Source: Parafilimonas terrae (GTDB lineage: Bacteria > Bacteroidota > Bacteroidia > Chitinophagales > Chitinophagaceae). From it: a stretch of DNA of 64,000 bases. Every line of letters begins with the position of its first letter. Positions within the stretch are counted from its first letter, which is position 1. Of the stretch, positions 1 to 64,000 are shown piece by piece. The stretch lies in contig NZ_FOXQ01000018.1 of assembly GCF_900115755.1 (NCBI RefSeq), forward strand, positions 1 to 64,000. Reading direction: 5' to 3'. A program made the translations under genes and the position numbers. The notes beneath the pieces were generated by a model. The model searched no databases and was not told where the DNA came from. It saw only the letters and a list, made by a program, of their open reading frames with translations.

Positions 1-102
1 GCGCAGGACTGAATGTGCTTTTTTTCATTTCTTACGTTTTAAAATTAAACTTTACTGTCTACTTTCAAAACGTACTGTTTTTGGGGAAGCTTACAATCCC
101 AA

Positions 103-123
103 CCCTTCTCCAAAGGAAAAGGG
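103..123. repeat. Short hairpin repeat in the left-edge non-coding stretch
   Basis: A short imperfect inverted repeat (CCCTTCTCC and GGAAAAGGG around an AAA loop) lies in an otherwise AT-rich stretch at the left edge. It resembles the CCCTCTCC/GGAGAGGG palindromes common between genes in Bacteroidota; that link is from general knowledge. I see no credible gene in positions 1-171. Confidence 0.4.
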
Positions 124-171
124 CAAGAAAAAAACATAATGTTTTGCATGTTTTATTGCAATTTATGGTCA

Positions 172-381
172 TCATTTTTTCTTTTGGCCGGGCAAGTTTA
201 CCTGAGAAAAAATAGTTTCATATTCATCAAAGCGGTGTTTACGAACAGGTTTCACATAAGGTTCAGTAGAGAAATACAGTAATAAGCAGGGGGAAATACC
301 TTTATAGTTCTCAACATATTCGTACCGAACAAGTTCCCCGCTTTTTATTCTCTGCTTAATTTTATTATGATATGGATACAC
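172..381 (-). CDS. Small hypothetical protein, 69 aa
   Basis: This is a 69-residue basic and aromatic-rich protein with no signal peptide or membrane segment. Initiation is at GTG (379-381), preceded on the minus strand by a purine-rich AAGAGATAA stretch. The composition (KIKQRIKSGEL near the N-terminus, then a hydrophobic core SPCLLLYFS, then a charged tail) looks protein-like rather than random. I recall similar short unnamed proteins in Bacteroidota but cannot name a family. It sits alone in an AT-rich accessory region with another unknown gene and a Shedu-like gene. Function unknown. Confidence 0.5.
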   Translation of the reverse strand: MYPYHNKIKQRIKSGELVRYEYVENYKGISPCLLLYFSTEPYVKPVRKHRFDEYETIFSQVNLPGQKKK

Positions 382-543
382 TTATCTCTTTTTTTATTAT
401 TGTTTTTAAGTCTTATGTTCTCTCTGCAATTAATAGTTCGCCAAATGTTGCAGTTACACAAAGTAAGAAGCCTCCGCAAAACCAACTGCCGAAACCGGTC
501 TTATTGTGCTGTATGGCACTCTGCATTTAAGTAAACGTCACTT

Positions 544-1122
544 TTAATGTTTTCTCAAATTTTCATCACCCCAAATTCCAAGTCTATTATCGTAAGCGTA
601 TTTTTCATCAGCTTTTATTTGTTCAAGAAACATGTCATAAGATTTCTTATCAATAAGTATTTCTGTCGTTCCGTGGTCAATTTTATTGTTTGTGTAAAAT
701 TTCTTCATTTCTTCTGACATCTCATTCCATGCCTGCGGCCGGAGCATTGTACTTCCGGGAAAGCAACCGTTTTTAACTAAAGAGTTATTAAGCGTATCTT
801 GGTTGTCAACAACCCAACAATATATTTGTCTGGAGTCAGGATTATTTTGCATTACAGGTCCATCAGATGAAACAGGAATTACAGTTGCATTCGGATGTTT
901 GTTTATCCAATCTGAAATTACGCTGTCCGAATTATCAGTGTGTGGTGTTCTGAAAAAGCCTGACCCAAGTAAGCAATAAGTAACGTGCCTATTTGTATCC
1001 TTGGTATTAACTCCAAACATTGAAAAAAAATGAAAATCAGCAAGTTTTAAATCGGAATTATCCTGTCCGAAAGAACTTGTGAAAAAAACAAAAACTGAAA
1101 AAATTAATGCTGTTAGTTTCAT
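544..1122 (-). CDS. Secreted hypothetical protein with a nuclease-like C-terminal tail
   Basis: The 192-residue product starts with a clear signal peptide (MKLTALIFSVFVFF, then SSFGQ with a likely cut after residue 19), so it should be exported. The body contains NKHPNATVIPVSS and a conserved-looking KNGCFPGSTMLRP segment. It ends with AYDNRLGIWGDE, which resembles the last helix of staphylococcal-nuclease-like domains (Ak..klGiW). The upstream catalytic Asp/Arg motifs of that family are not recognisable, so a nuclease function is only a possibility. The gene is monocistronic, AT-rich, and followed by about 160 bases in which I see nothing. The ATG at 1120-1122 is the obvious start. Confidence 0.72.
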   Translation of the reverse strand: MKLTALIFSVFVFFTSSFGQDNSDLKLADFHFFSMFGVNTKDTNRHVTYCLLGSGFFRTPHTDNSDSVISDWINKHPNATVIPVSSDGPVMQNNPDSRQIYCWVVDNQDTLNNSLVKNGCFPGSTMLRPQAWNEMSEEMKKFYTNNKIDHGTTEILIDKKSYDMFLEQIKADEKYAYDNRLGIWGDENLRKH

Positions 1123-1173
1123 AAACGTTTAGATTGCAACTCCATAATGTAACACCGGCAACCGCAGAGCTTG

Positions 1174-1226
1174 TCCGCCGTGGCGGATTCCGTTCAACAG
1201 CGCTTTCATTGTTCGTCCTGCGGACG
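1174..1226. repeat. Two GC-rich palindromes between accessory genes
   Basis: The gap between the Shedu-like gene and the secreted-protein gene holds two small GC-rich inverted repeats: TCCGCC/GGCGGA at 1174-1187 and CGTCC/GGACG at 1214-1226. Both stand out against AT-rich surroundings. Neither is followed by a clear T-run, so they look more like REP-type palindromes or landing scars than intrinsic terminators. Confidence 0.4.
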
Positions 1227-1261
1227 CAACGAATCTTAATTATTGGCGGTAGTACTTTGTC

Positions 1262-2563
1262 CTAAATGATTTTTAAAATTTTTGTTCGCTCAAAATACTT
1301 CACTTGATAATCTAATAACTCGTCATAAGTTATGAAATTAATATGCGTTGCATTCATTTGTTTCATTCGTTTATTAAACACACTAAAATTATTTGTTTTG
1401 TCATTCAATCTTCCAATTAAAATATTGTATTCAATGCTGTCGGGAACAAAACCAAAAACTTTTTCAATAGTTGAAAAATATTCATCACTTTCCAAATATT
1501 CTTTATAGTCGTTGACTTGAAATATATGAGCAATAATATTGTTATAGGGCTTTGGATGAAATTTTGTTTTTTTTATAAATGCTTCATTTGGAAGTTTTAC
1601 TTCTAAAATACTTAAATCTGTTTGATGATTAAAATTCGGTTTCAAGCTATAATCTGGCTCAAAATATTCAGCTTCGTTATAGTAAAGTTTTGGTTCATGC
1701 CAATGTTTACTATAGTTATCTCTTTTGATTAGAAATGGATACTTATTAAATAACTTATGGAATTTCTTTTCTTCTTTTTTCTTATTGAAACGAACTGATT
1801 TTTTCAACTCTTTAATAAATTCATCAATTGCTTTCTCAATTTGTTTGTCATTGTCACTAAGCCAATCGTATTCAAGTTTTCTACAAAATCTTTTAAAGTT
1901 TTCAGATAAAATGTTTGTACTTATATCTCTTTTTCGCTCTTCAGAGAAGTAAAAGGTATAATCTATAATTCCTGAATTAAATTTAATTCCTAAGTTGTCA
2001 AGTTCATCTAAAACTTTTTTTCTCCACGATTTTACTGCGCTTCTAAAATTTGAAATGGATAAGTGTAATTTATCTAAACCAATATTGTCAACTACATCAT
2101 AAAAACCATAGTTTGTATAAGCATTCTTGTTTTCATCCTTGTCAACAATTAAAACCATCGGAATAGTACAAAACCGAAAATCAAAATTAGAATATGTTCG
2201 TTCTTTGTCTTTAGTGATTGACTGATAAAAATCTGTTGCCTTTTGATTCCAAATGTTATTTTCAGAAATAATTAAGTCAAGCGGAAGTTGATTTCTAATA
2301 ATTTGATTGTTGATGAAATCTTGTGCCTCGTCATAGGAATAAAAAAAGGCAATGCTGTCTTTCTCGCAAAGTTCTTTAAGATTGTTAGTAATTATCTGGT
2401 CGTAATATTTGTTTTTTGAAATGAATATAAGTCTCACATGATGGTGTCTTTGAGTATTACCGTCAACGCAAAGATTTACAAATATTCCACGCAGTTCCAA
2501 AAAAAATTCCGCTTGATTTTCAATACTCACCCCTTTCGTTTTTTTGTATTGTCGTTGCGGCAA
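1262..2563 (-). CDS. Shedu-like (DUF4263) defence nuclease with receiver-like N-terminus
   Basis: The C-terminal part (about residues 260-433) matches the Shedu/DUF4263 pattern. KLFNKYPFLI leads into PDYSLKP (D304), then LSILEVKLP (E321, K323) and HIFQVNDYKEY (Q349), giving a PD-(D/E)XK-type nuclease core. Shedu proteins are known single-gene anti-phage systems. Residues about 43-190 look like a CheY-type receiver: beta-strand VRLIFIS, then LDLIISE, then IPMVLIVDK, then GFYDVVDN. The residue aligned with the phospho-acceptor Asp appears to be Glu101, so this may be a pseudo-receiver. A linker with basic helices (200-260) joins the two. No ATG is available: I use TTG at 2563 (AGGA about 10 bases upstream), but GTG at 2530 or 2437 would keep both domains. 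The gene is much more AT-rich than neighbouring housekeeping genes, suggesting transfer. Confidence 0.78.
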   Translation of the reverse strand: MPQRQYKKTKGVSIENQAEFFLELRGIFVNLCVDGNTQRHHHVRLIFISKNKYYDQIITNNLKELCEKDSIAFFYSYDEAQDFINNQIIRNQLPLDLIISENNIWNQKATDFYQSITKDKERTYSNFDFRFCTIPMVLIVDKDENKNAYTNYGFYDVVDNIGLDKLHLSISNFRSAVKSWRKKVLDELDNLGIKFNSGIIDYTFYFSEERKRDISTNILSENFKRFCRKLEYDWLSDNDKQIEKAIDEFIKELKKSVRFNKKKEEKKFHKLFNKYPFLIKRDNYSKHWHEPKLYYNEAEYFEPDYSLKPNFNHQTDLSILEVKLPNEAFIKKTKFHPKPYNNIIAHIFQVNDYKEYLESDEYFSTIEKVFGFVPDSIEYNILIGRLNDKTNNFSVFNKRMKQMNATHINFITYDELLDYQVKYFERTKILKII

Positions 2564-2570
2564 TTAATTT

Positions 2571-2640
2571 CTATCCTAAAAAATCAGGATGCCATTTTCC
2601 AGTTGGAAAACCCTATCCTGAAAATTCAGGATGCTATTCC
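2571..2640. repeat. Duplicated palindromic motif upstream of the Shedu-like gene
   Basis: Two similar units, 2571-2600 and 2613-2640, each contain an inverted repeat. The second has perfect arms ATCCTGAA/TTCAGGAT, and the first is a weaker version (ATCCT/AGGAT). Both continue into GGATGCYATT, so they are also direct repeats of about 28 bp. They lie just upstream of the leftward Shedu-like gene and about 120 bases upstream of the rightward Lrp gene. They could be paired operator sites for either gene or a decaying repeat element. Confidence 0.5.
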
Positions 2641-2762
2641 ACAATACCGGCGCCTTATTCCATCAATCTTTTACATTAAATTATTCAGAATATAATTCTA
2701 ATTTAGAAAAATATATCGAATTTTATTCTGAATATTATTAGCTTTACAGAAAATTTGTCTGA

Positions 2763-3245
2763 ATGGAAGTAATACTGGATGATACCGACATTAAAATACT
2801 TAACCTCATCCAGGGCAACGCCCGCATTTCAAACGCCGATCTTGCAAGGGAAGTGAATATGGCGCCGTCGGCAGTATTGGAAAGGGTGAAAAAACTGGAA
2901 CAGAAAAAGGTGATTAAGCAGTACAATGCAGTTATTAATCCTGTTGCTGTACAGCAAAAATTACTGGCATTTATTTTCATCAAATCCAAAGAAGGGTTTA
3001 CCTGCTCCACAGAAACGGCTAACAGCCTGGCGGCTATTCCTGAAGTGCAGGAAGTGCACCATATAGCCGGTGAAGATTGTTTCCTGGTTAAGGTGCGTAC
3101 GGCCGATTCTGCGGGGCTGATGGAACTGATGCGCAACAGCCTGCGGAAAATACCAAACATCCTCTCAACAAAAACTACTATTGTATTGGAAACGGTAAAA
3201 GAAGACCACCAGCTTGTAATACAGCAAAAGAATAAAACAGGATAG
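2763..3245 (+). CDS. Lrp/AsnC-family transcriptional regulator
   Basis: This 160-residue protein has the standard Lrp/AsnC layout. An N-terminal winged helix-turn-helix covers about residues 5-55 (DDTDIKILNLI, then NADLAREVNMAPSAVLERVKKL), with the linker IKQYNAVINP. A C-terminal RAM ligand-binding domain covers about 65-150 (AFIFIK, EVHHIAGEDCFLVKV). These regulators sense amino acids or related metabolites and bind DNA as dimers or octamers. The next gene, an EamA exporter, starts about 55 bases downstream on the same strand. The pair therefore probably forms a regulator-exporter unit for an amino acid or similar compound; that specific role is inferred from context. Confidence 0.93.
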   Translation: MEVILDDTDIKILNLIQGNARISNADLAREVNMAPSAVLERVKKLEQKKVIKQYNAVINPVAVQQKLLAFIFIKSKEGFTCSTETANSLAAIPEVQEVHHIAGEDCFLVKVRTADSAGLMELMRNSLRKIPNILSTKTTIVLETVKEDHQLVIQQKNKTG

Positions 3246-3300
3246 CAGCGGTATTATGCAGAGCGAGCAATTATATTCATTAACCGAAAGAAGCATTGTT

Positions 3301-4269
3301 ATGAATGCAACCGTAAAAAAAGAAGCATCAACCCTGATGGTTATTATTGCCTTTGCCACGGTTTACCTGGTATGGGGCTCCACTTATTTCTTTATTCAAA
3401 AGGCCGTGCACGATATTCCACCATTTATTATGGGCGGCATGCGTTTTTTAATTGCAGGCCTGCTGATGATGGCCTGGTGCATCTATAAAAAAGAAAACCT
3501 CGGAAATTTTCATCAAATTAAAATTGCAGCCATAAGCGGCCTTTTATTGTTATTTATAGGCAATGGGGCTGTTATATGGGCTGAACAAAACCTGGCAAGT
3601 TCCCTCGTGGCGGTACTGGTGTCTGCAGCGCCAATATGGTTTGTATTGCTCGATAAACCTAAATGGCATGAGAACCTGCGCAGTAAAGAAATCATTATTG
3701 GATTGGTGGTAGGTTTCGCAGGCGTTATCCTGCTTTTTAGTGAGCGTGTGTCTGCAGCGCTTTCAACACCGGGCAGCCTCATACAGGTGGCAGGCCTTGC
3801 TGTTTTGATTATCGGGTCAATGTGCTGGGCCGGCGGTTCTTTATATGCAAAATATAAAAGCAGCGGCGCTGTAACTGTAAATACTATGTGGCAATTAATT
3901 GCTGCCGGTATTGCCTTCTTTATTTTCAGTATTACTACCAATGAATGGAAGGCCTTTGAATGGCAGGAAGTAAGCACGGGCGCATGGCTGTCTGTATTAT
4001 ATCTTATAACAATGGGTTCGTTAGCCGGGTACAGCGCTTATGTTTGGCTACTGGACGTAAGGCCGGCAACGCAGGTGAGCACTTATGCTTATGTGAACCC
4101 GGTGGTAGCAGTATTGCTGGGCGTATTATTTGCAGGTGAACATGTAAGCCTGCTGCAGCTTGCAGGCCTTGCTATAATATTAACCAGTGTATTGCTGATT
4201 AATCTCGCCAAACAAAAGAAAGAAAAAAAGAAATTAATGCAGCCGCCCCTGGAAGTGAAGGCAGCATGA
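3301..4269 (+). CDS. EamA/DMT-family exporter
   Basis: The product is about 322 residues with ten predicted membrane helices in two EamA repeats. The first begins at FATVYLVWGSTYFFIQKAV and the second includes MCWAGGSLYAKYK. The VWGS.yf and P.....LR-like signatures place it in the drug/metabolite transporter superfamily (YedA/RhtA-like). I start at the ATG at 3301 because the transporter's first helix begins soon after it; an upstream in-frame ATG at 3256 would add 15 residues without membrane character. The C-terminus is a Lys-rich tail. Co-orientation with an Lrp regulator suggests efflux of an amino acid or metabolite. Confidence 0.9.
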   Translation: MNATVKKEASTLMVIIAFATVYLVWGSTYFFIQKAVHDIPPFIMGGMRFLIAGLLMMAWCIYKKENLGNFHQIKIAAISGLLLLFIGNGAVIWAEQNLASSLVAVLVSAAPIWFVLLDKPKWHENLRSKEIIIGLVVGFAGVILLFSERVSAALSTPGSLIQVAGLAVLIIGSMCWAGGSLYAKYKSSGAVTVNTMWQLIAAGIAFFIFSITTNEWKAFEWQEVSTGAWLSVLYLITMGSLAGYSAYVWLLDVRPATQVSTYAYVNPVVAVLLGVLFAGEHVSLLQLAGLAIILTSVLLINLAKQKKEKKKLMQPPLEVKAA

Positions 4270-4522
4270 TGTTTCGGCGCCGGGCTTATTAGTTGCCGCG
4301 TATTTATTTGCAAGGGCCTTAGTAATATAAAACCCACAAATATCTTACCTGCTAATGGTTATGTTTAACAAAAGCATCTAACAGGAAAATGCTAAATCCA
4401 CCGGCACACTTGAACATATCTTTTATTTTTTACGTTGCAAAGCACAATTATACTGTACACCATTTCTTTGCTGCACTGGAGCCGGCAATAAGAAAATGGC
4501 AGCGTATCATTATTATATTTTT

Positions 4523-5719
4523 ATGCAGAAAGTTCAATACATCAAAGAGCATCATAAACTAAAAGCAACCGTTCTCTCTTACATTTTGGTATCACTGGCA
4601 GGCCTGGCTACAGATATTTATTTGCCTTCCATGCCGCACATGGCTACCAGCTTGCATGTTAGCGATCAGCAGGTGCAATTAACCTTATCATCATTTTTAA
4701 TAAGCTACGGCATTTCCCAGTTCTTTGTTGGCAGCCTGCTGGATATGTATGGGCGATATGTTTTGTCTATGATCTCGCTTGTATTATTTTCAGCCAGTTC
4801 CTTTTTAATTGCCGCATCAAACAGCATAGATATAATTATTCTGCTGCGCGTTATTCAAGGCATCACTATTGGGTTTATAGCCGTGGCAAAAAGGGCATTC
4901 TTTGTGGATGTGTATGAAGGGGATAAACGCAAATATTATATCAGCATTATTACCATTGTATGGAGCGTGGCGCCGATTGTGGCGCCTTATATAGGCGGCT
5001 ACCTTGAACATTTTTTTAGCTGGCGTGCCAATTTTTATTTTCTTGGAATATACAGCGGCCTGATATTTATCTGCGAGATTTTTTATTCCGGTGAAACACT
5101 GGGCAGTTTCTCAAAATTTAAAATAAAAAACGTGCTCTCTTCTTATAAAGTACTGCTTACTACACCCGCATTCCTCGTGGGAATGGGTATGGCTGGCATT
5201 TCCTTTGGCGTAGTAATGATATACGGTTTAAGCGGTGCTTTTATATTGGAGCACAACATGGGTTACAGCCCCGTTGCCGCCGGTTATGCGGCGCTTGTTT
5301 TAGGCCTTGCCTGGATGTGCGGCGGCTTTCTTGCCAAAGCCAATCTTCATAAACCATTATTCAAAAAAACGCTCATTGCCACCCTCGTACAAATAATAAT
5401 GGTGATACTGATGATTGCTGCAGCTTATTTTGGCACCAATATTTATACATTAATTGCTTTTGCCGGGATAATTCATTTTATGAGCGGGTTTAATTTCACC
5501 AACTATTTTACCCGTAACCTTACGATGTTCCCAAATATGGCCGGGCTTGCGGCAGGCGTTACTTCAGGCGGCAATTACATTATTACTTCACTGCTTACTT
5601 ACACAATTGCATGGGTAATACAGGCGCAAAACCAGGAGCAATTGGGTTTCAGCTATGCTATTGCAATAGCTTTAATAATGTTGATATTTATCATTTTTCA
5701 AAAAAGGAAGGGAGTGTGA
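4523..5719 (+). CDS. MFS multidrug efflux transporter, Bcr/CflA-like
   Basis: This major facilitator protein of about 398 residues has twelve predicted membrane helices. The N-terminal DIYLPSMPHMA after helix 1 is typical of the Bcr/CflA drug:proton antiporters. The GSLLDMYGRYVLSMISL loop between helices 2 and 3 is the MFS motif A, and WRANFYFLGIYSG resembles the motif around helix 6. I prefer ATG 4523 (MQKVQYIKEHH); ATG 4496 would add nine residues. It stands alone, with 226 non-coding bases upstream in which I see no convincing promoter. Its substrate cannot be read from the sequence. Confidence 0.9.
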   Translation: MQKVQYIKEHHKLKATVLSYILVSLAGLATDIYLPSMPHMATSLHVSDQQVQLTLSSFLISYGISQFFVGSLLDMYGRYVLSMISLVLFSASSFLIAASNSIDIIILLRVIQGITIGFIAVAKRAFFVDVYEGDKRKYYISIITIVWSVAPIVAPYIGGYLEHFFSWRANFYFLGIYSGLIFICEIFYSGETLGSFSKFKIKNVLSSYKVLLTTPAFLVGMGMAGISFGVVMIYGLSGAFILEHNMGYSPVAAGYAALVLGLAWMCGGFLAKANLHKPLFKKTLIATLVQIIMVILMIAAAYFGTNIYTLIAFAGIIHFMSGFNFTNYFTRNLTMFPNMAGLAAGVTSGGNYIITSLLTYTIAWVIQAQNQEQLGFSYAIAIALIMLIFIIFQKRKGV

Positions 5720-5875
5720 TGTTGCAAAACAATGAATGCAACCCATAATTTTTAAATAGCAAATGATAAGTATTAAAAAAGCATATTAAAATAACGTGAG
5801 TTCTGGATAATAAGTTTAATTTATTTTGAATATAAAGTTGTTCAATTTTTATTATGAAGGTGAGCCGGCACCTCA

Positions 5876-5953
5876 ACGATAGGAAAGGTGTCACGATTTT
5901 CCTGATGGTTGCTATCCGGGAGATTTCTCCTATCGTCGAAATGACGTGCACCT
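5876..5953. repeat. Dispersed palindromic repeat (GTCATTTCGAC family), copy 1
   Basis: The gap 5720-5975 contains a palindromic element with 9-bp perfect arms ACGATAGGA (5876-5884) and TCCTATCGT (5928-5936), continuing into CGAAATGACGTGCA. Read on the minus strand it runs GTCATTTCGACGATAGGAG then AAATCTCC, the hallmark of a palindromic repeat family scattered through many Bacteroidota genomes. It is related to the element at 9615-9696. Confidence 0.6.
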
Positions 5954-5975
5954 CGTTCCTTATCCCGAACCCACG

Positions 5976-6740
5976 TTAAAATAATAAAGGAATGCCCATT
6001 GCCGCCTGTATAAAAAGTAAAGTTGTAAGAAGGAAATACACAGCCGCAAAAAGCTGAACGCCGCGTTTATTTTTGGCTATAAAAAAACCAAACAGCGGTA
6101 ATACCTGCAAGGCATGCATGCCGGCAAAATGGGCTATGCGCAAATCTCCATATCGTTTACTCCAGTTTATTACCGGCAAGCCTTCTCCTCCATCGGGCGC
6201 ACCAACTGTGTGAGCAAGATGCATACCCATTACGCCGCCTTCAAAAGAAAAAATCACAAACAATATTATACCTAAACGAATGCCCCATATATAAGCATTT
6301 GAAATAGTAAATTTTTTCTGTTTGAAAAACATGTAACCTATATAACCCGTCCAGGCTGCCAATACAGAAATAGCAGCGCCCATTAATATAAATAACAGCC
6401 TGTAAAATATAGTGGTGGTATTAAAATGCGAGAGCCTGCCATTGGCCGCTTGCCAGGTAATTACAAAAAGTTCATACGTCATTACAAGCAGCACCATTTT
6501 TGAAAACCTGGTTACTTTATGCTGTGCTATTAAATAGTGCATAATCCACGCCATTGTCCAGCAATAAACAGCAACTGAGATAAAAAATTTGGCCGGCTTT
6601 ATCCATGCACTTATGCCCAGCACAACAGTACCTGATAACTGTGTCATCAATATGCATATAAATGCCCCGGTAAAAGAAAGTACGCCATACCAATACAATA
6701 AAGTATTACGCCTTTTTAGTTCTGCTAAAAACGCTTTCAT
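5976..6740 (-). CDS. Multi-pass membrane protein of unknown function
   Basis: This 254-residue protein has about seven hydrophobic segments, starting with LLYWYGVLSFTGAFICILM after a basic N-terminus (KRRN). A cluster of His and Trp residues in and between helices (WTMAWIMHYL, GGVMGMHLAHTVGAP, RIAHFAGMHALQVLP) could bind a metal or haem, but I do not recognise the family. It starts 22 bases after the ABA4-like gene and both follow a Crp-like regulator on the same strand, so the three may be one transcription unit. The ATG at 6740 is the only reasonable start. Confidence 0.82.
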   Translation of the reverse strand: MKAFLAELKRRNTLLYWYGVLSFTGAFICILMTQLSGTVVLGISAWIKPAKFFISVAVYCWTMAWIMHYLIAQHKVTRFSKMVLLVMTYELFVITWQAANGRLSHFNTTTIFYRLLFILMGAAISVLAAWTGYIGYMFFKQKKFTISNAYIWGIRLGIILFVIFSFEGGVMGMHLAHTVGAPDGGEGLPVINWSKRYGDLRIAHFAGMHALQVLPLFGFFIAKNKRGVQLFAAVYFLLTTLLFIQAAMGIPLLF

Positions 6741-6762
6741 TTTTATATATTTTTAAAATGAT

Positions 6763-7197
6763 CTAAAAATTCCCCGTGAAGTAGTGCTTTGTCTTTATCA
6801 ATCTTATGATGAGATATAACAGTAACCCGGCAGGGCCGAACAAGAATGTAAGCAGCATGCAGGGCGCCAACAACCAGTGATTGATATGATAACGAACGCC
6901 GTTGCTTTTAATAAACAAGCCTGCAAGCAGGTCAAAAGCCAGGTAATGAACCCAGCCTGCAACAACCAGCTTATCACTTTCAAAAAGTTTCTTTACACCG
7001 CTCAGGGAACCAAAGCTTTCTATATCTGCAGGTTTAAACGCTGTAAACATCAGCCAGGTATAAACAAGCCCCATCAGTGTTATGATTATACCCGTTATAA
7101 ACTTATCGGAAGCCTGCCAGGAAGGAAGAAAAATAAGAATAATCCATCCTGCCATTGCAAGCGTATTTGCTGCTGTAAATATTTGTTCCGGGTGCAT
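6763..7197 (-). CDS. ABA4-like family membrane protein (DUF4281)
   Basis: The 144-residue protein has four hydrophobic helices and the ABA4-like signatures AGWVHYLAFDLLAGLF (about residues 79-95) and LFGPAGLLLYLIIR near the C-terminus. The plant relative ABA4 is needed for neoxanthin formation; bacterial members are often linked to carotenoid pathways, but the reaction of this one is unknown. No carotenoid gene is visible nearby. The gene lies between a Crp-like regulator and an unknown membrane protein, with a short 22-base gap to the latter suggesting co-transcription. Confidence 0.85.
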   Translation of the reverse strand: MHPEQIFTAANTLAMAGWIILIFLPSWQASDKFITGIIITLMGLVYTWLMFTAFKPADIESFGSLSGVKKLFESDKLVVAGWVHYLAFDLLAGLFIKSNGVRYHINHWLLAPCMLLTFLFGPAGLLLYLIIRLIKTKHYFTGNF

Positions 7198-7318
7198 AGC
7201 TGTAATTTGTTCTACAAATTTCTTTTACATGCAGCTCGTTTTCGTTAACATTTATCAATAAATAACAGCCTGCCAAAAATTTTGCAAATACGATGGAGAC
7301 ACATTGATGCCCGTGATC

Positions 7319-7888
7319 TCAGCGCTTATTTCTTATGCGGCTTAAATGTTCAGGCGTAATGCCGATAAAGGAAGCAATCATATATTGGGGAACACGCTGA
7401 ATTAACTGAGGTTCTTCATCAAGCAGGAACTGGTAACGCTGCTCAGGTGTGTGGGCGCGTAAAATGGTGTTGTGTTTTGAAAGCAATAAGTAAAGATATT
7501 CAGCAATCTTTCTTCCGAATATTTCAAAAACAGGATATTGTTTATACAGGTTTTGCATGTTGGTAAAAGAAAGGTTTACCAGTTCGCAATCCTCCAAAGC
7601 TTCCATGTATTGTGCAGCCGGGGCATTGGTTAAGAAGCTTGCATATTCGCTTATAAATTTATTTTCCGTTATAAAAGCGGTGCATATTTCTTTACCATCT
7701 TCAAGGTAAAACAGGCGCATCAGCCCTGTATTAACAAAACATACATGCCGGCATATATCACCCTTTCTTATAAAGAAATCTCCTTTCTTTAAATGCTGAA
7801 CGGTAAGGCGCTCCTCCATTGCATTCCAGCTTTCATCTGTAATAGCCGGAACAAGTGTTTTGTAATAGGTTTTTATTTGCTGAAACAT
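7319..7888 (-). CDS. Crp/Fnr-family transcriptional regulator
   Basis: This 189-residue regulator has an N-terminal cyclic-nucleotide-binding-like beta barrel (about residues 15-110, including LKKGDFFIRKGDICRHVCFV). A C-terminal helix-turn-helix follows (about 160-189, MIASFIGITPEHLSRIRNKR). This short Crp layout, with an HTH ending in LSRIR, is common in Bacteroidota. The ligand is unknown: the canonical cAMP-pocket Arg/Ser pair is not obvious. It lies upstream of the ABA4-like and membrane-protein genes on the same strand and may control them. Confidence 0.9.
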   Translation of the reverse strand: MFQQIKTYYKTLVPAITDESWNAMEERLTVQHLKKGDFFIRKGDICRHVCFVNTGLMRLFYLEDGKEICTAFITENKFISEYASFLTNAPAAQYMEALEDCELVNLSFTNMQNLYKQYPVFEIFGRKIAEYLYLLLSKHNTILRAHTPEQRYQFLLDEEPQLIQRVPQYMIASFIGITPEHLSRIRNKR

Positions 7889-7956
7889 TTTTCAAAAGAT
7901 TTGAATTAGCTGTTCCTTCCTGCTTCACTTAAAGAAACGGATCGTTTATACTTTTC

Positions 7957-7985
7957 TTAACCACATAGGAACATAGCAACAACTT
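7957..7985. repeat. ACATAG-type short intergenic repeat
   Basis: In the gap upstream of the Crp-like gene, an AACCACATAGGAACATAGC stretch repeats an ACAT core about every 8 bases. It resembles short degenerate tandem repeats seen in intergenic DNA of related genomes and is probably part of the same phenomenon as the heptamer arrays elsewhere in this window. Confidence 0.35.
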
Positions 7986-8021
7986 AAGAAAATATATTTA
8001 GTATTATGATTTGCTTTAACC

Positions 8022-8882
8022 TTAATTAAAATGTTTCCATAAAAGTGCGGATAATTTTCTTGTAAGCACCCATGCTTCATTATCGGCATTCCAGCTTGTG
8101 TCTTTATTGTTCTTTGTGAAAATAGAAAAGATGTAAGGGTTTTTACAGTTCACATAAAGCACTTCATTGCGGCTTTCATCAACGGCGCCATTTTTATCCG
8201 CAGTGAAAATGCCTGCCGGTATTTGGCTAAGCGCTTCTTCATCCCAGTATTGCCTACCGAGCAAACGAAGCATTTTTTCGCTTGCTTCCGTGCTTATGAT
8301 TTTCTTGTCAACAATATCATTCATAATGGTTGCAATTTCACGCGGCGTGGTTTGTCCCCAGCCATATTGTGAACGGTAAGTTTCCCTGCCCGGTGTTCTG
8401 CTGTTTACCCGTGTATTTTTATATCCCAAACTATCAAGCAATGCATTTATGGTTAAGCCGCCCCCGGCAAGGCCCTGCAGCCAAAGGCTTGCACAGTTAT
8501 CGCTTATGGTCAGCATCAGCATCATTACTTTGCTCAATTCAATGGTGCTGCTGTCTTTAAAGTTTGAAAGAATATCATCGCCTTCACTGTAATATAAAGA
8601 GTCGGTATATAACAAGCGTTGATGATAATCCAGTTCACCATGCTGAATCTTGTTCATAATGCCGGCGAGAATTGAAATTTTTACAATGCTGGCGGTTGGG
8701 AAAACAGTATCAGCATTTATGCTCACGGTTTTATGATGCTTCAGGTCGTGCACATAAATACCTATATCACCATGAAAATCTTTTATGAGTTCAGTGATTT
8801 GTTGCTGCAGCTTAACATCTGTTTTTTGCGCATTTGAAATAAGGCATGTTAATACGAGGGCTAATACAAATATCTTTTTCAT
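8022..8882 (-). CDS. Exported class A beta-lactamase-fold serine hydrolase
   Basis: This 286-residue protein has a signal peptide (MKKIFVLALVLTCLISNAQ, cut near residue 19) and a penicillin-recognising fold. The nucleophile motif is S65-IVK68, followed by S127-D-N129 and K230-N-G232 in place of the KTG box. The usual omega-loop ExxLN of true class A beta-lactamases is not present (there is GRETYRSQ instead), so beta-lactam resistance should not be assumed. A peptidase or esterase role in the periplasm is equally possible. It is transcribed alone. Confidence 0.86.
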   Translation of the reverse strand: MKKIFVLALVLTCLISNAQKTDVKLQQQITELIKDFHGDIGIYVHDLKHHKTVSINADTVFPTASIVKISILAGIMNKIQHGELDYHQRLLYTDSLYYSEGDDILSNFKDSSTIELSKVMMLMLTISDNCASLWLQGLAGGGLTINALLDSLGYKNTRVNSRTPGRETYRSQYGWGQTTPREIATIMNDIVDKKIISTEASEKMLRLLGRQYWDEEALSQIPAGIFTADKNGAVDESRNEVLYVNCKNPYIFSIFTKNNKDTSWNADNEAWVLTRKLSALLWKHFN

Positions 8883-8959
8883 GCAAAACGTTTAGATATA
8901 TCAAATATATAATCCAACGTTTAATTGCAGTGGTTGTAAACGATGCTTTCCTTTATGTT

Positions 8960-9478
8960 TTATTCATTTACCTTTTTTAATTCTTCATCACTCGCATCCA
9001 TCAATACATAGGTTCTTATATTGCAGATAAGCATTTCATCAAGAGCACGTACAACATCTGCGTAAGTTGATGCGGGCGTAGGTTTTATTAAAACTACCAT
9101 ACCCGAATCTGTTCCATAATCTTTTCTTACAGCAGCTTTTTTATCAAGAATAGCATCACGCAATACAGTGGTACCGCTGCCAATACTTCTTTCATTATTA
9201 AGCTCTGTTCCATTATAAACATACACATCGTTGTTTGCGCCTAACAGTATATTCAATGTTTTATTTTCAGGAATCAATGATGGCGGTGCAGGTTTTGTAT
9301 CATCAGGCAAAGCAAGTTTCATTGAGGTTGATTGCTGAATGGTTGTTGTAAAAACAAAGAAGGCAATCAACAGGAAACCAAGGTCAACCATGGGTGTAAG
9401 ATCAACGCGTAAGGAAGTTTTTTTTGTTTTGCGAACACCGGCTTTATGCAGATGTTGAGCGGGTAAAATATCAGCCAT
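8960..9478 (-). CDS. exbD: ExbD/TolR-family biopolymer transport protein
   Basis: This 172-residue protein has one N-terminal membrane helix (about 30-50, VDLGFLLIAFFVFTTTI) preceded by SLRVDLTPMVD. That is the ExbD/TolR signature with the proton-path Asp at the start of the helix, followed by a periplasmic domain. ExbD works with ExbB in the proton channel that energises TonB-dependent outer-membrane transport. No exbB or tonB is adjacent, which is unusual; orphan extra exbD copies do occur in Bacteroidota. The assignment is by family; the specific system it powers is unknown. Confidence 0.9.
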   Translation of the reverse strand: MADILPAQHLHKAGVRKTKKTSLRVDLTPMVDLGFLLIAFFVFTTTIQQSTSMKLALPDDTKPAPPSLIPENKTLNILLGANNDVYVYNGTELNNERSIGSGTTVLRDAILDKKAAVRKDYGTDSGMVVLIKPTPASTYADVVRALDEMLICNIRTYVLMDASDEELKKVNE

Positions 9479-9614
9479 AAATTTTTTATTATTGAGATGA
9501 AGTTTTTGCAGCTTTCCATAATGAGGTAGATATTATTTGATATGAGGTCAGCATAAGTATACGCCAGATGGCATGGTATGAATGAAACTAATTACAAAAT
9601 ACAAAACGCTTCGG

Positions 9615-9696
9615 TCGTCATTTCAACGCAGAAGAAATCTCCTGGTATTCAGCCAGCATGAATTTCAGGAGATGTCTCGTTACCTCTACATGACGA
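9615..9696. repeat. Dispersed palindromic repeat (GTCATTTC family), copy 2
   Basis: Within the 400-base gap between ftsZ and exbD, outer arms TCGTCAT (9615-9621) and ATGACGA (9690-9696) and inner arms AGAAATCTCCTG (9633-9644) and CAGGAGATGTCT (9666-9677, one mismatch) make a long interrupted hairpin. It belongs to the same family as the copy at 5876-5953. A degenerate AAGGCACAAAGGC stretch follows at about 9750-9775. I see no gene in this gap. Confidence 0.65.
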
Positions 9697-9822
9697 TGCA
9701 AGCCTCTATTTTTATTCTGCACTCACGTTATTTATCATATAACCTTTTGAACTACCAAGGCACAAAGGCTCGAAGCTGCATCAGGTAATCATGCACAGAA
9801 ACATAGTGATGGGTTAACACAT

Positions 9823-9848
9823 AAAAAAATCCCCCGAAAAATCGGGGG
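9823..9848 (-). terminator. Intrinsic terminator of ftsZ / dcw cluster
   Basis: A perfect GC-rich stem (CCCCCGA and TCGGGGG, 9831-9848) is followed on the minus strand by a run of seven Ts (9823-9829). It lies about 30 bases past the ftsZ stop and marks the end of the dcw transcription unit. Confidence 0.9.
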
Positions 9849-9877
9849 AAGTACAACTAAAACTCTATGCCAATCGC

Positions 9878-11689
9878 TTAGTCTGGCTTCTTTCCATCAA
9901 GAAAAGTATTGATGGTTGAAATTTGTGTGTTATTGTTATCGTCTTTCTTAACTGCTACCTTGCTGTAAAAATCTTCTACCGTAGTAAGCTTATTGTTGCC
10001 GAATAATTCAAGGTTGCGGCGCACATAAGCCGGAACATTTTCATATTCATTATTGCCATCCATAGAATTCATATTGTAAGAAAGATTGCGCAGTTTATGT
10101 ATGCGTTCTTCAGCACGGCGTTTCTGCTCTTCTTCTTCATCATTTGCAGGCAGGTTGAATACAGCCGCCGGTGTTGATTTTACAGGCGTTTCATCTTTTA
10201 TCACCACATCAAACTCAATTGTTTCTTCTTCAAATAAAGGTTGCTGCTTCGGCTTTTTAACCTCTTCTTTTTTTGGCTCCTCTTTCTTTGCTTCTGCGCG
10301 TGTTTCATTCGGCTGCGCATAGATTGAAGCTGGCTTATTTAAGAAACTTGTGGAAGGCTTTGGTTCTTCTGCATGCTTTTCTTCGTACAGCATATTGAGA
10401 ATGGAAGGCGTTTCTTCCGCTTCTTCTTTTTCCTCGGCTACAGGTTTTACTTCTTCCGTTTTTGTTTCCGGAATTTCAAGTTCAAAATGCAGAGGCGTTT
10501 CATCTTTCACATCAAGCACAGGAGATGGCACTACCACGGGCGCCTCATTAACAGGCTCAGATAAAGTGGGTGCATACACGTCTTTTTCCTGAACAGGTTG
10601 CGGCTTTGGCGTTTCGGCTTTCTTTTGTCCTTCAACATCCAGCGTTAATATGATCTTTTCTTCTTTCGGTTTCTCCATCTTTTTTGCAGGCATTGTTTCC
10701 CTGTGCAATGCAGCCACGGGATCTTTTTGTTCAAAGCCAGTTGCAATTAATGTGATACCGATTTTTCTTTCAAGTGAAGGATCGTAACCCATACCAACAA
10801 TAACATCAGTTGCTTCACCTGCCTGCATGCGTAAATAACTATTGATGATCTCGAGCTCATCCATTGTGCATTCAAATTCACCTTCAGCACTGTTGATGTT
10901 AATCAATATCCATTTAGCGCCACGTATATCATTATCGTTTAATAACGGAGAATTCAATGCTTCTTCAATTGCTTTCTGCGCACGGTTTTCGCCCTCTACA
11001 GCAGAACTGCCAAGGATAGCAACACCGCCATTTTTCATTACAGTGCACACATCGGCAAAGTCAACAATAATATGGCCCCGGCTGTTGATAATATCTGTGA
11101 TACATTTAGCAGCAGTTGCCAATACATTATCAGCTTTGCTAAATGCTTCCTTCATTTTTAGGTTGCCGTATTGCATGCGCAGTTTATCATTGCTGATGAT
11201 GAGCAATGTGTCAACATAAGGCTGTAATCTTTTAATACCTTCTTCTGCCTGCAATAACCTGCGCGGTCCTTCAAAACCAAACGGCGTTGTAACTATACCA
11301 ACGGTTAAAATGTTCATATCGCGGCAAACCTGTGCAATGATCGGTGCACCACCGGTTCCTGTTCCGCCACCCATACCAGCGCATATAAATGCCATCTTGG
11401 TATTTACTTCAAGAATGCGTTTTATTTCTTCCAGGCTTTCTTCTGTTGCATTGCGGCCAACTTCAGGATTGGCGCCTGCACCAAGGCCTTGTGTTAAATG
11501 CGGCCCGAGCTGCACTTTATTTGGCACTTCGCTTTGTTCCAAAGCTTTTGCATCTGTATTACATATAATGAAGTCTGTGCCTTCAATATTTTGGGCATAC
11601 ATAAAATTTACTGCATTGCTGCCGCCGCCTCCAACGCCAAGCACTTTTATAATGGATGATTTTTGCTTTGGCAAATCAAAATGTATCAT
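9878..11689 (-). CDS. ftsZ: Cell division GTPase FtsZ
   Basis: FtsZ polymerises into the cytokinetic ring. The N-terminal GTPase domain carries the Rossmann start KVLGVGGGGSNAV (about 15-27) and the tubulin signature GGGTGTG (about 107-113). The C-terminal half after residue 320 is a long, Glu/Lys/Pro-rich linker typical of Bacteroidota FtsZ, making the protein about 603 residues. It ends in a conserved-looking tail before the stop. I start at ATG 11689 (MIHFDLP). The upstream in-frame ATG at 11746 would add residues encoded by a heptamer repeat array, which is unlikely. It is the last gene of the dcw cluster, downstream of ftsA. Confidence 0.98.
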   Translation of the reverse strand: MIHFDLPKQKSSIIKVLGVGGGGSNAVNFMYAQNIEGTDFIICNTDAKALEQSEVPNKVQLGPHLTQGLGAGANPEVGRNATEESLEEIKRILEVNTKMAFICAGMGGGTGTGGAPIIAQVCRDMNILTVGIVTTPFGFEGPRRLLQAEEGIKRLQPYVDTLLIISNDKLRMQYGNLKMKEAFSKADNVLATAAKCITDIINSRGHIIVDFADVCTVMKNGGVAILGSSAVEGENRAQKAIEEALNSPLLNDNDIRGAKWILININSAEGEFECTMDELEIINSYLRMQAGEATDVIVGMGYDPSLERKIGITLIATGFEQKDPVAALHRETMPAKKMEKPKEEKIILTLDVEGQKKAETPKPQPVQEKDVYAPTLSEPVNEAPVVVPSPVLDVKDETPLHFELEIPETKTEEVKPVAEEKEEAEETPSILNMLYEEKHAEEPKPSTSFLNKPASIYAQPNETRAEAKKEEPKKEEVKKPKQQPLFEEETIEFDVVIKDETPVKSTPAAVFNLPANDEEEEQKRRAEERIHKLRNLSYNMNSMDGNNEYENVPAYVRRNLELFGNNKLTTVEDFYSKVAVKKDDNNNTQISTINTFLDGKKPD

Positions 11690-11721
11690 ACGTTTTCGTT
11701 TTTTGTGGTTAGTAAGTTTTT

Positions 11722-11756
11722 TTAAGCTGTAAGCTTTTAGCTGCACGCTGCAAGCT
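11722..11756. repeat. Tandem heptamer array, NNAAGCT core (5 units)
   Basis: Five contiguous 7-bp units ending in AGCT or CGCT fill part of the ftsA-ftsZ gap, directly upstream of the ftsZ start. The units share the consensus NNAAGCT with variable first bases. The period is exactly 7. Confidence 0.75.
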
Positions 11757-11781
11757 TTTTGAATTTAAATGGTTTGTTTTC

Positions 11782-11809
11782 GGTTAACGGTTAACGGTCA
11801 ACTGTCAAC
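11782..11809. repeat. Tandem heptamer array, GGTYAAC core (4 units)
   Basis: Four contiguous 7-bp units (GGTTAAC twice, then two GTCAAC-type variants) end one base before the ftsA stop codon at 11810. The core GTCAAC is the same as that of the array inside queA. Confidence 0.8.
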
Positions 11810-13216
11810 TTATTTTATCTCCTTATCATCTTCTTCTTTAAACATATCAATCAAACTGTCTTTGAATTTATCCCAGAAGTTATTTAATCCTTTGCGTTTT
11901 GAAGTATCTACTTTTTCTTTCTTCTCTTCTTTTCCATTCACCGGCATATCTTCTTTTTTCAATACTTCAGGCACTTCAACTTTCTTAAAACGGTTATCAA
12001 ACTCCTTGCGTTTATGTTCATAATCATTATACCCTTTCAGTATTAAACCAATACAGGTTGCATACATTGGTTTCTTTAATTCATCAATATGATTTGGTGC
12101 AAGATGCTCGTTGGGATAACCAATACGTGCGCTTATGCCGGTGCAGTATTCTGTAAGCTGAATGAGATGTTTGAGCTGTGAACCGCCGCCCGTTAAAATA
12201 ATACCACCATTCAATGCACGTGCATCCAATCCAATCTGCTTTATATGATACGTTACAAAATCCAGTATCTCACCCATTCTTGCCTGTATGATAGCCGCAA
12301 GGTTCTTCACGCTTATTTCTTTTGGCGCCATACCTTTTATACCAGGAATAGTAATGTAGGCATTAGCCTTTGCTTCGTCGGCCAGAGCAGTGCCGAACTG
12401 CACTTTCATAGCTTCAGCCTGCGCCTTCAACACACCCAAACCCATGCGTATATCATTCGTTATATTTTCACCACCAAACGGTATAACGGCAGTGTGTTTT
12501 AAAATGCCATCATAAAAAACTGCAAGGTCGCTTGTGCCGCCGCCAATATCCAATATGGCAACACCCGCTTCCATATCAATATCGCTCATTACCGCGCTTG
12601 ATGAAGCTAATGGCTGCAGCACCAGGTCTTTTGTTTTTAAACTGCTGCGGTCAACAGCGCGATAGATATTGCGTATCGCATTCCTGTCGCCGGTAATGAT
12701 GTGAAAGTTGGCACCAACTTTCACGCCATTATAACCAACAGGGTCTTTAATGTTTTGATAATTATCCACATGAAAATCCTGTGGTATAACATCAATGATC
12801 TGGTCGCCTGCAGGAATAAAAGTCTTGCGCTGGTTTTCTACCAACTGGTCAATTTCCCAGCGGGCAATTTCTGTTTCTGCGTTCTGTCGAACAATGTCGC
12901 CGCGTGTTTGCAAACTCTTGATGTGATGGCCCGCAACGCCCACATACACATCACGGATTTCAAGGTCCGGATTGCTTTTTGCGCAGTTGGCCAGCGCCTG
13001 CTGAATGGCTTTAATCGTTTGATCAATATTCAGCACCTGGCCATGCTGAACACCGTTACTGTCAGCGCGCCCAAACCCGAGTATTTCCAGCTTGCCATAC
13101 TCGTTTTTGCGACCAGCGATTGCAGCAATTTTTGTAGTGCCTATATCAAGGCCTACAATAATCGGCATGCCTGTATCGTCGTACGCAGTTTGTGTGCCGC
13201 TTGCATTTTGGTTCAT
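11810..13216 (-). CDS. ftsA: Cell division protein FtsA
   Basis: FtsA is an actin-like ATPase that anchors FtsZ filaments to the membrane and recruits later septal proteins. The 468-residue product has the actin-fold phosphate motif VGLDIGTTKIAAIAG (about 22-36), the SHS2 insertion, a second phosphate loop GVAILDIGGGTSDLAVF (about 215-231) and the adenosine motif GGIILTGGGSQL. A charged Lys/Glu-rich stretch precedes the C-terminal amphipathic helix (FKDSLIDMFKEE), the usual membrane anchor. The order ftsQ-ftsA-ftsZ is the conserved dcw order. Confidence 0.97.
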   Translation of the reverse strand: MNQNASGTQTAYDDTGMPIIVGLDIGTTKIAAIAGRKNEYGKLEILGFGRADSNGVQHGQVLNIDQTIKAIQQALANCAKSNPDLEIRDVYVGVAGHHIKSLQTRGDIVRQNAETEIARWEIDQLVENQRKTFIPAGDQIIDVIPQDFHVDNYQNIKDPVGYNGVKVGANFHIITGDRNAIRNIYRAVDRSSLKTKDLVLQPLASSSAVMSDIDMEAGVAILDIGGGTSDLAVFYDGILKHTAVIPFGGENITNDIRMGLGVLKAQAEAMKVQFGTALADEAKANAYITIPGIKGMAPKEISVKNLAAIIQARMGEILDFVTYHIKQIGLDARALNGGIILTGGGSQLKHLIQLTEYCTGISARIGYPNEHLAPNHIDELKKPMYATCIGLILKGYNDYEHKRKEFDNRFKKVEVPEVLKKEDMPVNGKEEKKEKVDTSKRKGLNNFWDKFKDSLIDMFKEEDDKEIK

Positions 13217-13412
13217 AGATTTTGTTTTAGTTGTTTGTTGTTATTAGAAAAAACATCACCCTCGTTCCCACTCCGCAAGTGGAGAAGAATGCCTCTGCTT
13301 AAAAGCCATCATTAACCACATTGCAGGTGCCTGAACATCAGGGTATATAAATATTTTTTTAAAGAACTTAATTATATAATGCTTCCAATCCGTTAATCTT
13401 TGTCAATGCCGT

Positions 13413-14465
13413 TCAGCCTTTCTTCTTCATTACAGCTTTAGGCTTTCTTTCCTGTTGTTTTTTACTGCTATTATTGCTGTTTGTTTTCTTCTCTGTTTTT
13501 TTATTTGCTTTGACAACCGGCTTCTTTGCCACAGGTTTTCTTTCCGCAACTTTTGAAGCTGTTATTGCAGCAGGTGCATCAACCTTTACAGGCTTTGATA
13601 TTGGCGCTGTATAAGCTGGATCGCTTAAAGCATTACTAAGTTTTACGTCGCTCTGTTTTAACTGCCACATGGCCCTGGCTGTATCAGAAGGCACAGTATA
13701 ACCTTCCCCTTTTCTAACTGCCACCACCTGGTCTTTATACTGCACATCAACAACACTGTATTTTTCAAAACCAACCTTGCTGAATACCTGTTTATAAAAA
13801 GCCATAAGCCTTATAAACTTTTCATCAAGGTTTTCCGCATTACCGATTTTTATAACCTGGCTGCCAACCACAGGTATGATTTCATAAGTGCGCTGTGATG
13901 TAATGTTTATCTGTGCGGTTTGCGCATTCATAAAACTATCGGCAGATATGTGCAATGCGATCTGCTTCACATCATCCAGCACAAGGCTGTCTGGTTTCGA
14001 TAATATTTTTTTATCGGAAGGGAAAGATGTAAAAACAATCAGCCTTGCCATTGCATTGGCATTTACCGGCAGGCGCATGCCTGAGCTGTCTATATAAAAA
14101 GAACTTCCGTTTACTGTAAACACACGTGCCACAGGCTCACGTTCCGTAATTCTAACATGCAGTGTTTGATGGTTATCGAAGAACAGTTCAGCGTCTTTTG
14201 TCCATGCATTTTTTTCAAGCGCTGTTTCTGCTGCTTTTAAATCAATATCATCCAAAGCCTTACCTGCATTAATGCCATTGTTGTTAAGCACTTCAACCAC
14301 ATCGGCCTTTTTAATGAATATATTTTTTGTTGCCCCGTCAATACTAATTTCAATATTGCTGCAACCTTTTGAATCTTTTGCTTTCATGGCAGCAACAAGC
14401 AGCACTACGCAGCATAAACCCAGCAGCGACCAGCTAATTGTTTTTATTTTCGTTTTTACACTCAT
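13413..14465 (-). CDS. ftsQ: Cell division protein FtsQ
   Basis: FtsQ is a bitopic septal protein that links early and late divisome parts. The 350-residue product has one N-terminal membrane helix (about 12-27, WSLLGLCCVVLLVAAM), a POTRA-like domain (about 37-110, including FIKKADVVEVLNNNG) and a beta domain. A Lys/Pro/Asn-rich C-terminal tail of about 70 residues looks disordered. Sequence divergence is typical for this family, and position between murC and ftsA settles the call. The gap to ftsA (196 bases) contains a small CCACT/AGTGG hairpin near 13270. Confidence 0.9.
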   Translation of the reverse strand: MSVKTKIKTISWSLLGLCCVVLLVAAMKAKDSKGCSNIEISIDGATKNIFIKKADVVEVLNNNGINAGKALDDIDLKAAETALEKNAWTKDAELFFDNHQTLHVRITEREPVARVFTVNGSSFYIDSSGMRLPVNANAMARLIVFTSFPSDKKILSKPDSLVLDDVKQIALHISADSFMNAQTAQINITSQRTYEIIPVVGSQVIKIGNAENLDEKFIRLMAFYKQVFSKVGFEKYSVVDVQYKDQVVAVRKGEGYTVPSDTARAMWQLKQSDVKLSNALSDPAYTAPISKPVKVDAPAAITASKVAERKPVAKKPVVKANKKTEKKTNSNNSSKKQQERKPKAVMKKKG

Positions 14466-14479
14466 TACTGCGTTTATAT

Positions 14480-14512
14480 AAACCTATAAGGTTTTAGAAA
14501 CCTTATAGGTTT
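14480..14512. repeat. Perfect 15-bp hairpin between murC and ftsQ
   Basis: Arms AAACCTATAAGGTTT (14480-14494) and AAACCTTATAGGTTT (14498-14512) pair perfectly around a 3-base loop, and each arm is itself nearly palindromic. A T-run follows on the plus strand, but the genes here run leftward, so it is not a simple terminator for them. It resembles AACCTATAAGGTT-type palindromic repeats I associate with Bacteroidota. Confidence 0.7.
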
Positions 14513-14520
14513 TTTGTTTG

Positions 14521-15918
14521 TTATAATTCCAAAATTTTTTTTACCGGCTGCACCAATGCATCAATATCCCCGGCGCCGAGCATTATTACCAGTTGTGGTT
14601 TATACAACTTTACCCAGTCCAGCATAGCATTTTTATCCAGCAACTGCTTTTGCGGCAACTGCATTTTATCTAATATCAACTGGCTGGTGACACCTTCCAT
14701 TGGCTTTTCCCGCGCAGGATAAATTGGCAGTAAAACCACTTCGTCAGCGATATCCAAACTTTTTGCAAATTCATCAGCGAAATCATTTGTACGGCTAAAC
14801 AGGTGCGGCTGAAAGATCACCGTTATCTTTTCTTCCGGAAACAAACTGCGAACACCTGTCAGAGCTGCTTTTACTTCGGCAGGATGATGGCCATAATCAT
14901 CAATTAAAACATGCTTATTATTCTTTAATGCATACTCAAACCTTCTGTGTATCCCTTTAAAATTTTTAAGCGCTTTCTTTATCTTACTATCATCAATTTC
15001 GAGGTATTTGCACACAGTTATGGCAGCAAGGCTGTTTTCTATATTGTGCAAACCACCCATGTGCAATTCCACATCATATAGCTCCCAGTCTTTGCTTATC
15101 ACATTATATTTATAAGCACCATCTTCCACTTTTATATCATCCGCATACACATCGGCTTCTTTATTATCGTAGCAATAAGTATAATGCGTGGCAGCCGTCA
15201 AATCTTCACTCCTGTTCAGTCCATATTTTGAAATAAGACAGCCATCTTTATGTATGCGTTTTGTAAATGCCACAAAAGCATTTTCCACTTCTTCAAGCGT
15301 TCCATAGATATCGAGATGATCGGCATCCATCGCTGTTATCACAGCTATATCCGGCGATAATTTCAGGAAGCTCCTGTCGTATTCATCGGCTTCAATCACA
15401 TCAACATTATTATCGCTGCTCCAGAAATTGGTTTGATAGTTTGCTGCAATGCCACCCAAGAAGGCATTGCAACCATAACCACTGTCACGAAGCATGTGCG
15501 CTATCATGGTGGTTACGGTTGTTTTGCCATGTGTTCCCCCTACGCATATATCGTAAGAACTTTCAGTTATCCATTGCAGTACATCGCTCCGTTTAACAAC
15601 CGTATAATTATTTTCTTTATAATAAACCAATTCTTTGTGTGTTGAAGGAATAGCCGGCGTGTAAACAACCACATCAGCATTTTTCGGAATCATATTTATA
15701 TCTTCTTCAAAATGCACATCAATATCTTCCGCTTCCAGCTGCTGCGTAAGTGGCGTAACGGTTCTGTCGTAACCTGTAACCATTGCGCCTTTGGTTTTGA
15801 AATAACGAGCCAATGCACTCATGCCAATGCCGCCAATGCCTATAAAGTAAACGACAACATCGCCCACATTCCCTGAAGGAGAATTTATAAATTGCTTTAT
15901 TTTTTGAGGCGCATTCAT
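14521..15918 (-). CDS. murC: UDP-N-acetylmuramate--L-alanine ligase MurC
   Basis: MurC adds L-alanine to UDP-MurNAc, the first step of the stem peptide. The 465-residue protein has the N-terminal UDP-binding GIGGIGMSALARYF (about 27-40), the ATP loop GGTHGKTTVT (about 127-136), the central EADEYDRSF and a C-terminal Mur ligase domain with DDYGHHPAEVKA. These are diagnostic of MurC among Mur ligases. It starts 4 bases after the murG stop, indicating translational coupling. Confidence 0.98.
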   Translation of the reverse strand: MNAPQKIKQFINSPSGNVGDVVVYFIGIGGIGMSALARYFKTKGAMVTGYDRTVTPLTQQLEAEDIDVHFEEDINMIPKNADVVVYTPAIPSTHKELVYYKENNYTVVKRSDVLQWITESSYDICVGGTHGKTTVTTMIAHMLRDSGYGCNAFLGGIAANYQTNFWSSDNNVDVIEADEYDRSFLKLSPDIAVITAMDADHLDIYGTLEEVENAFVAFTKRIHKDGCLISKYGLNRSEDLTAATHYTYCYDNKEADVYADDIKVEDGAYKYNVISKDWELYDVELHMGGLHNIENSLAAITVCKYLEIDDSKIKKALKNFKGIHRRFEYALKNNKHVLIDDYGHHPAEVKAALTGVRSLFPEEKITVIFQPHLFSRTNDFADEFAKSLDIADEVVLLPIYPAREKPMEGVTSQLILDKMQLPQKQLLDKNAMLDWVKLYKPQLVIMLGAGDIDALVQPVKKILEL

Positions 15919-15922
15919 TTAC

Positions 15923-17068
15923 TTAATTTTTACTACCTGCCAATGTTTTTAATATGGATGTTGCTATTTTTTCATCTGCATTTTTTACTGCGAACACCGC
16001 AATATTATTTGCCAATATTTCCTGCTTAGCCTTGTCTTTTGCAAGGTTTGTTATTTCATTAAACAACCTTGTCCTTACCATATCATCTTTCACCATTAAT
16101 GCAGCATTCCTGTCAACCAGGTATTTTGCATTTACGGTTTGATGATCTTCCGCCGCATAAGGAAAAGGCACAAAAATCACAGGCTTTTTTGCTACACATA
16201 ATTCTGCAACAGACATAGCTCCTGATCTTGACACAACAAGGTCTGCGGCAGCATAAGCTTTTTCCATTTCATTTATAAAATCGTTTGCCCAAACATTATG
16301 TAATGATTTGGCTTTTGAAAGATATTTGGCAGCCGTTGTTTTACCTGTTTGCCATATTACCTGCAGGCCCAAAGGATTAAAATCGCCTATGTGCCGGGCT
16401 ATTACTTCATTAATACTTCTTGCGCCAAGGCTTCCGCCAATAACCAGCACAGTTGGCTTTTTTCTTTCAAGCCCAAAGAATGCCAGCGCTTCCGTTTTAC
16501 TGATGTTGCTGCCCGCAATGCTTTTACGCACAGGGTTACCGGTGATCGCAATTTTATCTGCAGGAAAAAATCTTTCCATGCCTTCGTTTGCAACAAAAAT
16601 TTTAGTAGCATGTTTACCTAATAAGATATTGCTCTTACCCGCAAACGAATTGCTTTCGTGAATAAAAGTTGGGATGCGTTTTCCCTGTGCAGATCTCAAT
16701 ACAGGAAAACTTGAATAACCGCCCACGCCAATTACTGCATCTGGCTTAAAGTTTTTAAGAATGCTCCTTACCTGTAAAAAACTTTTAATGAGCTTAAATG
16801 GCAGCCATATATTTTTTATCAAAGAACCTCTTTCAAAACCTGCTATCGTTAATCCCTTAATGTTATAACCAGCCTGCGGCACTTTTTCCATCTCCATTTT
16901 TCCACTTGCGCCAACAAACAATATTTCAGCATTGGGCTGCAATTCTTTTATAGCATTGGCAATAGCTATCGCAGGAAAAATATGACCACCCGTGCCTCCA
17001 CCGGCAATGATGAAACGCCCCCCGGAAAGGGAGCCGGTAACAGCTTCTATATTTTCAACATTACTCAT
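15923..17068 (-). CDS. murG: Lipid II synthase MurG (GlcNAc transferase)
   Basis: MurG transfers GlcNAc onto lipid I at the inner membrane face. The 381-residue GT-B enzyme has the N-terminal loop IAGGGTGGHIFPAIAIA (about 21-37), the second Gly loop IGGSLGARSINE and the UDP-GlcNAc-binding segment SRSGAMSVAELCVAKKPVIFVPFP. Its start overlaps the ftsW stop by 4 bases. Confidence 0.98.
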   Translation of the reverse strand: MSNVENIEAVTGSLSGGRFIIAGGGTGGHIFPAIAIANAIKELQPNAEILFVGASGKMEMEKVPQAGYNIKGLTIAGFERGSLIKNIWLPFKLIKSFLQVRSILKNFKPDAVIGVGGYSSFPVLRSAQGKRIPTFIHESNSFAGKSNILLGKHATKIFVANEGMERFFPADKIAITGNPVRKSIAGSNISKTEALAFFGLERKKPTVLVIGGSLGARSINEVIARHIGDFNPLGLQVIWQTGKTTAAKYLSKAKSLHNVWANDFINEMEKAYAAADLVVSRSGAMSVAELCVAKKPVIFVPFPYAAEDHQTVNAKYLVDRNAALMVKDDMVRTRLFNEITNLAKDKAKQEILANNIAVFAVKNADEKIATSILKTLAGSKN

Positions 17069-18411
17069 TCTTCAACTTGCTGTTTTGTTTTCGTTTTAAT
17101 ATTATCAACCTCTGCTATACTTACTTTTGGCTGCGGATTTAATTCATCGCCCGCAGGATTAATTTCTATATTTCTTGCTACGCTTAAGATAATCCCGATA
17201 GCTGCGCAGGTGAATAAAAATGAGCTTCCGCCCATACTTATTAATGGCAACGTAACACCGGTAACTGGTATAAGGTTTACGCCAACGGCCATGTTTGCAA
17301 TGGCTTGTATCACCAGCGTAAAACTCAATCCCAGTGCGAGAAAAGCGCCGAATGCATACGGGCATTTTCTAAACACCCTTATACACCTGAACAGGAAAAC
17401 GAGGTACAGGAATATGATGAACAATCCACCTAATAAACCATATTCTTCTATGATAATAGGATAAATAGAATCGTTATAAGCCTGCGGCAAATAATTACGC
17501 TGCCTGCTATTGCCGGGGCCTAGTCCAAATAGCACACCGCCATTGGCTATTGCAATGTTTTGCTGCTGCACCTGGTAAGGAATATCTTCATCTTTTGCAT
17601 AAATAAAATCCTGTGTGCGCTGCACCCATGTTCCAAACCGGCCCATTGAATTTAATGTTGAAGCGATGGTTTTGTGACTATCACTGCTATTATTATTGTT
17701 GCCATCATACGTTGACATAGCAATAGCAACAATTAATAAAACAGGAATAGCAGCAATAAATAAAACAAGCAGTATATGTTTAATATTTACACGGCCAATA
17801 AACATCAGCAGCAATGATGTTAACCCGGTTAACATTGCTGTTGAAAGATTGGCAGGCATAATCAGCACACAGATAATTGCAACGGGTATTATTAATGGCA
17901 GAAACCCTTTTTTGAAATCTTTAATATCATTTTGTTTGCGGCTGAGCTGCCTTGACAAATACATAAACAAAGCAAGCCTTGCCAGGTCACTTGTTTGAAT
18001 GGTTAAATTAATAACAGGCAGCCTTATCCAGCGGCTTGCATCGTTCACTTCAACCCCAAAAAATAAAGTATAAACAAGCAGCGGGATAGAGATAAGGTAT
18101 AACCATAATGCCACCCTTGAATAAATGATATAATTAACCCGGTGCATGAAAAACACAACCAGTACGCCAATTATGATAAATGCAAGCTGCTTGAACAAAT
18201 ACACCGAAGTATTGCCATCGTAATACTTGTAAGCAAGCGAACCTGTTGCACTGTAAACTGCCAGTAAAGAAATAATGGCAAGCAGCACAACAACAGTCCA
18301 TATATATTTATCGCCCCGTGCACGATGATGCAGATTATTGCCCCATTCACGGCCCATGCCCATGAATGGCTGCATTGCATCTTCTATACTTTTAAATGTT
18401 TTATCTATCAT
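17065..18411 (-). CDS. ftsW: Septal peptidoglycan polymerase FtsW
   Basis: FtsW is a SEDS-family glycosyltransferase that polymerises lipid II at the septum together with FtsI. The 448-residue protein has about ten membrane helices, an early YSATGSLAYKYY motif after helix 1, and the large loop with GLGPGNSRQRNYLPQAYNDSI and IIEEYGLLGG, typical of FtsW/RodA. The C-terminal PLISMGGSSFLFTCAAIGIIL is the family signature. A charged cytoplasmic tail follows. Position between murD and murG supports FtsW over RodA. Confidence 0.96.
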   Translation of the reverse strand: MIDKTFKSIEDAMQPFMGMGREWGNNLHHRARGDKYIWTVVVLLAIISLLAVYSATGSLAYKYYDGNTSVYLFKQLAFIIIGVLVVFFMHRVNYIIYSRVALWLYLISIPLLVYTLFFGVEVNDASRWIRLPVINLTIQTSDLARLALFMYLSRQLSRKQNDIKDFKKGFLPLIIPVAIICVLIMPANLSTAMLTGLTSLLLMFIGRVNIKHILLVLFIAAIPVLLIVAIAMSTYDGNNNNSSDSHKTIASTLNSMGRFGTWVQRTQDFIYAKDEDIPYQVQQQNIAIANGGVLFGLGPGNSRQRNYLPQAYNDSIYPIIIEEYGLLGGLFIIFLYLVFLFRCIRVFRKCPYAFGAFLALGLSFTLVIQAIANMAVGVNLIPVTGVTLPLISMGGSSFLFTCAAIGIILSVARNIEINPAGDELNPQPKVSIAEVDNIKTKTKQQVEE

Positions 18412-18449
18412 ACACGTTGTCGTTTGTCACATTCTTCTATTAAGGCAGC

Positions 18450-19790
18450 TTATAAATTCTTTACCGCTTCCTTAAACTGCCTTCCCCTGTCTTCATAATT
18501 TTTAAATAAATCAAAGCTTGCGCAGGCAGGGCTTAATAACACTACATCGCCTTTATCTGCAAAATGAAAAGAAGCATTAACAGCATCTTCTGCACTTGCC
18601 GTATCAATAATGGGAGAAACCAATCCATCAAATGCTTTATGAATTTTTGAGTTATCAACCCCCATGCATACAATAGCTTTTACTTTTTCTTTCACCAGGT
18701 CTTCAATCAAACCATAATCATTTCCTTTATCCTGGCCGCCAAGAATAAGTATCACCGGCTTTTCCATGCTTTCCAATGCATACCATGTACTGTTTACATT
18801 CGTAGCCTTGCTGTCATTTATAAACTCAACGCCACGCACAGTTGCCACTCTTTCCATGCGGTGTTCCAGGCTTTGGAAATCTGTAACAGCTACACGTATC
18901 TTCTCTTTTCGTATATCCATTACCATTGCTGCTATGCATGATGCCATAGTGTTATATTGATTATGTTTTCCCTTAAGCGCAAAGTCGTAAACGCTCCATG
19001 TGGTGCGCTCATCGTGCAGGCGCAGCGTCATATTATTTCCTTTAATATAGCCGCCTTCGTTTGGTTCATAGTTCATAGAAAAAGGTAGTAAGTTTGTATG
19101 TAATGTTATTTGCTTCAGTTTATTGGTAATTACTTCATCATCTGCGTTATAAATAAAGTAATCGTTGCTTGCCGCGTTTAATATTATCCTGAATTTGCTA
19201 TCTATATAATTTTCAAATTTGTATTCGTATCTGTCGAGATGGTCTTCTGTTATATTCAGCAGCAGCGAAACATCTGCCCTGAAATCTTTTATATCGTCCA
19301 GTTGAAATGAACTTATTTCCGCCACGTACAATGGTTTAGGATCCTCAGCCACCTGCCTGGCAAACGAATAACCGATGTTGCCCACCAATGCACAATCCAA
19401 TCCTGCAGTTTTGCAGATATGATAAATTAATGATGTGGTTGTGCTCTTACCATTGCTGCCTGTAATGGCTATAATTTTTGCATCGCCTTTAAAGCGGTAA
19501 GCCAGTTCTATCTCACTTATAACAGGAATTGAATTTGCACGAATGGCTTTTATCAATTCATTTTTTTCAGGAATGCCGGGGCTTTTCACCACTTCATCCG
19601 CACTTAATATTTTATGAATTGTATGGCCGCCTTCTTCAAATTCAACCCTGCTTTCACTTAATTGAGTTTTATATCTTTCATTCAGGTATCCGGCGTCACT
19701 TAAAAACACGTCATAGCCCTGCTGCTTGCCCAGCAAAGCTGCGCCAACACCGCTTTCGCCACCCCCTAAAATCACCAGCCTGTAAGACAT
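18450..19790 (-). CDS. murD: UDP-N-acetylmuramoylalanine--D-glutamate ligase MurD
   Basis: MurD adds D-glutamate to UDP-MurNAc-L-Ala. The 446-residue protein shows an N-terminal Rossmann start LVILGGGESGVGAALL (about 5-20), the ATP loop ITGSNGKSTTT (about 109-119), LLNITEDHLDRY and a C-terminal domain with FINDSKATNVNS and LILGGQDKG. These are MurD-specific motifs. The 146-base gap to mraY holds one copy of a 32-bp inverted repeat. Confidence 0.98.
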   Translation of the reverse strand: MSYRLVILGGGESGVGAALLGKQQGYDVFLSDAGYLNERYKTQLSESRVEFEEGGHTIHKILSADEVVKSPGIPEKNELIKAIRANSIPVISEIELAYRFKGDAKIIAITGSNGKSTTTSLIYHICKTAGLDCALVGNIGYSFARQVAEDPKPLYVAEISSFQLDDIKDFRADVSLLLNITEDHLDRYEYKFENYIDSKFRIILNAASNDYFIYNADDEVITNKLKQITLHTNLLPFSMNYEPNEGGYIKGNNMTLRLHDERTTWSVYDFALKGKHNQYNTMASCIAAMVMDIRKEKIRVAVTDFQSLEHRMERVATVRGVEFINDSKATNVNSTWYALESMEKPVILILGGQDKGNDYGLIEDLVKEKVKAIVCMGVDNSKIHKAFDGLVSPIIDTASAEDAVNASFHFADKGDVVLLSPACASFDLFKNYEDRGRQFKEAVKNL

Positions 19791-19828
19791 GTTTTTTATT
19801 TTTTATTTACCAGCTTTTGTTCTTCACT

Positions 19829-19860
19829 CATCATGGTTGTGTCACTCCCTTGTACTGCAT
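19829..19860 (-). repeat. 32-bp repeat, copy A (inverted partner at 25305-25336)
   Basis: This element, with core GGTTGTGTCACTCCCTT and ending in TACTGCAT, lies between murD and mraY. Its reverse complement recurs at 25305-25336 with two mismatches. The pair brackets mraY, murE, ftsI and ftsL. Confidence 0.85.
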
Positions 19861-19936
19861 ATCGCTATTCATCTTTCATTTCAAATTATATAAGTGCTTA
19901 TATAATCTTCAACCTTTCCAAATCCGGCCCAGGTAG

Positions 19937-21253
19937 CTATCTCACTTTTAATGTTATTATCGATGCTACTACCAGCAGTATGGTTATAATCCAAAACCGC
20001 ACGGCAATTTTATTCTCATGAAACCCTTTCTTCTGGTAATGATGATGCAGCGGGCTCATTAAAAACACACGCCTGCCTTCTCCATATTTCTTCTTTGTGT
20101 ATTTGAAATAAGTTACCTGTATTATTACGCTTAAATTTTCAATAAGGAAAACACCGCAGAAAATGGGAATCAATAATTCTTTGCGCACAATTATTGCCAG
20201 CGATGCAATAATACCGCCCAATGCAAGGCTGCCTGTATCGCCCATAAACACTTGTGCGGGATATGCATTGTACCATAGAAAACCAATGCATGCGCCCACT
20301 AAAGCACCAACGAATATCATCAGCTCGCTCAGGTTGGGGATGTACATAATGTTAAGATAATCGGCGAGCACATAGTTGCCACTCACAAAAACAAATATGC
20401 CAAGGCCCGCTCCTATTATAGCACTAACGCCGCCCGCCAAACCATCTAAACCATCCGTAATATTGGCGCCGTTTGAAACTGCCGTTACAATAAATGTTAC
20501 AATAATGATGTATGGGATCCATGTAAACTTTTCAGCGCTTGGGCTTATCCAGCTTATGAGTTTGCTGTAATTAAACTCATGGCTTTTTACAAACGGGATG
20601 GTAGTAATTGGTGTTTTCACTTCAGCAAAACGCCTGGTTACTCCATTTATATTTCGCTCAACTATGTTTGAATCGTTGGCCCTTCTTTCGCCGAGCATTA
20701 ATGTTGAATCAACAGTTTGTTTGCCTATTAATTCGCGTTCAACCACAACATTATTACTGAAGTATAAAGTGGTGCCTATAATAATACCTAAACCTACCTG
20801 GCCTATTATTTTTGAAATGCCGGCAAGGCCATCTGAATCTTTTTTTGAATAAGATTTGCCTGCAGCCAACGCTTTTTTTCTTGATGTTATTTTAAAATAA
20901 TCATCTAAAAAACCAATAAAACCAAGCCATACCGTGCACAACAACATTAACCGTATATAAGTTTTTTCAAGATCTGCAAATAATAAAGTGGGAACAACAA
21001 TGGCCAGCAGGATAATAATTCCGCCCATTGTTGGCGTGCCTTTCTTCTGTTGTTCTCCCTGCAAACCCAAATCACGGACTGTTTCACCAATTTGATTTTT
21101 ACGCAGCAGGTTTATAACCCTTCTTCCATATACCGTTGCAATGATGAGCGAGAACAACACTGCCATCGCTGTTCTGAATGAATTGTATTCAAACAGTCTT
21201 GCACCCGAAATATCGTAATGCTCATGCAACCATGTGAAGAAGTAGTATAGCAT
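19937..21253 (-). CDS. mraY: Phospho-N-acetylmuramoyl-pentapeptide transferase MraY
   Basis: MraY makes lipid I by moving phospho-MurNAc-pentapeptide onto undecaprenyl phosphate. The 438-residue protein has about ten membrane helices and the family signatures [10 protein letters not shown] (about 73-82), GFLDDYFK (Asp pair), [11 protein letters not shown] and the C-terminal [12 protein letters not shown]. It is longer than the E. coli enzyme because of an extra periplasmic segment at about 175-240, usual in Bacteroidota. Confidence 0.98.
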
Positions 21254-21256
21254 ATA

Positions 21257-21291
21257 AAAGCTGTCAGCTGATAGCCATTAGCTATTAGCTT
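21257..21291. repeat. Tandem heptamer array, TNAGCTN core (5 units)
   Basis: Five contiguous 7-bp units of consensus TNAGCTN fill almost the whole mraY-murE gap, ending one base before the murE stop at 21293. Its core is shared with the arrays at 24871-24905 and 63441-63503. Confidence 0.8.
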
Positions 21292-21292
21292 T

Positions 21293-22756
21293 TTATTTTT
21301 TCAATAATTCAAACATTTCCCTCAGCACTTCCTTATCATCAAAATGTAATTTTTGCTTGCCGATGACCTGGTATTTCTCATGTCCCTTTCCTGCAAGCAG
21401 GATAATATCTTCAGCATTAGCGAAGCTTACTGCTGTTTTAATGGCCTCCTTTCTGTCAACAATTGATATTGATTTCCGCCTGCCCGCACTATTCAAACCT
21501 GCTTCCATATCTTTTAATATTTGTGCTGGGTCTTCGCTGCGCGGGTTATCGCTTGTAAAAATGGTGCGGGTGCTTAATGCCGCAGCTATCTCCGCCATTT
21601 CCGGACGTTTTGTTTTATCACGATCACCACCGCAGCCTACCACTGTTATAACCTGCTCATCGCCCCTGCGTAATTTTTTTATTGTTGACAATACATTTTC
21701 CAACGCATCCGGCGTGTGCGCATAATCAACAATGCCGATTATTTTTTCTTTACTGATGATGTAATCAAACCTTCCTTCAGCGCCGGTGAGGCTGCTTAAA
21801 ACGAGCAATGCCTTTTCACTTTCTTCACCCAAACAAATAGCAGCGCCATACACTGCCAAAAGATTATAAGCATTGAATTCGCCAATCAAAAGAAAGTGCA
21901 CTTCTTTATCGTTTACCAGCATTACCAAACCGGTTAATGCATTTTCCAAAATCTTTCCCTTGAAGTCGGCAACGTTCTTTAAACTGTAATAATATTTTTT
22001 AGCAGGCGTATTCTGTAACATAACTGTACCGCGCTTTTCATCAAGGTTTGATAAAGCAAAAGCATCGCTGGTAAGGTTATCGAAGAATGATTTTTTTACA
22101 CGGATGTATTCATCGAATGTTTTATGATAATCGAGATGATCGTGTGTTATATTACTGAAGATGCCACCGGCAAAATGCAGGCCTGTTATACGATGCTGAT
22201 GAATAGCATGACTGCTGCATTCCATAAATACATGCGTGCAGCTTCCATCAGCCATTTGTTTTAATAAAGCGTTTAAACTTATTGCATCCGGTGTTGTATG
22301 GGTTGAAGGAATAATTTCACTGGCAATTTGATTTTGCACCGTGCTTATTAAACCGCATTTATATTCAAGGCTGCTAAACAGCTTAAACAATAATGTTGCT
22401 ATAGTAGTTTTACCATTTGTTCCGGTAACACCAACCAGCTTCAATTTTTTAGAAGGCTCATCATAAAAATTATGTGCGATATAGGCCACTGCTTCATGCG
22501 CATTCTTAACTTGTATATAGGTAACTGCATCGTATAAAAGTGCAGGCAGTTCTTCACACACAATTATAGCAGCGCCGCTATTAATTGACTGCTGAATAAA
22601 ATCATGGCCATCAACCTTTTCCCCTTTTATGGCGATAAACACAGAACCATTGTGAACCTTGCGTGAATCAATAGTTATGCTATTTACATTCACATCACGG
22701 CTGCCATGAATAGCAATGATGCGCACCTTATATAATATGTCTTCCAGCTTCTTCAC
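21293..22756 (-). CDS. murE: UDP-MurNAc-tripeptide synthetase MurE
   Basis: MurE adds the third stem-peptide residue, in Gram-negative-type walls meso-diaminopimelate. The 487-residue protein has the N-terminal uridine-binding part (ITIDSRKVHNGSVFIAIKGE), the ATP loop VTGTNGKTT (about 111-119), TTPDAI and the C-terminal DNPRSEDP. That last motif is the DNPR signature of meso-DAP-adding MurE, so the substrate call is well supported. It begins with GTG at 22756, and that start shares one base with the ftsI stop (TAGTG), a tight translational coupling. Confidence 0.98.
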   Translation of the reverse strand: MKKLEDILYKVRIIAIHGSRDVNVNSITIDSRKVHNGSVFIAIKGEKVDGHDFIQQSINSGAAIIVCEELPALLYDAVTYIQVKNAHEAVAYIAHNFYDEPSKKLKLVGVTGTNGKTTIATLLFKLFSSLEYKCGLISTVQNQIASEIIPSTHTTPDAISLNALLKQMADGSCTHVFMECSSHAIHQHRITGLHFAGGIFSNITHDHLDYHKTFDEYIRVKKSFFDNLTSDAFALSNLDEKRGTVMLQNTPAKKYYYSLKNVADFKGKILENALTGLVMLVNDKEVHFLLIGEFNAYNLLAVYGAAICLGEESEKALLVLSSLTGAEGRFDYIISKEKIIGIVDYAHTPDALENVLSTIKKLRRGDEQVITVVGCGGDRDKTKRPEMAEIAAALSTRTIFTSDNPRSEDPAQILKDMEAGLNSAGRRKSISIVDRKEAIKTAVSFANAEDIILLAGKGHEKYQVIGKQKLHFDDKEVLREMFELLKK

Positions 22757-24867
22757 TAATTCAAATCAAGTTTTATTTGCTGCCCTTTTTCAATAGGCGT
22801 CCCTTCGGTTATTGATTGATTGGCTACTTTTCCAACGCCGTTTACTTTTACCACCAGCCCTGCGTCTTCACAGATGTATAAAGCATCTTTTAAACCCAGC
22901 CCTTTTAATGCGGGCATATATTTATTACTCAAAGGCATGTTTGTCAGCACAGGTTTATCCTGCTTATTGTACATCTTAGCCAATGTGGTTTTAGCAGAGT
23001 CTTTATATGAAATATTTATGGTGGAAAGAATTGATTTAATATCATCTTCATAACCGGCATAACTATAGTTTTCATTATCACCGGCATTTATTGAAGCGAA
23101 CTTAACATCAGGCTGCGGCGCATTTAAAGTAACCAGCCTGTCGGCAATTTCCCTGAACACGGGGCCTGCAACCAGCGCACCATAAAATTTAGCCGCATGT
23201 GGTTTGTTTTTTATTACTACAACACAAGTGTATTGCGGGTTATCAGCAGGAAAATATCCGGCGAACGATGATTGATAAATATGATCCGCATAACCATGTT
23301 TTCCATTGGCAACAAGCGCTGTTCCCGTTTTACCGGCAACAGAATAAGTTGCACCTTTAAACAAGCGGAAAGCTGTTGCACCGGAATCTTTACAAACACC
23401 AACAAGGCATTCCTGTAATTGTTTTAACGTAACGCTGTCGCATATTGTTTCAATAGAATATGGCTGTTTTTGCTGTATAACATTCCCTTCCTGCATTACA
23501 CTGTTTAATAAATATGGGCGCATCATTACACCATCATTAGCCACAGCATTATACAACATGCATATATGAAGCGGCGAAACAAGCACATTATAACCAAAGG
23601 CCATCCAGGGCAAGGTTGTAGCGCTCCAGTATTTACTGCCGGGCCGGTCAACAAAAGGTGAACGCTCACCATACAAATCAATACCGGTTAACGTATCAAG
23701 ATGCAATGCTTTTAGATGATTAATAAATTGCGAGGGCTTATTGGCATAGCTTGCATAAGCCAGCTTTGCCATGCCCACATTGGAGCTTAATTCAAAAGCA
23801 CGTTTTACAGTTACGTTCGTCTGGCCATGTTGCTCACTGTCATAAACCGTTCTCCTGTGTACCTGCCATGTTCCGCCTTCAAGGTTTACGATACTGCCGA
23901 GATTAAACTTTTTATCTTCCAGCACAGCAAGCATGGTTGCCAGTTTGAATGTTGAACCAGGTTCACCCGGCGACATGGCGTAATTAAAATCTTCCCAATA
24001 AGAGCCATCATTCTGGCGGCCAAGATTGGCAATAGCTTTTATCTTCCCGGTCTTAACTTCCATTACAATAGCGCAACCGTGTTCGGCTTCATTCTGCACC
24101 ATCATTTTCATCAAAGCGTTTTCTGCAATTTCCTGTATGCGGCTGTCGAGTGTTGTTACAATATCTTTTCCATTCTTTGGTTCAATATCATAATCTTCAT
24201 TTACAGGCACAGCAACACCGCCGGATATATAACGCACCAAACGCTTGCCAGGCGTGCCTTTCAGCAGTGTATCATAAGTTTGTTCAAGGCCAACCTTCTG
24301 CGCATTTTGCCTTTCTAAACCAATTGTTCTGAATGCTAATAGCTGATAAGGATTAAGCCGGATGTTCTGCACTTCGGCTATAAAACCGCTTTTATTTTTA
24401 CCAAGCCTCACCAGCGGAAAAGTTTTTAGTTGCTGGTATTCATCGAAGCTTACTTTTTTCTTTAAAGCAAAATAACGGGCTTTGCTTTTGTAGCCTTTAT
24501 TAAGAATGGCTTTATACTGAATTGCTGTTTTATCCTGGAAAAGATTAGCAAGGCATAAGCTTAAAGAGTCAATATTTTCTTTGAACACTTTACCGTTATC
24601 CTTGATTAACCCATCGGCTTTGAAGTCAACATAAATATCAAACTGCGGAATGCTGGTGCTGAGCATTTGGCCATCTTCACTATAAATAGTACCGCGTTCA
24701 GCATCCACGCTTTCAATGCGGGTGTGCATGCTGTCGCTCATGCCGCGCCAATATGCACCCTGTACCTGCTGAATGTAAAATGCTTTACCAACAATGCAGG
24801 CACATATTACAGCTATCACTATAAAACAGAGATAAACACGCCATAATATGTCTTTCTTTATTTCCAT
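22756..24867 (-). CDS. ftsI: Septal transpeptidase FtsI (PBP3-type) with PASTA domain
   Basis: FtsI cross-links septal peptidoglycan. The 703-residue protein has an N-terminal membrane helix (about 10-30), a dimerisation domain, and a transpeptidase domain with SxxK in GSTFKLAT, SxN in ELSSNVGMAKLAY and KTG in VAGKTGTAL. A C-terminal PASTA domain (about 640-703, LKGLGLKDALYICEDAGL) is present, which many proteobacterial FtsI lack but Bacteroidota FtsI have. It follows ftsL, as expected. Confidence 0.96.
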   Translation of the reverse strand: MEIKKDILWRVYLCFIVIAVICACIVGKAFYIQQVQGAYWRGMSDSMHTRIESVDAERGTIYSEDGQMLSTSIPQFDIYVDFKADGLIKDNGKVFKENIDSLSLCLANLFQDKTAIQYKAILNKGYKSKARYFALKKKVSFDEYQQLKTFPLVRLGKNKSGFIAEVQNIRLNPYQLLAFRTIGLERQNAQKVGLEQTYDTLLKGTPGKRLVRYISGGVAVPVNEDYDIEPKNGKDIVTTLDSRIQEIAENALMKMMVQNEAEHGCAIVMEVKTGKIKAIANLGRQNDGSYWEDFNYAMSPGEPGSTFKLATMLAVLEDKKFNLGSIVNLEGGTWQVHRRTVYDSEQHGQTNVTVKRAFELSSNVGMAKLAYASYANKPSQFINHLKALHLDTLTGIDLYGERSPFVDRPGSKYWSATTLPWMAFGYNVLVSPLHICMLYNAVANDGVMMRPYLLNSVMQEGNVIQQKQPYSIETICDSVTLKQLQECLVGVCKDSGATAFRLFKGATYSVAGKTGTALVANGKHGYADHIYQSSFAGYFPADNPQYTCVVVIKNKPHAAKFYGALVAGPVFREIADRLVTLNAPQPDVKFASINAGDNENYSYAGYEDDIKSILSTINISYKDSAKTTLAKMYNKQDKPVLTNMPLSNKYMPALKGLGLKDALYICEDAGLVVKVNGVGKVANQSITEGTPIEKGQQIKLDLN

Positions 24868-24870
24868 GTT

Positions 24871-24905
24871 TCAGCTATGAGCTATCAGATTTCAGCTATC
24901 AGCTA
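24871..24905. repeat. Tandem heptamer array, TCAGCTA core (5 units)
   Basis: Five contiguous 7-bp units (consensus TCAGCTA; three perfect copies) fill the gap between ftsI and ftsL and run into the ftsL stop codon. The TAG stop is supplied by the array itself when read on the minus strand. Confidence 0.85.
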
Positions 24906-25250
24906 TTGTTTTTTTATTGTTACAGAATCGGCCACCAGTTTTACCGGCGGTGTTATGCCGGGCTTTAAACCCAGCGCCGCAGCAGCCTGTGTTACCTGCG
25001 ATTCACGGCTGCGGAACATTTCCAGGCTTTTCAAATTCTTGTACTCATACTCCATATCTTTCACCTGCTTTTGTGTTATGTTGATGTCGCGGATTGTATT
25101 ATCCGCCCAATGCCCGTTGGCTATATAAACAATTGCCAGCACTGCCAGGAAGAGTAAAAAACCAAAATGCTTTACTATCCAGGCATAGTTTATCCAACCC
25201 TTACCCTGGGCAGTTTGCGTTGTTTCTGTTTTTTTACTGAATAAACCCAT
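24903..25250 (-). CDS. ftsL: FtsL-like septal protein
   Basis: This 115-residue bitopic protein has a short cytoplasmic N-terminus, one membrane helix (about 28-45, FGFLLFLAVLAIVYIA) and a periplasmic coiled coil (about 50-90, DINITQKQVKDMEYEYKNLK). That is the FtsL layout; FtsL works with FtsB/DivIC and FtsQ to activate FtsW-FtsI. Sequence conservation is low in this family, so the call depends on topology and the position between rsmH and ftsI. Confidence 0.88.
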   Translation of the reverse strand: MGLFSKKTETTQTAQGKGWINYAWIVKHFGFLLFLAVLAIVYIANGHWADNTIRDINITQKQVKDMEYEYKNLKSLEMFRSRESQVTQAAAALGLKPGITPPVKLVADSVTIKKQ

Positions 25251-25304
25251 TGAATAATTTTGTTTATACTATTTAACCTGTCAGTTTTTTTGCTGAATTA
25301 TTTG

Positions 25305-25336
25305 ATGCAGTATAAGGGAGTGACACAACCGTGATG
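25305..25336 (+). repeat. 32-bp repeat, copy B (inverted partner at 19829-19860)
   Basis: This is the second copy of the GTGTCACTCCC element, in opposite orientation, located between rsmH and ftsL. It matches the first copy except at two positions. Confidence 0.85.
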
Positions 25337-25407
25337 CCATCTGCATTGTAGCTGATTACCAAATAATTCCCCTACTACCGGCCTTGCACTTTTAAGCGTT
25401 TGGCCGG

Positions 25408-26319
25408 TTATATTTTTTCTGCAACACGAAGCTTTGCACTGCGCGACCTCGGATTTCGCTTCAATTCTTCTTCGCCTGGCGTTACAGGTTTTTTATACAC
25501 TGTTTTGAATACCGTTTGTTTTTGTGCCGTACTGAAAGGATTGTTTTCATCTTCGCTTGTGCCTGCCTGTTTAAAGAAGTTTTTTACAATGCGGTCTTCT
25601 ATGGAGTGGAATGTAATGATGGCAACTCTTGCGTGCGGGAGCAGTACACCGGGTAACTGGCCAAGCATTTCGTTAAGGGCGCCCATTTCGTCGTTCACCT
25701 CTATTCTCAGCGCCTGAAAAACCTGTGCGAAATATTTATTGGGATTTCCTTTTACAACAGGCTGCAACATCAACTTAAAAGACGCTATATCTTTTAGCGG
25801 CATTGTGCCGCGCTGCTGTACAATATGCCTTGCTAATGTTTTAGAATTGGAAACTTCACCGTACTGTTCGAATAATTTGTGAAGCTGCGGTTCGCTGTAC
25901 TGCATTAAAACCTGCGCTGCCGTTTTTTCTGTGCGCTTATCCATACGCATGTCCAGCGGGCCGTTGAAACGTGTAGAAAATCCTCTTTCCGCCTCATTGA
26001 ACTGGAAACTGCTTACACCCAGATCTGCCAGCACCCCGTTTACATTTTCATACTGGTGCAGTTTTAAAAAACGCTGCAAATGGCGAAAGTTATGCGGAAC
26101 AAAAATGAGGCGCTCATCCGCCTGAATATTTTGCTGCGCATCGGCATCCTGGTCAAAGGCAATCAATCTTCCTGCCTCACTTAACTTTTCAAGAATGCCT
26201 TTTGCATGACCACCGCCACCAAAAGTGCAGTCAACGTACACGCCGTTTGGCTGAATGTTAAGCGCATCAATTGCCTCATTGAATAAAACAGGAACATGAT
26301 ACGATGATTCAGGCTGCAT
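25408..26319 (-). CDS. rsmH: 16S rRNA m4C1402 methyltransferase RsmH
   Basis: RsmH (MraW) methylates N4 of C1402 in 16S rRNA using S-adenosylmethionine. The 303-residue protein has the N-terminal HVPVLFNEAIDAL, the SAM loop VDCTFGGGGHAKGIL (about 29-43), LADLGVSSFQ and RGFSTRFNGPLDMRMD, all diagnostic. It is the second gene of the dcw cluster, 9 bases after mraZ. Confidence 0.98.
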   Translation of the reverse strand: MQPESSYHVPVLFNEAIDALNIQPNGVYVDCTFGGGGHAKGILEKLSEAGRLIAFDQDADAQQNIQADERLIFVPHNFRHLQRFLKLHQYENVNGVLADLGVSSFQFNEAERGFSTRFNGPLDMRMDKRTEKTAAQVLMQYSEPQLHKLFEQYGEVSNSKTLARHIVQQRGTMPLKDIASFKLMLQPVVKGNPNKYFAQVFQALRIEVNDEMGALNEMLGQLPGVLLPHARVAIITFHSIEDRIVKNFFKQAGTSEDENNPFSTAQKQTVFKTVYKKPVTPGEEELKRNPRSRSAKLRVAEKI

Positions 26320-26328
26320 ATAACTGTT

Positions 26329-26781
26329 TTAAAAGTTTATGCCGGCTGTAACATCTGAGGCAAGGCTTGCGAAAGCGTCAGATGAAAAATCTTCAAAGAG
26401 CTTTTTATACTTACCGGAATCCCAAATTTTTATTTTATCAATGTCGGAGGCGAGCAAAATATCTTTCCCCAGCCCTGCATACTCCCTCAACGAAGGCGGC
26501 AGCAAAATTCTTCCCGCACTATCCAGCTCAACATAACTGGCGCCGCCAACAAACAATGTCCTGAATTGGCTTACCTTCGGATTGAATTCATTCAGCTTTT
26601 TAATTTTCTCTTCAATGGTCTCCCAGCTTTTTTGTGGATATAGCAACAAACATTTTTCAAAACCACGGCTGATTACCATAGTGGTGGTTCCTTCCGGCAT
26701 TTGTTTTTTCAACCCGCCGGGGAGAAGGAAGCGCCCTTTGGCATCAATTGTTGCTTCATATTCACCCAGAAAACCAGCCAT
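26329..26781 (-). CDS. mraZ: Transcriptional regulator MraZ
   Basis: MraZ binds DNA upstream of the dcw cluster and is usually the first gene of it. The 150-residue protein contains two SpoVT/AbrB-like beta-barrel domains, with DAKGRFLLPGGLKKQM (about 13-28) and the repeat DSAGRILLPPSLREYAGL (about 87-104). Both the order and the duplicated D.kGR...P motif are family hallmarks. Confidence 0.97.
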   Translation of the reverse strand: MAGFLGEYEATIDAKGRFLLPGGLKKQMPEGTTTMVISRGFEKCLLLYPQKSWETIEEKIKKLNEFNPKVSQFRTLFVGGASYVELDSAGRILLPPSLREYAGLGKDILLASDIDKIKIWDSGKYKKLFEDFSSDAFASLASDVTAGINF

Positions 26782-27091
26782 TTAGAGAATTTAAAGAACG
26801 AATGTATAAAATAATGACACAAAATAACACTTTTTCCCACTTTTATTTGAAATTTGGGCTTTTGATATTTTTCCACATATTTATTTCAGCCTGAAATTCA
26901 GTTGCAGCAATGCTTTCAGCGGCTTTTTACTAAAATTTTCAGCGGCTTATGTGCAGATACGGTGGATAAACTGTGGCTGAAGATGGCTTGATTGTGATTT
27001 TAGAATTTTGAACGCCGCAATCTTATTGTATTGAATAGATAAATTACTTCGTGCAACTTTGCGCCTTCCTGTTTTGTGGTTTAGATATTTG
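26782..27091 (-). promoter_or_regulatory. dcw upstream region with a possible single MraZ box
   Basis: The AT-rich gap between the divergent mraZ and queA genes must hold the dcw promoter. On the minus strand one GTGGGA occurs at 26840-26835, about 55 bases before mraZ, followed by GTGTT. In other bacteria MraZ binds repeated TGGGN boxes, and here only one such box is clear. I could not fix a Bacteroidota-type promoter with confidence. Confidence 0.35.
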
Positions 27092-27131
27092 AACCACGAA
27101 GACGCTAAGGCACAAAGCAAACACAAAGAAG
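27092..27131. repeat. Degenerate tandem repeat just upstream of queA
   Basis: About four units of roughly 9 bp with an AAG or AAAG core (ACCACGAAG, ACGCTAAGG and variants) end one base before the queA start codon. The same wording recurs weakly at about 9750-9775. Confidence 0.45.
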
Positions 27132-27132
27132 A

Positions 27133-28383
27133 ATGAGCATTTCCCCGAAACAGTTACAGATAAAAGATTTTGATTACGATTTACCGGATGAAAAAATAGC
27201 CAAACATCCGCTGGCGAAAAGAGACGCCAGTAAATTGCTCATATATAAAAACGGAGAAATAAAGACAGATAACTTCATCCATCTTTCCAATTACCTGCCA
27301 GAAGGTTCACTCATCATTTTTAATAATACAAAAGTGGTTGAAGCAAGATTGTTGTTTAAAAAAACGACCGGTACAACCATTGAAATTTTTTGCCTTGAAC
27401 CGGCTGATGATTATGCAGACATCACAACAGCCATGCTGCAGCATAAGAAAGTTTTATGGAAATGTTTAATAGGCAATGCGAAGAAATGGAAAGATGAAAT
27501 TCTCGTAAAGAAGATTTTGCATAACGGGAAAGAAATTGAATTAAGTGTAAAAAAAATAAGCAGGCAGGGAGAGAATTTTATTATTGAATTTTCATGGAAT
27601 GATGAACAGTTAAGCTTTGCGGAAATATTGCATACTGGCGGTGTAATTCCATTGCCACCTTACATGCACCGTGATGCGGATGATGAAGATAAAAAGCGCT
27701 ATCAAACAGTTTATGCAAAGCACGACGGCTCCGTTGCAGCGCCTACAGCGGGTTTGCATTTTACAGGTAATGTTTTTGAAAGATTATCAGCAAAAAATAT
27801 TCAACGGGATTTTGTAACACTGCATGTGGGCGCAGGCACGTTCAAACCTGTAAAAACAGAGACAATTGAAGCACATGAAATGCATTCGGAGTTCTTTGAA
27901 GTAAGTGTTGAATTGATTGAGAAACTCATTAATGCATCAAATCAAAACATTATTGCGGTTGGAACGACAAGTTTGAGAACATTGGAAAGCCTCTATTGGA
28001 TGGGAGTGAAAATCAGTCAACAGTCAACAGTCAATGGTCAACAGAATATTACTATTGATGATATAACTATTCATCAATGGGATGTATATGAGTTGAATGA
28101 TGAAAACATTTCTTTTGAAGATGCATTGCATGCTTTACTTGAATGGATGAAAGCAAACAATCTTAATAAGCTTATTGCCAAAACGCAAATCATTATTGCA
28201 CCGCCTTATAAGTTGAAAGTTGCAGATATTTTAATTACTAATTTTCATCAGCCTAAATCAACATTATTGTTATTGGTGGCAGCCGTTATTGGCAACGATT
28301 GGAAGAAAGTATATGATTATGCATTGAACAATAATTTCCGATTTCTCAGTTATGGCGATAGCTGTTTGTTTTTTGCATTATAG
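27133..28383 (+). CDS. queA: tRNA preQ1(34) S-adenosylmethionine ribosyltransferase-isomerase QueA
   Basis: QueA transfers and isomerises the ribosyl part of S-adenosylmethionine onto preQ1 at tRNA position 34, making epoxyqueuosine. The 416-residue protein has the diagnostic FNNTKVVEARL, the TGGVIPLPPYMHR segment, AAPTAGLHFT, LHVGAGTFKPV and the C-terminal TNFHQPKSTLLLLVAA. Between KIS and NIT (about residues 295-305) a short QQSTVNGQQ insert is encoded by a tandem heptamer array, in a loop that varies in the family. Its 3' end overlaps the convergent acyltransferase gene by 6 bases. Confidence 0.97.
   Translation: MSISPKQLQIKDFDYDLPDEKIAKHPLAKRDASKLLIYKNGEIKTDNFIHLSNYLPEGSLIIFNNTKVVEARLLFKKTTGTTIEIFCLEPADDYADITTAMLQHKKVLWKCLIGNAKKWKDEILVKKILHNGKEIELSVKKISRQGENFIIEFSWNDEQLSFAEILHTGGVIPLPPYMHRDADDEDKKRYQTVYAKHDGSVAAPTAGLHFTGNVFERLSAKNIQRDFVTLHVGAGTFKPVKTETIEAHEMHSEFFEVSVELIEKLINASNQNIIAVGTTSLRTLESLYWMGVKISQQSTVNGQQNITIDDITIHQWDVYELNDENISFEDALHALLEWMKANNLNKLIAKTQIIIAPPYKLKVADILITNFHQPKSTLLLLVAAVIGNDWKKVYDYALNNNFRFLSYGDSCLFFAL
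28014..28044. repeat. Tandem heptamer array (CAGTCAA) inside queA
   Basis: Three perfect CAGTCAA units and one TGGTCAA unit run in tandem within the queA reading frame and encode SQQSTVNGQQ. The unit is a rotation of the GTCAAC heptamer found at 11782-11809. Confidence 0.85.
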
Positions 28384-29253
28384 AGCCCGGTGTTTTGCAG
28401 GGTCGAATGTGCGCTTCCAGCGACGGTGTGTCCATAAATAATTTTCAGGTTGTTCGCGAATATTCTCCTCAATTAAATCTCTTGTTCGTTTTGTAATCTC
28501 TCCTTCAGTTAACAGTCGGGGGTTTGCAGTTATTTCAATTAAATCAGCATGATAATAGCCGCGTTTTATCTTTTTAAATTTTGCATAAACACACACACTA
28601 TTATTTAACCGGGCCGTTTTTTCAGGGCCGGTAACAAATGGCACCATCTTTCCAAAAAAGGGCAACCAGTAAGCGAGGTTATAATGACCGGCATTTTGAT
28701 CGGCCACAAATACCAGGCATGATTGTTCTTTACTATAAGGTTTAAAATCTTTAAGAAAAGAAGTAGCGCCAATCATTTTTGCATTGAAGCGTGTACGCAG
28801 TTTAATAAATACTTTATCCATTGCTTTGTTGGCAATCGGCATATAAACAACCAGTACAGAAAATTTTGAAGCAAGGCTTACAGAAAGGTTTGCATATTCC
28901 CAGTTAAAAAAATGACCAAGATGCAACTGCACATTTTTTCCTTCCTTATAATACTTATCCAGGAATGCATAATCCCATGTCATGCGCTTTTCCAACTGCG
29001 CAGGTGAAAGGCTGAAGAGTTTTATCACTTCAATAAAATTATCGGTAAAATTTTTATAGAAGCTTTTTGCAATAAGCCTTCTTTCTTCGTTTGTTTTTTT
29101 AGGAAAAGCAATAGCAAGATTGGAAAGCACTACCGCTTTTCTGTACCCGATTATATAGTAAATAAGCAAGTAGGCTAAATAACTTATACCGTATAACATC
29201 CAAAAGGGAAGCAATGAAATAAGATATAGAAATCCGTAAAGAACGTAGTACAT
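28378..29253 (-). CDS. Lysophospholipid/lipid A acyltransferase (LpxL/HtrB family)
   Basis: The 291-residue protein has an N-terminal hydrophobic segment (LYGFLYLISLLPFWMLYGIS) and the acyltransferase motif H-x4-E in LHLGHFFNWEYAN (about 112-124), the active site of LpxL-type enzymes. Further conserved parts are LVFVADQNAG and MVPFVTGPEKTARL. Such enzymes add secondary acyl chains to lipid A at the inner membrane face; the exact acceptor here is inferred. It lies 16 bases after nadB on the same strand. Confidence 0.9.
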   Translation of the reverse strand: MYYVLYGFLYLISLLPFWMLYGISYLAYLLIYYIIGYRKAVVLSNLAIAFPKKTNEERRLIAKSFYKNFTDNFIEVIKLFSLSPAQLEKRMTWDYAFLDKYYKEGKNVQLHLGHFFNWEYANLSVSLASKFSVLVVYMPIANKAMDKVFIKLRTRFNAKMIGATSFLKDFKPYSKEQSCLVFVADQNAGHYNLAYWLPFFGKMVPFVTGPEKTARLNNSVCVYAKFKKIKRGYYHADLIEITANPRLLTEGEITKRTRDLIEENIREQPENYLWTHRRWKRTFDPAKHRAL

Positions 29254-29269
29254 TAAAGAAAGATAATAC

Positions 29270-30877
29270 TTACAAAATTATATTTTGCAATAGATTGCTT
29301 TTGTTTGGATGATCCGTATTGTAATGCAGGCCGCGGCTTTCTTTTCTAAACTCAGCACTTTTTACAATCAAATAGCCAACCGAAATAAGATTGCGTAACT
29401 CGCACAACTGCGGTGAAACTTTTGTTGATTTGTATAAGGCTTCCGTCTCAGTAAATAACAAATCAAGCCGCTTCATGGCGCGGTCAAGGCGCACGTCGTT
29501 TCGAACGATGCCCACATAATCGCTCATTATTTGCTGCAGTTCTTTCAGGCTTTGCGTAATCAGGATCATTTCTTTCGGCTCCGAAGTGCCAAGTGTATTC
29601 CAATCCGGAACGGCGCTTTCCAAATCTTCAAAAAATTTAAGGCCGTTTATTTTTTCAACAGTATTTAAATAAGCACGGTGACCAAACACCATTGCTTCTA
29701 AAAGACTATTACTTGCCAATCGATTGGCGCCATGCAAACCGGTGCTGGCACATTCGCCACAGGCATATAAATTAAGAATAGAGGTTCGCGCCCATTCATC
29801 GGTTTTAATGCCACCGCAACTATAATGCGCCGCCGGTGCAACGGGTATCATTTGCTTCGACACATCAATCCCAATACTTAAACATTTTTCATAAATGTTG
29901 GGAAAATGATGAATGAATTTTTCCATATCCATGTGGCGGCAATCAAGATACACGTGTTCCGTACCTGTAATCTTCATTTCATTATCTATGGCACGGGCAA
30001 CAATATCACGGGGCGCAAGGTCTTTTCTTGCATCATAGCGTTCCATAAATGCTTCTTCATTTTTATTGCGAAGAATGCCGCCATCTCCACGCACAGCTTC
30101 CGTGATAAGGAATGAAGGAGAAACACCGGATTCATATAATGCTGTTGGATGAAATTGGATAAACTCCATATTTTCTACCCTTCCCTTTGCGCGATAAACC
30201 ATTGCAATGCCATCGCCGGTTGCTATTTTAGGATTTGTTGTTGTGCGGTACACCTGCCCGCAACCACCGGATGCAAGCACCGTTATTGGCGCTAATATTT
30301 TTTCGATGTGATTGGTGTTAATATTCAAAACATATACGCCATAACAGGTGATATCTGTTGTGGATTTTGTAACGAGGTAACCAAGATGATGTTGGGTTAT
30401 TATATCAACTACAAAACAATAATTGATAAACCTTATGTTAGGAAACTTCTTTACTTCCTTTAATAAAGCGCGTTCCATTTCCCTTCCCGTTACATCTTTA
30501 TGATGAAGAATGCGGTTTTCGCTGTGACCGCCTTCACGGCCCAAAGTATATTCACCGGTTTCATCTTTATCGAAACGGGCGCCGTAGCCAATTATCTCGC
30601 GAATACGTTCCGGGCCTTCTTTTACAACAATCTCAACAACGTGTTCGTTACATAAGCCATCACCAGCGATTAAAGTATCATCAATATGTTTATCGAAGCT
30701 GTCGTTCTCATCATCCCAAACGCCGGCCACACCACCTTGCGCATATTTAGTGTTGGTTTCATCGGCAGTGGTTTTTGTAAGAACGATAATTTCTTTTTCA
30801 GGAAAAGCTTTTGCCATTTTAATAGAGTAGGTTAACCCGGCAATGCCTGAACCAATAACAAGAAAATCTGTTTGCAT
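29270..30877 (-). CDS. nadB: L-aspartate oxidase NadB
   Basis: NadB oxidises L-aspartate to iminoaspartate, the first step of de novo NAD synthesis. The protein of about 535 residues has the FAD-binding start FLVIGSGIAGLTYSIKMA, TKYAQGGVAGV, the active-site stretch EFIQFHPTALY, TEAVRGDGGILRN, CGGIKTDEWARTS and LYACGECASTGLHGANRLASNS. I choose ATG 30877 (MQTDFLV); ATG 30886 would add three residues. nadA and nadC are not nearby. Confidence 0.97.
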   Translation of the reverse strand: MQTDFLVIGSGIAGLTYSIKMAKAFPEKEIIVLTKTTADETNTKYAQGGVAGVWDDENDSFDKHIDDTLIAGDGLCNEHVVEIVVKEGPERIREIIGYGARFDKDETGEYTLGREGGHSENRILHHKDVTGREMERALLKEVKKFPNIRFINYCFVVDIITQHHLGYLVTKSTTDITCYGVYVLNINTNHIEKILAPITVLASGGCGQVYRTTTNPKIATGDGIAMVYRAKGRVENMEFIQFHPTALYESGVSPSFLITEAVRGDGGILRNKNEEAFMERYDARKDLAPRDIVARAIDNEMKITGTEHVYLDCRHMDMEKFIHHFPNIYEKCLSIGIDVSKQMIPVAPAAHYSCGGIKTDEWARTSILNLYACGECASTGLHGANRLASNSLLEAMVFGHRAYLNTVEKINGLKFFEDLESAVPDWNTLGTSEPKEMILITQSLKELQQIMSDYVGIVRNDVRLDRAMKRLDLLFTETEALYKSTKVSPQLCELRNLISVGYLIVKSAEFRKESRGLHYNTDHPNKSNLLQNIIL

Positions 30878-30963
30878 AGAGTGCAAAGAAACAATGATTA
30901 TCTTTTTGAAATAAAAAACAGTTTAAATTGATGCCAGGCGCACATTCATTTGCGACAATTCTG

Positions 30964-31001
30964 CAAATAAAAAAGCGCAGGCTTTTATAAAGACCTGCGC
31001 T
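30964..31001 (-). terminator. Intrinsic terminator of the DUF1328 gene
   Basis: Arms AGCGCAGG (30974-30981) and CCTGCGCT (30994-31001) form a strong stem with extra AT pairs inside, followed on the minus strand by a T-rich stretch. Confidence 0.85.
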
Positions 31002-31021
31002 CACAATAAATTCGATGGCCG

Positions 31022-31189
31022 CTAAACGTCTGTGCTTCTTCTGCCAAATATCAACGATAAAATAAACAGCACTATAAACAGGAAAAACAAAAATTTGGCT
31101 ATACCTGCTGCGCCTGCTGCGATACCACCAAAACCAAATATTGCAGCTATTATAGCTACAACCAGAAATATTAATGTCCAACGTAACAT
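31022..31189 (-). CDS. Small DUF1328-family membrane protein
   Basis: This 55-residue protein begins [22 protein letters not shown] and continues [20 protein letters not shown], giving two hydrophobic helices with the Gly/Ala-rich link of DUF1328 (YtjA-like) proteins. The function of the family is unknown. ATG 31189 is the family start; an upstream ATG at 31219 would add ten unrelated residues. It has its own terminator and is apparently monocistronic. Confidence 0.88.
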
Positions 31190-31309
31190 AGTATTAAATT
31201 TTAATGATGAACAATGCATACATTAAATAAAATACCATGCCATCTTATTTTTTCCTTTAAAAAAATGATTGCAGCGATTAATCCGGCATTATGAGGAATA
31301 AAATTCCAC

Positions 31310-31335
31310 ATAATGTACATGGCTGCGTACATTAT
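31310..31335. terminator. Hairpin at the fabI 3' end
   Basis: Arms ATAATGTAC and GTACATTAT (9 bp, perfect) around an 8-base loop overlap the last codons and stop of fabI. There is no good T-run on the minus strand, so termination is possible but not certain. Confidence 0.4.
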
Positions 31336-32144
31336 TTTTCCATTTGATCAATAACCTGTTGTGTAACGCCGGTAAAGCTGAAGCCGCCATCATGAAACAG
31401 GTTTTGCATGGTCACCATTTTTGCATAATCGCTAAAAAGCAAGGTGCAATAGTTAGCGCAATCTTCCCCGGATGCATTACCCAGCGGGCTCATTTTTTCG
31501 GCATAAGCCATAAAGCCATCAAAGCCTTTTACACCGCTGCCGGCTGTTGTTTTGGTAGGTGACTGGGATATTGTATTTACACGTACCTTTTTCTTTATAC
31601 CATAATAATAGCCAAAGCTGCGGGTAACGCTTTCAAGCAATGCTTTTGCATCGGCCATTTCATTGTAATCGGGGAATACGCGCTGTGCAGCAATGTAGGT
31701 AAGCGCAACCACACTGGCGCCTTCGTTCAATGCATCCAAATCCCATGCAGTGCGTAAAACACGGTGCAGGCTCATGGCTGAAATATCCAGCGTTTTCTGA
31801 TTGAAGTTATAATCGATTTCTGTATAAGCTTTCCCTTTGCGCACATTAAGGCTCATACCAATTGAATGCAGAATAAAATCAATACCGCCGCCAAAATGTT
31901 TCATGCTTTCTTCAAACAGCTTTTTCAGATCATCCATATTTACCACATCGGCAGGAATAACAGGTGCATTACCGCATTCAGCAGAAAGTTTATTTATTTC
32001 ACCCATGCGTAAAGCAATAGGTGCATTGGTTAAAACAAGCTGAGCGCCTTCGCGGTAGCAGGCCTGCGCAGTTTTCCAGGCAATGCTTTGTTCGTTCAAT
32101 GCACCGAAAATGATGCCTTTCTTTCCTTTTAGTAAATTATACAT
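31332..32144 (-). CDS. fabI: Enoyl-[acyl-carrier-protein] reductase FabI
   Basis: FabI catalyses the last reduction in each fatty-acid elongation cycle using NAD(P)H. The 270-residue protein is an atypical short-chain dehydrogenase: KGIIFGALNEQSIAWKTA near the N-terminus replaces the usual Gly motif, with FILHSIGMS and the active-site Tyr/Lys in YNEMADAKALLESVTRSF. SQSPTKTTAGSGVKGFDGF is the substrate-loop region. It is monocistronic, with about 230 non-coding bases upstream in which I see nothing clear. Confidence 0.97.
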   Translation of the reverse strand: MYNLLKGKKGIIFGALNEQSIAWKTAQACYREGAQLVLTNAPIALRMGEINKLSAECGNAPVIPADVVNMDDLKKLFEESMKHFGGGIDFILHSIGMSLNVRKGKAYTEIDYNFNQKTLDISAMSLHRVLRTAWDLDALNEGASVVALTYIAAQRVFPDYNEMADAKALLESVTRSFGYYYGIKKKVRVNTISQSPTKTTAGSGVKGFDGFMAYAEKMSPLGNASGEDCANYCTLLFSDYAKMVTMQNLFHDGGFSFTGVTQQVIDQMEK

Positions 32145-32372
32145 GACTTTAATTTAAAGTGATAAAAGTAAATTAATTCGCAACCTGAATTGCCTGCAAA
32201 TAAACAAACTGTTTAAAATATACCGGTGCATTTTGGTTTTGTTGTTGAAATAAAATTATCCGGGTATGCATTTAATTCATTGTTTTAGCGGCCTGAAAAT
32301 AAATACCAACATTTTTTTACTCCCTATCTTTTTTTGCCTGAATTTTATTTTTACATATTTAAAACAAATACA

Positions 32373-33083
32373 ATGAAAACTTCAGTTCTTACTTTAATTG
32401 CAATTGCTTTTTTAACCTGTGCAAAAGCACAAACAGCCGATGAGATTATTGCCAAACATATTGATGCTATTGGCGGAAAAGATAAACTGGCCCAGGTAAA
32501 TTCTGTGTATATGGAAAGCACTTCAGAGATTATGGGCAATGAATCTGCTACAAAAACATCTGTTGTAAATGGTAAAGGTTACAGGAATGAATCTGACTTC
32601 AACGGTCAAAGCCTTGTTCAGGTTATAACAGATAAAGGAGGATGGATGATTAATCCTTTTGCGGGCTCAACAGATGCTGTGGCTTTTTCAGATGATCAGT
32701 TCCAGGCTTCTTCCGACCAGGTGTATATTGATCCTTTGTTTAACTATGCAGCCAATGGCGCAAAAGTTGAATTGCAGGGCCAGGAAAAAGTTGGCGATAT
32801 AAATGCCTATAAAATTAAATACACCAATAAATACAATTCTGACATTACTTACTATATAGATCCTTCAACATGGTATGTAATCCAGGCCGTAAAAAAAGGA
32901 GAGGCGATGGGCCAGGCCATAACGATAACGGTAACGCCTTCCGATTATAAAAAAACAGATTTTGGCGTTGTTTTTCCAAATAAAACACACCTGGATATGG
33001 AGCAGTTTGCTTTAGATGTAACGGTAAATAAACTTGAAGTAAACAAAGAAATCGATCCGGCCATTTTCGATATGCCTAAATAA
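32373..33083 (+). CDS. Exported LolA-like fold protein
   Basis: The product (236 residues from ATG 32373) has a signal peptide (MKTSVLTLIAIAFLTCAKAQ). The mature part begins TADEIIAKHIDAIGGKDKL, the typical start of periplasmic proteins with a LolA/LolB-like beta fold in Bacteroidota. Later segments (AYKIKYTNKYNSDITYYIDPSTW) match such outer-membrane-lipoprotein-sorting-like proteins. A lipoprotein-carrier function is not shown. An upstream ATG at 32334 would spoil the signal peptide. Confidence 0.86.
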   Translation: MKTSVLTLIAIAFLTCAKAQTADEIIAKHIDAIGGKDKLAQVNSVYMESTSEIMGNESATKTSVVNGKGYRNESDFNGQSLVQVITDKGGWMINPFAGSTDAVAFSDDQFQASSDQVYIDPLFNYAANGAKVELQGQEKVGDINAYKIKYTNKYNSDITYYIDPSTWYVIQAVKKGEAMGQAITITVTPSDYKKTDFGVVFPNKTHLDMEQFALDVTVNKLEVNKEIDPAIFDMPK

Positions 33084-33121
33084 AGCTGTTTAAACCAGGC
33101 ATGAAATAATGCCGTAAAATT

Positions 33122-33160
33122 AAAAGAGGAAGTTTGCGTTGCACTTACTTCCTCTTTTTT
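33122..33160 (+). terminator. Intrinsic terminator of the LolA-like gene
   Basis: A 12-bp stem, AAAAGAGGAAGT (33122-33133) with ACTTCCTCTTTT (33147-33158), runs into a T-run. It also separates the gene from the convergent amidohydrolase gene. Confidence 0.88.
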
Positions 33161-33192
33161 GTTATGCTGACCAGATACGCTAAACAAAAACA

Positions 33193-34470
33193 TTATTTGC
33201 TTATGCCATATTTCGTTTTATAACGTTCGTATAATTGTTTTTGTTTATTATCAAGGTTTATTTGCCGGCCTTGTATAAAAGCATACCCGATATTGCTCGA
33301 CTTTGCATCCAGCACATCGCCATCGCTTACAATAATATTGGCATCTTTACCAGCTTCAAGCGAGCCGGTTTTATTATCAATACCTAAAATTTTAGCAGCA
33401 TTTAATGTTATGGCCTGCACCGCCTGTTCTCTTGTTAAGCCAAACCCAACCGCCACGCCTGCGTTGAACATAAGGTTCCGGCCACGGTTCATTTCATCAA
33501 AATCATTAATGCAATACAATACGCCTGCCTGCTGTAATTGATAAGGCAGTTTTGCATACGTATCCACATCATCATCCTGCATTATGGGCAGCGTATGCAT
33601 CTGATTAAGTATAACGCCAATATTATTTTGCTTTAGATAACCGGTGATTTTATTAGCTTCTGTGCCGCCAACAATTACCGTTTTAAAACCAAATTCCTTT
33701 GCAAACTCAATGGCAATCATCATTTCATTTACCATTTCGCAATGCACAAAAAAGATTTGGGTTTTATTAAACAAACCATTTACTGCTTCAAATTTTATAT
33801 TGGTAACGGTGTGGGCAGGTTCAGCAAGATAGGCTTTTGCTTCGCGGAAGAAAGTGCGCACTTCATCAATTTGATCGTATGCTTTTTTTAAGATATCGGC
33901 GGCATCCGCACTTCTCCGGCCAGGCATAAGTGAAGGCATACGAAAATGAATGCCATTATCCTTTTGATAGGCTGCATCTTCCCAATTCCATCCGTCTAAT
34001 TGCATAACAGATGAAGTGCCGCTGATAATGCCACCATCAGGAACAATGTTTGCAAGCAAAACGCCATTACTTCTAACGGTATTGATAATTTTTGAATCGG
34101 TATTATAAGCAACCAATGAATGCACGCCGGGATTTAATTCACCCAGTTCATATTCATCGTGCTCAGAACGTATTGCGCCTATTTCATTCAGGCCAATCTG
34201 GCTGTCGCTTAAAATAAAACCGGGATAAATTTGCTTGCCGGTGCAATCAATAATTTTTGCATCGCTTACATCAGCAGATTTACCAACTCCCGTAATCTTT
34301 CCCTTTGCAAAAACAATTGTGCCATCTTCAATTACCTGCCCATTGCCAATATGAATAGTGGCATGCATTAAAGCAATTGCCTGTGTTTGTGCCGGCGCAG
34401 GTAAAACGTTTGATTGCGCAGTAACTTTTATGATGATAGTTAAAGAAAGTATGGTGAAAATATTTTTCAT
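33193..34470 (-). CDS. Exported amidohydrolase-family protein lacking the HxH metal motif
   Basis: This 425-residue protein has a signal peptide (MKNIFTILSLTIIIKVTAQ) and an amidohydrolase (imidazolonepropionase-like) layout: N-terminal beta sandwich, TIM-barrel, then the C-terminal GSLEAGKDANIIVSDGDVL sandwich. The normal PGFIDxHxH is replaced by PGFILSDSQIGL, so the first two metal ligands are missing. HCEM keeps a His later, but the final catalytic Asp region reads CINDFDE. It is likely a structural or altered partner of the 1003-residue protein encoded upstream. Confidence 0.88.
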   Translation of the reverse strand: MKNIFTILSLTIIIKVTAQSNVLPAPAQTQAIALMHATIHIGNGQVIEDGTIVFAKGKITGVGKSADVSDAKIIDCTGKQIYPGFILSDSQIGLNEIGAIRSEHDEYELGELNPGVHSLVAYNTDSKIINTVRSNGVLLANIVPDGGIISGTSSVMQLDGWNWEDAAYQKDNGIHFRMPSLMPGRRSADAADILKKAYDQIDEVRTFFREAKAYLAEPAHTVTNIKFEAVNGLFNKTQIFFVHCEMVNEMMIAIEFAKEFGFKTVIVGGTEANKITGYLKQNNIGVILNQMHTLPIMQDDDVDTYAKLPYQLQQAGVLYCINDFDEMNRGRNLMFNAGVAVGFGLTREQAVQAITLNAAKILGIDNKTGSLEAGKDANIIVSDGDVLDAKSSNIGYAFIQGRQINLDNKQKQLYERYKTKYGISK

Positions 34471-34485
34471 GTTTATTTAGTTTGA

Positions 34486-34525
34486 ATGTTTACGAGTTCA
34501 CATGTTCACAAGTTCTTATGCTCAT
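34486..34525 (-). repeat. Tandem octamer array, NNGTTCAC core, left of the four-helix-bundle gene
   Basis: About five contiguous 8-bp units with consensus NNGTTCAC (two perfect cores, others degenerate) run into the stop codon of the four-helix-bundle gene. They are inverted relative to the array at 34947-34986. Confidence 0.78.
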
Positions 34526-34920
34526 CTCTCAGACCTGAACTTAGTTCCCTTTAATTCGCTCGTTTGTAAATAGTCAATTAGTTTTTGAAGTAAAACAATT
34601 ATTTCCTTTGCGTGTTTATAAAGTAAATAAAATTCATACTGGTTTAAATATTTTCTATCCAATGCCCTGTAAAGCCGAGAACGGAATTCGCCGCATGAAC
34701 CTTTTGAAATATATAAAAACTGAATAAACTCACGGTTTCCGCTACGCTCAAATCCCTCAGCAATATTATCCATAATTGAACCTGAAGAACCTTCAATCTG
34801 ATCAATCAATCTATAACTGTGTTTGAATTTTCCATCATCAATCAATTCGCCTGCAAGCCTGCAAAGTTCTCTTGCCCTTTGCCAGGAAATAATATCTTCA
34901 AAACATTTTATGGTTGCCAT
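34522..34920 (-). CDS. Four-helix-bundle protein (23S rRNA IVP-like family)
   Basis: This 132-residue all-helical protein has the signature of the four-helix-bundle family related to proteins encoded in 23S rRNA intervening sequences. Typical parts are FEDIISWQRARELCRLAGELI, YRLIDQIEGSSGSIMDNIAEGFERSGNREFIQFLYISKGSCGEFRSRLYRA and YEFYLLYKHAKEIIVLLQKLIDYL. The role of these proteins is unknown. It is inserted between two amidohydrolase genes and is bracketed by inverted octamer arrays, which suggests a small mobile cassette. Confidence 0.9.
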   Translation of the reverse strand: MATIKCFEDIISWQRARELCRLAGELIDDGKFKHSYRLIDQIEGSSGSIMDNIAEGFERSGNREFIQFLYISKGSCGEFRSRLYRALDRKYLNQYEFYLLYKHAKEIIVLLQKLIDYLQTSELKGTKFRSER

Positions 34921-34946
34921 ATTATAAAGTTTGATAGTTTACGGCT

Positions 34947-34986
34947 CAGTCAACTTGTAAACCTGTGAACACGTGAACTTGTGAAC
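34947..34986 (+). repeat. Tandem octamer array, NNGTGAAC core, right of the four-helix-bundle gene
   Basis: Five contiguous 8-bp units, consensus NNGTGAAC (last three perfect in the core), occupy the gap between the four-helix-bundle gene and the long amidohydrolase. They are complementary to the left array, so transcribed RNA could pair across the gene. Confidence 0.85.
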
Positions 34987-34992
34987 TAAAAA

Positions 34993-37900
34993 TCAAAACC
35001 CTCCAACCATCGCCCCCACCCTGTCTTCTTCGCATTCATTTATCTGATCAAATGTTCTTGTGGCAGGTTGTGTTTTGGCACCTTCTTTTTTTGCAGTAAG
35101 CATTTTTTGAATAAGCCTGTTTCTTTCATTTGCAATATAAATGCGCATGGTTGAATCCCGTTGCCTGTCGTAATATTCAATACCATCAACAAACGTTTTT
35201 TGTGCAGTTGCATATACACTCAACGGGTTATCATTCCATAAAACAAGGTCTGCATCTTTGCCAACTTTAATGCTGCCCACACGGTCTGCAACATGCAGCA
35301 TAATGGCAGGGTTTAATGTGCACATTTTAAATGCCTGCTCCGGTGTTATACCGCCATATTTAATGGTTTTTGCTGCCTCCTGGTTCAGGTGGCGAGCCAT
35401 CTCAGCATCATCACTATTTATGGCAACCGTTAAACCAACATCCGTCATTAAAGCAGCATTGTAAGGAATAGCATCCTGCACTTCAGCTTTATACGCCCAC
35501 CAGTCGCTGAAAGTGGATGCATAAGCACCATGAGCTTTTAATTTATCCGCCACTTTATATCCTTCAAGAATATGCGTGAAGGTGTTCACCTTAAAGTGAA
35601 ATGAATCGGCAACATGCATCAGCATATTTATTTCGCTTTGCACATAAGAATGACAGGTTATAAACCTTTTTGCATTAAGTATTTCTACCAATGCATCCAG
35701 CTCCAAATCTTTTCTTTTACCGGCGCCTTGTTTTTCATAATCTTCAGCCCGGATAAAAGCATCAGTTAAAACCTGTTCGACGCCCATGCGCGTATTGGGG
35801 AAACGGCTGTTGGTGGGGGAATAAGAGCGCTTTACATTTTCTCCTAAAGCAAACTTTATAAAGCCATCCCAGTTTTCAAATTTCATTTCTTCTGCATCTT
35901 TACCCCATCTTAATTTTATTAGCTGCGTTTGGCCGCCGATGGTGTTACAGCTTCCATGTAAAATATGTGAAGATGTTACTCCATCTGAAAGCTGGCGGTA
36001 AATCTGTATATCTTCCGGGTCTATTACATCGCCCACACGCACTTCTGCCGTTACAGATTGTGAGCACTCATTGATGCCGCCTGTTGCTGCAATATGCGAA
36101 TGCTCATCAATGATGCCCGGTGATAAATACATACCGGTGGCATCAATTTGTTTTGCACCTGCAGCGGAAAGATTTTTACCAACAGCAGCAATCTTTCCGC
36201 CTTTAATTAACACATCCGTGTTTTGCAAAATGCCATCGGCTTCGTTAGTCCACACCGTTGCATTTTTAATTAAAACATCTTCCTGTTTGGGCATAGTTGT
36301 AAAACCATAACCAACAAACGGATATAGTACACTTGTATCAATTAAATCTTTTTTCTTTTTTGGTTTAGCAGTATCAGGTTTTTCAATGTATGGCGATGAT
36401 GCAACCATATTCCATGCCACCGTATTACCATAAGCATCATAACCGGAACCATTCCATGCATTATTATTAATGATGCCGGCGAGGAAATTGTTTTTGGAAC
36501 TATCCGCTTTAGCGCTCCATCTTAAATTAACCGAGTTATTGATGATGCTTAATTTAATGTCGGTTTTAGTTGTATCGCCTGCAGGCTTAATAGTGGCAGA
36601 AAGCTTATCAGGCCTGCCTTCCACAGCCACATCATACTGCCTGTTATTATTATTTTGCTTAATGGTAAGTTTATAATTGCCGCGATAATCGTTCCATCCT
36701 TTATCTGTTATAATAAACTTCTTACCCAAAATCCAGTTTTGGAGAAAGACTGTTTTTTCATCAAATACAGGGCCTGTGGTAATAATGAAATCAGCAAGTT
36801 TGCCGGCTTCTATACTTCCTATTTTATCGTAAGCGCCAATTAATGTGGCGGGCGTTTTAGTTAAAGCATCCAATGCTTTTGATTCACTCAATCCATTATC
36901 AATTGCTTTACGAAGATTATCCAAAAATTCACCGGGAGCAGTACCGCTGGCTGTAAGCGTAAAATTTAGACCTGCTTTATCAAACATCCCCGGTTCAAGC
37001 GGCGCCATTTCCCAATGCTTCATTACGCCTAATGCAACAAGGCTTGTGGCATTTGGGTCTTCCACATCAATAGCTTTTGGAAAGTTTAGTGGCAGAATGA
37101 AATTTGCTTTTGTAGCTTTCATTTCAGCCATGCGCTGGTATTCATTGCCCCCGCCTTTAATAATATATTGCACGCCAAATTCACCGGCAATTTTTGCTGC
37201 ACGCAATACATTCCATTTTTCACCAGCATCAAAAATTTGTGGTAATGATTGATTATCGTTCCAGGCTTGTAAAGAAAGATTGGTGCCTTCGCTGGTTGAC
37301 TTTTCCCTGTCTTCAGGCTTAAGATTTTTATACCATGCAGCATCAAGATAAGTTTGCCGTAATAAAGCAACCGCGCCCATTAACGACGTTGGATAATCCT
37401 GCGTGGAACTGCCTTTGCTGAACGAATAAAAAGCCGCCGCTTTTTCTTTCAGCATATTAAAATTTTCTTTTTCATCGCTTAACGTAACAAGCGTGCCTGT
37501 GCCGCGTGCAATGCCATCCTGCAAATGTGAAAGCACAACGCCAAAGCCTATGCTGCGCATGTCTTTAGCTTTCTCATTATTTACAGCATATACTTTATAG
37601 GCATCCGTTTCAGGGCGAATGGCCTGGTTCCATCCGTAAGCGCCTTTGGTATCGCTTACCGGCTGCACAGTGTAGCCACGGCGTTGCGCAGGTTGTGTTG
37701 CCGTTGTAATGCCATAATCGCTAATAAGATCGATGAACGAAGGATAAATGTATTTACCCTTGCAATCAATACTTGCAGCATCTTTTGGCACAGCGAGGTT
37801 GTTGCCAACAGCAATTATTTTTCCTTCTTTAATAATGAGTGTTGCATCTTTTAAAGTTGTTTTGGAATCCTTAATAATGGTAGCATGTGTAAAGGCAACA

Positions 37901-38004
37901 TAGCCTTGCCGGTAATCATGTATGCCATTAACCGGAAAGGTTTCCTGCGCTTGTGCTACTGAAATAATACAACAAAAAAAGAAGAGCAGTTTGGTTCTTT
38001 TCAT
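34993..38004 (-). CDS. Exported tandem amidohydrolase, 1003 aa
   Basis: The product has a signal peptide (MKRTKLLFFFCCIISVAQAQ) and two amidohydrolase modules. Module 1 (about 25-440) has YPSFIDLISDYG instead of the HxH motif, so it is probably inactive. Module 2 (about 575-960) has SPGIIDEHSHIA with HxH, ITCHSY, FTHILEG and INSDDAE, a complete set of candidate metal ligands. Such double modules occur in Bacteroidota; they are thought to act on peptides or cyclic amides, but the substrate here is unknown. The next gene downstream but one also lacks HxH. Confidence 0.9.
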   Translation of the reverse strand: MKRTKLLFFFCCIISVAQAQETFPVNGIHDYRQGYVAFTHATIIKDSKTTLKDATLIIKEGKIIAVGNNLAVPKDAASIDCKGKYIYPSFIDLISDYGITTATQPAQRRGYTVQPVSDTKGAYGWNQAIRPETDAYKVYAVNNEKAKDMRSIGFGVVLSHLQDGIARGTGTLVTLSDEKENFNMLKEKAAAFYSFSKGSSTQDYPTSLMGAVALLRQTYLDAAWYKNLKPEDREKSTSEGTNLSLQAWNDNQSLPQIFDAGEKWNVLRAAKIAGEFGVQYIIKGGGNEYQRMAEMKATKANFILPLNFPKAIDVEDPNATSLVALGVMKHWEMAPLEPGMFDKAGLNFTLTASGTAPGEFLDNLRKAIDNGLSESKALDALTKTPATLIGAYDKIGSIEAGKLADFIITTGPVFDEKTVFLQNWILGKKFIITDKGWNDYRGNYKLTIKQNNNNRQYDVAVEGRPDKLSATIKPAGDTTKTDIKLSIINNSVNLRWSAKADSSKNNFLAGIINNNAWNGSGYDAYGNTVAWNMVASSPYIEKPDTAKPKKKKDLIDTSVLYPFVGYGFTTMPKQEDVLIKNATVWTNEADGILQNTDVLIKGGKIAAVGKNLSAAGAKQIDATGMYLSPGIIDEHSHIAATGGINECSQSVTAEVRVGDVIDPEDIQIYRQLSDGVTSSHILHGSCNTIGGQTQLIKLRWGKDAEEMKFENWDGFIKFALGENVKRSYSPTNSRFPNTRMGVEQVLTDAFIRAEDYEKQGAGKRKDLELDALVEILNAKRFITCHSYVQSEINMLMHVADSFHFKVNTFTHILEGYKVADKLKAHGAYASTFSDWWAYKAEVQDAIPYNAALMTDVGLTVAINSDDAEMARHLNQEAAKTIKYGGITPEQAFKMCTLNPAIMLHVADRVGSIKVGKDADLVLWNDNPLSVYATAQKTFVDGIEYYDRQRDSTMRIYIANERNRLIQKMLTAKKEGAKTQPATRTFDQINECEEDRVGAMVGGF

Positions 38005-38113
38005 GAGTGAAATTCAGATTTTACTAAAAGAGTAAAATTAACAGGTTACACTTTATAACAAAAGGGTTTGTTGTAAAAACAAAAGATGATACAAATATTA
38101 TGGTCAGGCTAAT

Positions 38114-38141
38114 GGTGAGTTGTGGGTAGTGAATGGTGGGT
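38114..38141. repeat. Tandem heptamer array, NGTGRRT core (4 units)
   Basis: Four contiguous 7-bp units of consensus NGTGRRT lie in the 225-base gap between the GNAT gene and the long amidohydrolase gene. I see no gene in that gap. Confidence 0.7.
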
Positions 38142-38229
38142 AAATCCTGTGAAGCATTTATTATTGATAACACATCTGAAATGCATATAACTTTTACGCT
38201 TCAGCCATACTGCTGACGTGGGTTGGCGG

Positions 38230-38727
38230 CTATTGCCCAGCAAAATTTGAATTGATCATCCATATATTACAGCCGGTATGCCCTGAATTGCCTAAGGGTT
38301 TATCCATTTTTATGAAGCCATATTTTTCATATATGCTTACTGCTTTTGAGAACTGCGGAAGGCTTTCAATATAAAGTTTTGTATAGTTCATTTCTTTGGC
38401 TGATTGAAAACATTGCAGCATTAATTGCTTGCCGATGCCCTTGCCCCGTATTTTGTTTGAAAGATAAAATTTAACCAGCTCGGCGCAATCTTTATCAAGG
38501 CCCTCGGTTGGATAAACGCCGCAGCAACCCAGCACCTCTCCATCAACCGCTGCCACCCAAAGCACTGAACGCGGCGTTTGAAATAATGCATATAAATCAT
38601 CTGTAGTAGGATCGGTGTAAACCGTACCAAACGTGGGCGCTTTAAATTCATTAAACACTTCCCTTATCATTGCTGCAAGGGCAGCATTGTCGGATTCTTT
38701 TACTTTCCTTATACGAATGTCAGCCAT
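38230..38727 (-). CDS. GNAT-family N-acetyltransferase
   Basis: This 165-residue protein has the GNAT fold. An N-terminal ADIRIRKVKESDNAALAAMI leads to the core strand ELVKFYLSNKIRGKGIGKQLM, whose RGKGIG loop binds the pyrophosphate of acetyl-CoA. IYEKYGFIKMDKP is the final motif. The acceptor cannot be told from sequence. Monocistronic. Confidence 0.9.
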   Translation of the reverse strand: MADIRIRKVKESDNAALAAMIREVFNEFKAPTFGTVYTDPTTDDLYALFQTPRSVLWVAAVDGEVLGCCGVYPTEGLDKDCAELVKFYLSNKIRGKGIGKQLMLQCFQSAKEMNYTKLYIESLPQFSKAVSIYEKYGFIKMDKPLGNSGHTGCNIWMINSNFAGQ

Positions 38728-38757
38728 TTTTTTTAATAGGTACTCAATTTAAGGAAT

Positions 38758-38842
38758 TGCTCAATATTCAATACGCAATAATCAATGTGTAATCACAAGG
38801 CACCCGCAAAATAATTATTGAATATTGAGCATTGAACATTGA
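38758..38842. repeat. Inverted pair of heptamer arrays (TNNNCAA and NNATTGA)
   Basis: A left array of four or five 7-bp units, consensus TNNNCAA (38758-38792), faces a right array of four units, NNATTGA (38815-38842). The 16 bases at 38758-38773 and 38816-38831 are perfect reverse complements, so a long hairpin can form. Confidence 0.85.
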
Positions 38843-38892
38843 TTATTTTAAAAACCGAGGTCAATTAAAGAATATCAATACATACTCTTTAA

Positions 38893-40008
38893 TTAAACAA
38901 TCATTATCTTCTCTCCTGTTGCGGCAGCTTTATAAATAGCATCTATCACTTTCATATCTTTTAATCCTTCTTCACCCGTTATGTGCGATGGCAAAGGTTT
39001 ATTCTCCAACAGCAATTTGCTTATGCCATCCATTTGGGCAGCCTGCTGGTTTATATCCGGAAAATGCAATTCACCATTGCTGGTTCTGCCTTTGAAAGGA
39101 CCGTAACTTATGCCCGGGCTTAACTCAAACTGGCCATCATCTGCTGATGCAAAAAAACGATCAACGTTACAATTATATGTACTTGTGCAATTGCTTACGA
39201 GGCCGCTTGGAAAATTAAGCTGCCACATAATAGATGCTTCCACTTCTGCAAATAATTGCTTATCCGTTACAGGGCCAAATTGCGCAGTAACAGAAAGCGG
39301 TTCTTCACCTGAAACATAGCGGCTGCTTTGCAAACAATAAATACCAACATTCATTAAAGGGCCGCCGCCTGACATAGCTTTTTTTAAACGCCATTCATTA
39401 GGATCGAAGGTACGATAACCAAGCGAAGCTTCAATTAAACGTACCTGCCCGAAAACTTTTTCCTGCCCTAATCTTTTCATCTCAAGATTATAGGGTTCAT
39501 AATGCAGGCGGTAACCAATGGCTAACTGAACCCCTGCATTTTTACAGGCTTCTATCATTTCTTCACAATCAGCGGCATTTAATGCCATTGGCTTTTCGCA
39601 TATAATATGCTTGCCTGCTTTTGCCGCACGAATTGTATATTCTTTATGCATTGAATTAGGCAATACGATATACACAAGGTCTATATCCTTATTATTTTTT
39701 ATGTTATCAAAATTCTGGTAGTTGTAAATATTTTTATCAGGTATATCGTATTGTTTTTTCCAGGCTTCCGCTTTTGAAGGCGTGCCTGTTATTATGCCTG
39801 CAAGTTTGCAGTATTCAGCATCCTGGAATCCATCGGCAAGAATGGATGCATAACGGCCAAGGCCGCATAAAGCAATGTTGAGTCTTTTACCGGTATATTT
39901 TGAATCTGCATTTGACAATAATAATGAAGGCACAGCAACAGCAGCTGTTGATGCCGTAACAGCAAGCCCGGTGTTTAATAAAAAGGATCGCCGTGAGAGT
40001 TTTTTCAT
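38893..40008 (-). CDS. Tat-exported Gfo/Idh/MocA oxidoreductase
   Basis: The 371-residue protein starts with a twin-arginine signal (KKLSRRSFLLNTGLAV), so it is probably exported folded with its NAD(P). The Rossmann start LNIALCGLGRYASILADGF, then VYIVLPNSMHKEYTI and CEKPMAL (the EKP motif) are typical of the family and of glucose-fructose-oxidoreductase-like periplasmic members. The substrate is probably a sugar or sugar derivative but is not determinable here. Confidence 0.9.
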   Translation of the reverse strand: MKKLSRRSFLLNTGLAVTASTAAVAVPSLLLSNADSKYTGKRLNIALCGLGRYASILADGFQDAEYCKLAGIITGTPSKAEAWKKQYDIPDKNIYNYQNFDNIKNNKDIDLVYIVLPNSMHKEYTIRAAKAGKHIICEKPMALNAADCEEMIEACKNAGVQLAIGYRLHYEPYNLEMKRLGQEKVFGQVRLIEASLGYRTFDPNEWRLKKAMSGGGPLMNVGIYCLQSSRYVSGEEPLSVTAQFGPVTDKQLFAEVEASIMWQLNFPSGLVSNCTSTYNCNVDRFFASADDGQFELSPGISYGPFKGRTSNGELHFPDINQQAAQMDGISKLLLENKPLPSHITGEEGLKDMKVIDAIYKAAATGEKIMIV

Positions 40009-40188
40009 ACGTTGGTTTTAAATGCAGCTAAACTAACCGCAACAAACCTGAAAAAATTTATAAAATAATATGAGCGGCAATTAATTATGTAGCAAATAAA
40101 CCCGTACACTTGTTAGCCTGTTAAGGAAAAATCTACAATACAAATATCTGCGGGCAATGGTTTTATTAACTGCATTAAAAAGAAAACA

Positions 40189-40860
40189 ATGGGTGAAGCT
40201 GAAGTTGATATAAATAATAAAATACTTACAATCCGTTCGCACATTATCACGTATGGAAATGCCTCTGATGCTGCTGTAACCGAACTGATACGCAGCGAAA
40301 TTGAGACAATGTGGAATGAACCTCGGGCAATTGTGCATGTAAATAAAAAGCCTTTACGCGTTGTATTTTTCATAACGGCTGAATGGAAGCCCGGTATTGA
40401 TATGGATGAAATTATCATGAATACTGATAGCCGCAATAATTATTTCCGTATAGAAAATTTTGCACACGGCAATATTTCTTTTGTAGATGACATTGGCTGC
40501 AACACCGGTTATTTTTTATTGGAAAATTTATATGCAGGTTCCACCACTGCAGCACATGAATATGGCCATACGCTCGGGCTCCTGCACCCTGAAGATATTG
40601 ATATAAGAGGAAAAGGCGTGCCCGGCATCATGTATCCACGTGGCACACTCGTGGATGCACAATATCAATATGACCCATCCAAACCTGCGGGCGTAAAAGG
40701 TGGTACTATGTACCCTATTTATCGAAAGGTTTTTCAAAATGATATTGATAATCTTAAGCTCCACAAGCTGAGGCTTAAAAACGACAGGGATATTGTTGGC
40801 AGGTTTACCAATGTATATCATCACGATCACGGGCGGCAAGACCTTTCTTCATTTGCATAA
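40189..40860 (+). CDS. Metzincin-like zinc metalloprotease, apparently cytoplasmic
   Basis: This 223-residue protein carries the extended zinc motif HEYGHTLGLLH (about 123-133), matching HExxHxxGxxH of metzincins. A Met-turn candidate follows (GIMYPRG, Met about 148). No signal peptide or membrane segment is present, which is unusual since most metzincins are secreted. The C-terminus is His-rich (YHHDHGR). The next gene on the same strand begins 70 bases downstream and may share its transcript. The substrate is unknown. Confidence 0.82.
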   Translation: MGEAEVDINNKILTIRSHIITYGNASDAAVTELIRSEIETMWNEPRAIVHVNKKPLRVVFFITAEWKPGIDMDEIIMNTDSRNNYFRIENFAHGNISFVDDIGCNTGYFLLENLYAGSTTAAHEYGHTLGLLHPEDIDIRGKGVPGIMYPRGTLVDAQYQYDPSKPAGVKGGTMYPIYRKVFQNDIDNLKLHKLRLKNDRDIVGRFTNVYHHDHGRQDLSSFA

Positions 40861-40894
40861 CAGAGCCATTTCCGGCACGTTCAGGCTAATCTGG

Positions 40895-40915
40895 TACAGT
40901 TATAGTATAGCTGTA
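40895..40915. promoter_or_regulatory. 21-bp near-perfect palindrome upstream of a DUF937-like gene
   Basis: Arms TACAGTTATA and TATAGCTGTA around a central G match with one mismatch and lie 15 bases before the start of the next gene. It could be an operator or an RNA hairpin; nothing identifies the regulator. Confidence 0.45.
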
Positions 40916-40930
40916 AGAAAAGATAACGAT

Positions 40931-41341
40931 ATGTTTGACAAAATTCTTGAGCTTGTAAAAGAACATTTTGAGAATAATCCCGAAATCAAATCAAAGCTTA
41001 CAGATGAACAAAAAGATGCTGTGGCAACAGAAGTTGCAACCCATTTAACGACAGGCCTTACCAATCATGAAGCCCTGCCCGGAGGCACAGGCGGAATACT
41101 TTCCATGCTGGAAAATGCGGGGTCGGCTGATAATCCTCTTACAAACGCAATGGAAAGTGGCCTCATCAACAGCCTTGCCTGTAAGTTTGGATTATCGCAT
41201 GCTGTAACGGGCGCCATTGCAGAAGCATTGCCTGGTCTATTACAAAAATTTGCTTTAAGAGCAAAAGATCCAAATGATAAAAACATAACCACTACGGATA
41301 TAACAAGGCCCATAAACGATAAAACCATTCCGGCAATTTAA
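40931..41341 (+). CDS. Small helical protein, DUF937-like
   Basis: The 136-residue product (ATG 40931) is mostly helical, starting MFDKILELVKEHFENNPEI, with a central Gly-rich LPGGTGGILSMLENAG, then LACKFGLSHAVTGAIAEALPGLLQKFA. This resembles unnamed Bacteroidota proteins related to DUF937, whose function is unknown. No signal peptide is visible. An upstream start at 40793 would overlap the metalloprotease gene and is unlikely. Confidence 0.78.
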   Translation: MFDKILELVKEHFENNPEIKSKLTDEQKDAVATEVATHLTTGLTNHEALPGGTGGILSMLENAGSADNPLTNAMESGLINSLACKFGLSHAVTGAIAEALPGLLQKFALRAKDPNDKNITTTDITRPINDKTIPAI

Positions 41342-41522
41342 TTAGCCGCGAAAGGGCGATTTGTATTATTTACACATTAAGTATTAAATAAGGTGTAATA
41401 AAACTGATTGAAATTAATTTTTTTTAAAATATATACTTTTTTGAATGATAAATTTTTAAAAAAAATTTAGCAGAAAAAGATTTAGGATTTTTATTTTTCG
41501 CTAAGTTGCACCGCCCCGAAAA

Positions 41523-44500
41523 ATGAATAAGCCGACTAAATTTTTACTAATTTTAGTTGCGCTGTGTTTTTATGTAAAAACCAACGCGCAACTACATGCC
41601 GATTTCACGTCCAGTCTTTCAGGAGGATGTTCTCCCCTTGTAGTTGATTTTACCGATATTTCATCCGGTGATCCCACATTATGGTATTGGGATTTAGGTA
41701 ATGGCATTATATCCACCAATCAAAATCCAAGCGCTGTTTATGTAACGCCCGGTTCATATACTGTTAAACTGCACATTCAAAACTCACAGGGCGAAGATTC
41801 AATTATTAAAACAAATTATGTAATCGTTTACGATAACCCAACCGCCGAATTTAGCGGAACACCAACGGAAGGATGTGTTCCTTTTGAAGCCGGGTTTAAA
41901 GATTTAAGCACGCCCGGTTCAGGCTCAATTGAATCATGGACATGGGATTTTGGCGACGGGGTTATATCAAATGAACAAAACCCGGTTCATAAATATACGA
42001 TTGTTGACAGTTTTGATGTAACGCTTACCGTTACCAACAGCTATGGTTGCCGCCAGTTTATAAATAAGCCGGCATATATTGTTGCCAATGGTTTAATCCA
42101 GGCGAAATTTACTTACGATTATAACAGCGCCTGCACAGAGCCGGTTACTGTAAAGTTCAGTAATACCTCAGAGGCAACACAGGAATTGAGTTACCAATGG
42201 GATTTTGGCGATGGCAGTTCACCAAGCACTGAAAAAGATCCTCAACACACTTATTTAAGCACCGGAGATTTTACCGTAACCCTCGTGGCTTCCAATAATA
42301 TTGGTTGCACAAGCACTTATGTGCAGCATATTACGATTGGAAAATCAAAGTCTGATTTTACTTATACAACAGCATGCCTTGGTGAGCCAATAACTTTTAC
42401 AGATTCTTCGTCCTTAAAACCGTTAAGTGAAAAGTGGAGTTTTGGCGATGGCGCCACAGCAGCTGGAGACACAGCAACGCATACTTACTCAAAACAAGGC
42501 AGCTACACTGTAAAACTGGTGGCTGATTTTGGCGGGTGTAAAGCTTCCGTTCAAAAAACCATATCTATACTGGCTGAACCTGAAGCAGATTTTGATGTTG
42601 TTGGAAATGCCTATAATTGCAGTTACCCGGCAACAATCAGCTTCAGCAATAAATCAAAAAATGCAAAGTATTATAAATGGATATTTGGCAACAACGCTGC
42701 CAGCGATGATGAGAATGCATCCTACACTTATACCAAACCGGGTAAATATACCGTTACATTAATTGCCTTTAATGCCAATGGCTGTTCAGATACCATAGTA
42801 AAGCCTGGCTTTATCCAGATTGGCGCCCCGCAAATAAAGAATATTAAAAACCTGCCTTTCAAAGGCTGCGCCCCGCAAACGCTTACTTTAACGCCGGTAA
42901 TTGATACTGGTTATACAATATCATCTTATGCATGGGATTTTGGGGATGGAACTACGTCAAACATGGCAATACCAGTGCATGAATATAAGCAGGCTGGCGT
43001 TTACAACGTAAGGCTGATTATTACATCGAAAGAAGGCTGCTCAGACACTTTATTAATAAATAATGCAGTTTCACTAAGTGTTAAGCCTGATGCTGATTTT
43101 ACAGCCGCCCCCACTGATGCCTGTGCTTCAAAAACTATTCAGTTTACCAATAATTCAACGGGATCTGTTTCAGAATGGATATGGGATTTTGGCGATAATT
43201 CAACTTCAACCCAGCAAAATCCTTCGCATAATTATGGAGATTCGGGGTATTTTGATGTAACGCTTATCACCGGCCAGTATAAATGTTATGATACAATTAT
43301 AAAAAAAGCATATATCCATATAAATCCACCTGTGGCCAGGTATGAAATTATTTATGATTGCAATAATCCCTTTAATTACAGTTTTAAAGATGGTTCAACA
43401 GGCGCACAAACATGGCGGTGGGATTTTGGCGACGGGCAGACTTCTTCAGCGCAAAACCCTTCGCACACATATAGCTCAAAGGGCACATACAACGTAACGT
43501 TGACCGTGTCAAACGGCGCCTGTGAACACACTACCATCAGCACCGTCCGGGTTGTGGATGAACATCCTGTAGTTCAATATAATTTCGTTTCATCCAATAC
43601 ATGCAAGTATGATTCACTTCGCTTTTCTGTAACCAATTATGATGCAACCGGCATACAAAATTATCAATGGAATTTTGGTGATGGCAGCAAAGTAAATAAG
43701 GGCAGGAATGACAGCATTGTTTATCATTCTTACAATACTTCAGGCACTTATGCGCCTTACCTGGTTGTAACAGACGTGAATAAATGTGTTGACACAATAC
43801 AAAATAATATTTCTGTAAAAGTTACCGGGCCAACAGCGGCATTTACCAATAAAAAGGGCGATTGCCTTAATTCAACTATATCCTTTGAAGATGCTTCAGC
43901 ACCAGAACCCGGCAACAGCCTGAAAACCTGGATATGGAATTACGGGGATAACACGAAACCAGATACCTTAACCGGCGGGCCTTTCAGCCATACATATACT
44001 GCGAAAGGCAATTTTAATGTTTGGCTTAAAGTGATAGATAACAATAATTGTTATGATACGGCCACTTATAACAAACTAAGCATAACGCAGCCTGTTGCAG
44101 CTTTTGGAGTAAGCGATACCATCAGTTGCTCAAACAACTCCATAAAATTTGTTGATTCCAGTGAAGGCACTGCCATGCAGTATTCCTGGGATTTTGGTGA
44201 TGGCGCTACATCAAAGCTTCAATCGCCTTTACATAAGTATGCCTATAACAATACATATAATGTAAAACTTGTAGTAAAAGATAAAAATGGCTGCGCCGAT
44301 TCTTTATTCAAACCGCAATATATAACCGTTGCTGATGCAACCGCAGGCTTCTCTTTAACCGATAGCCTTTTTGTGTGCCCCCCGGCTTTTGTTGACCCGT
44401 CCAATTCATCCAAAAGCTATAAAAGTATTTCATGGGATTTTGGAGATGGCAATACATCTGGAGAAACAACGCCACAGCATTACTATACAAGGGCAGGCAT

Positions 44501-46331
44501 ATATCATCTCACATTAACTGTTTACGGATATGGTACCTGCACAGACACAATGACAAAAAGAATTATTGTAAAAGGCCCGAAAGCAACCTATAACTATGCA
44601 CCACTTACAGGCTGTGATGCCATTGCAGCCAGGTTTTCAGCCAAAGGTGAAAACGTAGCCAAATACACATGGGATTTTGGTAACGGGGAAGTGCTGAATA
44701 CTAAAAACACGCTGGTGCAATACAGCTATATAAAGGCGGGTAAATATTTACCGAAGCTTGTTATTGAAGATACAAGCGGTTGCCGTGTGGCTATTATAAA
44801 TAAAGACACTATTACAGTTGCTTCTGCAAATGCAAAGTTCAATACCGAACGTATGGCAGGTGTGTGCGATTCTTCTTTATTTGATTTTAAGAATGCAAGC
44901 AATGCGGCTTATGATAACATAACCGCCTATAAATGGAAGTTTGGCGATGGTGATTCTGCAATGGAATCGCATCCAAAACATTATTATAATGCCGAAGGAC
45001 GTTATAATGCATTGCTGCATATTACAACCCGCCTTGGCTGCACATCAGAATTTAAATTACCGTTAGATATTAAGATTGATGCATCGCCCGAAATATCTGC
45101 AGTTATCCCGGCAAGCACCTGTGTAAATGATGGTATTTCAATTTCCGCAACCGCTAATGCAGGTTCTCCGGCAATTAATGCATGGCGATGGGACTTAGAT
45201 GACGGCAGCCAGCTTAATACCAGCAATGCCACGCATACTTATACGGATGCCGGCACCTACAATGTGGCTGTTTCAGCCACAACCAAAGCTGGCTGTTCCG
45301 ATACAGTTATTCAAAAACTCCTTGTAGCACCGCTTCCTTCCACAGATGCGGGAAATAATGTTATTATCTGCCGCGATCAGTCGGTGAAGCTGCAGGCTTC
45401 AGGAGCTGATAATTATGTATGGAGATCAAGCGCCGTTCTTTCCTGCCAGGATTGTGCAGCACCCAATGCATCGCCCGGAAGAAATACAACTTTTTATGTA
45501 ACGGGCATCAGCAGGTATGGCTGCAAAGCATCCGATTCTGTTACGGTTGAAGTAAAACAGCCTACTGCTATTAAAGCAAGTGCGCCGGATACGGTTTGCG
45601 CGGGCACCATTGTTAATCTAATCGCATCGGGCGCCGAAACCTATAAATGGGGACCGGCTGATCTGGTTAAGAACAGTACGGATTCTATAACATCATCTGC
45701 GCCAACATCATCCGTAACTTTTACAGTGGTCGGCTCAGACAGCCAGGGATGTTTTTCAGATACAGCTTCCTTCTACGTGAATGTTTTTCCTATACCAACC
45801 ATTCAGTTAACGGATTCTGTTATCAATCTTACCGGGGGAAACAGTTACCAGGTTAATGCCACAGGCTCGCCCGACATAACAAAATGGTTATGGAAGCCCG
45901 CCATAAACATTTCATGCACCAATTGCCCCAACCCGGTAATAAGCCCGAAACAATCTACATTTTATACGGTAAATGCATCAAATGTTGCCGGTTGTTTTAC
46001 AGAAAAGATTGTAAGGGCAAACGTTTTGTGTAATGGTGAAAATAACCTGTTCATTCCAAATACATTCTCTCCAAACAATGATGGCGTGAACGATTATTTC
46101 TATCCGAGGGGAAAAGGTTTAATGACGATAAAGTCTATAAGAATATTTAACCGTTTGGGAGCACAGGTATTTGAACGCAGCAATTTTCCTGCAAACCAGC
46201 AATCGTATGGCTGGGACGGAAAATATGCAGGCAAAGCCTTGCAACCAGATGTATATGTTTACATAGTTGAGATTAGCTGCGAGAATGGCCAAAAGATAAG
46301 TTCGAAAGGAAATGTGACTTTATTACGCTGA
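41523..46331 (+). CDS. Giant PKD-repeat surface protein with T9SS type B sorting domain
   Basis: The 1602-residue protein has a signal peptide (KFLLILVALCFYVKTNAQ) and about fifteen PKD-type beta repeats, each with a WxFGDG-like core such as WTWDFGDG and WIWDFGDN. Three Cys-containing Ig-like repeats follow (CQDCAAPNASP, CTNCPNPVISP). It ends in a gliding-motility-associated C-terminal domain (FIPNTFSPNNDGVNDYF, then YGWDGKYAGKALQPDVYVYI), the type B signal for type IX secretion. Such proteins are surface adhesins. The PorP/SprF gene directly downstream is the usual partner needed for export of type B cargo. The AT-rich gap 41342-41522 precedes it. Confidence 0.96.
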   Translation: MNKPTKFLLILVALCFYVKTNAQLHADFTSSLSGGCSPLVVDFTDISSGDPTLWYWDLGNGIISTNQNPSAVYVTPGSYTVKLHIQNSQGEDSIIKTNYVIVYDNPTAEFSGTPTEGCVPFEAGFKDLSTPGSGSIESWTWDFGDGVISNEQNPVHKYTIVDSFDVTLTVTNSYGCRQFINKPAYIVANGLIQAKFTYDYNSACTEPVTVKFSNTSEATQELSYQWDFGDGSSPSTEKDPQHTYLSTGDFTVTLVASNNIGCTSTYVQHITIGKSKSDFTYTTACLGEPITFTDSSSLKPLSEKWSFGDGATAAGDTATHTYSKQGSYTVKLVADFGGCKASVQKTISILAEPEADFDVVGNAYNCSYPATISFSNKSKNAKYYKWIFGNNAASDDENASYTYTKPGKYTVTLIAFNANGCSDTIVKPGFIQIGAPQIKNIKNLPFKGCAPQTLTLTPVIDTGYTISSYAWDFGDGTTSNMAIPVHEYKQAGVYNVRLIITSKEGCSDTLLINNAVSLSVKPDADFTAAPTDACASKTIQFTNNSTGSVSEWIWDFGDNSTSTQQNPSHNYGDSGYFDVTLITGQYKCYDTIIKKAYIHINPPVARYEIIYDCNNPFNYSFKDGSTGAQTWRWDFGDGQTSSAQNPSHTYSSKGTYNVTLTVSNGACEHTTISTVRVVDEHPVVQYNFVSSNTCKYDSLRFSVTNYDATGIQNYQWNFGDGSKVNKGRNDSIVYHSYNTSGTYAPYLVVTDVNKCVDTIQNNISVKVTGPTAAFTNKKGDCLNSTISFEDASAPEPGNSLKTWIWNYGDNTKPDTLTGGPFSHTYTAKGNFNVWLKVIDNNNCYDTATYNKLSITQPVAAFGVSDTISCSNNSIKFVDSSEGTAMQYSWDFGDGATSKLQSPLHKYAYNNTYNVKLVVKDKNGCADSLFKPQYITVADATAGFSLTDSLFVCPPAFVDPSNSSKSYKSISWDFGDGNTSGETTPQHYYTRAGIYHLTLTVYGYGTCTDTMTKRIIVKGPKATYNYAPLTGCDAIAARFSAKGENVAKYTWDFGNGEVLNTKNTLVQYSYIKAGKYLPKLVIEDTSGCRVAIINKDTITVASANAKFNTERMAGVCDSSLFDFKNASNAAYDNITAYKWKFGDGDSAMESHPKHYYNAEGRYNALLHITTRLGCTSEFKLPLDIKIDASPEISAVIPASTCVNDGISISATANAGSPAINAWRWDLDDGSQLNTSNATHTYTDAGTYNVAVSATTKAGCSDTVIQKLLVAPLPSTDAGNNVIICRDQSVKLQASGADNYVWRSSAVLSCQDCAAPNASPGRNTTFYVTGISRYGCKASDSVTVEVKQPTAIKASAPDTVCAGTIVNLIASGAETYKWGPADLVKNSTDSITSSAPTSSVTFTVVGSDSQGCFSDTASFYVNVFPIPTIQLTDSVINLTGGNSYQVNATGSPDITKWLWKPAINISCTNCPNPVISPKQSTFYTVNASNVAGCFTEKIVRANVLCNGENNLFIPNTFSPNNDGVNDYFYPRGKGLMTIKSIRIFNRLGAQVFERSNFPANQQSYGWDGKYAGKALQPDVYVYIVEISCENGQKISSKGNVTLLR

Positions 46332-46384
46332 TTTTTTGAAGAAGGACTAACATAAATCTGTTTAAAATCCAATATCCAATTAAT

Positions 46385-47458
46385 ATGTATTGTAAGAATG
46401 CTTATTCTGAATGCATTATTGCGGCAGTAAAAAAAATATCGATGCAAGCGCTGGCATTGTATTGTTGTTGCTGCACGTTAAACGCTAATGCCCAGGACCC
46501 CCATTTTTCCCAGTTTTTTGAAGCGCCTTTATTGCGCAATCCATCGCTTGCCGGATTGTTTGCAGGCGATATACGGTTGCAAGCCGTTTACCGAAATCAA
46601 TGGCAAAGCGTAACAACGCCTTATCAAACGTCTTCGGTAAATTTTGAGTATAAGCAACCGATAGGCCGCGGCAATGATTTTATTACCACTGGAGCGCAGG
46701 TATTGTTTGACAAGGCCGGCGTTACAAATTTTACTACTACCAATATTTATCCTGCGTTAAACTATCACAAATCGCTCAACGATTCAAAAAGCAAATACCT
46801 TTCATTGGGCATAATGGGTGGTTATGTTCAAAGGAGGATTGACCGCAGCAAAATAACAACCAACAACCAGTTTGACGGCAACGGCTACAACCCGGCTTTA
46901 AACGATGGTGAAACGCTTACCAAATTCAGCTACCACTACTGGGATGGAAGCATTGGCCTTTCATTCAATTCATCTATTGCAAACAGTGAAAGAGATTATT
47001 ATTTTATTGGCGTGGCATATCATCATTTCAACAGACCTGTTAATTCCTTTTATACCAATCCGCCGGTTGAATTAAACCCCAAGCTCGTGCTTTCGGGCGG
47101 CGTGCATTTTTCTGTAAATGATTATTCGGACATTATTATACAGGGTGATTATTCAAACCAGGGCAACTATAATGAGGCAATTGGTGGTTTTACATATAGC
47201 AGGAAACTGGGCGATGATTATGAAGACCCACTTTATCTTATTCATCTCGGCGCATATATGCGCTGGAAAGATGCGATAATACCGGTAGTAAAGCTTGATT
47301 ATCTTCCTTTTTCTGTAGCGGTAAGCTACGATGTAAATATTTCACAACTTAAAACAGTGAGCCAATACAGGGGCGGATTTGAAGTATCGCTTACTTATGC
47401 AGGTTTCCTGGACCGGGACAATTCAACAAAAAATGCGGTGTTATGCCCAAGATTTTAA
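46385..47458 (+). CDS. PorP/SprF-family type IX secretion outer-membrane protein
   Basis: This 357-residue beta-barrel protein has the family start QDPHFSQFFEAPLLRNPSLAGLFAGDIRLQAVYRNQW after its signal peptide and continues with alternating aromatic strands. PorP/SprF proteins anchor or help export T9SS type B cargos. The ATG at 46385 gives a signal peptide with basic residues (AAVKKIS); ATG 46442 would leave a signal without positive charge, so I keep the longer form. It follows the PKD gene by 53 bases. Confidence 0.94.
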   Translation: MYCKNAYSECIIAAVKKISMQALALYCCCCTLNANAQDPHFSQFFEAPLLRNPSLAGLFAGDIRLQAVYRNQWQSVTTPYQTSSVNFEYKQPIGRGNDFITTGAQVLFDKAGVTNFTTTNIYPALNYHKSLNDSKSKYLSLGIMGGYVQRRIDRSKITTNNQFDGNGYNPALNDGETLTKFSYHYWDGSIGLSFNSSIANSERDYYFIGVAYHHFNRPVNSFYTNPPVELNPKLVLSGGVHFSVNDYSDIIIQGDYSNQGNYNEAIGGFTYSRKLGDDYEDPLYLIHLGAYMRWKDAIIPVVKLDYLPFSVAVSYDVNISQLKTVSQYRGGFEVSLTYAGFLDRDNSTKNAVLCPRF

Positions 47459-47568
47459 AGAAGGAATTGCGGTTTAGTATTAAAGAAATGCAAAATTTTT
47501 GAATAAGCCGCTAAAATGGGCGGCAATTTGGTCAATATATTTATTAGCTATAATTTTATTGTAAGAAT

Positions 47569-47958
47569 ATGAATAAAATCTCTACACAGCAACCTTTAAA
47601 ACGTTTAATACATTTTGTGCCGGTAGCAATAACCTGTGCTGTTTTACTTTTATGTTCCAATGTAGTAAACGCTGTAAGCCCGCCTGTTAGTATAAACGTT
47701 CAGGCAAAAAATGTTAAATGTTACCCCAACCCGGCTATATCCTTTATAAACTTTGAAGTTTCGCAGAAATACGTGAATAAAAATTACGCACTGCAGGTTT
47801 TTAGTTTTACGGGTAAAAAAATGTACGAAACCACATTAACGGCATCTAAACTTACACTCACATTTACAAACGATTATTATCGCGGTATCTATGTATATCA
47901 GTTAAGGGATGCCAGCGGCAAAATTGTAGAAACGGGTAAATTCCAGATAAACAAATAA
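47569..47958 (+). CDS. T9SS sorting-domain-only secreted protein
   Basis: The 129-residue protein has an N-terminal hydrophobic signal (HFVPVAITCAVLLLCSNVVNA) and almost nothing else but a type A sorting domain: KCYPNPAISFINFEV, LQVFSFTGKKMYE, YYRGIYVYQLRD, GKIVETGKFQI. It is unusual to see a sorting domain without a cargo part. A good terminator follows. It may be a short anchor protein or a remnant of a longer one. Confidence 0.85.
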   Translation: MNKISTQQPLKRLIHFVPVAITCAVLLLCSNVVNAVSPPVSINVQAKNVKCYPNPAISFINFEVSQKYVNKNYALQVFSFTGKKMYETTLTASKLTLTFTNDYYRGIYVYQLRDASGKIVETGKFQINK

Positions 47959-47985
47959 ATAAATCACTGAAATATTTTTCTGAAC

Positions 47986-48013
47986 GCCTGGCCAAAGCAA
48001 GCCGGGCTTTTTT
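47986..48013 (+). terminator. Intrinsic terminator after the sorting-domain protein
   Basis: GCCTGGC (47986-47992) pairs with GCCGGGC (48001-48007, one GU pair), followed by a T-run. Confidence 0.88.
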
Positions 48014-48042
48014 ATTTTTGGTTTGAAATAAAGCCGCCTATC

Positions 48043-49065
48043 TTGAATTTACTTGAAAATATTTCGCTCAAACCATATAATACTTTTGGCATTAATGCAA
48101 CAACCCGTTTTTTTTCAGGTTTTTATGCTATTGATGACTTAAAAGAGCTGCTGCTTTTTCAGAAGCAGCAAAAACTAAAAAGCTTAATACTTGGCGGTGG
48201 CAGCAATGTGCTTTTTACCAAAGACATTAACGGAATAGTTTTAAAAAATGAATTAAGAGGAATAGAATTGGTAAAAGAAGACATGAACCATTTCTATATA
48301 AAAGCAGCCGCGGGCGAAAACTGGCACCAGTTTGTTATGCATTGCATCGAAAAGAATTATGCCGGCCTTGAAAACCTGAGCCTTATCCCGGGAAACGTTG
48401 GCGCATCGCCCATGCAGAATATTGGCGCTTATGGTGTGGAAATAAAAGATGTATTCGAAAGCCTGGAAGCCTTGCATATAAAAGATCTTTCAACCAGAAC
48501 TTTCAGCGCCAATGATTGTGGATTTGGTTACCGCGAAAGTGTTTTTAAAAAGCAATATAAAGATGAATATATAATCCTGAATGTTACTTTCAGGCTGAAC
48601 AAACAACCTGTTTTTAATACATCTTATGGCGCTATTGAACAGGAGCTTGAAAAGATGAATGTTCGTGAATTATCTATTAAAGCTATATCACAGGCTGTAA
48701 TCAATATCCGCAGCAGCAAACTGCCCGATCCTGCAAAAATTGGAAACGCAGGAAGCTTTTTTAAAAACCCGATAATCTCATCAAAACAATTTGAAACATT
48801 GCAGCAAACAAACGCAGGTATGCCGCATTTTGCAGTTGATGATGCTCACGTAAAAATTCCTGCTGCCTGGCTTATTGAACAATGCGGGTGGAAAGGATAC
48901 CGCGAAGGCGATGCTGGTGTGCATGTGCATCAACCGCTTGTGGTGGTAAACTATGGTAACGCAACCGGTGATGAGATTTATGAACTCTCCAATAAAATTA
49001 TAACCAGTGTTAAAGCCAGGTTTGAAATTAAACTTGAGCGCGAGGTAAACATTATTTCAATCTAA
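48043..49065 (+). CDS. murB: UDP-N-acetylenolpyruvoylglucosamine reductase MurB
   Basis: MurB reduces the enolpyruvyl group to make UDP-MurNAc, using FAD and NADPH. The 340-residue protein has LKPYNTFGINATT, LGGGSNVLFTKDINGIVLKN, the FAD loop LSLIPGNVGASPMQNIGAYG, CGFGYRESVFK and AGSFFKNPIIS, all typical of type I MurB. It starts with TTG at 48043 because the conserved MNxxENISLKPYNTFGI runs right from it. It supplies the substrate of MurC in the dcw cluster. Confidence 0.97.
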   Translation: MNLLENISLKPYNTFGINATTRFFSGFYAIDDLKELLLFQKQQKLKSLILGGGSNVLFTKDINGIVLKNELRGIELVKEDMNHFYIKAAAGENWHQFVMHCIEKNYAGLENLSLIPGNVGASPMQNIGAYGVEIKDVFESLEALHIKDLSTRTFSANDCGFGYRESVFKKQYKDEYIILNVTFRLNKQPVFNTSYGAIEQELEKMNVRELSIKAISQAVINIRSSKLPDPAKIGNAGSFFKNPIISSKQFETLQQTNAGMPHFAVDDAHVKIPAAWLIEQCGWKGYREGDAGVHVHQPLVVVNYGNATGDEIYELSNKIITSVKARFEIKLEREVNIISI

Positions 49066-49078
49066 AAGAGTTGCTTTA

Positions 49079-49264
49079 TCAGTCTTCAGGGCCGGCAGTA
49101 TTTTTTGTTTGGTTTTTAGCGGCCTTACTCTTTTGATAATTCATTTGTTCTTCGTGGTTGTAAACTTCTTCTTTATAACCTTTGTCTTTTGCAGTAAAAG
49201 GCCTCGTATTCGTTTTATTAGCTGATGTACTTTTTTTAGCGGCCTGCTTTATGGTTTTCTTCAT
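49079..49264 (-). CDS. Small basic hydrophilic protein, 61 aa
   Basis: This protein begins MKKTIKQAAKKSTSANKTN and is rich in Lys, Thr, Ala and Asn with no hydrophobic core, so it is likely disordered. I do not recognise it. It converges on murB (13 bases apart), and its ATG is followed by a sensible reading frame. It could be a small nucleic-acid-binding protein by charge; that is only a guess. Confidence 0.55.
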   Translation of the reverse strand: MKKTIKQAAKKSTSANKTNTRPFTAKDKGYKEEVYNHEEQMNYQKSKAAKNQTKNTAGPED

Positions 49265-49296
49265 AGCTGTATTTTATATAATCTTATACAAATATT

Positions 49297-49319
49297 AAAC
49301 CCGCTTTGCAAGCGGGTTT
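49297..49319 (-). terminator. Terminator of the DUF4290 gene
   Basis: AAACCCGCTT and AAGCGGGTTT form a perfect 10-bp stem around TGC, with a T-rich tract after it on the minus strand. Confidence 0.8.
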
Positions 49320-49350
49320 AATATTATAGTTATCAGAAGGAAGAAAATTT

Positions 49351-50073
49351 TTATTTAAAACGCTTTTTAAAATTCTGATTACGGCTATTGCTGTTACCGT
49401 TATTATTGCGGTTACGGTTATTATTGCCATTATTACGGTTACGGTTATCACCGCGGTTATTGCCATTACGGCTTCCAAAATTTTGCCTTCTTCCATTATT
49501 ACCTCTGCCATAATCATCACGTTCAAAAGCCGGGGGGCGGTGTTTTATATAAGGCGTATTACTAAACTCAAGCTGCCCGCCTGTCATTTCATTCAGCTCG
49601 GTACGAATAGCATCATCGTGCACGAGTTCTTTATGCCAGTTGCTGTAAGCAAGTTTCATGTAATAGGCAATAGCGTTAGCAAAGCCTTCCTTCTTTTCAG
49701 CATCTTCTTCATTAAGTGCCTTATCAATAATGATTTCGAGGTTTTTACCAAGATGAGAAAATTTGGGATAGCGTTTTGGATAAGGCAGCGGATCTGGCTT
49801 CTGTTTGTAAGTTTCCCTTTGCGGAATAGGATAAGGACTGTCAACATCCAGTTTAAAATCGCTTATAAAAAACAGGTGGTCCCATAATTTATGCCTGAAG
49901 TCTTCCACATTTTTCAAGTGAGGATTTAAAAAACCCATCAGTTCAATCAGCACCTGGGCCTGTTGTTGTCTTTTCTCCCTGTCTTCGATAGTTAGCAGGT
50001 ATTCCACCATTTTTTGTATATGGCGGCCATATTCACGCATACTCATTTTATTGCGTGTAGTATTGTATTCCAT
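49351..50073 (-). CDS. DUF4290 protein with Asn/Arg-rich tail
   Basis: The product (240 residues from ATG 50073) begins MEYNTTRNKMSMREYGRHIQKMVEYLL, the typical DUF4290 start. The folded part includes HLFFISDFKLDVDSPYPIP and extends to about residue 180. The last 60 residues are a low-complexity Arg/Asn/Gly tail (RNGNNRGDNRNRNNGNNNR) like disordered RNA-binding tails. The function of DUF4290 is unknown. An upstream ATG at 50097 would add eight non-conserved residues. Confidence 0.88.
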   Translation of the reverse strand: MEYNTTRNKMSMREYGRHIQKMVEYLLTIEDREKRQQQAQVLIELMGFLNPHLKNVEDFRHKLWDHLFFISDFKLDVDSPYPIPQRETYKQKPDPLPYPKRYPKFSHLGKNLEIIIDKALNEEDAEKKEGFANAIAYYMKLAYSNWHKELVHDDAIRTELNEMTGGQLEFSNTPYIKHRPPAFERDDYGRGNNGRRQNFGSRNGNNRGDNRNRNNGNNNRNRNNNGNSNSRNQNFKKRFK

Positions 50074-50244
50074 TAAAGTAAAAATATTAGTCGGCAAATG
50101 TAATTTAATCAGCTAATCATGCAACCTGCAAATTCTTATTGCCATGTTATAAAAAGGGTTACCGTTTCAATCAGCAGTAAAAGTAAAGCTGCAAAGTTAT
50201 AGCCATTTGAGCAATTTTCATTAACCAGTTTTCGGCAGTTAAAT

Positions 50245-51024
50245 TTACCAGCCGCCACTGGCGCCGCCACCGCCACTGCTTCCACCGCCAAAACCACCGA
50301 AGCCTCCACCTCCAAATCCGCCTCCACCAAAACCACCACTGCCTCTGCCCCAGCTTCCGCCGCCGGGAAAAATAGTTGGGATTATCCATGGATTAAACCC
50401 TCTGCGGCTCATCATGCCGCCACCACGGCCACCACCTCTTCCCCTGCCTATGATAAAGAAAATAATTATAAGAATTATGATGAAACCGATTATGTTACCA
50501 CCATCATTATCATCATCATCTTTGGTTTTACCGCGTTCTTTATATTCGCCTGCAGCAGCTTTTTCCAGAGAATTTATTGCTTCATCAATACCCCTGTAAT
50601 AATCGCCGTTCCTGAAATTCGGGGTAATATCGTTATTTATAATATCACTTGACTGCAAATCAGTTATAGCACCTTCCAAGCCATACCCTACTTCTATCCT
50701 TATCTTCCTGTCTTCTTTTGAGATGAGCAGTAAAATACCATTATTATGCTTTGAACCGCCTATACCCCATTCACGAAAAAGCTTAACAGCATAATCTTCT
50801 ATCGGCACATCATTCAGGCTGTTAATGGTTACAACGGCTATCTGGTTACTGGTTGTATCATTAAAAGCAACCAGTTTTTGTTCCAGGATATGCGCCTGTT
50901 CGGGAGAAAGTAAATTAGCGTTATCAACAACTAATCTCGGTGGGTTTGGCGCCTTTAAAACCTCCTGCGCACTAAGATTAATTGTGATAAAAGCAAAAAA
51001 TAATATGTATAAAAAACGTTTCAT
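50245..51024 (-). CDS. Exported TPM-domain protein with Gly-rich tail (YgcG family)
   Basis: The 259-residue product (ATG 51024) has a signal peptide (KRFLYILFFAFITINLSAQ) and a TPM domain (about 30-150: LVVDNANLLSPEQAHILEQKL, NQIAVVTINSL, IEVGYGLEGAITD). A membrane helix follows (GFIIILIIIFFIIG), then a Gly/Phe-rich tail (GGFGGGGFGGGG). This is the YgcG layout. TPM proteins lie with LemA in conserved envelope operons of unknown role. I start at the signal-peptide ATG rather than the upstream one at 51090. Confidence 0.9.
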   Translation of the reverse strand: MKRFLYILFFAFITINLSAQEVLKAPNPPRLVVDNANLLSPEQAHILEQKLVAFNDTTSNQIAVVTINSLNDVPIEDYAVKLFREWGIGGSKHNNGILLLISKEDRKIRIEVGYGLEGAITDLQSSDIINNDITPNFRNGDYYRGIDEAINSLEKAAAGEYKERGKTKDDDDNDGGNIIGFIIILIIIFFIIGRGRGGGRGGGMMSRRGFNPWIIPTIFPGGGSWGRGSGGFGGGGFGGGGFGGFGGGSSGGGGASGGW

Positions 51025-51148
51025 TATAATCTTCAAATAGATAGGTTTTTTTAGATATAAAACCGCGGGATTATAAAATATGCAGCACAAAGCAGTGATA
51101 TAACATGCTTATTTAAAGCTTGATTGGCCTGGGAGACAACCTTTATTC

Positions 51149-51610
51149 TTATCTTCCAAACACAATATCATCCGGCAATTCGTTTTTATCGGTTGAAGCA
51201 TCGTAAGGGAAATGCGTTTTAAGTAATTGCCCTGTTTTGAGAATTACTTCAGCAATGCCTTCTGCAATATGATCTTTTTTAAACTCGCTGACCATGCCTT
51301 TTACCGCATCGTTCCAAAACTGCTGGCCGGCCTTATTATAAATGCCCTCATCTGCAAAAACGGCAAACTGGTGGTGCACCGTTGCTATATACACCAGCAC
51401 CGCATTGCGGTTTACCGTTTCATTCATTTTAAGCTGGAAAAAAATTTCTGCGGCACGGTCAAGCGGGTCAACAAAGCGGCACTTGCTTTCAATAAACAAA
51501 CGCACTTCACCGTTTGTTTGCTGCTCAGCCTCGCGAATGGCATTGAGAATTTTTGTTTGTTCTTCCTGCGAAAAAAATTTTTGCTGCTTAGATTTAAATA
51601 AAGAAAACAT
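51149..51610 (-). CDS. Cytoplasmic-facing TPM-domain protein
   Basis: The 153-residue product (ATG 51610, MFSLFKSK) consists of one TPM domain without a signal peptide: SQEEQTKILNAIREAEQQTNGEVRLFIESKC, NAVLVYIATVHHQFAVFADEGI and GIAEVILKTGQLLKTHFP. It is the middle gene of lemA-TPM-TPM, starting 9 bases after lemA. Confidence 0.88.
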   Translation of the reverse strand: MFSLFKSKQQKFFSQEEQTKILNAIREAEQQTNGEVRLFIESKCRFVDPLDRAAEIFFQLKMNETVNRNAVLVYIATVHHQFAVFADEGIYNKAGQQFWNDAVKGMVSEFKKDHIAEGIAEVILKTGQLLKTHFPYDASTDKNELPDDIVFGR

Positions 51611-51619
51611 TAGCAACAA

Positions 51620-52231
51620 TTATTTTTTATCAAAATCTACAGATGGAGCTTTTTCCGCACCGGCATCGGCCTGGAAAGGTTGTTTGGGCGTAAATCCAAA
51701 CCATCCTGCATAAAAGTTATTCGGAAATGTTCTGATAGTGGTATTATATTCCTGCACAGCCGTATTAAAATCGTTTCTTGCCACTTTAATGCGATTTTCG
51801 GTGCCTTCCAATTGTACCTGCAAACCGCGAAATGCATCATTAGCCCTTAGGTTAGGATAATTTTCCGTAACCACCAATAACCTTCCAAGCGCCTGTGACA
51901 ATTGTCCCTGGGCCTGTTGAAATTCCTGTAGTTTTTCAGGTGTAAGATCATTGGGATCCACTTTTATCTGTGTGGCAGAAGCCCTTGCTTTAATAACATT
52001 TTCAAGCGTTGTTTGTTCAAAATTAGCTTCACCTTTTACAGTGCTAACAAGGTTAGGTATTAAATCACTGCGACGCTGATATTCACTTTGAACATTTGCA
52101 AATTTTGCTTTTACGTTCTCATCAAGCGCCACGCCTTTTTTCTGGAAAGAGATCGAACCACAACCAACGCACCCCCCAACAAGAACAATTAATCCTAAGA
52201 TTACTATAAGAGCCAAATTTTTTGTTTTCAT
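51620..52231 (-). CDS. lemA: LemA family protein
   Basis: The 203-residue protein has an N-terminal membrane or lipoprotein helix (LALIVILGLIVLVGGCVGCG; the Cys suggests a possible lipid attachment) and a long helical domain with VQSEYQRRSDLIPNLVSTVKG, ENVIKARASAT and VTENYPNLRANDAFRGLQVQLEGTENRI. These are the LemA signatures, and the gene order lemA-TPM-TPM is common. The molecular role is unclear. Confidence 0.94.
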   Translation of the reverse strand: MKTKNLALIVILGLIVLVGGCVGCGSISFQKKGVALDENVKAKFANVQSEYQRRSDLIPNLVSTVKGEANFEQTTLENVIKARASATQIKVDPNDLTPEKLQEFQQAQGQLSQALGRLLVVTENYPNLRANDAFRGLQVQLEGTENRIKVARNDFNTAVQEYNTTIRTFPNNFYAGWFGFTPKQPFQADAGAEKAPSVDFDKK

Positions 52232-52505
52232 TACTGATTGAATTTTTGTTAAAGATAGTTATCAAAATAAATACCTCTTATTCAATTTATGACGAGACGT
52301 CATTACATTATTTTGATACAAAGCTGCAATTTGGCTGCAATAGCTTATAATATTACTTCAAAGCATGTAAAACACTTATTGCACCGGCATTTTCTTTATT
52401 GATGAACGGTATTCATCAGCTTTTATCTTTATGAACAGCCCATCATTTTAAATTCCGACAACAGTTTTTCATTTCACAATAAGATTGTTTCTTTGCAACG
52501 CTTAA

Positions 52506-53885
<1,380 letters not shown>

Positions 53886-53914
53886 TTATTCACATATTCA
53901 CACGTTAGTATTAA

Positions 53915-53956
53915 TCGTTGACAGAAGTTGTAATTTTATTCTGTCAACGATTTTTT
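53915..53956 (+). terminator. Hairpin terminator between eno and divIC
   Basis: A perfect 12-bp stem (TCGTTGACAGAA with TTCTGTCAACGA) is followed by TTTTTT that ends 3 bases before the divIC start codon. It probably ends eno transcription and limits read-through to divIC. Confidence 0.88.
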
Positions 53957-53959
53957 GTT

Positions 53960-54292
53960 ATGGGAACAGTAAAAAGTACAATCAGGCTTTTCAAAAACAA
54001 ATATCTTATTGTTTTAACAGCGTTTGCCATTTTAATGCTGTTTATAGACCATAATGATATTTTCCAACAACTGGAACGCCGCAAACAATTGAACGAACTG
54101 CTTGCCAGCAAAGCATTTTACGAGAAAAAAATAGAGCAAACCAAAAAGAATCTCTCCGATCTTCAGCATAACGCTGCAGCACTTGAAAAATATGCCAGGG
54201 AAAAATATTATTTAAAAAAGGATAATGAAGACCTCTTTATAGTGCCTTCCACATCGGGTGAGCAAAAAAATAACGGGGCGAACAATAATTAG
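53960..54292 (+). CDS. FtsB/DivIC-like septum formation initiator
   Basis: The 110-residue product (ATG 53960) has a short basic N-terminus, one membrane helix (LIVLTAFAILMLFI) and a periplasmic coiled coil (LNELLASKAFYEKKIEQTKKNLSDLQHNAAALEKYAREKYYLKK), the FtsB/DivIC layout. It would pair with FtsL and FtsQ at the septum. The start lies right behind the eno terminator. Confidence 0.92.
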   Translation: MGTVKSTIRLFKNKYLIVLTAFAILMLFIDHNDIFQQLERRKQLNELLASKAFYEKKIEQTKKNLSDLQHNAAALEKYAREKYYLKKDNEDLFIVPSTSGEQKNNGANNN

Positions 54293-54377
54293 AACATTAC
54301 AGCCGTTTAATCAATAGTTCTTATCGAGTACCTGTAAGAAAACTGGTAATAAATTCGTTCACCAAAAAATTTGAGCT

Positions 54378-54608
54378 ATGCCAAATTTTACACCTGAAGA
54401 CTTATTGTTATACCTGGCTGGAGAGTTGAATGAAGCGCAAAGCAAAACCGTTGAGGAAGAGTTAAAGACAAACTGGGTTTTGCGCGAAAAATTTAATGTG
54501 CTGAAAGAAGCAGGCAAACGTGTTGATACTATGAAGCTGCAGTCTCCCGCAAAACAAACGTTGCAAAATATTATGCGCTATGCCATGCGCAAGCCGGTGA
54601 AGGCATAA
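54378..54608 (+). CDS. Small hypothetical protein, 76 aa
   Basis: The protein is mostly helical and soluble: MPNFTPEDLLLYLAGELNE, then KTVEEELKTNWVLREKFNVLKEAG. The N-terminal LLLYLAGEL with a following E-rich helix resembles the first helices of anti-sigma-factor-like proteins, but no zinc-binding residues or membrane helix is present. Function is unknown. Reading frame and composition look genuine; it is followed by a strong terminator. Confidence 0.7.
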   Translation: MPNFTPEDLLLYLAGELNEAQSKTVEEELKTNWVLREKFNVLKEAGKRVDTMKLQSPAKQTLQNIMRYAMRKPVKA

Positions 54609-54620
54609 ATTTAACTGTTG

Positions 54621-54668
54621 AAAAAAATCTGTTCATGACTAATTTCGCTGCCACGAACAGATTTTTTT
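54621..54668 (+). terminator. Hairpin terminator directly abutting the nth start codon
   Basis: Perfect 14-bp arms, AAAAAAATCTGTTC and GAACAGATTTTTTT, make a stem whose T-run ends at 54668, immediately before the ATG of nth at 54669. Confidence 0.88.
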
Positions 54669-55337
54669 ATGACACGTAAAGAGCGATTTCAGTTTTGTAT
54701 TAATTATTTTGAAGAGCATTTCCCCATTGCCGAAACTGAACTGGAATATAAAAACCCTTACCAATTATTAGTGGCTGTAATTCTTTCTGCCCAATGCACC
54801 GACAAACGCGTAAACCTTACTACACCCGCCATCTTTCAAAAATATCCTTCTGCCAAAGAATTATCCGAAGCAAGCTTTGAAGAGCTTTTTCCTTATATAA
54901 AAAGCATTTCTTATCCTAACAATAAAACAAAACATTTAATAGGCATGGCGCAAATGCTTATAAATAATTTTGGCGGCGAAGTGCCTATGACGGTGGAGGA
55001 ATTAATGAAGCTGCCGGGTGTTGGGCGCAAAACCGCCAATGTAATTACTTCGGTTGTAGATAAGCAGCCAAACATGGCTGTGGATACGCATGTGTTTCGT
55101 GTAGCCGCAAGAATTGGGTTAACGGTGAATGCGAAGACACCATTGGCAACAGAAAAACAATTGATTGCTTTTATTCCAAAAGAGCTTATTCATAAAGCGC
55201 ATCACTGGCTTATTTTGCATGGCAGGTATATATGCGTGGCAAGAAACCCCAAATGCGGCGAATGCGGTTTAAAACCCGCATGCAAATATTATAATACTGT
55301 TATTAAGAAAAAAATTGCAGAAAAAACTAAGCTTTAA
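54669..55337 (+). CDS. nth: Endonuclease III
   Basis: Nth removes oxidised pyrimidines from DNA and cuts the abasic site. The 222-residue protein has the helix-hairpin-helix LPGVGRKTANVI (catalytic Lys in GRKTA), the catalytic Asp in VDTHVFRVAAR and a C-terminal 4Fe-4S cluster motif C-x6-C-x2-C-x5-C (from CVARNPKC onward). These match bacterial Nth. Confidence 0.97.
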   Translation: MTRKERFQFCINYFEEHFPIAETELEYKNPYQLLVAVILSAQCTDKRVNLTTPAIFQKYPSAKELSEASFEELFPYIKSISYPNNKTKHLIGMAQMLINNFGGEVPMTVEELMKLPGVGRKTANVITSVVDKQPNMAVDTHVFRVAARIGLTVNAKTPLATEKQLIAFIPKELIHKAHHWLILHGRYICVARNPKCGECGLKPACKYYNTVIKKKIAEKTKL

Positions 55338-55348
55338 TTGCTTCGCTA

Positions 55349-56443
55349 TCAGTTCACCGCTTTTTTTAATTTAATATTCAGGTCAATAAAAATCTTTTCA
55401 GTTTCTATCATCATTTTAAGCTCATGGCTTTCAGGATAGATGAGTTTTAATCTCTTGGAAATATTTTGCAAAATCACGTTACGGCCATTGGTAAGTGATG
55501 ATGTTTCTATTGGTTTTGTCCAGGCGAGCTTTACATTAATTTCTTCATTCCGTACAGAAATAATTATGTTGAGCAAAGGATCTTTAATAGTATAGCTGCA
55601 CAGTTGTTTAAAAGCATTTTCAACAAGCGGCAGAATTATAAACGGTGCAATGGTTTCATTGGCAAACGAACCATGCACCGAACAGTTTACACGAATCTCT
55701 TTTTCGGCAGTTAGTTTTTCAAGGTCAATATACTGCTGCAACAATTCAATTTCTTTTCGCAGCGGTACTTTCGATGATGTATTCTCATATAAAATATACA
55801 ACAGCAGGTGCCTTATTTTTTTCATGGATTGCGCAGCCACCAACGGCCGTTCGTTAGCAATTATTTCCATGCGGGTTAAAAGATCGGTAAGAAAAGCCGG
55901 TTGAATAGCTTTCTCTTCATCTGGCTTAAGTTTCAGCTTCTCCTGTTCAAGCAGGTCAAGCTCCTGTTGTTTTATATAATAGAGCTTGCCAAGTTTAATG
56001 GAAGCGGCCACACAGCCTTCCATATTTATCTGGCTGAACAAAAGAAAAAAATCAGACGGATAAAGTTTATAACTGCCAACTTCCAGCTTCATACCAAACA
56101 AGCCCCTTATGTGCGGCACTATATATTTTGCATTCAGGTAATAAAAAAGTATGAAGGCGAGACTTGCTAAAAGCCATAGAAACAACATACCTGCATACCT
56201 GCCTTTATGCAGGAATTTTGGGAACAGGTAATAAATAATAAAATAACAGAAACACATATCCAGCGGTGTGGTTTCTGCCACTTCAACAAATGCTGCAAAA
56301 AAACTTTTTCCAAACCCCCATTTTGGCTCCATCACTATAGCCGACATGAGCGCATAATATACTATCCACAAAAACCAAAACACAGCATGCCTGCTTAAGC
56401 GATAGTTTGGATTATTTGAAAAGATAAAAGGATGAATCTTCAT
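55349..56443 (-). CDS. Degenerate LytS-type sensor kinase lacking the phospho-acceptor His
   Basis: The 364-residue protein has four N-terminal membrane helices (to about 150) and a C-terminal LytS/YehU-type His_kinase region. The normal PHFLFN box reads PAFLTD (A183 in place of His), so it cannot autophosphorylate there. The N-box is kept (LPLVENAFKQL), but the glycine-rich ATP-lid is replaced by NVILQNISKRLKLIYP. It therefore looks like a pseudokinase. It faces away from the intact LytS/LytTR operon across a 320-base gap that contains the hairpin GGTGGT/ACCACC at 56508-56523. It may modulate the neighbouring system. Confidence 0.85.
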   Translation of the reverse strand: MKIHPFIFSNNPNYRLSRHAVFWFLWIVYYALMSAIVMEPKWGFGKSFFAAFVEVAETTPLDMCFCYFIIYYLFPKFLHKGRYAGMLFLWLLASLAFILFYYLNAKYIVPHIRGLFGMKLEVGSYKLYPSDFFLLFSQINMEGCVAASIKLGKLYYIKQQELDLLEQEKLKLKPDEEKAIQPAFLTDLLTRMEIIANERPLVAAQSMKKIRHLLLYILYENTSSKVPLRKEIELLQQYIDLEKLTAEKEIRVNCSVHGSFANETIAPFIILPLVENAFKQLCSYTIKDPLLNIIISVRNEEINVKLAWTKPIETSSLTNGRNVILQNISKRLKLIYPESHELKMMIETEKIFIDLNIKLKKAVN

Positions 56444-56720
56444 CTGCTATAAAAATTGGGTATGGTAAAGTAAATTGAATTTTTAATCAGCTTCTAAAAA
56501 AAGTACAGGTGGTAAAAACCACCCGTAGTTGTCTAAAATGAGAAAAAAAATTCAATCCTTATGCCTCAAACTTATAATACCGGCACTTGTAAAATTTCTT
56601 AAACATTACCAAAGCATGATTTTTTTATACCGAAGCCTGCGTTTATCAACTTTAAGTTGTCCTACAAAAGAACGGTAGCTCAATTATTAATTATCGCCGC
56701 TTGTAACTATTAACTTTTTA

Positions 56721-56750
56721 ATTACGTTATCTTAAATAAATATTACGTTA
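56721..56750 (+). promoter_or_regulatory. Direct repeat resembling a LytTR-binding site
   Basis: ATTACGTTA occurs at 56721-56729 and again at 56742-56750, a centre spacing of 21 bp, or two helical turns. LytTR regulators bind paired 9-bp direct repeats with just such spacing. The repeat lies 14 bases before the kinase gene of a LytS/LytTR operon, so autoregulation is likely. Confidence 0.55.
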
Positions 56751-56763
56751 CTAATAAGCTAAA

Positions 56764-57837
56764 ATGGACACCGCTGCATCTATATTATTTTCTGCAAAGC
56801 CAGGAACCTTCATAAAAAAAAACCTGGCTGTAAAGCTTATAGCAGTGCCTGTGCTGGCGGTATTAATTGTAAACATTTCGAAAATAATAACCAATAACCG
56901 CTATAGCTTTTTACAATTGTCGCTTATATACACTTACTTCATCAGCCTGGCATGGCTTATATGGGAAGGTAATGTGCGGTTGCTGCTATTTCTTAAAGCC
57001 AGTTTCAGGCTGCCATCAAAAGAATATTATAAAACAGTTCTTGCTTTATATAGTTTTATTATTTTATATACAAGCTTTATTGCAACAGGCGGCCTTTTTT
57101 TGTGGCTTAATTTTTCAAAGGAAGATTATTCATCTTATGGAAAAATTTTTCCTGCCGTTATCATTATAGTTATTACGGCTTTGTTTATTGCTAATCTTTA
57201 TGAGATGTTTTATCTTAAAGCCCAACAGCAGGATATAGAGAAAAGGGCAGAGCAGTTAAACATAGCCAAAACACATGCAGAGCTTGTTGCGCTAAAAAAC
57301 CAGATAGACCCGCATTTTCTTTTTAACTCACTTAATACTTTATCTTATCTTATTTCATCAGACCCGCAAAACGCCCGTTTATATAACGATACGCTGGCAA
57401 AAGTTTACCGCTATATTTTAGTGAGCCGGGAAAGAAACCTCGTATCAGCAGCAGATGAACTGGAATTTCTAAGCAACTTTTTTTATTTACTGAAAATAAG
57501 GTTTGACAAAGCTGTAAATATGGTTATTGAAATAAAAAGCATGTCAACTGAAGAAGTTTTTCTTCCGCCTATTTCATTGCAGATTTTATTGGAAAATGCC
57601 ATAAAGCATAATGAAGTCAGCTGCACAAACCCGCTTTTGATAAATGTAATCCTCTCATCAAATTATATAATAATAAGAAACCGCATCATTAAAAAATCTT
57701 ATGAGCAGCCATCAACAGGTACCGGTTTACATAACCTTGATAACAGGTATAAATTACTAACCGGCAAAAACATAATTGTTTATAAAAACAACGATTACTT
57801 TACTGTTAAACTGCCCATCATATACCCACAGATATAA
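56764..57837 (+). CDS. LytS-type sensor histidine kinase
   Basis: The 357-residue protein has four membrane helices in the first 150 residues, then the intact LytS His_kinase motif ALKNQIDPHFLFNSLNTLSYL with His184. The ATPase part includes the N-box ILLENAIKHNEV and the G-box STGTGLHNLDNRYKLL. It should autophosphorylate and pass phosphate to the LytTR regulator encoded 21 bases downstream. No sensor domain of known ligand is visible. Confidence 0.93.
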   Translation: MDTAASILFSAKPGTFIKKNLAVKLIAVPVLAVLIVNISKIITNNRYSFLQLSLIYTYFISLAWLIWEGNVRLLLFLKASFRLPSKEYYKTVLALYSFIILYTSFIATGGLFLWLNFSKEDYSSYGKIFPAVIIIVITALFIANLYEMFYLKAQQQDIEKRAEQLNIAKTHAELVALKNQIDPHFLFNSLNTLSYLISSDPQNARLYNDTLAKVYRYILVSRERNLVSAADELEFLSNFFYLLKIRFDKAVNMVIEIKSMSTEEVFLPPISLQILLENAIKHNEVSCTNPLLINVILSSNYIIIRNRIIKKSYEQPSTGTGLHNLDNRYKLLTGKNIIVYKNNDYFTVKLPIIYPQI

Positions 57838-57858
57838 CTTATATAAAACTGAAAAAGC

Positions 57859-58614
57859 ATGAAAGTATTTATAGCAGAAGACGAATTACCAGCTCTTGAA
57901 AATTTAAAAATGTGCTTAAACAGCGTTGGCAACAATATTGAAATTGCAGGTACTGCAGGCAGCGTTATGCAAAGCCTTCAGTGGTTGAACACACATCCTT
58001 TACCTGATTTAATATTGATGGACATCCATCTTTCAGACGGCTTATCGTTTCATATTTTTAAAGAAGGCCAGGTGAACTGTCCCATCATTTTTACAACGGC
58101 TTACGACAAGTATATGATAGAAGCTTTTGAATACAACTGTATAGATTATTTATTAAAGCCTGTAGATGCCGGCAGGCTTTCTGTAGCATTGAATAAATAT
58201 AAAAACCTGCAGCAACATTTTATTAATAATTATACTTCCATTATTGATTACCTGCAAAACAGCAAAAAGAATAAATCGAGGATCATTGTAAAAAAAGGAA
58301 CTGAATTTTTAAGCCTGAAGCTGGACGACATACTTTATTTTTTTACGGAGCACAAACTTGTTTTTGCAGTAGATAAAGACAACCGGAAATTTTTATGCGA
58401 AACAGGTTCATTAGCTGATGTTGAAGCCATGCTTGATGAAACAAAATTCTTCAGGGCAAACAGGAAGTATATTGTAAACGCAGATTATATCACCAAGTTT
58501 AAAAGCATAGACAAAAGCAAGATAAATGTGGAGCTGGCTTTGCCTTTAAATGAAGAAATAATCGTGAGCCAGGAAAATGCCGCTTCTTTTAAGAAATGGA
58601 TAAGTGAAGTTTAA
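57859..58614 (+). CDS. LytTR-family response regulator
   Basis: The 251-residue regulator has a receiver domain with the acidic pair E7-D8, phospho-acceptor D55 (LILMDIHLSDG), T80 and K100 (LLKP). Its C-terminal LytTR DNA-binding domain covers about 145-250 (IIVKKGTEFLSLKLDDILYF, FFRANRKYIVNADYI). It is the partner of the upstream kinase and overlaps the convergent mgtC gene by 4 bases. It likely binds the direct repeat at 56721-56750. Confidence 0.95.
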   Translation: MKVFIAEDELPALENLKMCLNSVGNNIEIAGTAGSVMQSLQWLNTHPLPDLILMDIHLSDGLSFHIFKEGQVNCPIIFTTAYDKYMIEAFEYNCIDYLLKPVDAGRLSVALNKYKNLQQHFINNYTSIIDYLQNSKKNKSRIIVKKGTEFLSLKLDDILYFFTEHKLVFAVDKDNRKFLCETGSLADVEAMLDETKFFRANRKYIVNADYITKFKSIDKSKINVELALPLNEEIIVSQENAASFKKWISEV

Positions 58615-59300
58615 ATGCCGGCCGGCCTGAACTCAACTTCTTTTATACCGTTAGTATTATTCAGCGACTCTACAAAGCTGAGCACTGCTTTATTGGACAT
58701 GCTGCGGTTAATTCTTATTTCAACCGCGCATATATTATCTTCTTTAGCATTGGAAAATTTCAGGTGATTATAAGCAATATTATTTGTGTTCAGCATTGCT
58801 TCCAGTTGTGATAAAGAAATCTTTTCCCGGTTAAACCTTAACTGTATTTCGGTTTGCCTTCTTTCAACTATTAATTTCTTTTTATAAGGCTTGATAACAA
58901 CGAGTATAATTAAAACCAAAACCGTTGTTACAGCCGCAGCAAAATAAAGGCCGCCACCAACAGCGAGGCCAATGCCTGCAACCGTCCATAAGCCTGCTGC
59001 AGTAGTAAGGCCTTTAACAACTTCATGCTTTAAAAACAAAATGGTGCCAGCGCCTAAAAAGCCAATGCCACTTATCACCTGTGCTGCCACGCGTGATGGA
59101 TCCAAAGAAATATGCCCTTCCATCTGAACGCCGGCAAAGCCATAAGCAGAAACAATCATTATTAAAGCAGAGCCCATGCATACGAGCATGTGCGTTCGCA
59201 AACCGGCTGCCCATTCATAACGTTGCCTGTCAATGCCAACAGCGCCGCCCATGACCGCTGCGAGAAATAAACGTAAGGTAACTTCCTGCCATGTAATCAT
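58611..59300 (-). CDS. MgtC/SapB-family membrane protein
   Basis: The 229-residue protein has about five membrane helices with the family motif GGAVGIDRQRYEWAAGLRTHMLVCMGSALIM near the N-terminus and GIGFLGAGTILF. A cytoplasmic ACT-like C-terminal domain (about 150-229) follows. MgtC relatives modulate magnesium stress or ATP synthase activity in pathogens; the role in this organism is not known. Confidence 0.93.
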   Translation of the reverse strand: MITWQEVTLRLFLAAVMGGAVGIDRQRYEWAAGLRTHMLVCMGSALIMIVSAYGFAGVQMEGHISLDPSRVAAQVISGIGFLGAGTILFLKHEVVKGLTTAAGLWTVAGIGLAVGGGLYFAAAVTTVLVLIILVVIKPYKKKLIVERRQTEIQLRFNREKISLSQLEAMLNTNNIAYNHLKFSNAKEDNICAVEIRINRSMSNKAVLSFVESLNNTNGIKEVEFRPAGI

Positions 59301-59340
59301 AATTACAAAGCTATTAAAAGATTATCGCGATAATATAGCT

Positions 59341-60147
59341 TTAACCATTATCAACAAACCCGGGATATAAAGTCATGCCGCCATCTACAAACAATGTTGT
59401 ACCGGTTATATATTCAGCATCATCACTTGCCAGCCACACAGCCGCTTTCGCTATATCTTCCGGCACGCCTATTCTATTATAAGGAATAAGTTCCAACAGC
59501 TTTTCCCTGTCTTGTTTTGTATCCCATGCGTCTTCGTTAATCGGCGTTTTAACAGCACCCGGCGCTATGCTGTTTATGCGAATTTTATTTGGAGCAAATT
59601 CCTGTGCAATAGATTTCATCAGCAACATTATACCGCCTTTACTGGCTGCATAATTTGCATGCCCGGCCCAGGGAATAACTTCATGCACACTGCTCATACA
59701 AATTATTTTACCTATGCTTTTCGATTTACCATTATCGCCCCTTCGCAAAAATTCTTTTATGGCTTCCCGTGCACATAAAAACTGGCCTGTAAGATTTACG
59801 CTTATTACAAAGTTCCAATCATCCAAACTCATCTCCGTAAACTTCCCATCTTTTTGCAGGCCTGCATTGTTTATAAGAATATCAACCGTGCCGAATTGCT
59901 TCACTACTTCAGCAAACATTTTTACTACTTCATCTTCTTTACTCACATCACATTGATAACCGGCAGCCTTTCCGCCATTGCTTACAATATCATTAACTAT
60001 AATATCAGCTTTGGGTTTTGATGATGCCCGCGGATAATTTACAATTACCGTGGCGCCTGCTTCAGCAAAAGCTTTGGCACAACCGGCGCCAATGCCAGAA
60101 CTTGCCCCGGTAATAACAGCAACCTGTTTATCTAATTTCTTATCCAT
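59341..60147 (-). CDS. Short-chain dehydrogenase, glucose 1-dehydrogenase-like
   Basis: The 268-residue protein is a classical SDR. The NAD(P) loop is VITGASSGIGAG, NNAG stabilises the central sheet, and the Ser/Tyr/Lys catalytic set lies in ICMSSVHE and YAASKGG. The sequence resembles glucose 1-dehydrogenases (LRRGDNG, WASDDAEYITG-type segments), but the substrate is not certain. It has no close operon partner. Confidence 0.92.
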   Translation of the reverse strand: MDKKLDKQVAVITGASSGIGAGCAKAFAEAGATVIVNYPRASSKPKADIIVNDIVSNGGKAAGYQCDVSKEDEVVKMFAEVVKQFGTVDILINNAGLQKDGKFTEMSLDDWNFVISVNLTGQFLCAREAIKEFLRRGDNGKSKSIGKIICMSSVHEVIPWAGHANYAASKGGIMLLMKSIAQEFAPNKIRINSIAPGAVKTPINEDAWDTKQDREKLLELIPYNRIGVPEDIAKAAVWLASDDAEYITGTTLFVDGGMTLYPGFVDNG

Positions 60148-60217
60148 ATTAATTGTTTTGAATGATGAAGGTTTATAATTGCAGGCAATTCATCATATAG
60201 CAGGTTAATCAAAACAA

Positions 60218-60889
60218 CTATAATGCCCAATCAATTGGTTGTTGTTTTTGCTTTACGAGGTATTCATTTGTTTTACTGAAATGCCGGCAGCCAAAAAAAC
60301 CTTTATCAGCACTGAAGGGAGAAGGATGTGCTGCTTTTAAAACATAGTGTTTGCTTTGATCTATGAGCTCCTGTTTCTGATGTGCAAACGAGCCCCATAA
60401 TAAAAACACGATGCCTTCTTTTTCATCAGATACTTTTTTAATTACAGCATCTGTAAACTGGTGCCAGCCAATCTTTGCATGAGAATTTGGCTCACCTGCA
60501 CGCACCGTCAAAGCAGCGTTTAATAACATAACACCTTGTTCTGCCCATGGCGTTAAATCGCCGGTAGCTGGTATAGGTATGCCAACGTCATTATGTAATT
60601 CTTTAAAAATATTAATGAGTGAAGGCGGCTGCCGTATGCCTTTTGGAACGGAGAAAGATAAACCCATTGCCTGGCCCTGGCCATGATATGGGTCTTGTCC
60701 TAATAACAGAACTTTTAATTTATTAAATGGTGTTTTTTCAAAAGCGTTAAATATCAATGAGCCGGGCGGGTAAATAATTTTACCCTGCGCTTTTTCTGTT
60801 TTAAGAAAAGCCGCTATATTTTCAAAGTAAGATTTGGAAAACTCAGCTTGTAAAACATTCTTCCAGCTTTCTTCTATTTTAACATCCAT
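60218..60889 (-). CDS. ung: Uracil-DNA glycosylase
   Basis: Ung removes uracil from DNA at the start of base-excision repair. The 223-residue protein has the catalytic motif GQDPYHGQGQAMGLSFSV (Asp66), the WAEQGVMLLNAALTV stretch and the HPSPFSADKGFFGCRHF motif. These are diagnostic of family 1 Ung. It is divergent from the tRNA gene downstream. Confidence 0.97.
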   Translation of the reverse strand: MDVKIEESWKNVLQAEFSKSYFENIAAFLKTEKAQGKIIYPPGSLIFNAFEKTPFNKLKVLLLGQDPYHGQGQAMGLSFSVPKGIRQPPSLINIFKELHNDVGIPIPATGDLTPWAEQGVMLLNAALTVRAGEPNSHAKIGWHQFTDAVIKKVSDEKEGIVFLLWGSFAHQKQELIDQSKHYVLKAAHPSPFSADKGFFGCRHFSKTNEYLVKQKQQPIDWAL

Positions 60890-60952
60890 ACCGTACGCTT
60901 TAGGTTTGGCTGCAAACTAATTAAAAATTACTTTTGCGGCGTTTATACTAAT

Positions 60953-61026
60953 GGTTCGGTAGCTCAGCTGGATAGAGCAACTGCCTTCTAAGCAGTAGGT
61001 CATTGGTTCGAATCCAATCCGGATCA
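60953..61026 (+). tRNA. tRNA-Arg (anticodon TCT)
   Basis: The 74-base gene folds into a full cloverleaf: acceptor stem GGTTCGG with CCGGATC (two GU pairs), D-stem GCTC/GAGC, anticodon stem ACTGC/GCAGT around CTTCTAA, and T-stem ATTGG/CCAAT with TTCGAAT. Discriminator A is at 61026. It is followed by its own terminator and then a GIY-YIG gene. Confidence 0.96.
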
Positions 61027-61033
61027 CTTTAAG

Positions 61034-61056
61034 CCTCTTACGTAAGAGGTTTTTTT
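61034..61056 (+). terminator. Terminator of tRNA-Arg
   Basis: CCTCTTAC and GTAAGAGG form an 8-bp perfect stem (61034-61049), followed by seven Ts that end 3 bases before the first GIY-YIG start codon. Confidence 0.9.
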
Positions 61057-61059
61057 ATT

Positions 61060-61311
61060 ATGACTGCGTATTGCTATATATTATTCAGCGCTAAACTTAA
61101 CAAATACTATATCGGCTCAACAACAGATATTGAAAGAAGACTGGCTGAACATAATCGCGGCAAAGAAAAGTTTACCCAAACAGGTATACCATGGATTTTA
61201 GTTTATAAAGAAGTTTTCTCAGAATTAAAACCGGCGAGGCAAAGAGAGTTTTACATTAAGAAAATGAAAAGCAGGTTATTTATTGAAAAACTGATTAGTT
61301 CAGTTGGATAG
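61060..61311 (+). CDS. GIY-YIG endonuclease-like protein, copy 1
   Basis: The 83-residue protein is a single GIY-YIG domain: CYILFSAKLNKYYIGSTTD carries the YIL...YIG core, RRLAEHNRG has the catalytic-type Arg, and ELKPARQREFYIKKMKSR has the conserved Glu region. Short stand-alone GIY-YIG proteins are common in Bacteroidota and related to UvrC-type nucleases. Its last codons and stop lie inside the D-arm of a tRNA-like sequence. The protein is the same as that at 61395-61646. Confidence 0.92.
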   Translation: MTAYCYILFSAKLNKYYIGSTTDIERRLAEHNRGKEKFTQTGIPWILVYKEVFSELKPARQREFYIKKMKSRLFIEKLISSVG

Positions 61312-61364
61312 AGCATCCCGATTTCTAATCGGGAAGGTCATTGGTTCGAATCCTGTCCGGATCA
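61289..61364 (+). pseudogene. tRNA-Arg(TCT)-like sequence, copy 1, without a pairing acceptor 5' strand
   Basis: From the D-stem (61298) onward it looks like a tRNA: D-arm GTTC/GAGC, anticodon stem CCCGA/TCGGG around TTTCTAA (anticodon TCT), T-loop TTCGAAT with one T-stem mismatch, and the 3' end CCGGATCA shared with the real tRNA-Arg. The seven bases where the acceptor 5' strand should be (AACTGAT) belong to the GIY-YIG gene and do not pair. It is probably non-functional as a tRNA. Confidence 0.8.
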
Positions 61365-61394
61365 CTTTAAGCCTCTTGCCAAGGCTTTTTTATT

Positions 61395-61646
61395 ATGACT
61401 GCGTATTGCTATATATTATTCAGCGCTAAACTTAACAAATACTATATCGGCTCAACAACAGATATTGAAAGAAGACTGGCTGAACATAATCGCGGCAAAG
61501 AAAAGTTTACCCAAACAGGTATACCATGGATTTTAGTTTATAAAGAAGTTTTCTCAGAATTAAAACCGGCGAGGCAAAGAGAGTTTTACATTAAGAAAAT
61601 GAAAAGCAGGTTATTTATTGAAAAACTGATTAGTTCAGTTGGATAG
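61395..61646 (+). CDS. GIY-YIG endonuclease-like protein, copy 2
   Basis: This 83-residue protein is the same as copy 1, with the same YIL...YIG core and the same stop codon within the following tRNA-like D-arm. Two nearly identical tandem copies of such a small gene are unusual. The DNA is also the same in both copies as far as I can read. Confidence 0.92.
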   Translation: MTAYCYILFSAKLNKYYIGSTTDIERRLAEHNRGKEKFTQTGIPWILVYKEVFSELKPARQREFYIKKMKSRLFIEKLISSVG

Positions 61647-61699
61647 AGCATCCCGATTTCTAATCGGGAAGGTCATTGGTTCGAATCCAATCCGGATCA
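61624..61699 (+). pseudogene. tRNA-Arg(TCT)-like sequence, copy 2, without a pairing acceptor 5' strand
   Basis: This matches the first tRNA-like sequence but has a perfect T-stem (ATTGG/CCAAT) and the same 3' part as the real tRNA-Arg (AATCCGGATCA). The acceptor 5' strand is again replaced by the GIY-YIG gene end. A complete terminator follows. Confidence 0.8.
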
Positions 61700-61703
61700 C
61701 TTT

Positions 61704-61728
61704 AAGCCTCTTGCCAAGAGGCTTTTTT
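61704..61728 (+). terminator. Terminator of the second tRNA-like unit
   Basis: AAGCCTCTT and AAGAGGCTT form a 9-bp stem around GCC, followed by a T-run. The first unit has the same element with a 2-base deletion in the right arm. Confidence 0.85.
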
Positions 61729-61731
61729 ATT

Positions 61732-61802
61732 GTGCATATCATTGCCATTATTATTCAGCCTAAGCTTAACAATTATTATATTGATTCTGCAAATCGTTCA
61801 AA
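61732..61802 (+). pseudogene. Decayed third GIY-YIG copy
   Basis: Directly after the second terminator a GTG begins a reading HIIAIIIQPKLNNYYIDSANR, which lines up with AYCYILFSAKLNKYYIGSTTD of the intact copies. DNA similarity is clear over about 60 bases and then stops. It is a remnant of an older unit. Confidence 0.78.
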
Positions 61803-61808
61803 CACAAT

Positions 61809-61838
61809 AATGCGGTTGAAGTTAAATCCAACCGCATT
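61809..61838 (+). terminator. Hairpin after the decayed GIY-YIG copy
   Basis: AATGCGGTTG and CAACCGCATT form a 10-bp stem followed by Ts. It may also insulate the convergent small gene at 61853. Confidence 0.7.
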
Positions 61839-61852
61839 TTTATCAGAGGCCG

Positions 61853-62059
61853 TTATTTTATTGTTCTTATTTCCGGGTCTTCCTTATCTTTTTGATCATT
61901 CTCTTTAGCCTTTTCTTCTATTTTATGCATTACTGAAGAAAAAGGCCCTCTCATGTGCTCTTGCGGATCGGTGGTGTTCAACGTTTCAGGATCGGGCTTA
62001 CTGCCCGCATTCTTATTGGAATTATCAGGCTGTACCTTTTCTCTTTTTTCGTCTGCCAT
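61853..62059 (-). CDS. Small hydrophilic protein, 68 aa
   Basis: This protein, starting MADEKREKVQPDNSNKNAG, is highly charged and Asp/Glu/Lys/Pro/Asn-rich, so probably disordered. I do not recognise a family. Its composition is like that of a stress-type or coat-type small protein, but that is a guess. It is convergent with the GIY-YIG array. Confidence 0.65.
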   Translation of the reverse strand: MADEKREKVQPDNSNKNAGSKPDPETLNTTDPQEHMRGPFSSVMHKIEEKAKENDQKDKEDPEIRTIK

Positions 62060-62250
62060 AATTTATGTTTTATCTTATATTCAACAAACTTTTTGCCAGC
62101 CTTATAATCCTAACAACAAATAACCCTTTTTATATCGATGTTATTGCTTTTTAAAATCCCGTTTGCTGTAGAATTAAATGGGCAAAACAAAACAGGGAAT
62201 CAAAAATGCATTTCGTTTATATTGCAACTCAATAAAATGCAGCATATAAT

Positions 62251-63459
62251 ATGAAAGCAAAAACCGGTGTATCGCTTGCTATAATGATGTTCCTGGAATA
62301 CTTTGTTTGGGGCGCATGGTATGTAACCATGGGCACATACATGGGTGAAAATTTACATTCAACAGGTTTGCAGGTTGGCGCAGCCTTCAGCGCTTTGGCT
62401 ATTGCCACCATGATCTCTCCTTTCTTTATCGGCATGATTGCAGACCGCTATTTCGCTGCTCAAAAAATAATGGGCGTATTTCATATTATTGGCGGCGCAT
62501 TATTAGTATTTGCAACAAAAGTTACAGACAATACTGCTTTTTACTGGATCATATTGCTGTATTCGCTGTTATATATGCCAACCATTGCATTAAGTAACAG
62601 CGTGGCTTTTCATCAAATGACAAATCCAGGCAAACAGTTTCCGTGGATTCGTGTATTTGGAACGCTCGGCTGGATTGTTGCAGGCTTATTAATAGGCTAT
62701 CTTGGTATTGAAAAAACGGCTAATACATTTTATATGGCAGCCGGCGTTTCTGTGCTGCTGGGTTTATTCAGTTTTGTTTTGCCCGACACGCCGCCCAAAG
62801 GAAAAAGTGCCGATGCAAGCGCTTCATCGGCATTAGGCACGCAGGCATTTGTATTATTTAAAAATACTTCCTATACCATTTTCTTTATTGCGGCCATTCT
62901 TGTATGTATTCCGCTTTCATTTTATTATGGCTTTGCCAATCCGTTTTTAAATGAAGTAGGCATGAATAATGCTGCGGGAAAAATGATTTTAGGCCAGGTT
63001 TCTGAAGGCGTATTCATTCTTGCCATACCATTTTTGTTTAATAGTATTGGCGTAAAGAAAATGCTATTGCTGGGCATGACCGCCTGGATTTTGCGCTATA
63101 TCTGTTTTGCTTATGGTAACGTGGGCGCTAATGAATGGATGTTATATGCCGGCATAGTTTTACATGGCGTATGTTATGACTTCTTTTTTGTAACCGGTTA
63201 TATGTACACAGAAAAGAAGGCCGGCGAAAAAATTAAAAATGCAGCACAGGGCTTGTTTACGTTTGCAACTTATGGCGTAGGCATGTTTATAGGCACATGG
63301 TTTTCCGGTGTTATAGTGGACAAGCACGTGATAAGCCCGGAACACCACGACTGGACAAAAATCTGGTTTGTACCTGCATATATCGCCATTGGCGTTTTAA
63401 TTTATTTCCTGCTGTTCTTCAGGGAGAAAAAAGATGCTGAGAAAGCTGCAAGCTATTAG
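62251..63459 (+). CDS. Nucleoside:proton symporter, NupG-like MFS
   Basis: The 402-residue protein has twelve membrane helices and NupG-type features: MMFLEYFVWGAWYVTMGTYMGENL at the start, IADRYFAAQKIMGVFHIIGG in the first loop, and WIRVFGTLGWIVAGLLIGYLGIE in helix 5. This family imports nucleosides with protons. Its last residues (AASY) and the TAG stop are encoded by the start of a heptamer array. Confidence 0.93.
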   Translation: MKAKTGVSLAIMMFLEYFVWGAWYVTMGTYMGENLHSTGLQVGAAFSALAIATMISPFFIGMIADRYFAAQKIMGVFHIIGGALLVFATKVTDNTAFYWIILLYSLLYMPTIALSNSVAFHQMTNPGKQFPWIRVFGTLGWIVAGLLIGYLGIEKTANTFYMAAGVSVLLGLFSFVLPDTPPKGKSADASASSALGTQAFVLFKNTSYTIFFIAAILVCIPLSFYYGFANPFLNEVGMNNAAGKMILGQVSEGVFILAIPFLFNSIGVKKMLLLGMTAWILRYICFAYGNVGANEWMLYAGIVLHGVCYDFFFVTGYMYTEKKAGEKIKNAAQGLFTFATYGVGMFIGTWFSGVIVDKHVISPEHHDWTKIWFVPAYIAIGVLIYFLLFFREKKDAEKAASY

Positions 63460-63503
63460 CTGTGCGCTTTCTATCGCTTGCAGCGTGAAGCTTGTGGCTT
63501 GAA
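63441..63503. repeat. Bipartite heptamer array over the nucleoside transporter stop codon
   Basis: Four 7-bp units with an NNNAGCT core (63441-63468) are followed by a 7-base link and four units with GCTTNNN-like cores (63476-63503) in the opposite sense. The two parts are roughly complementary, so the site can form a hairpin. The transporter stop codon lies within the first part. Confidence 0.75.
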
Positions 63504-63526
63504 GCAAAAAATAAAAACCATCTGTT

Positions 63527-63835
63527 ATGATAGTTCGTTTATGGCATGGGAAAACATCAACGGAGAACGCGGAAGCGTATATGAATTATATAATGCAAAC
63601 CGGCGTTAAAGATTATCGTGCAACGCCCGGCAATTTAAATGCGCAGGTTTGGCAAAAACAGGAAGGCGACATTACACATATATGGACGGTTTCGTGGTGG
63701 GTGAATATTGAAAGCATTCGTGCATTTGCAGGAAAGGATTATGAAAAGGCAAAATATTATAAAGAAGATAAAAAATATTTGCTGGAGCTTGAACCTACGG
63801 TGCAGCACTATGAATGTTTTGGCGAGATAAGATAA
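63527..63835 (+). CDS. Antibiotic-biosynthesis-monooxygenase-like dimeric barrel protein
   Basis: This 102-residue protein is a probable dimeric alpha/beta barrel: VRLWHGKTSTENAEAYMNYI, then DYRATPGNLNAQVWQKQEGDITHIWTVSWW and the C-terminal ELEPTVQHYECF. The ABM fold is used by small oxygenases and other enzymes. The reaction is unknown. Confidence 0.72.
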   Translation: MIVRLWHGKTSTENAEAYMNYIMQTGVKDYRATPGNLNAQVWQKQEGDITHIWTVSWWVNIESIRAFAGKDYEKAKYYKEDKKYLLELEPTVQHYECFGEIR

Positions 63836-63885
63836 AACAGATTTATTAACGGAATTGGAATTACTGCTCAGCGGGTTATACGTAT

Positions 63886-64000
63886 ATGAATACAGATGGC
63901 GGATTATCGCATAAACTGCATGGCCTCGACCATTTGCGTGCTTTTGCAATTGTCTATGTTTTCCTTTATCATTACGGAAGGTTCTTCCCACATCCGGAGT
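63886..64000 (+). CDS. Acyltransferase family 3 protein (OafA/YrhL-like), partial at the window end
   Basis: The first 38 residues are present. The reading GLDHLRAFAIVYVFLYHYG matches the start of integral-membrane acyltransferases that acylate sugars or lipopolysaccharide: helix 1 with LDxLRAxA and the YHY histidine. The rest lies outside the window. Confidence 0.85.
   Translation, partial: MNTDGGLSHKLHGLDHLRAFAIVYVFLYHYGRFFPHPE

Follow-up and report, generated by a model that had tools for sequence, protein, structure and literature searches.

Among the closest described counterparts of the locus reported here is the gene for SegB of phages T4 and T6, a free-standing GIY-YIG homing endonuclease encoded beside tRNA genes. 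SegB cleaves DNA within tRNA genes and brings about tandem amplification of tRNA and segB, which requires both the nuclease activity and homologous recombination; no tRNA isotype is reported to be favored (PMC13096335). A GIY-YIG gene likewise adjoins tRNA genes, with tandem repeats of tRNA and nuclease gene, in the 64,000-nt stretch of Parafilimonas terrae DNA that was analyzed (contig NZ_FOXQ01000018.1, positions 1 to 64,000; hereafter, the window). The SegB motif, RAWTSGAAC, reads to us as the complement of the tRNA T-loop. The conserved GIY-YIG residues and the empty and filled alleles of SegB-type homing are also present here, the latter between species of one genus. SegB is phage-borne, whereas our nuclease had no match in a phage collection at 1e-5, and the lineages described below are specific for a tRNA type, unlike what is reported for SegB. 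The protein also differs in being a single 83-aa domain, usually accompanied by dead tRNA copies, most of which are hairpin-swapped, i.e., carry a hairpin in place of the anticodon arm. Finally, in classical homing the occupied allele loses its target, but here the filled locus retains an intact tRNA.

Group I introns with homing endonucleases occur in tRNA anticodon loops, and the anticodon arm is likewise the affected site in our copies. Unlike in these introns, however, the tRNA is kept through duplication and not through splicing, and an Rfam scan of positions 60800-61950 gave no group I intron at E up to 1. Short hairpin modules that occur with and without an enzyme gene, as ours do, are also known from REP sequences with their RAYT transposases and from MITE-like non-autonomous copies. 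The REP/RAYT enzyme is a Y1 (HUH) transposase, whereas ours is a GIY-YIG protein; in contrast to REP sequences, moreover, the present modules are tRNA-bound (of the 30 loci retrieved with the strict core pattern given below, 27 lie within 500 nt of an intact tRNA), and the hairpin pattern of the window occurs at only 3 places in 4.99 Mb. Single-domain GIY-YIG proteins of the UPF0213/Slx1 kind are alike in fold and sequence (1zg2; Slx1 at 6e-3) and, to our knowledge, are not known as parts of tRNA-linked modules. Neither tRNA-linked GIY-YIG modules nor hairpin-swapped tRNA copies in bacterial chromosomes are described in the open-access PMC literature (titles and beginnings of abstracts, among the matches listed), and the cited part of a 2006 survey of the GIY-YIG superfamily makes no mention of such modules (PMC1564403).

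Layout of the tRNA-Arg locus and its nuclease

The initial annotation placed two 335-bp units, each with a GIY-YIG ORF and a tRNA-like sequence, behind tRNA-Arg(TCT), a layout borne out by ARAGORN, Rfam, and Pfam (Table 1). The units are equal at 332 of 335 positions without gaps, and the ~303 bp said to be common to them correspond to a longest exact match of 303 bp (61051 vs. 61386). The decayed third GIY-YIG copy that it also proposed is real: its local score is 38, whereas 1000 shuffles reached 20 at most. The two complete ORFs encode identical proteins. Because the units differ from each other, namely in the T-arm and the terminator, and because tandem copies also occur in single-contig genomes (G055 and G113), an assembly artifact was judged unlikely. 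Four flanking proteins were scanned: an SDR and a UDG lie before the locus, and a protein without a match and a nucleoside transporter lie after it.

Table 1. Features of the tRNA-Arg locus (positions in the window)
Feature	Position	Strand	Evidence
Promoter-like block (TTTGGCTGCAAACTAATTAAAAATTACTTTTGCG), conserved in genus	60905..60938	+	Near-identical across genus loci
Intact tRNA-Arg (TCT), single functional copy	60953..61027	+	ARAGORN; Rfam tRNA (RF00005) 69.7 bits
Terminator-like hairpin and T-run after tRNA	61034..61056	+	Inverted repeat 61034-61049, then T
GIY-YIG nuclease ORF, unit 1, 83 aa	61060..61311	+	Pfam GIY-YIG (PF01541), E = 1.4e-15; invariant residues; AlphaFold2
Hairpin-swapped partial tRNA-Arg copy 1, without 5′ acceptor strand	61295..61365	+	Rfam tRNA 29.1 bits
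Hairpin H (TCCCGATTTCTAATCGGGA) replacing anticodon arm, unit 1	61316..61334	+	
tRNA trailer and terminator copy, unit 1	61366..61391	+	Direct repeat family D2
GIY-YIG nuclease ORF, unit 2, identical to unit 1 (83 aa)	61395..61646	+	
Hairpin-swapped partial tRNA-Arg copy 2; hairpin 61651-61669	61630..61700	+	Rfam tRNA 35.4 bits
Terminator-like hairpin and T-run after copy 2	61704..61728	+	Inverted repeat 61704-61724, then T
Decayed start of third GIY-YIG unit	61719..61792	+	Score 38 vs. shuffle maximum 20

Each ORF had been described as fused to the tRNA-like sequence. The two do overlap, the TAG stop codon of the ORF being supplied by the tRNA D-stem motif TAGAGC, but this is no fusion of the ORF with an RNA gene. 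The tRNA-like parts are indeed tRNA-derived; they are, however, partial copies of tRNA-Arg and not tRNAs, with only low scores against the Rfam tRNA model and, in the alignment of copy 2, 4 of 7 acceptor positions absent on the 5′ side. Both copies retain the T-arm and 3′ end of the tRNA, and the 17-nt anticodon arm, ACTGCCTTCTAAGCAGT in the real tRNA-Arg, is replaced with a 19-nt hairpin (TCCCGATTTCTAATCGGGA) of the type TCCCG..CGGGA, designated H. ARAGORN labels these dead copies (61288-61369 and 61623-61704) as tRNA-Arg, and similar copies in relatives are labeled tRNA-Ile, tRNA-Stop, or tRNA-???, polluting tRNA annotation.

The nuclease was modeled by AlphaFold2 as one compact 83-aa domain (mean pLDDT 91.5), with no separate DNA-binding domain beside the nuclease domain. 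Residues Y6, Y17, R27, H31, and E63 are invariant in 25 sequences, and we take their catalytic roles to be those assigned from I-TevI. Foldseek found UPF0213 protein BH0048 (1zg2, E 5.3e-5) to be the nearest structure, followed by Slx1 (6e-3), with I-TevI further away, and phmmer also matched BH0048 (E 2.1e-6). As Slx1-Slx4 acts on branched DNA according to the title of structure 6seh, hairpin or branched DNA would by analogy be a plausible substrate.

Copies of the nuclease gene within arrays differ chiefly by silent changes (summed dN/dS 0.15). From 34 pairs, 6 of them identical and 7 outside the dS range, 21 were scored (dS 0.05-1.5), and dN was below dS in all 21, although pairs from the same array are not independent; one out-of-range pair had dN above dS, from a single change. 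As judged by these comparisons, the ORF is shown to be under purifying selection. A phage or plasmid origin was set aside, since neither the phage collection nor plasmids gave a match at 1e-5. Three weak matches were obtained in IMG/VR, with no tRNAs in the fetched stretches, and the hairpin core was present in two viral contigs, one of them with a tRNA-Lys.

Partial tRNA copies and modules without the nuclease gene

Copies of the upstream tRNA were sought behind the ORF in 101 regions, five of which were not chosen by protein; six regions were too short and were dropped. In 68 of the 95 testable regions the T-arm of the upstream tRNA was repeated after the ORF, 33 of them with a TCCCG..CGGGA arm, and the other 27 yielded no T-arm copy. 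When the arm was anchored from either side in a second pass, 62 downstream copies could be placed, whose anticodon arm was native in 10 (six at tRNA-Pro) and non-native in 52. The replaced arm is mostly a hairpin, since 285 of 364 positions pair (shuffle mean 222, maximum 245). Even the inner two arm positions pair in 79 of 104 cases (shuffle maximum 62), and they do so through changed but matching bases, which indicates that the hairpin is selected. Identity to the host tRNA was 91 percent in the 25 nt after the arm and 66 percent in the 16 nt before it. A strict search for a 4-bp D-stem succeeded in 1 of 52 copies, yet in only 10 of 52 host tRNAs, making this a weak test. Among 52 ORFs with a hairpin-swapped copy behind them, 36 have their stop codon in the 26 tRNA-derived positions that lead up to the hairpin, as had been anticipated from the window, and in 24 of the 52 it is exactly the TAG of TAGAGC.

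A mirror set was found on the other side of the tRNA, where 91 copies of the tRNA 5′ part lie 5′ of an intact tRNA at 66 loci, some of these loci having been picked by the hairpin pattern. Fifty of the 91 arms start with TCCCG, 5 are native, and 36 are neither. Where the extent could be measured, 61 of 75 upstream copies continued 6 to 18 nt beyond the arm, into the variable loop or T-arm. Placement 3′ of the tRNA, as initially proposed, holds for the window, but copies also occur 5′ of the tRNA and without a nuclease gene.

The latter were examined with a strict core pattern, GAGCR-TCCCG..CGGGA-RGGTC. Of 147 family genomes, 31 contained this core, with 84 occurrences in total, and in a phylum-wide sample of 148 genomes it was present in 13; a reversed control pattern had no match in either set. 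Among the 30 loci fetched by this core, 27 lay within 500 nt of an intact tRNA, and a nuclease ORF was present at only 9 within the fetched ~1.5 kb on each side. The longest run of such modules noted here consists of eight hairpin-swapped tRNA-Thr units at an exact spacing of 86 bp (L159/L117; G130, C22), located between tRNA-Thr and the apparent start of tuf, with no nuclease gene within the fetched stretch. A nuclease match was present in 29 of the 31 strict-core genomes vs. 60 of the 116 others (Fisher p 8e-6), leaving two strict-core genomes with modules and no nuclease match.

Dispersal of H as a genome-wide palindrome was unsupported for the two types searched in the P. terrae genome. 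The pattern TCCCGATN{0,8}ATCGGGA has 3 sites in the 4.99 Mb, including those in the two window units, and CTGCCTGN{0,14}CAGGCAG has 6 sites, including two in an element at tRNA-Glu. TCCCG hairpins without tRNA context do exist in relatives, at 5 per 400 kb of control DNA. Another palindrome, of the CCTGCCTG..CAGGCAGG type, was observed in the T-loop after GGTTC or a similar sequence in partial copies at L003, L205, L044, and L128.

Linkage of nuclease and tRNA genes across genomes

The P. terrae genome (4.99 Mb) contained 8 matches to the nuclease protein at E up to 1. Two tandem nuclease copies lie behind tRNA-Glu, the copy nearer the tRNA having an internal TAG, and one copy lies behind tRNA-Met; each of these nuclease copies is followed by a partial copy of its site's own tRNA with the trailer. 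Three further matches (L006 and L008 on C28, and L007 on C32) had no ARAGORN tRNA within the fetched 3.2 kb. L006 and L008 are two closely similar GIY-YIG genes without a tRNA link that fall in a separate clade, and their surroundings resemble dispersed repeats (TCATTTCGAAGGAGCATTGC...GACTGAGAAATCTCC); possibly, they represent a second repeat-associated GIY-YIG element.

Within the family, 89 of 147 genomes had a nuclease match (E up to 0.001). Sampled loci comprised 49 from named genomes, 60 further family matches taken down the ranking from among those listed, and 30 more, out of 46 listed matches, from nine genomes whose loci are titled as other phyla. After overlaps were merged, 169 regions remained, of which 162 had been picked by protein alone; subtraction of those from the nine genomes left 132 Bacteroidota-type regions, although two of these (L052 and L064) bear MAG titles of other phyla. 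An ARAGORN tRNA lay within 250 nt on the same strand in 103 of the 132 (upstream in 84, downstream in 11, and on both sides in 8), and 16 more had the hairpin only; five ended at a contig end and eight had neither tRNA nor hairpin context. With edge regions set aside, 92 of 127 Bacteroidota-type regions had an upstream tRNA vs. 2 of 324 control genes, the controls being gene-size ORFs from 400 kb of five family genomes containing 4 tRNAs, scored for a same-strand tRNA within 250 nt upstream. In the nine genomes, which are titled as Patescibacteria groups, Omnitrophota, or Neomarinimicrobiota, 18 of 30 regions had an ARAGORN tRNA at the same distance and strand (downstream in 14, upstream in 2, both in 2), two ended at a contig end, and 10 had neither context. 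Since ARAGORN may label a dead copy as a tRNA (e.g., the "tRNA-Leu" of L010 is a hairpin-swapped Lys copy), these counts may include a few such cases. The locus in the window is confirmed as one case of a recurrent arrangement. We also observed 13 GIY-YIG matches in the 0.9-Mb Yanofskybacteria genome that contains L061 (G176). Numerous draft contigs stop at or inside arrays (L042, L043, L045, L048, L165, L171, L198, and others), as expected if the repeats break assemblies.

The tree of 162 nucleases follows the amino acid of the linked tRNA, as 39 changes suffice for 118 labeled rows and 15 states, whereas shuffled labels required 87 changes on average and never fewer than 78 (500 shuffles). 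This tree was built from 81 columns, with 77 of its 159 inner branches unresolved, and its rows are the 169 regions minus seven of short coverage, six rows being from loci not chosen by protein; L010 and rows with tRNA type ??? or Stop were left out of the shuffle test. The nuclease lineages are thus specific for a tRNA type, and the linkage is recurrent: the linked tRNAs of the tree set cover 15 amino acids, and genomes that bear titles of other phyla show it as well.

Empty and filled tRNA sites, the comparison of which had been proposed at the outset, both exist within the genus of the window, where tRNA-Arg adjoins the UDG gene. The tRNA-Arg locus is empty in four species (loci L154, L155, L157, and L158; genomes G007, G149, G147, and G107), with neither a nuclease match nor a TCCCG hairpin in the fetched stretch. 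It is filled in three, i.e., the window species (G000), G150, and G151, with nuclease units 3′ of tRNA-Arg, the unit of G151 being interrupted by a contig end; one other member of the genus, G148, gave no tRNA-Arg match. In the window and in the four empty loci, a near-identical promoter block immediately precedes the intact tRNA-Arg, whereas in L153 and L156 (G150 and G151) it lies ahead of a hairpin-swapped 5′ copy and the intact tRNA is shifted downstream. It follows that modules either entered at a tRNA gene that was already there, to one or the other side of it or among its parts, or were lost from the empty species. The intact tRNA is identical between filled L153 and empty L158; an altered, cut-resistant tRNA in filled species, another candidate, was not seen in this comparison. 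As a filled locus retains an intact tRNA, the presumed target survives, in contrast to classical homing.

Nuclease and UDG identities to the window run parallel in the Arg group (80/74, 77/71, 69/69, 68/68, and 76-80/88 percent, nuclease/UDG), which argues against frequent jumping and, on this sequence evidence, fits mainly vertical descent with losses. Recent horizontal transfer in this group is unsupported, the nuclease having diverged in parallel with UDG. The early view of a small element that repeatedly inserts or duplicates at a tRNA locus is well supported by the linkage, the empty and filled loci, and the placement of the stop codon; its extension to recent jumping between lineages is not, because nuclease divergence tracks that of UDG.

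A model for amplification at tRNA loci and its alternatives

On balance, we think it probable, by a modest measure, that these modules constitute a family of minimal selfish elements of tRNA loci, amplified by nuclease-triggered homologous recombination, with cutting and mobility presumed from the comparisons above. A module would consist of a dead tRNA copy with H for its anticodon arm, to which the complete form would add the gene of a one-domain GIY-YIG endonuclease. The nuclease would break the DNA of the tRNA locus at the anticodon-arm or T-arm region, and the break would then be repaired through the tRNA halves by homologous recombination. Pairing via the 3′ half would yield the order tRNA, gene, broken copy, as in the window, and pairing via the 5′ half would yield a broken copy, with or without the gene, ahead of the tRNA; out-of-register repair would add tandem units. 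For a GIY-YIG enzyme that breaks the DNA of tRNA genes and so amplifies them by recombination, SegB is an experimentally tested precedent (PMC13096335). Retention of the intact tRNA would let the host survive, and gene-less modules could persist as non-autonomous copies. The tRNA-type specificity of the lineages may reflect the specificity of the enzyme or merely a requirement for homology, and H might act as a signal to the enzyme, as a replacement that resists cutting, or in both ways. Conservation of the H sequence across tRNA types is not accounted for by the selfish-element model.

Alternatively, tRNA repeats might recombine unaided in passive tandem duplications, a housekeeping repair gene of the UPF0213/Slx1 kind having been caught beside tRNAs. 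That the nearest structure is UPF0213 BH0048, that ORF-less modules form arrays too, and that nuclease divergence tracks UDG at the Arg locus are all in keeping with this, but it does not predict that 52 of 62 downstream copies should have the arm replaced, or that just 5 of 91 upstream copies should keep the native one. Recurrence of the linkage with tRNAs for 15 amino acids in the tree set, and in genomes that bear titles of other phyla, also argues against passive duplication, as do purifying selection within arrays (all 21 scored pairs, with the above caveat on their independence) and the co-occurrence of the strict core with the nuclease (p 8e-6), and we consider it unlikely.

Somewhat less likely still is a system acting on RNA, in which the enzyme would cut a given tRNA at its anticodon arm, as a toxin or in phage defense, and the swapped copies would be uncleavable decoy RNAs. 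Such decoys fit poorly with the downstream copies, which have no 5′ acceptor strand and share only 66 percent identity with the host tRNA over the 16 nt before the arm, and modules occur in two genomes without a nuclease match. GIY-YIG enzymes, moreover, are known mainly as DNA nucleases. Points in favor of an RNA-level system are the tRNA-type specificity of the nuclease lineages, the pairing of the arm halves through changed but matching bases, and the arraying of the copies, since tandem arrays by a nuclease gene recall type III toxin-antitoxin loci. A remnant of an integrase-type island or satellite with tRNA genes as attachment sites, which would explain an insert flanked by partial tRNA duplications, is very improbable, because islands of this type carry an integrase and none is present among the four flanking proteins scanned, the insert is only ~335 bp per unit with copies that carry a hairpin, and there is no phage or plasmid match at 1e-5.

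A broader form of the selfish-element model is more tentative. It is conceivable, but somewhat short of probable, that the hairpin-swapped tRNA modules represent a new class of mobile element, autonomous with the one-domain GIY-YIG nuclease or non-autonomous without it. In Bacteroidota and Patescibacteria alike, such elements would spread and multiply at tRNA genes of a given type through homologous recombination set off by the nuclease; no transposase, integrase, or intron would be involved, and H would be the recognition signal of the enzyme. The findings pose the question of why most extra tRNA copies carry one kind of hairpin in place of the anticodon arm. If the selfish-element model is true, a recurrent selfish element would reside at tRNA genes of many Bacteroidota and of some bacteria with tiny genomes. 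Automatic annotation would split this element into a small GIY-YIG protein and spurious tRNAs, and the element would probably explain the ending of some draft contigs at tRNA loci. It would also provide a chromosomal counterpart to phage SegB and a natural system for how a nuclease alters the copy number of tRNA genes.
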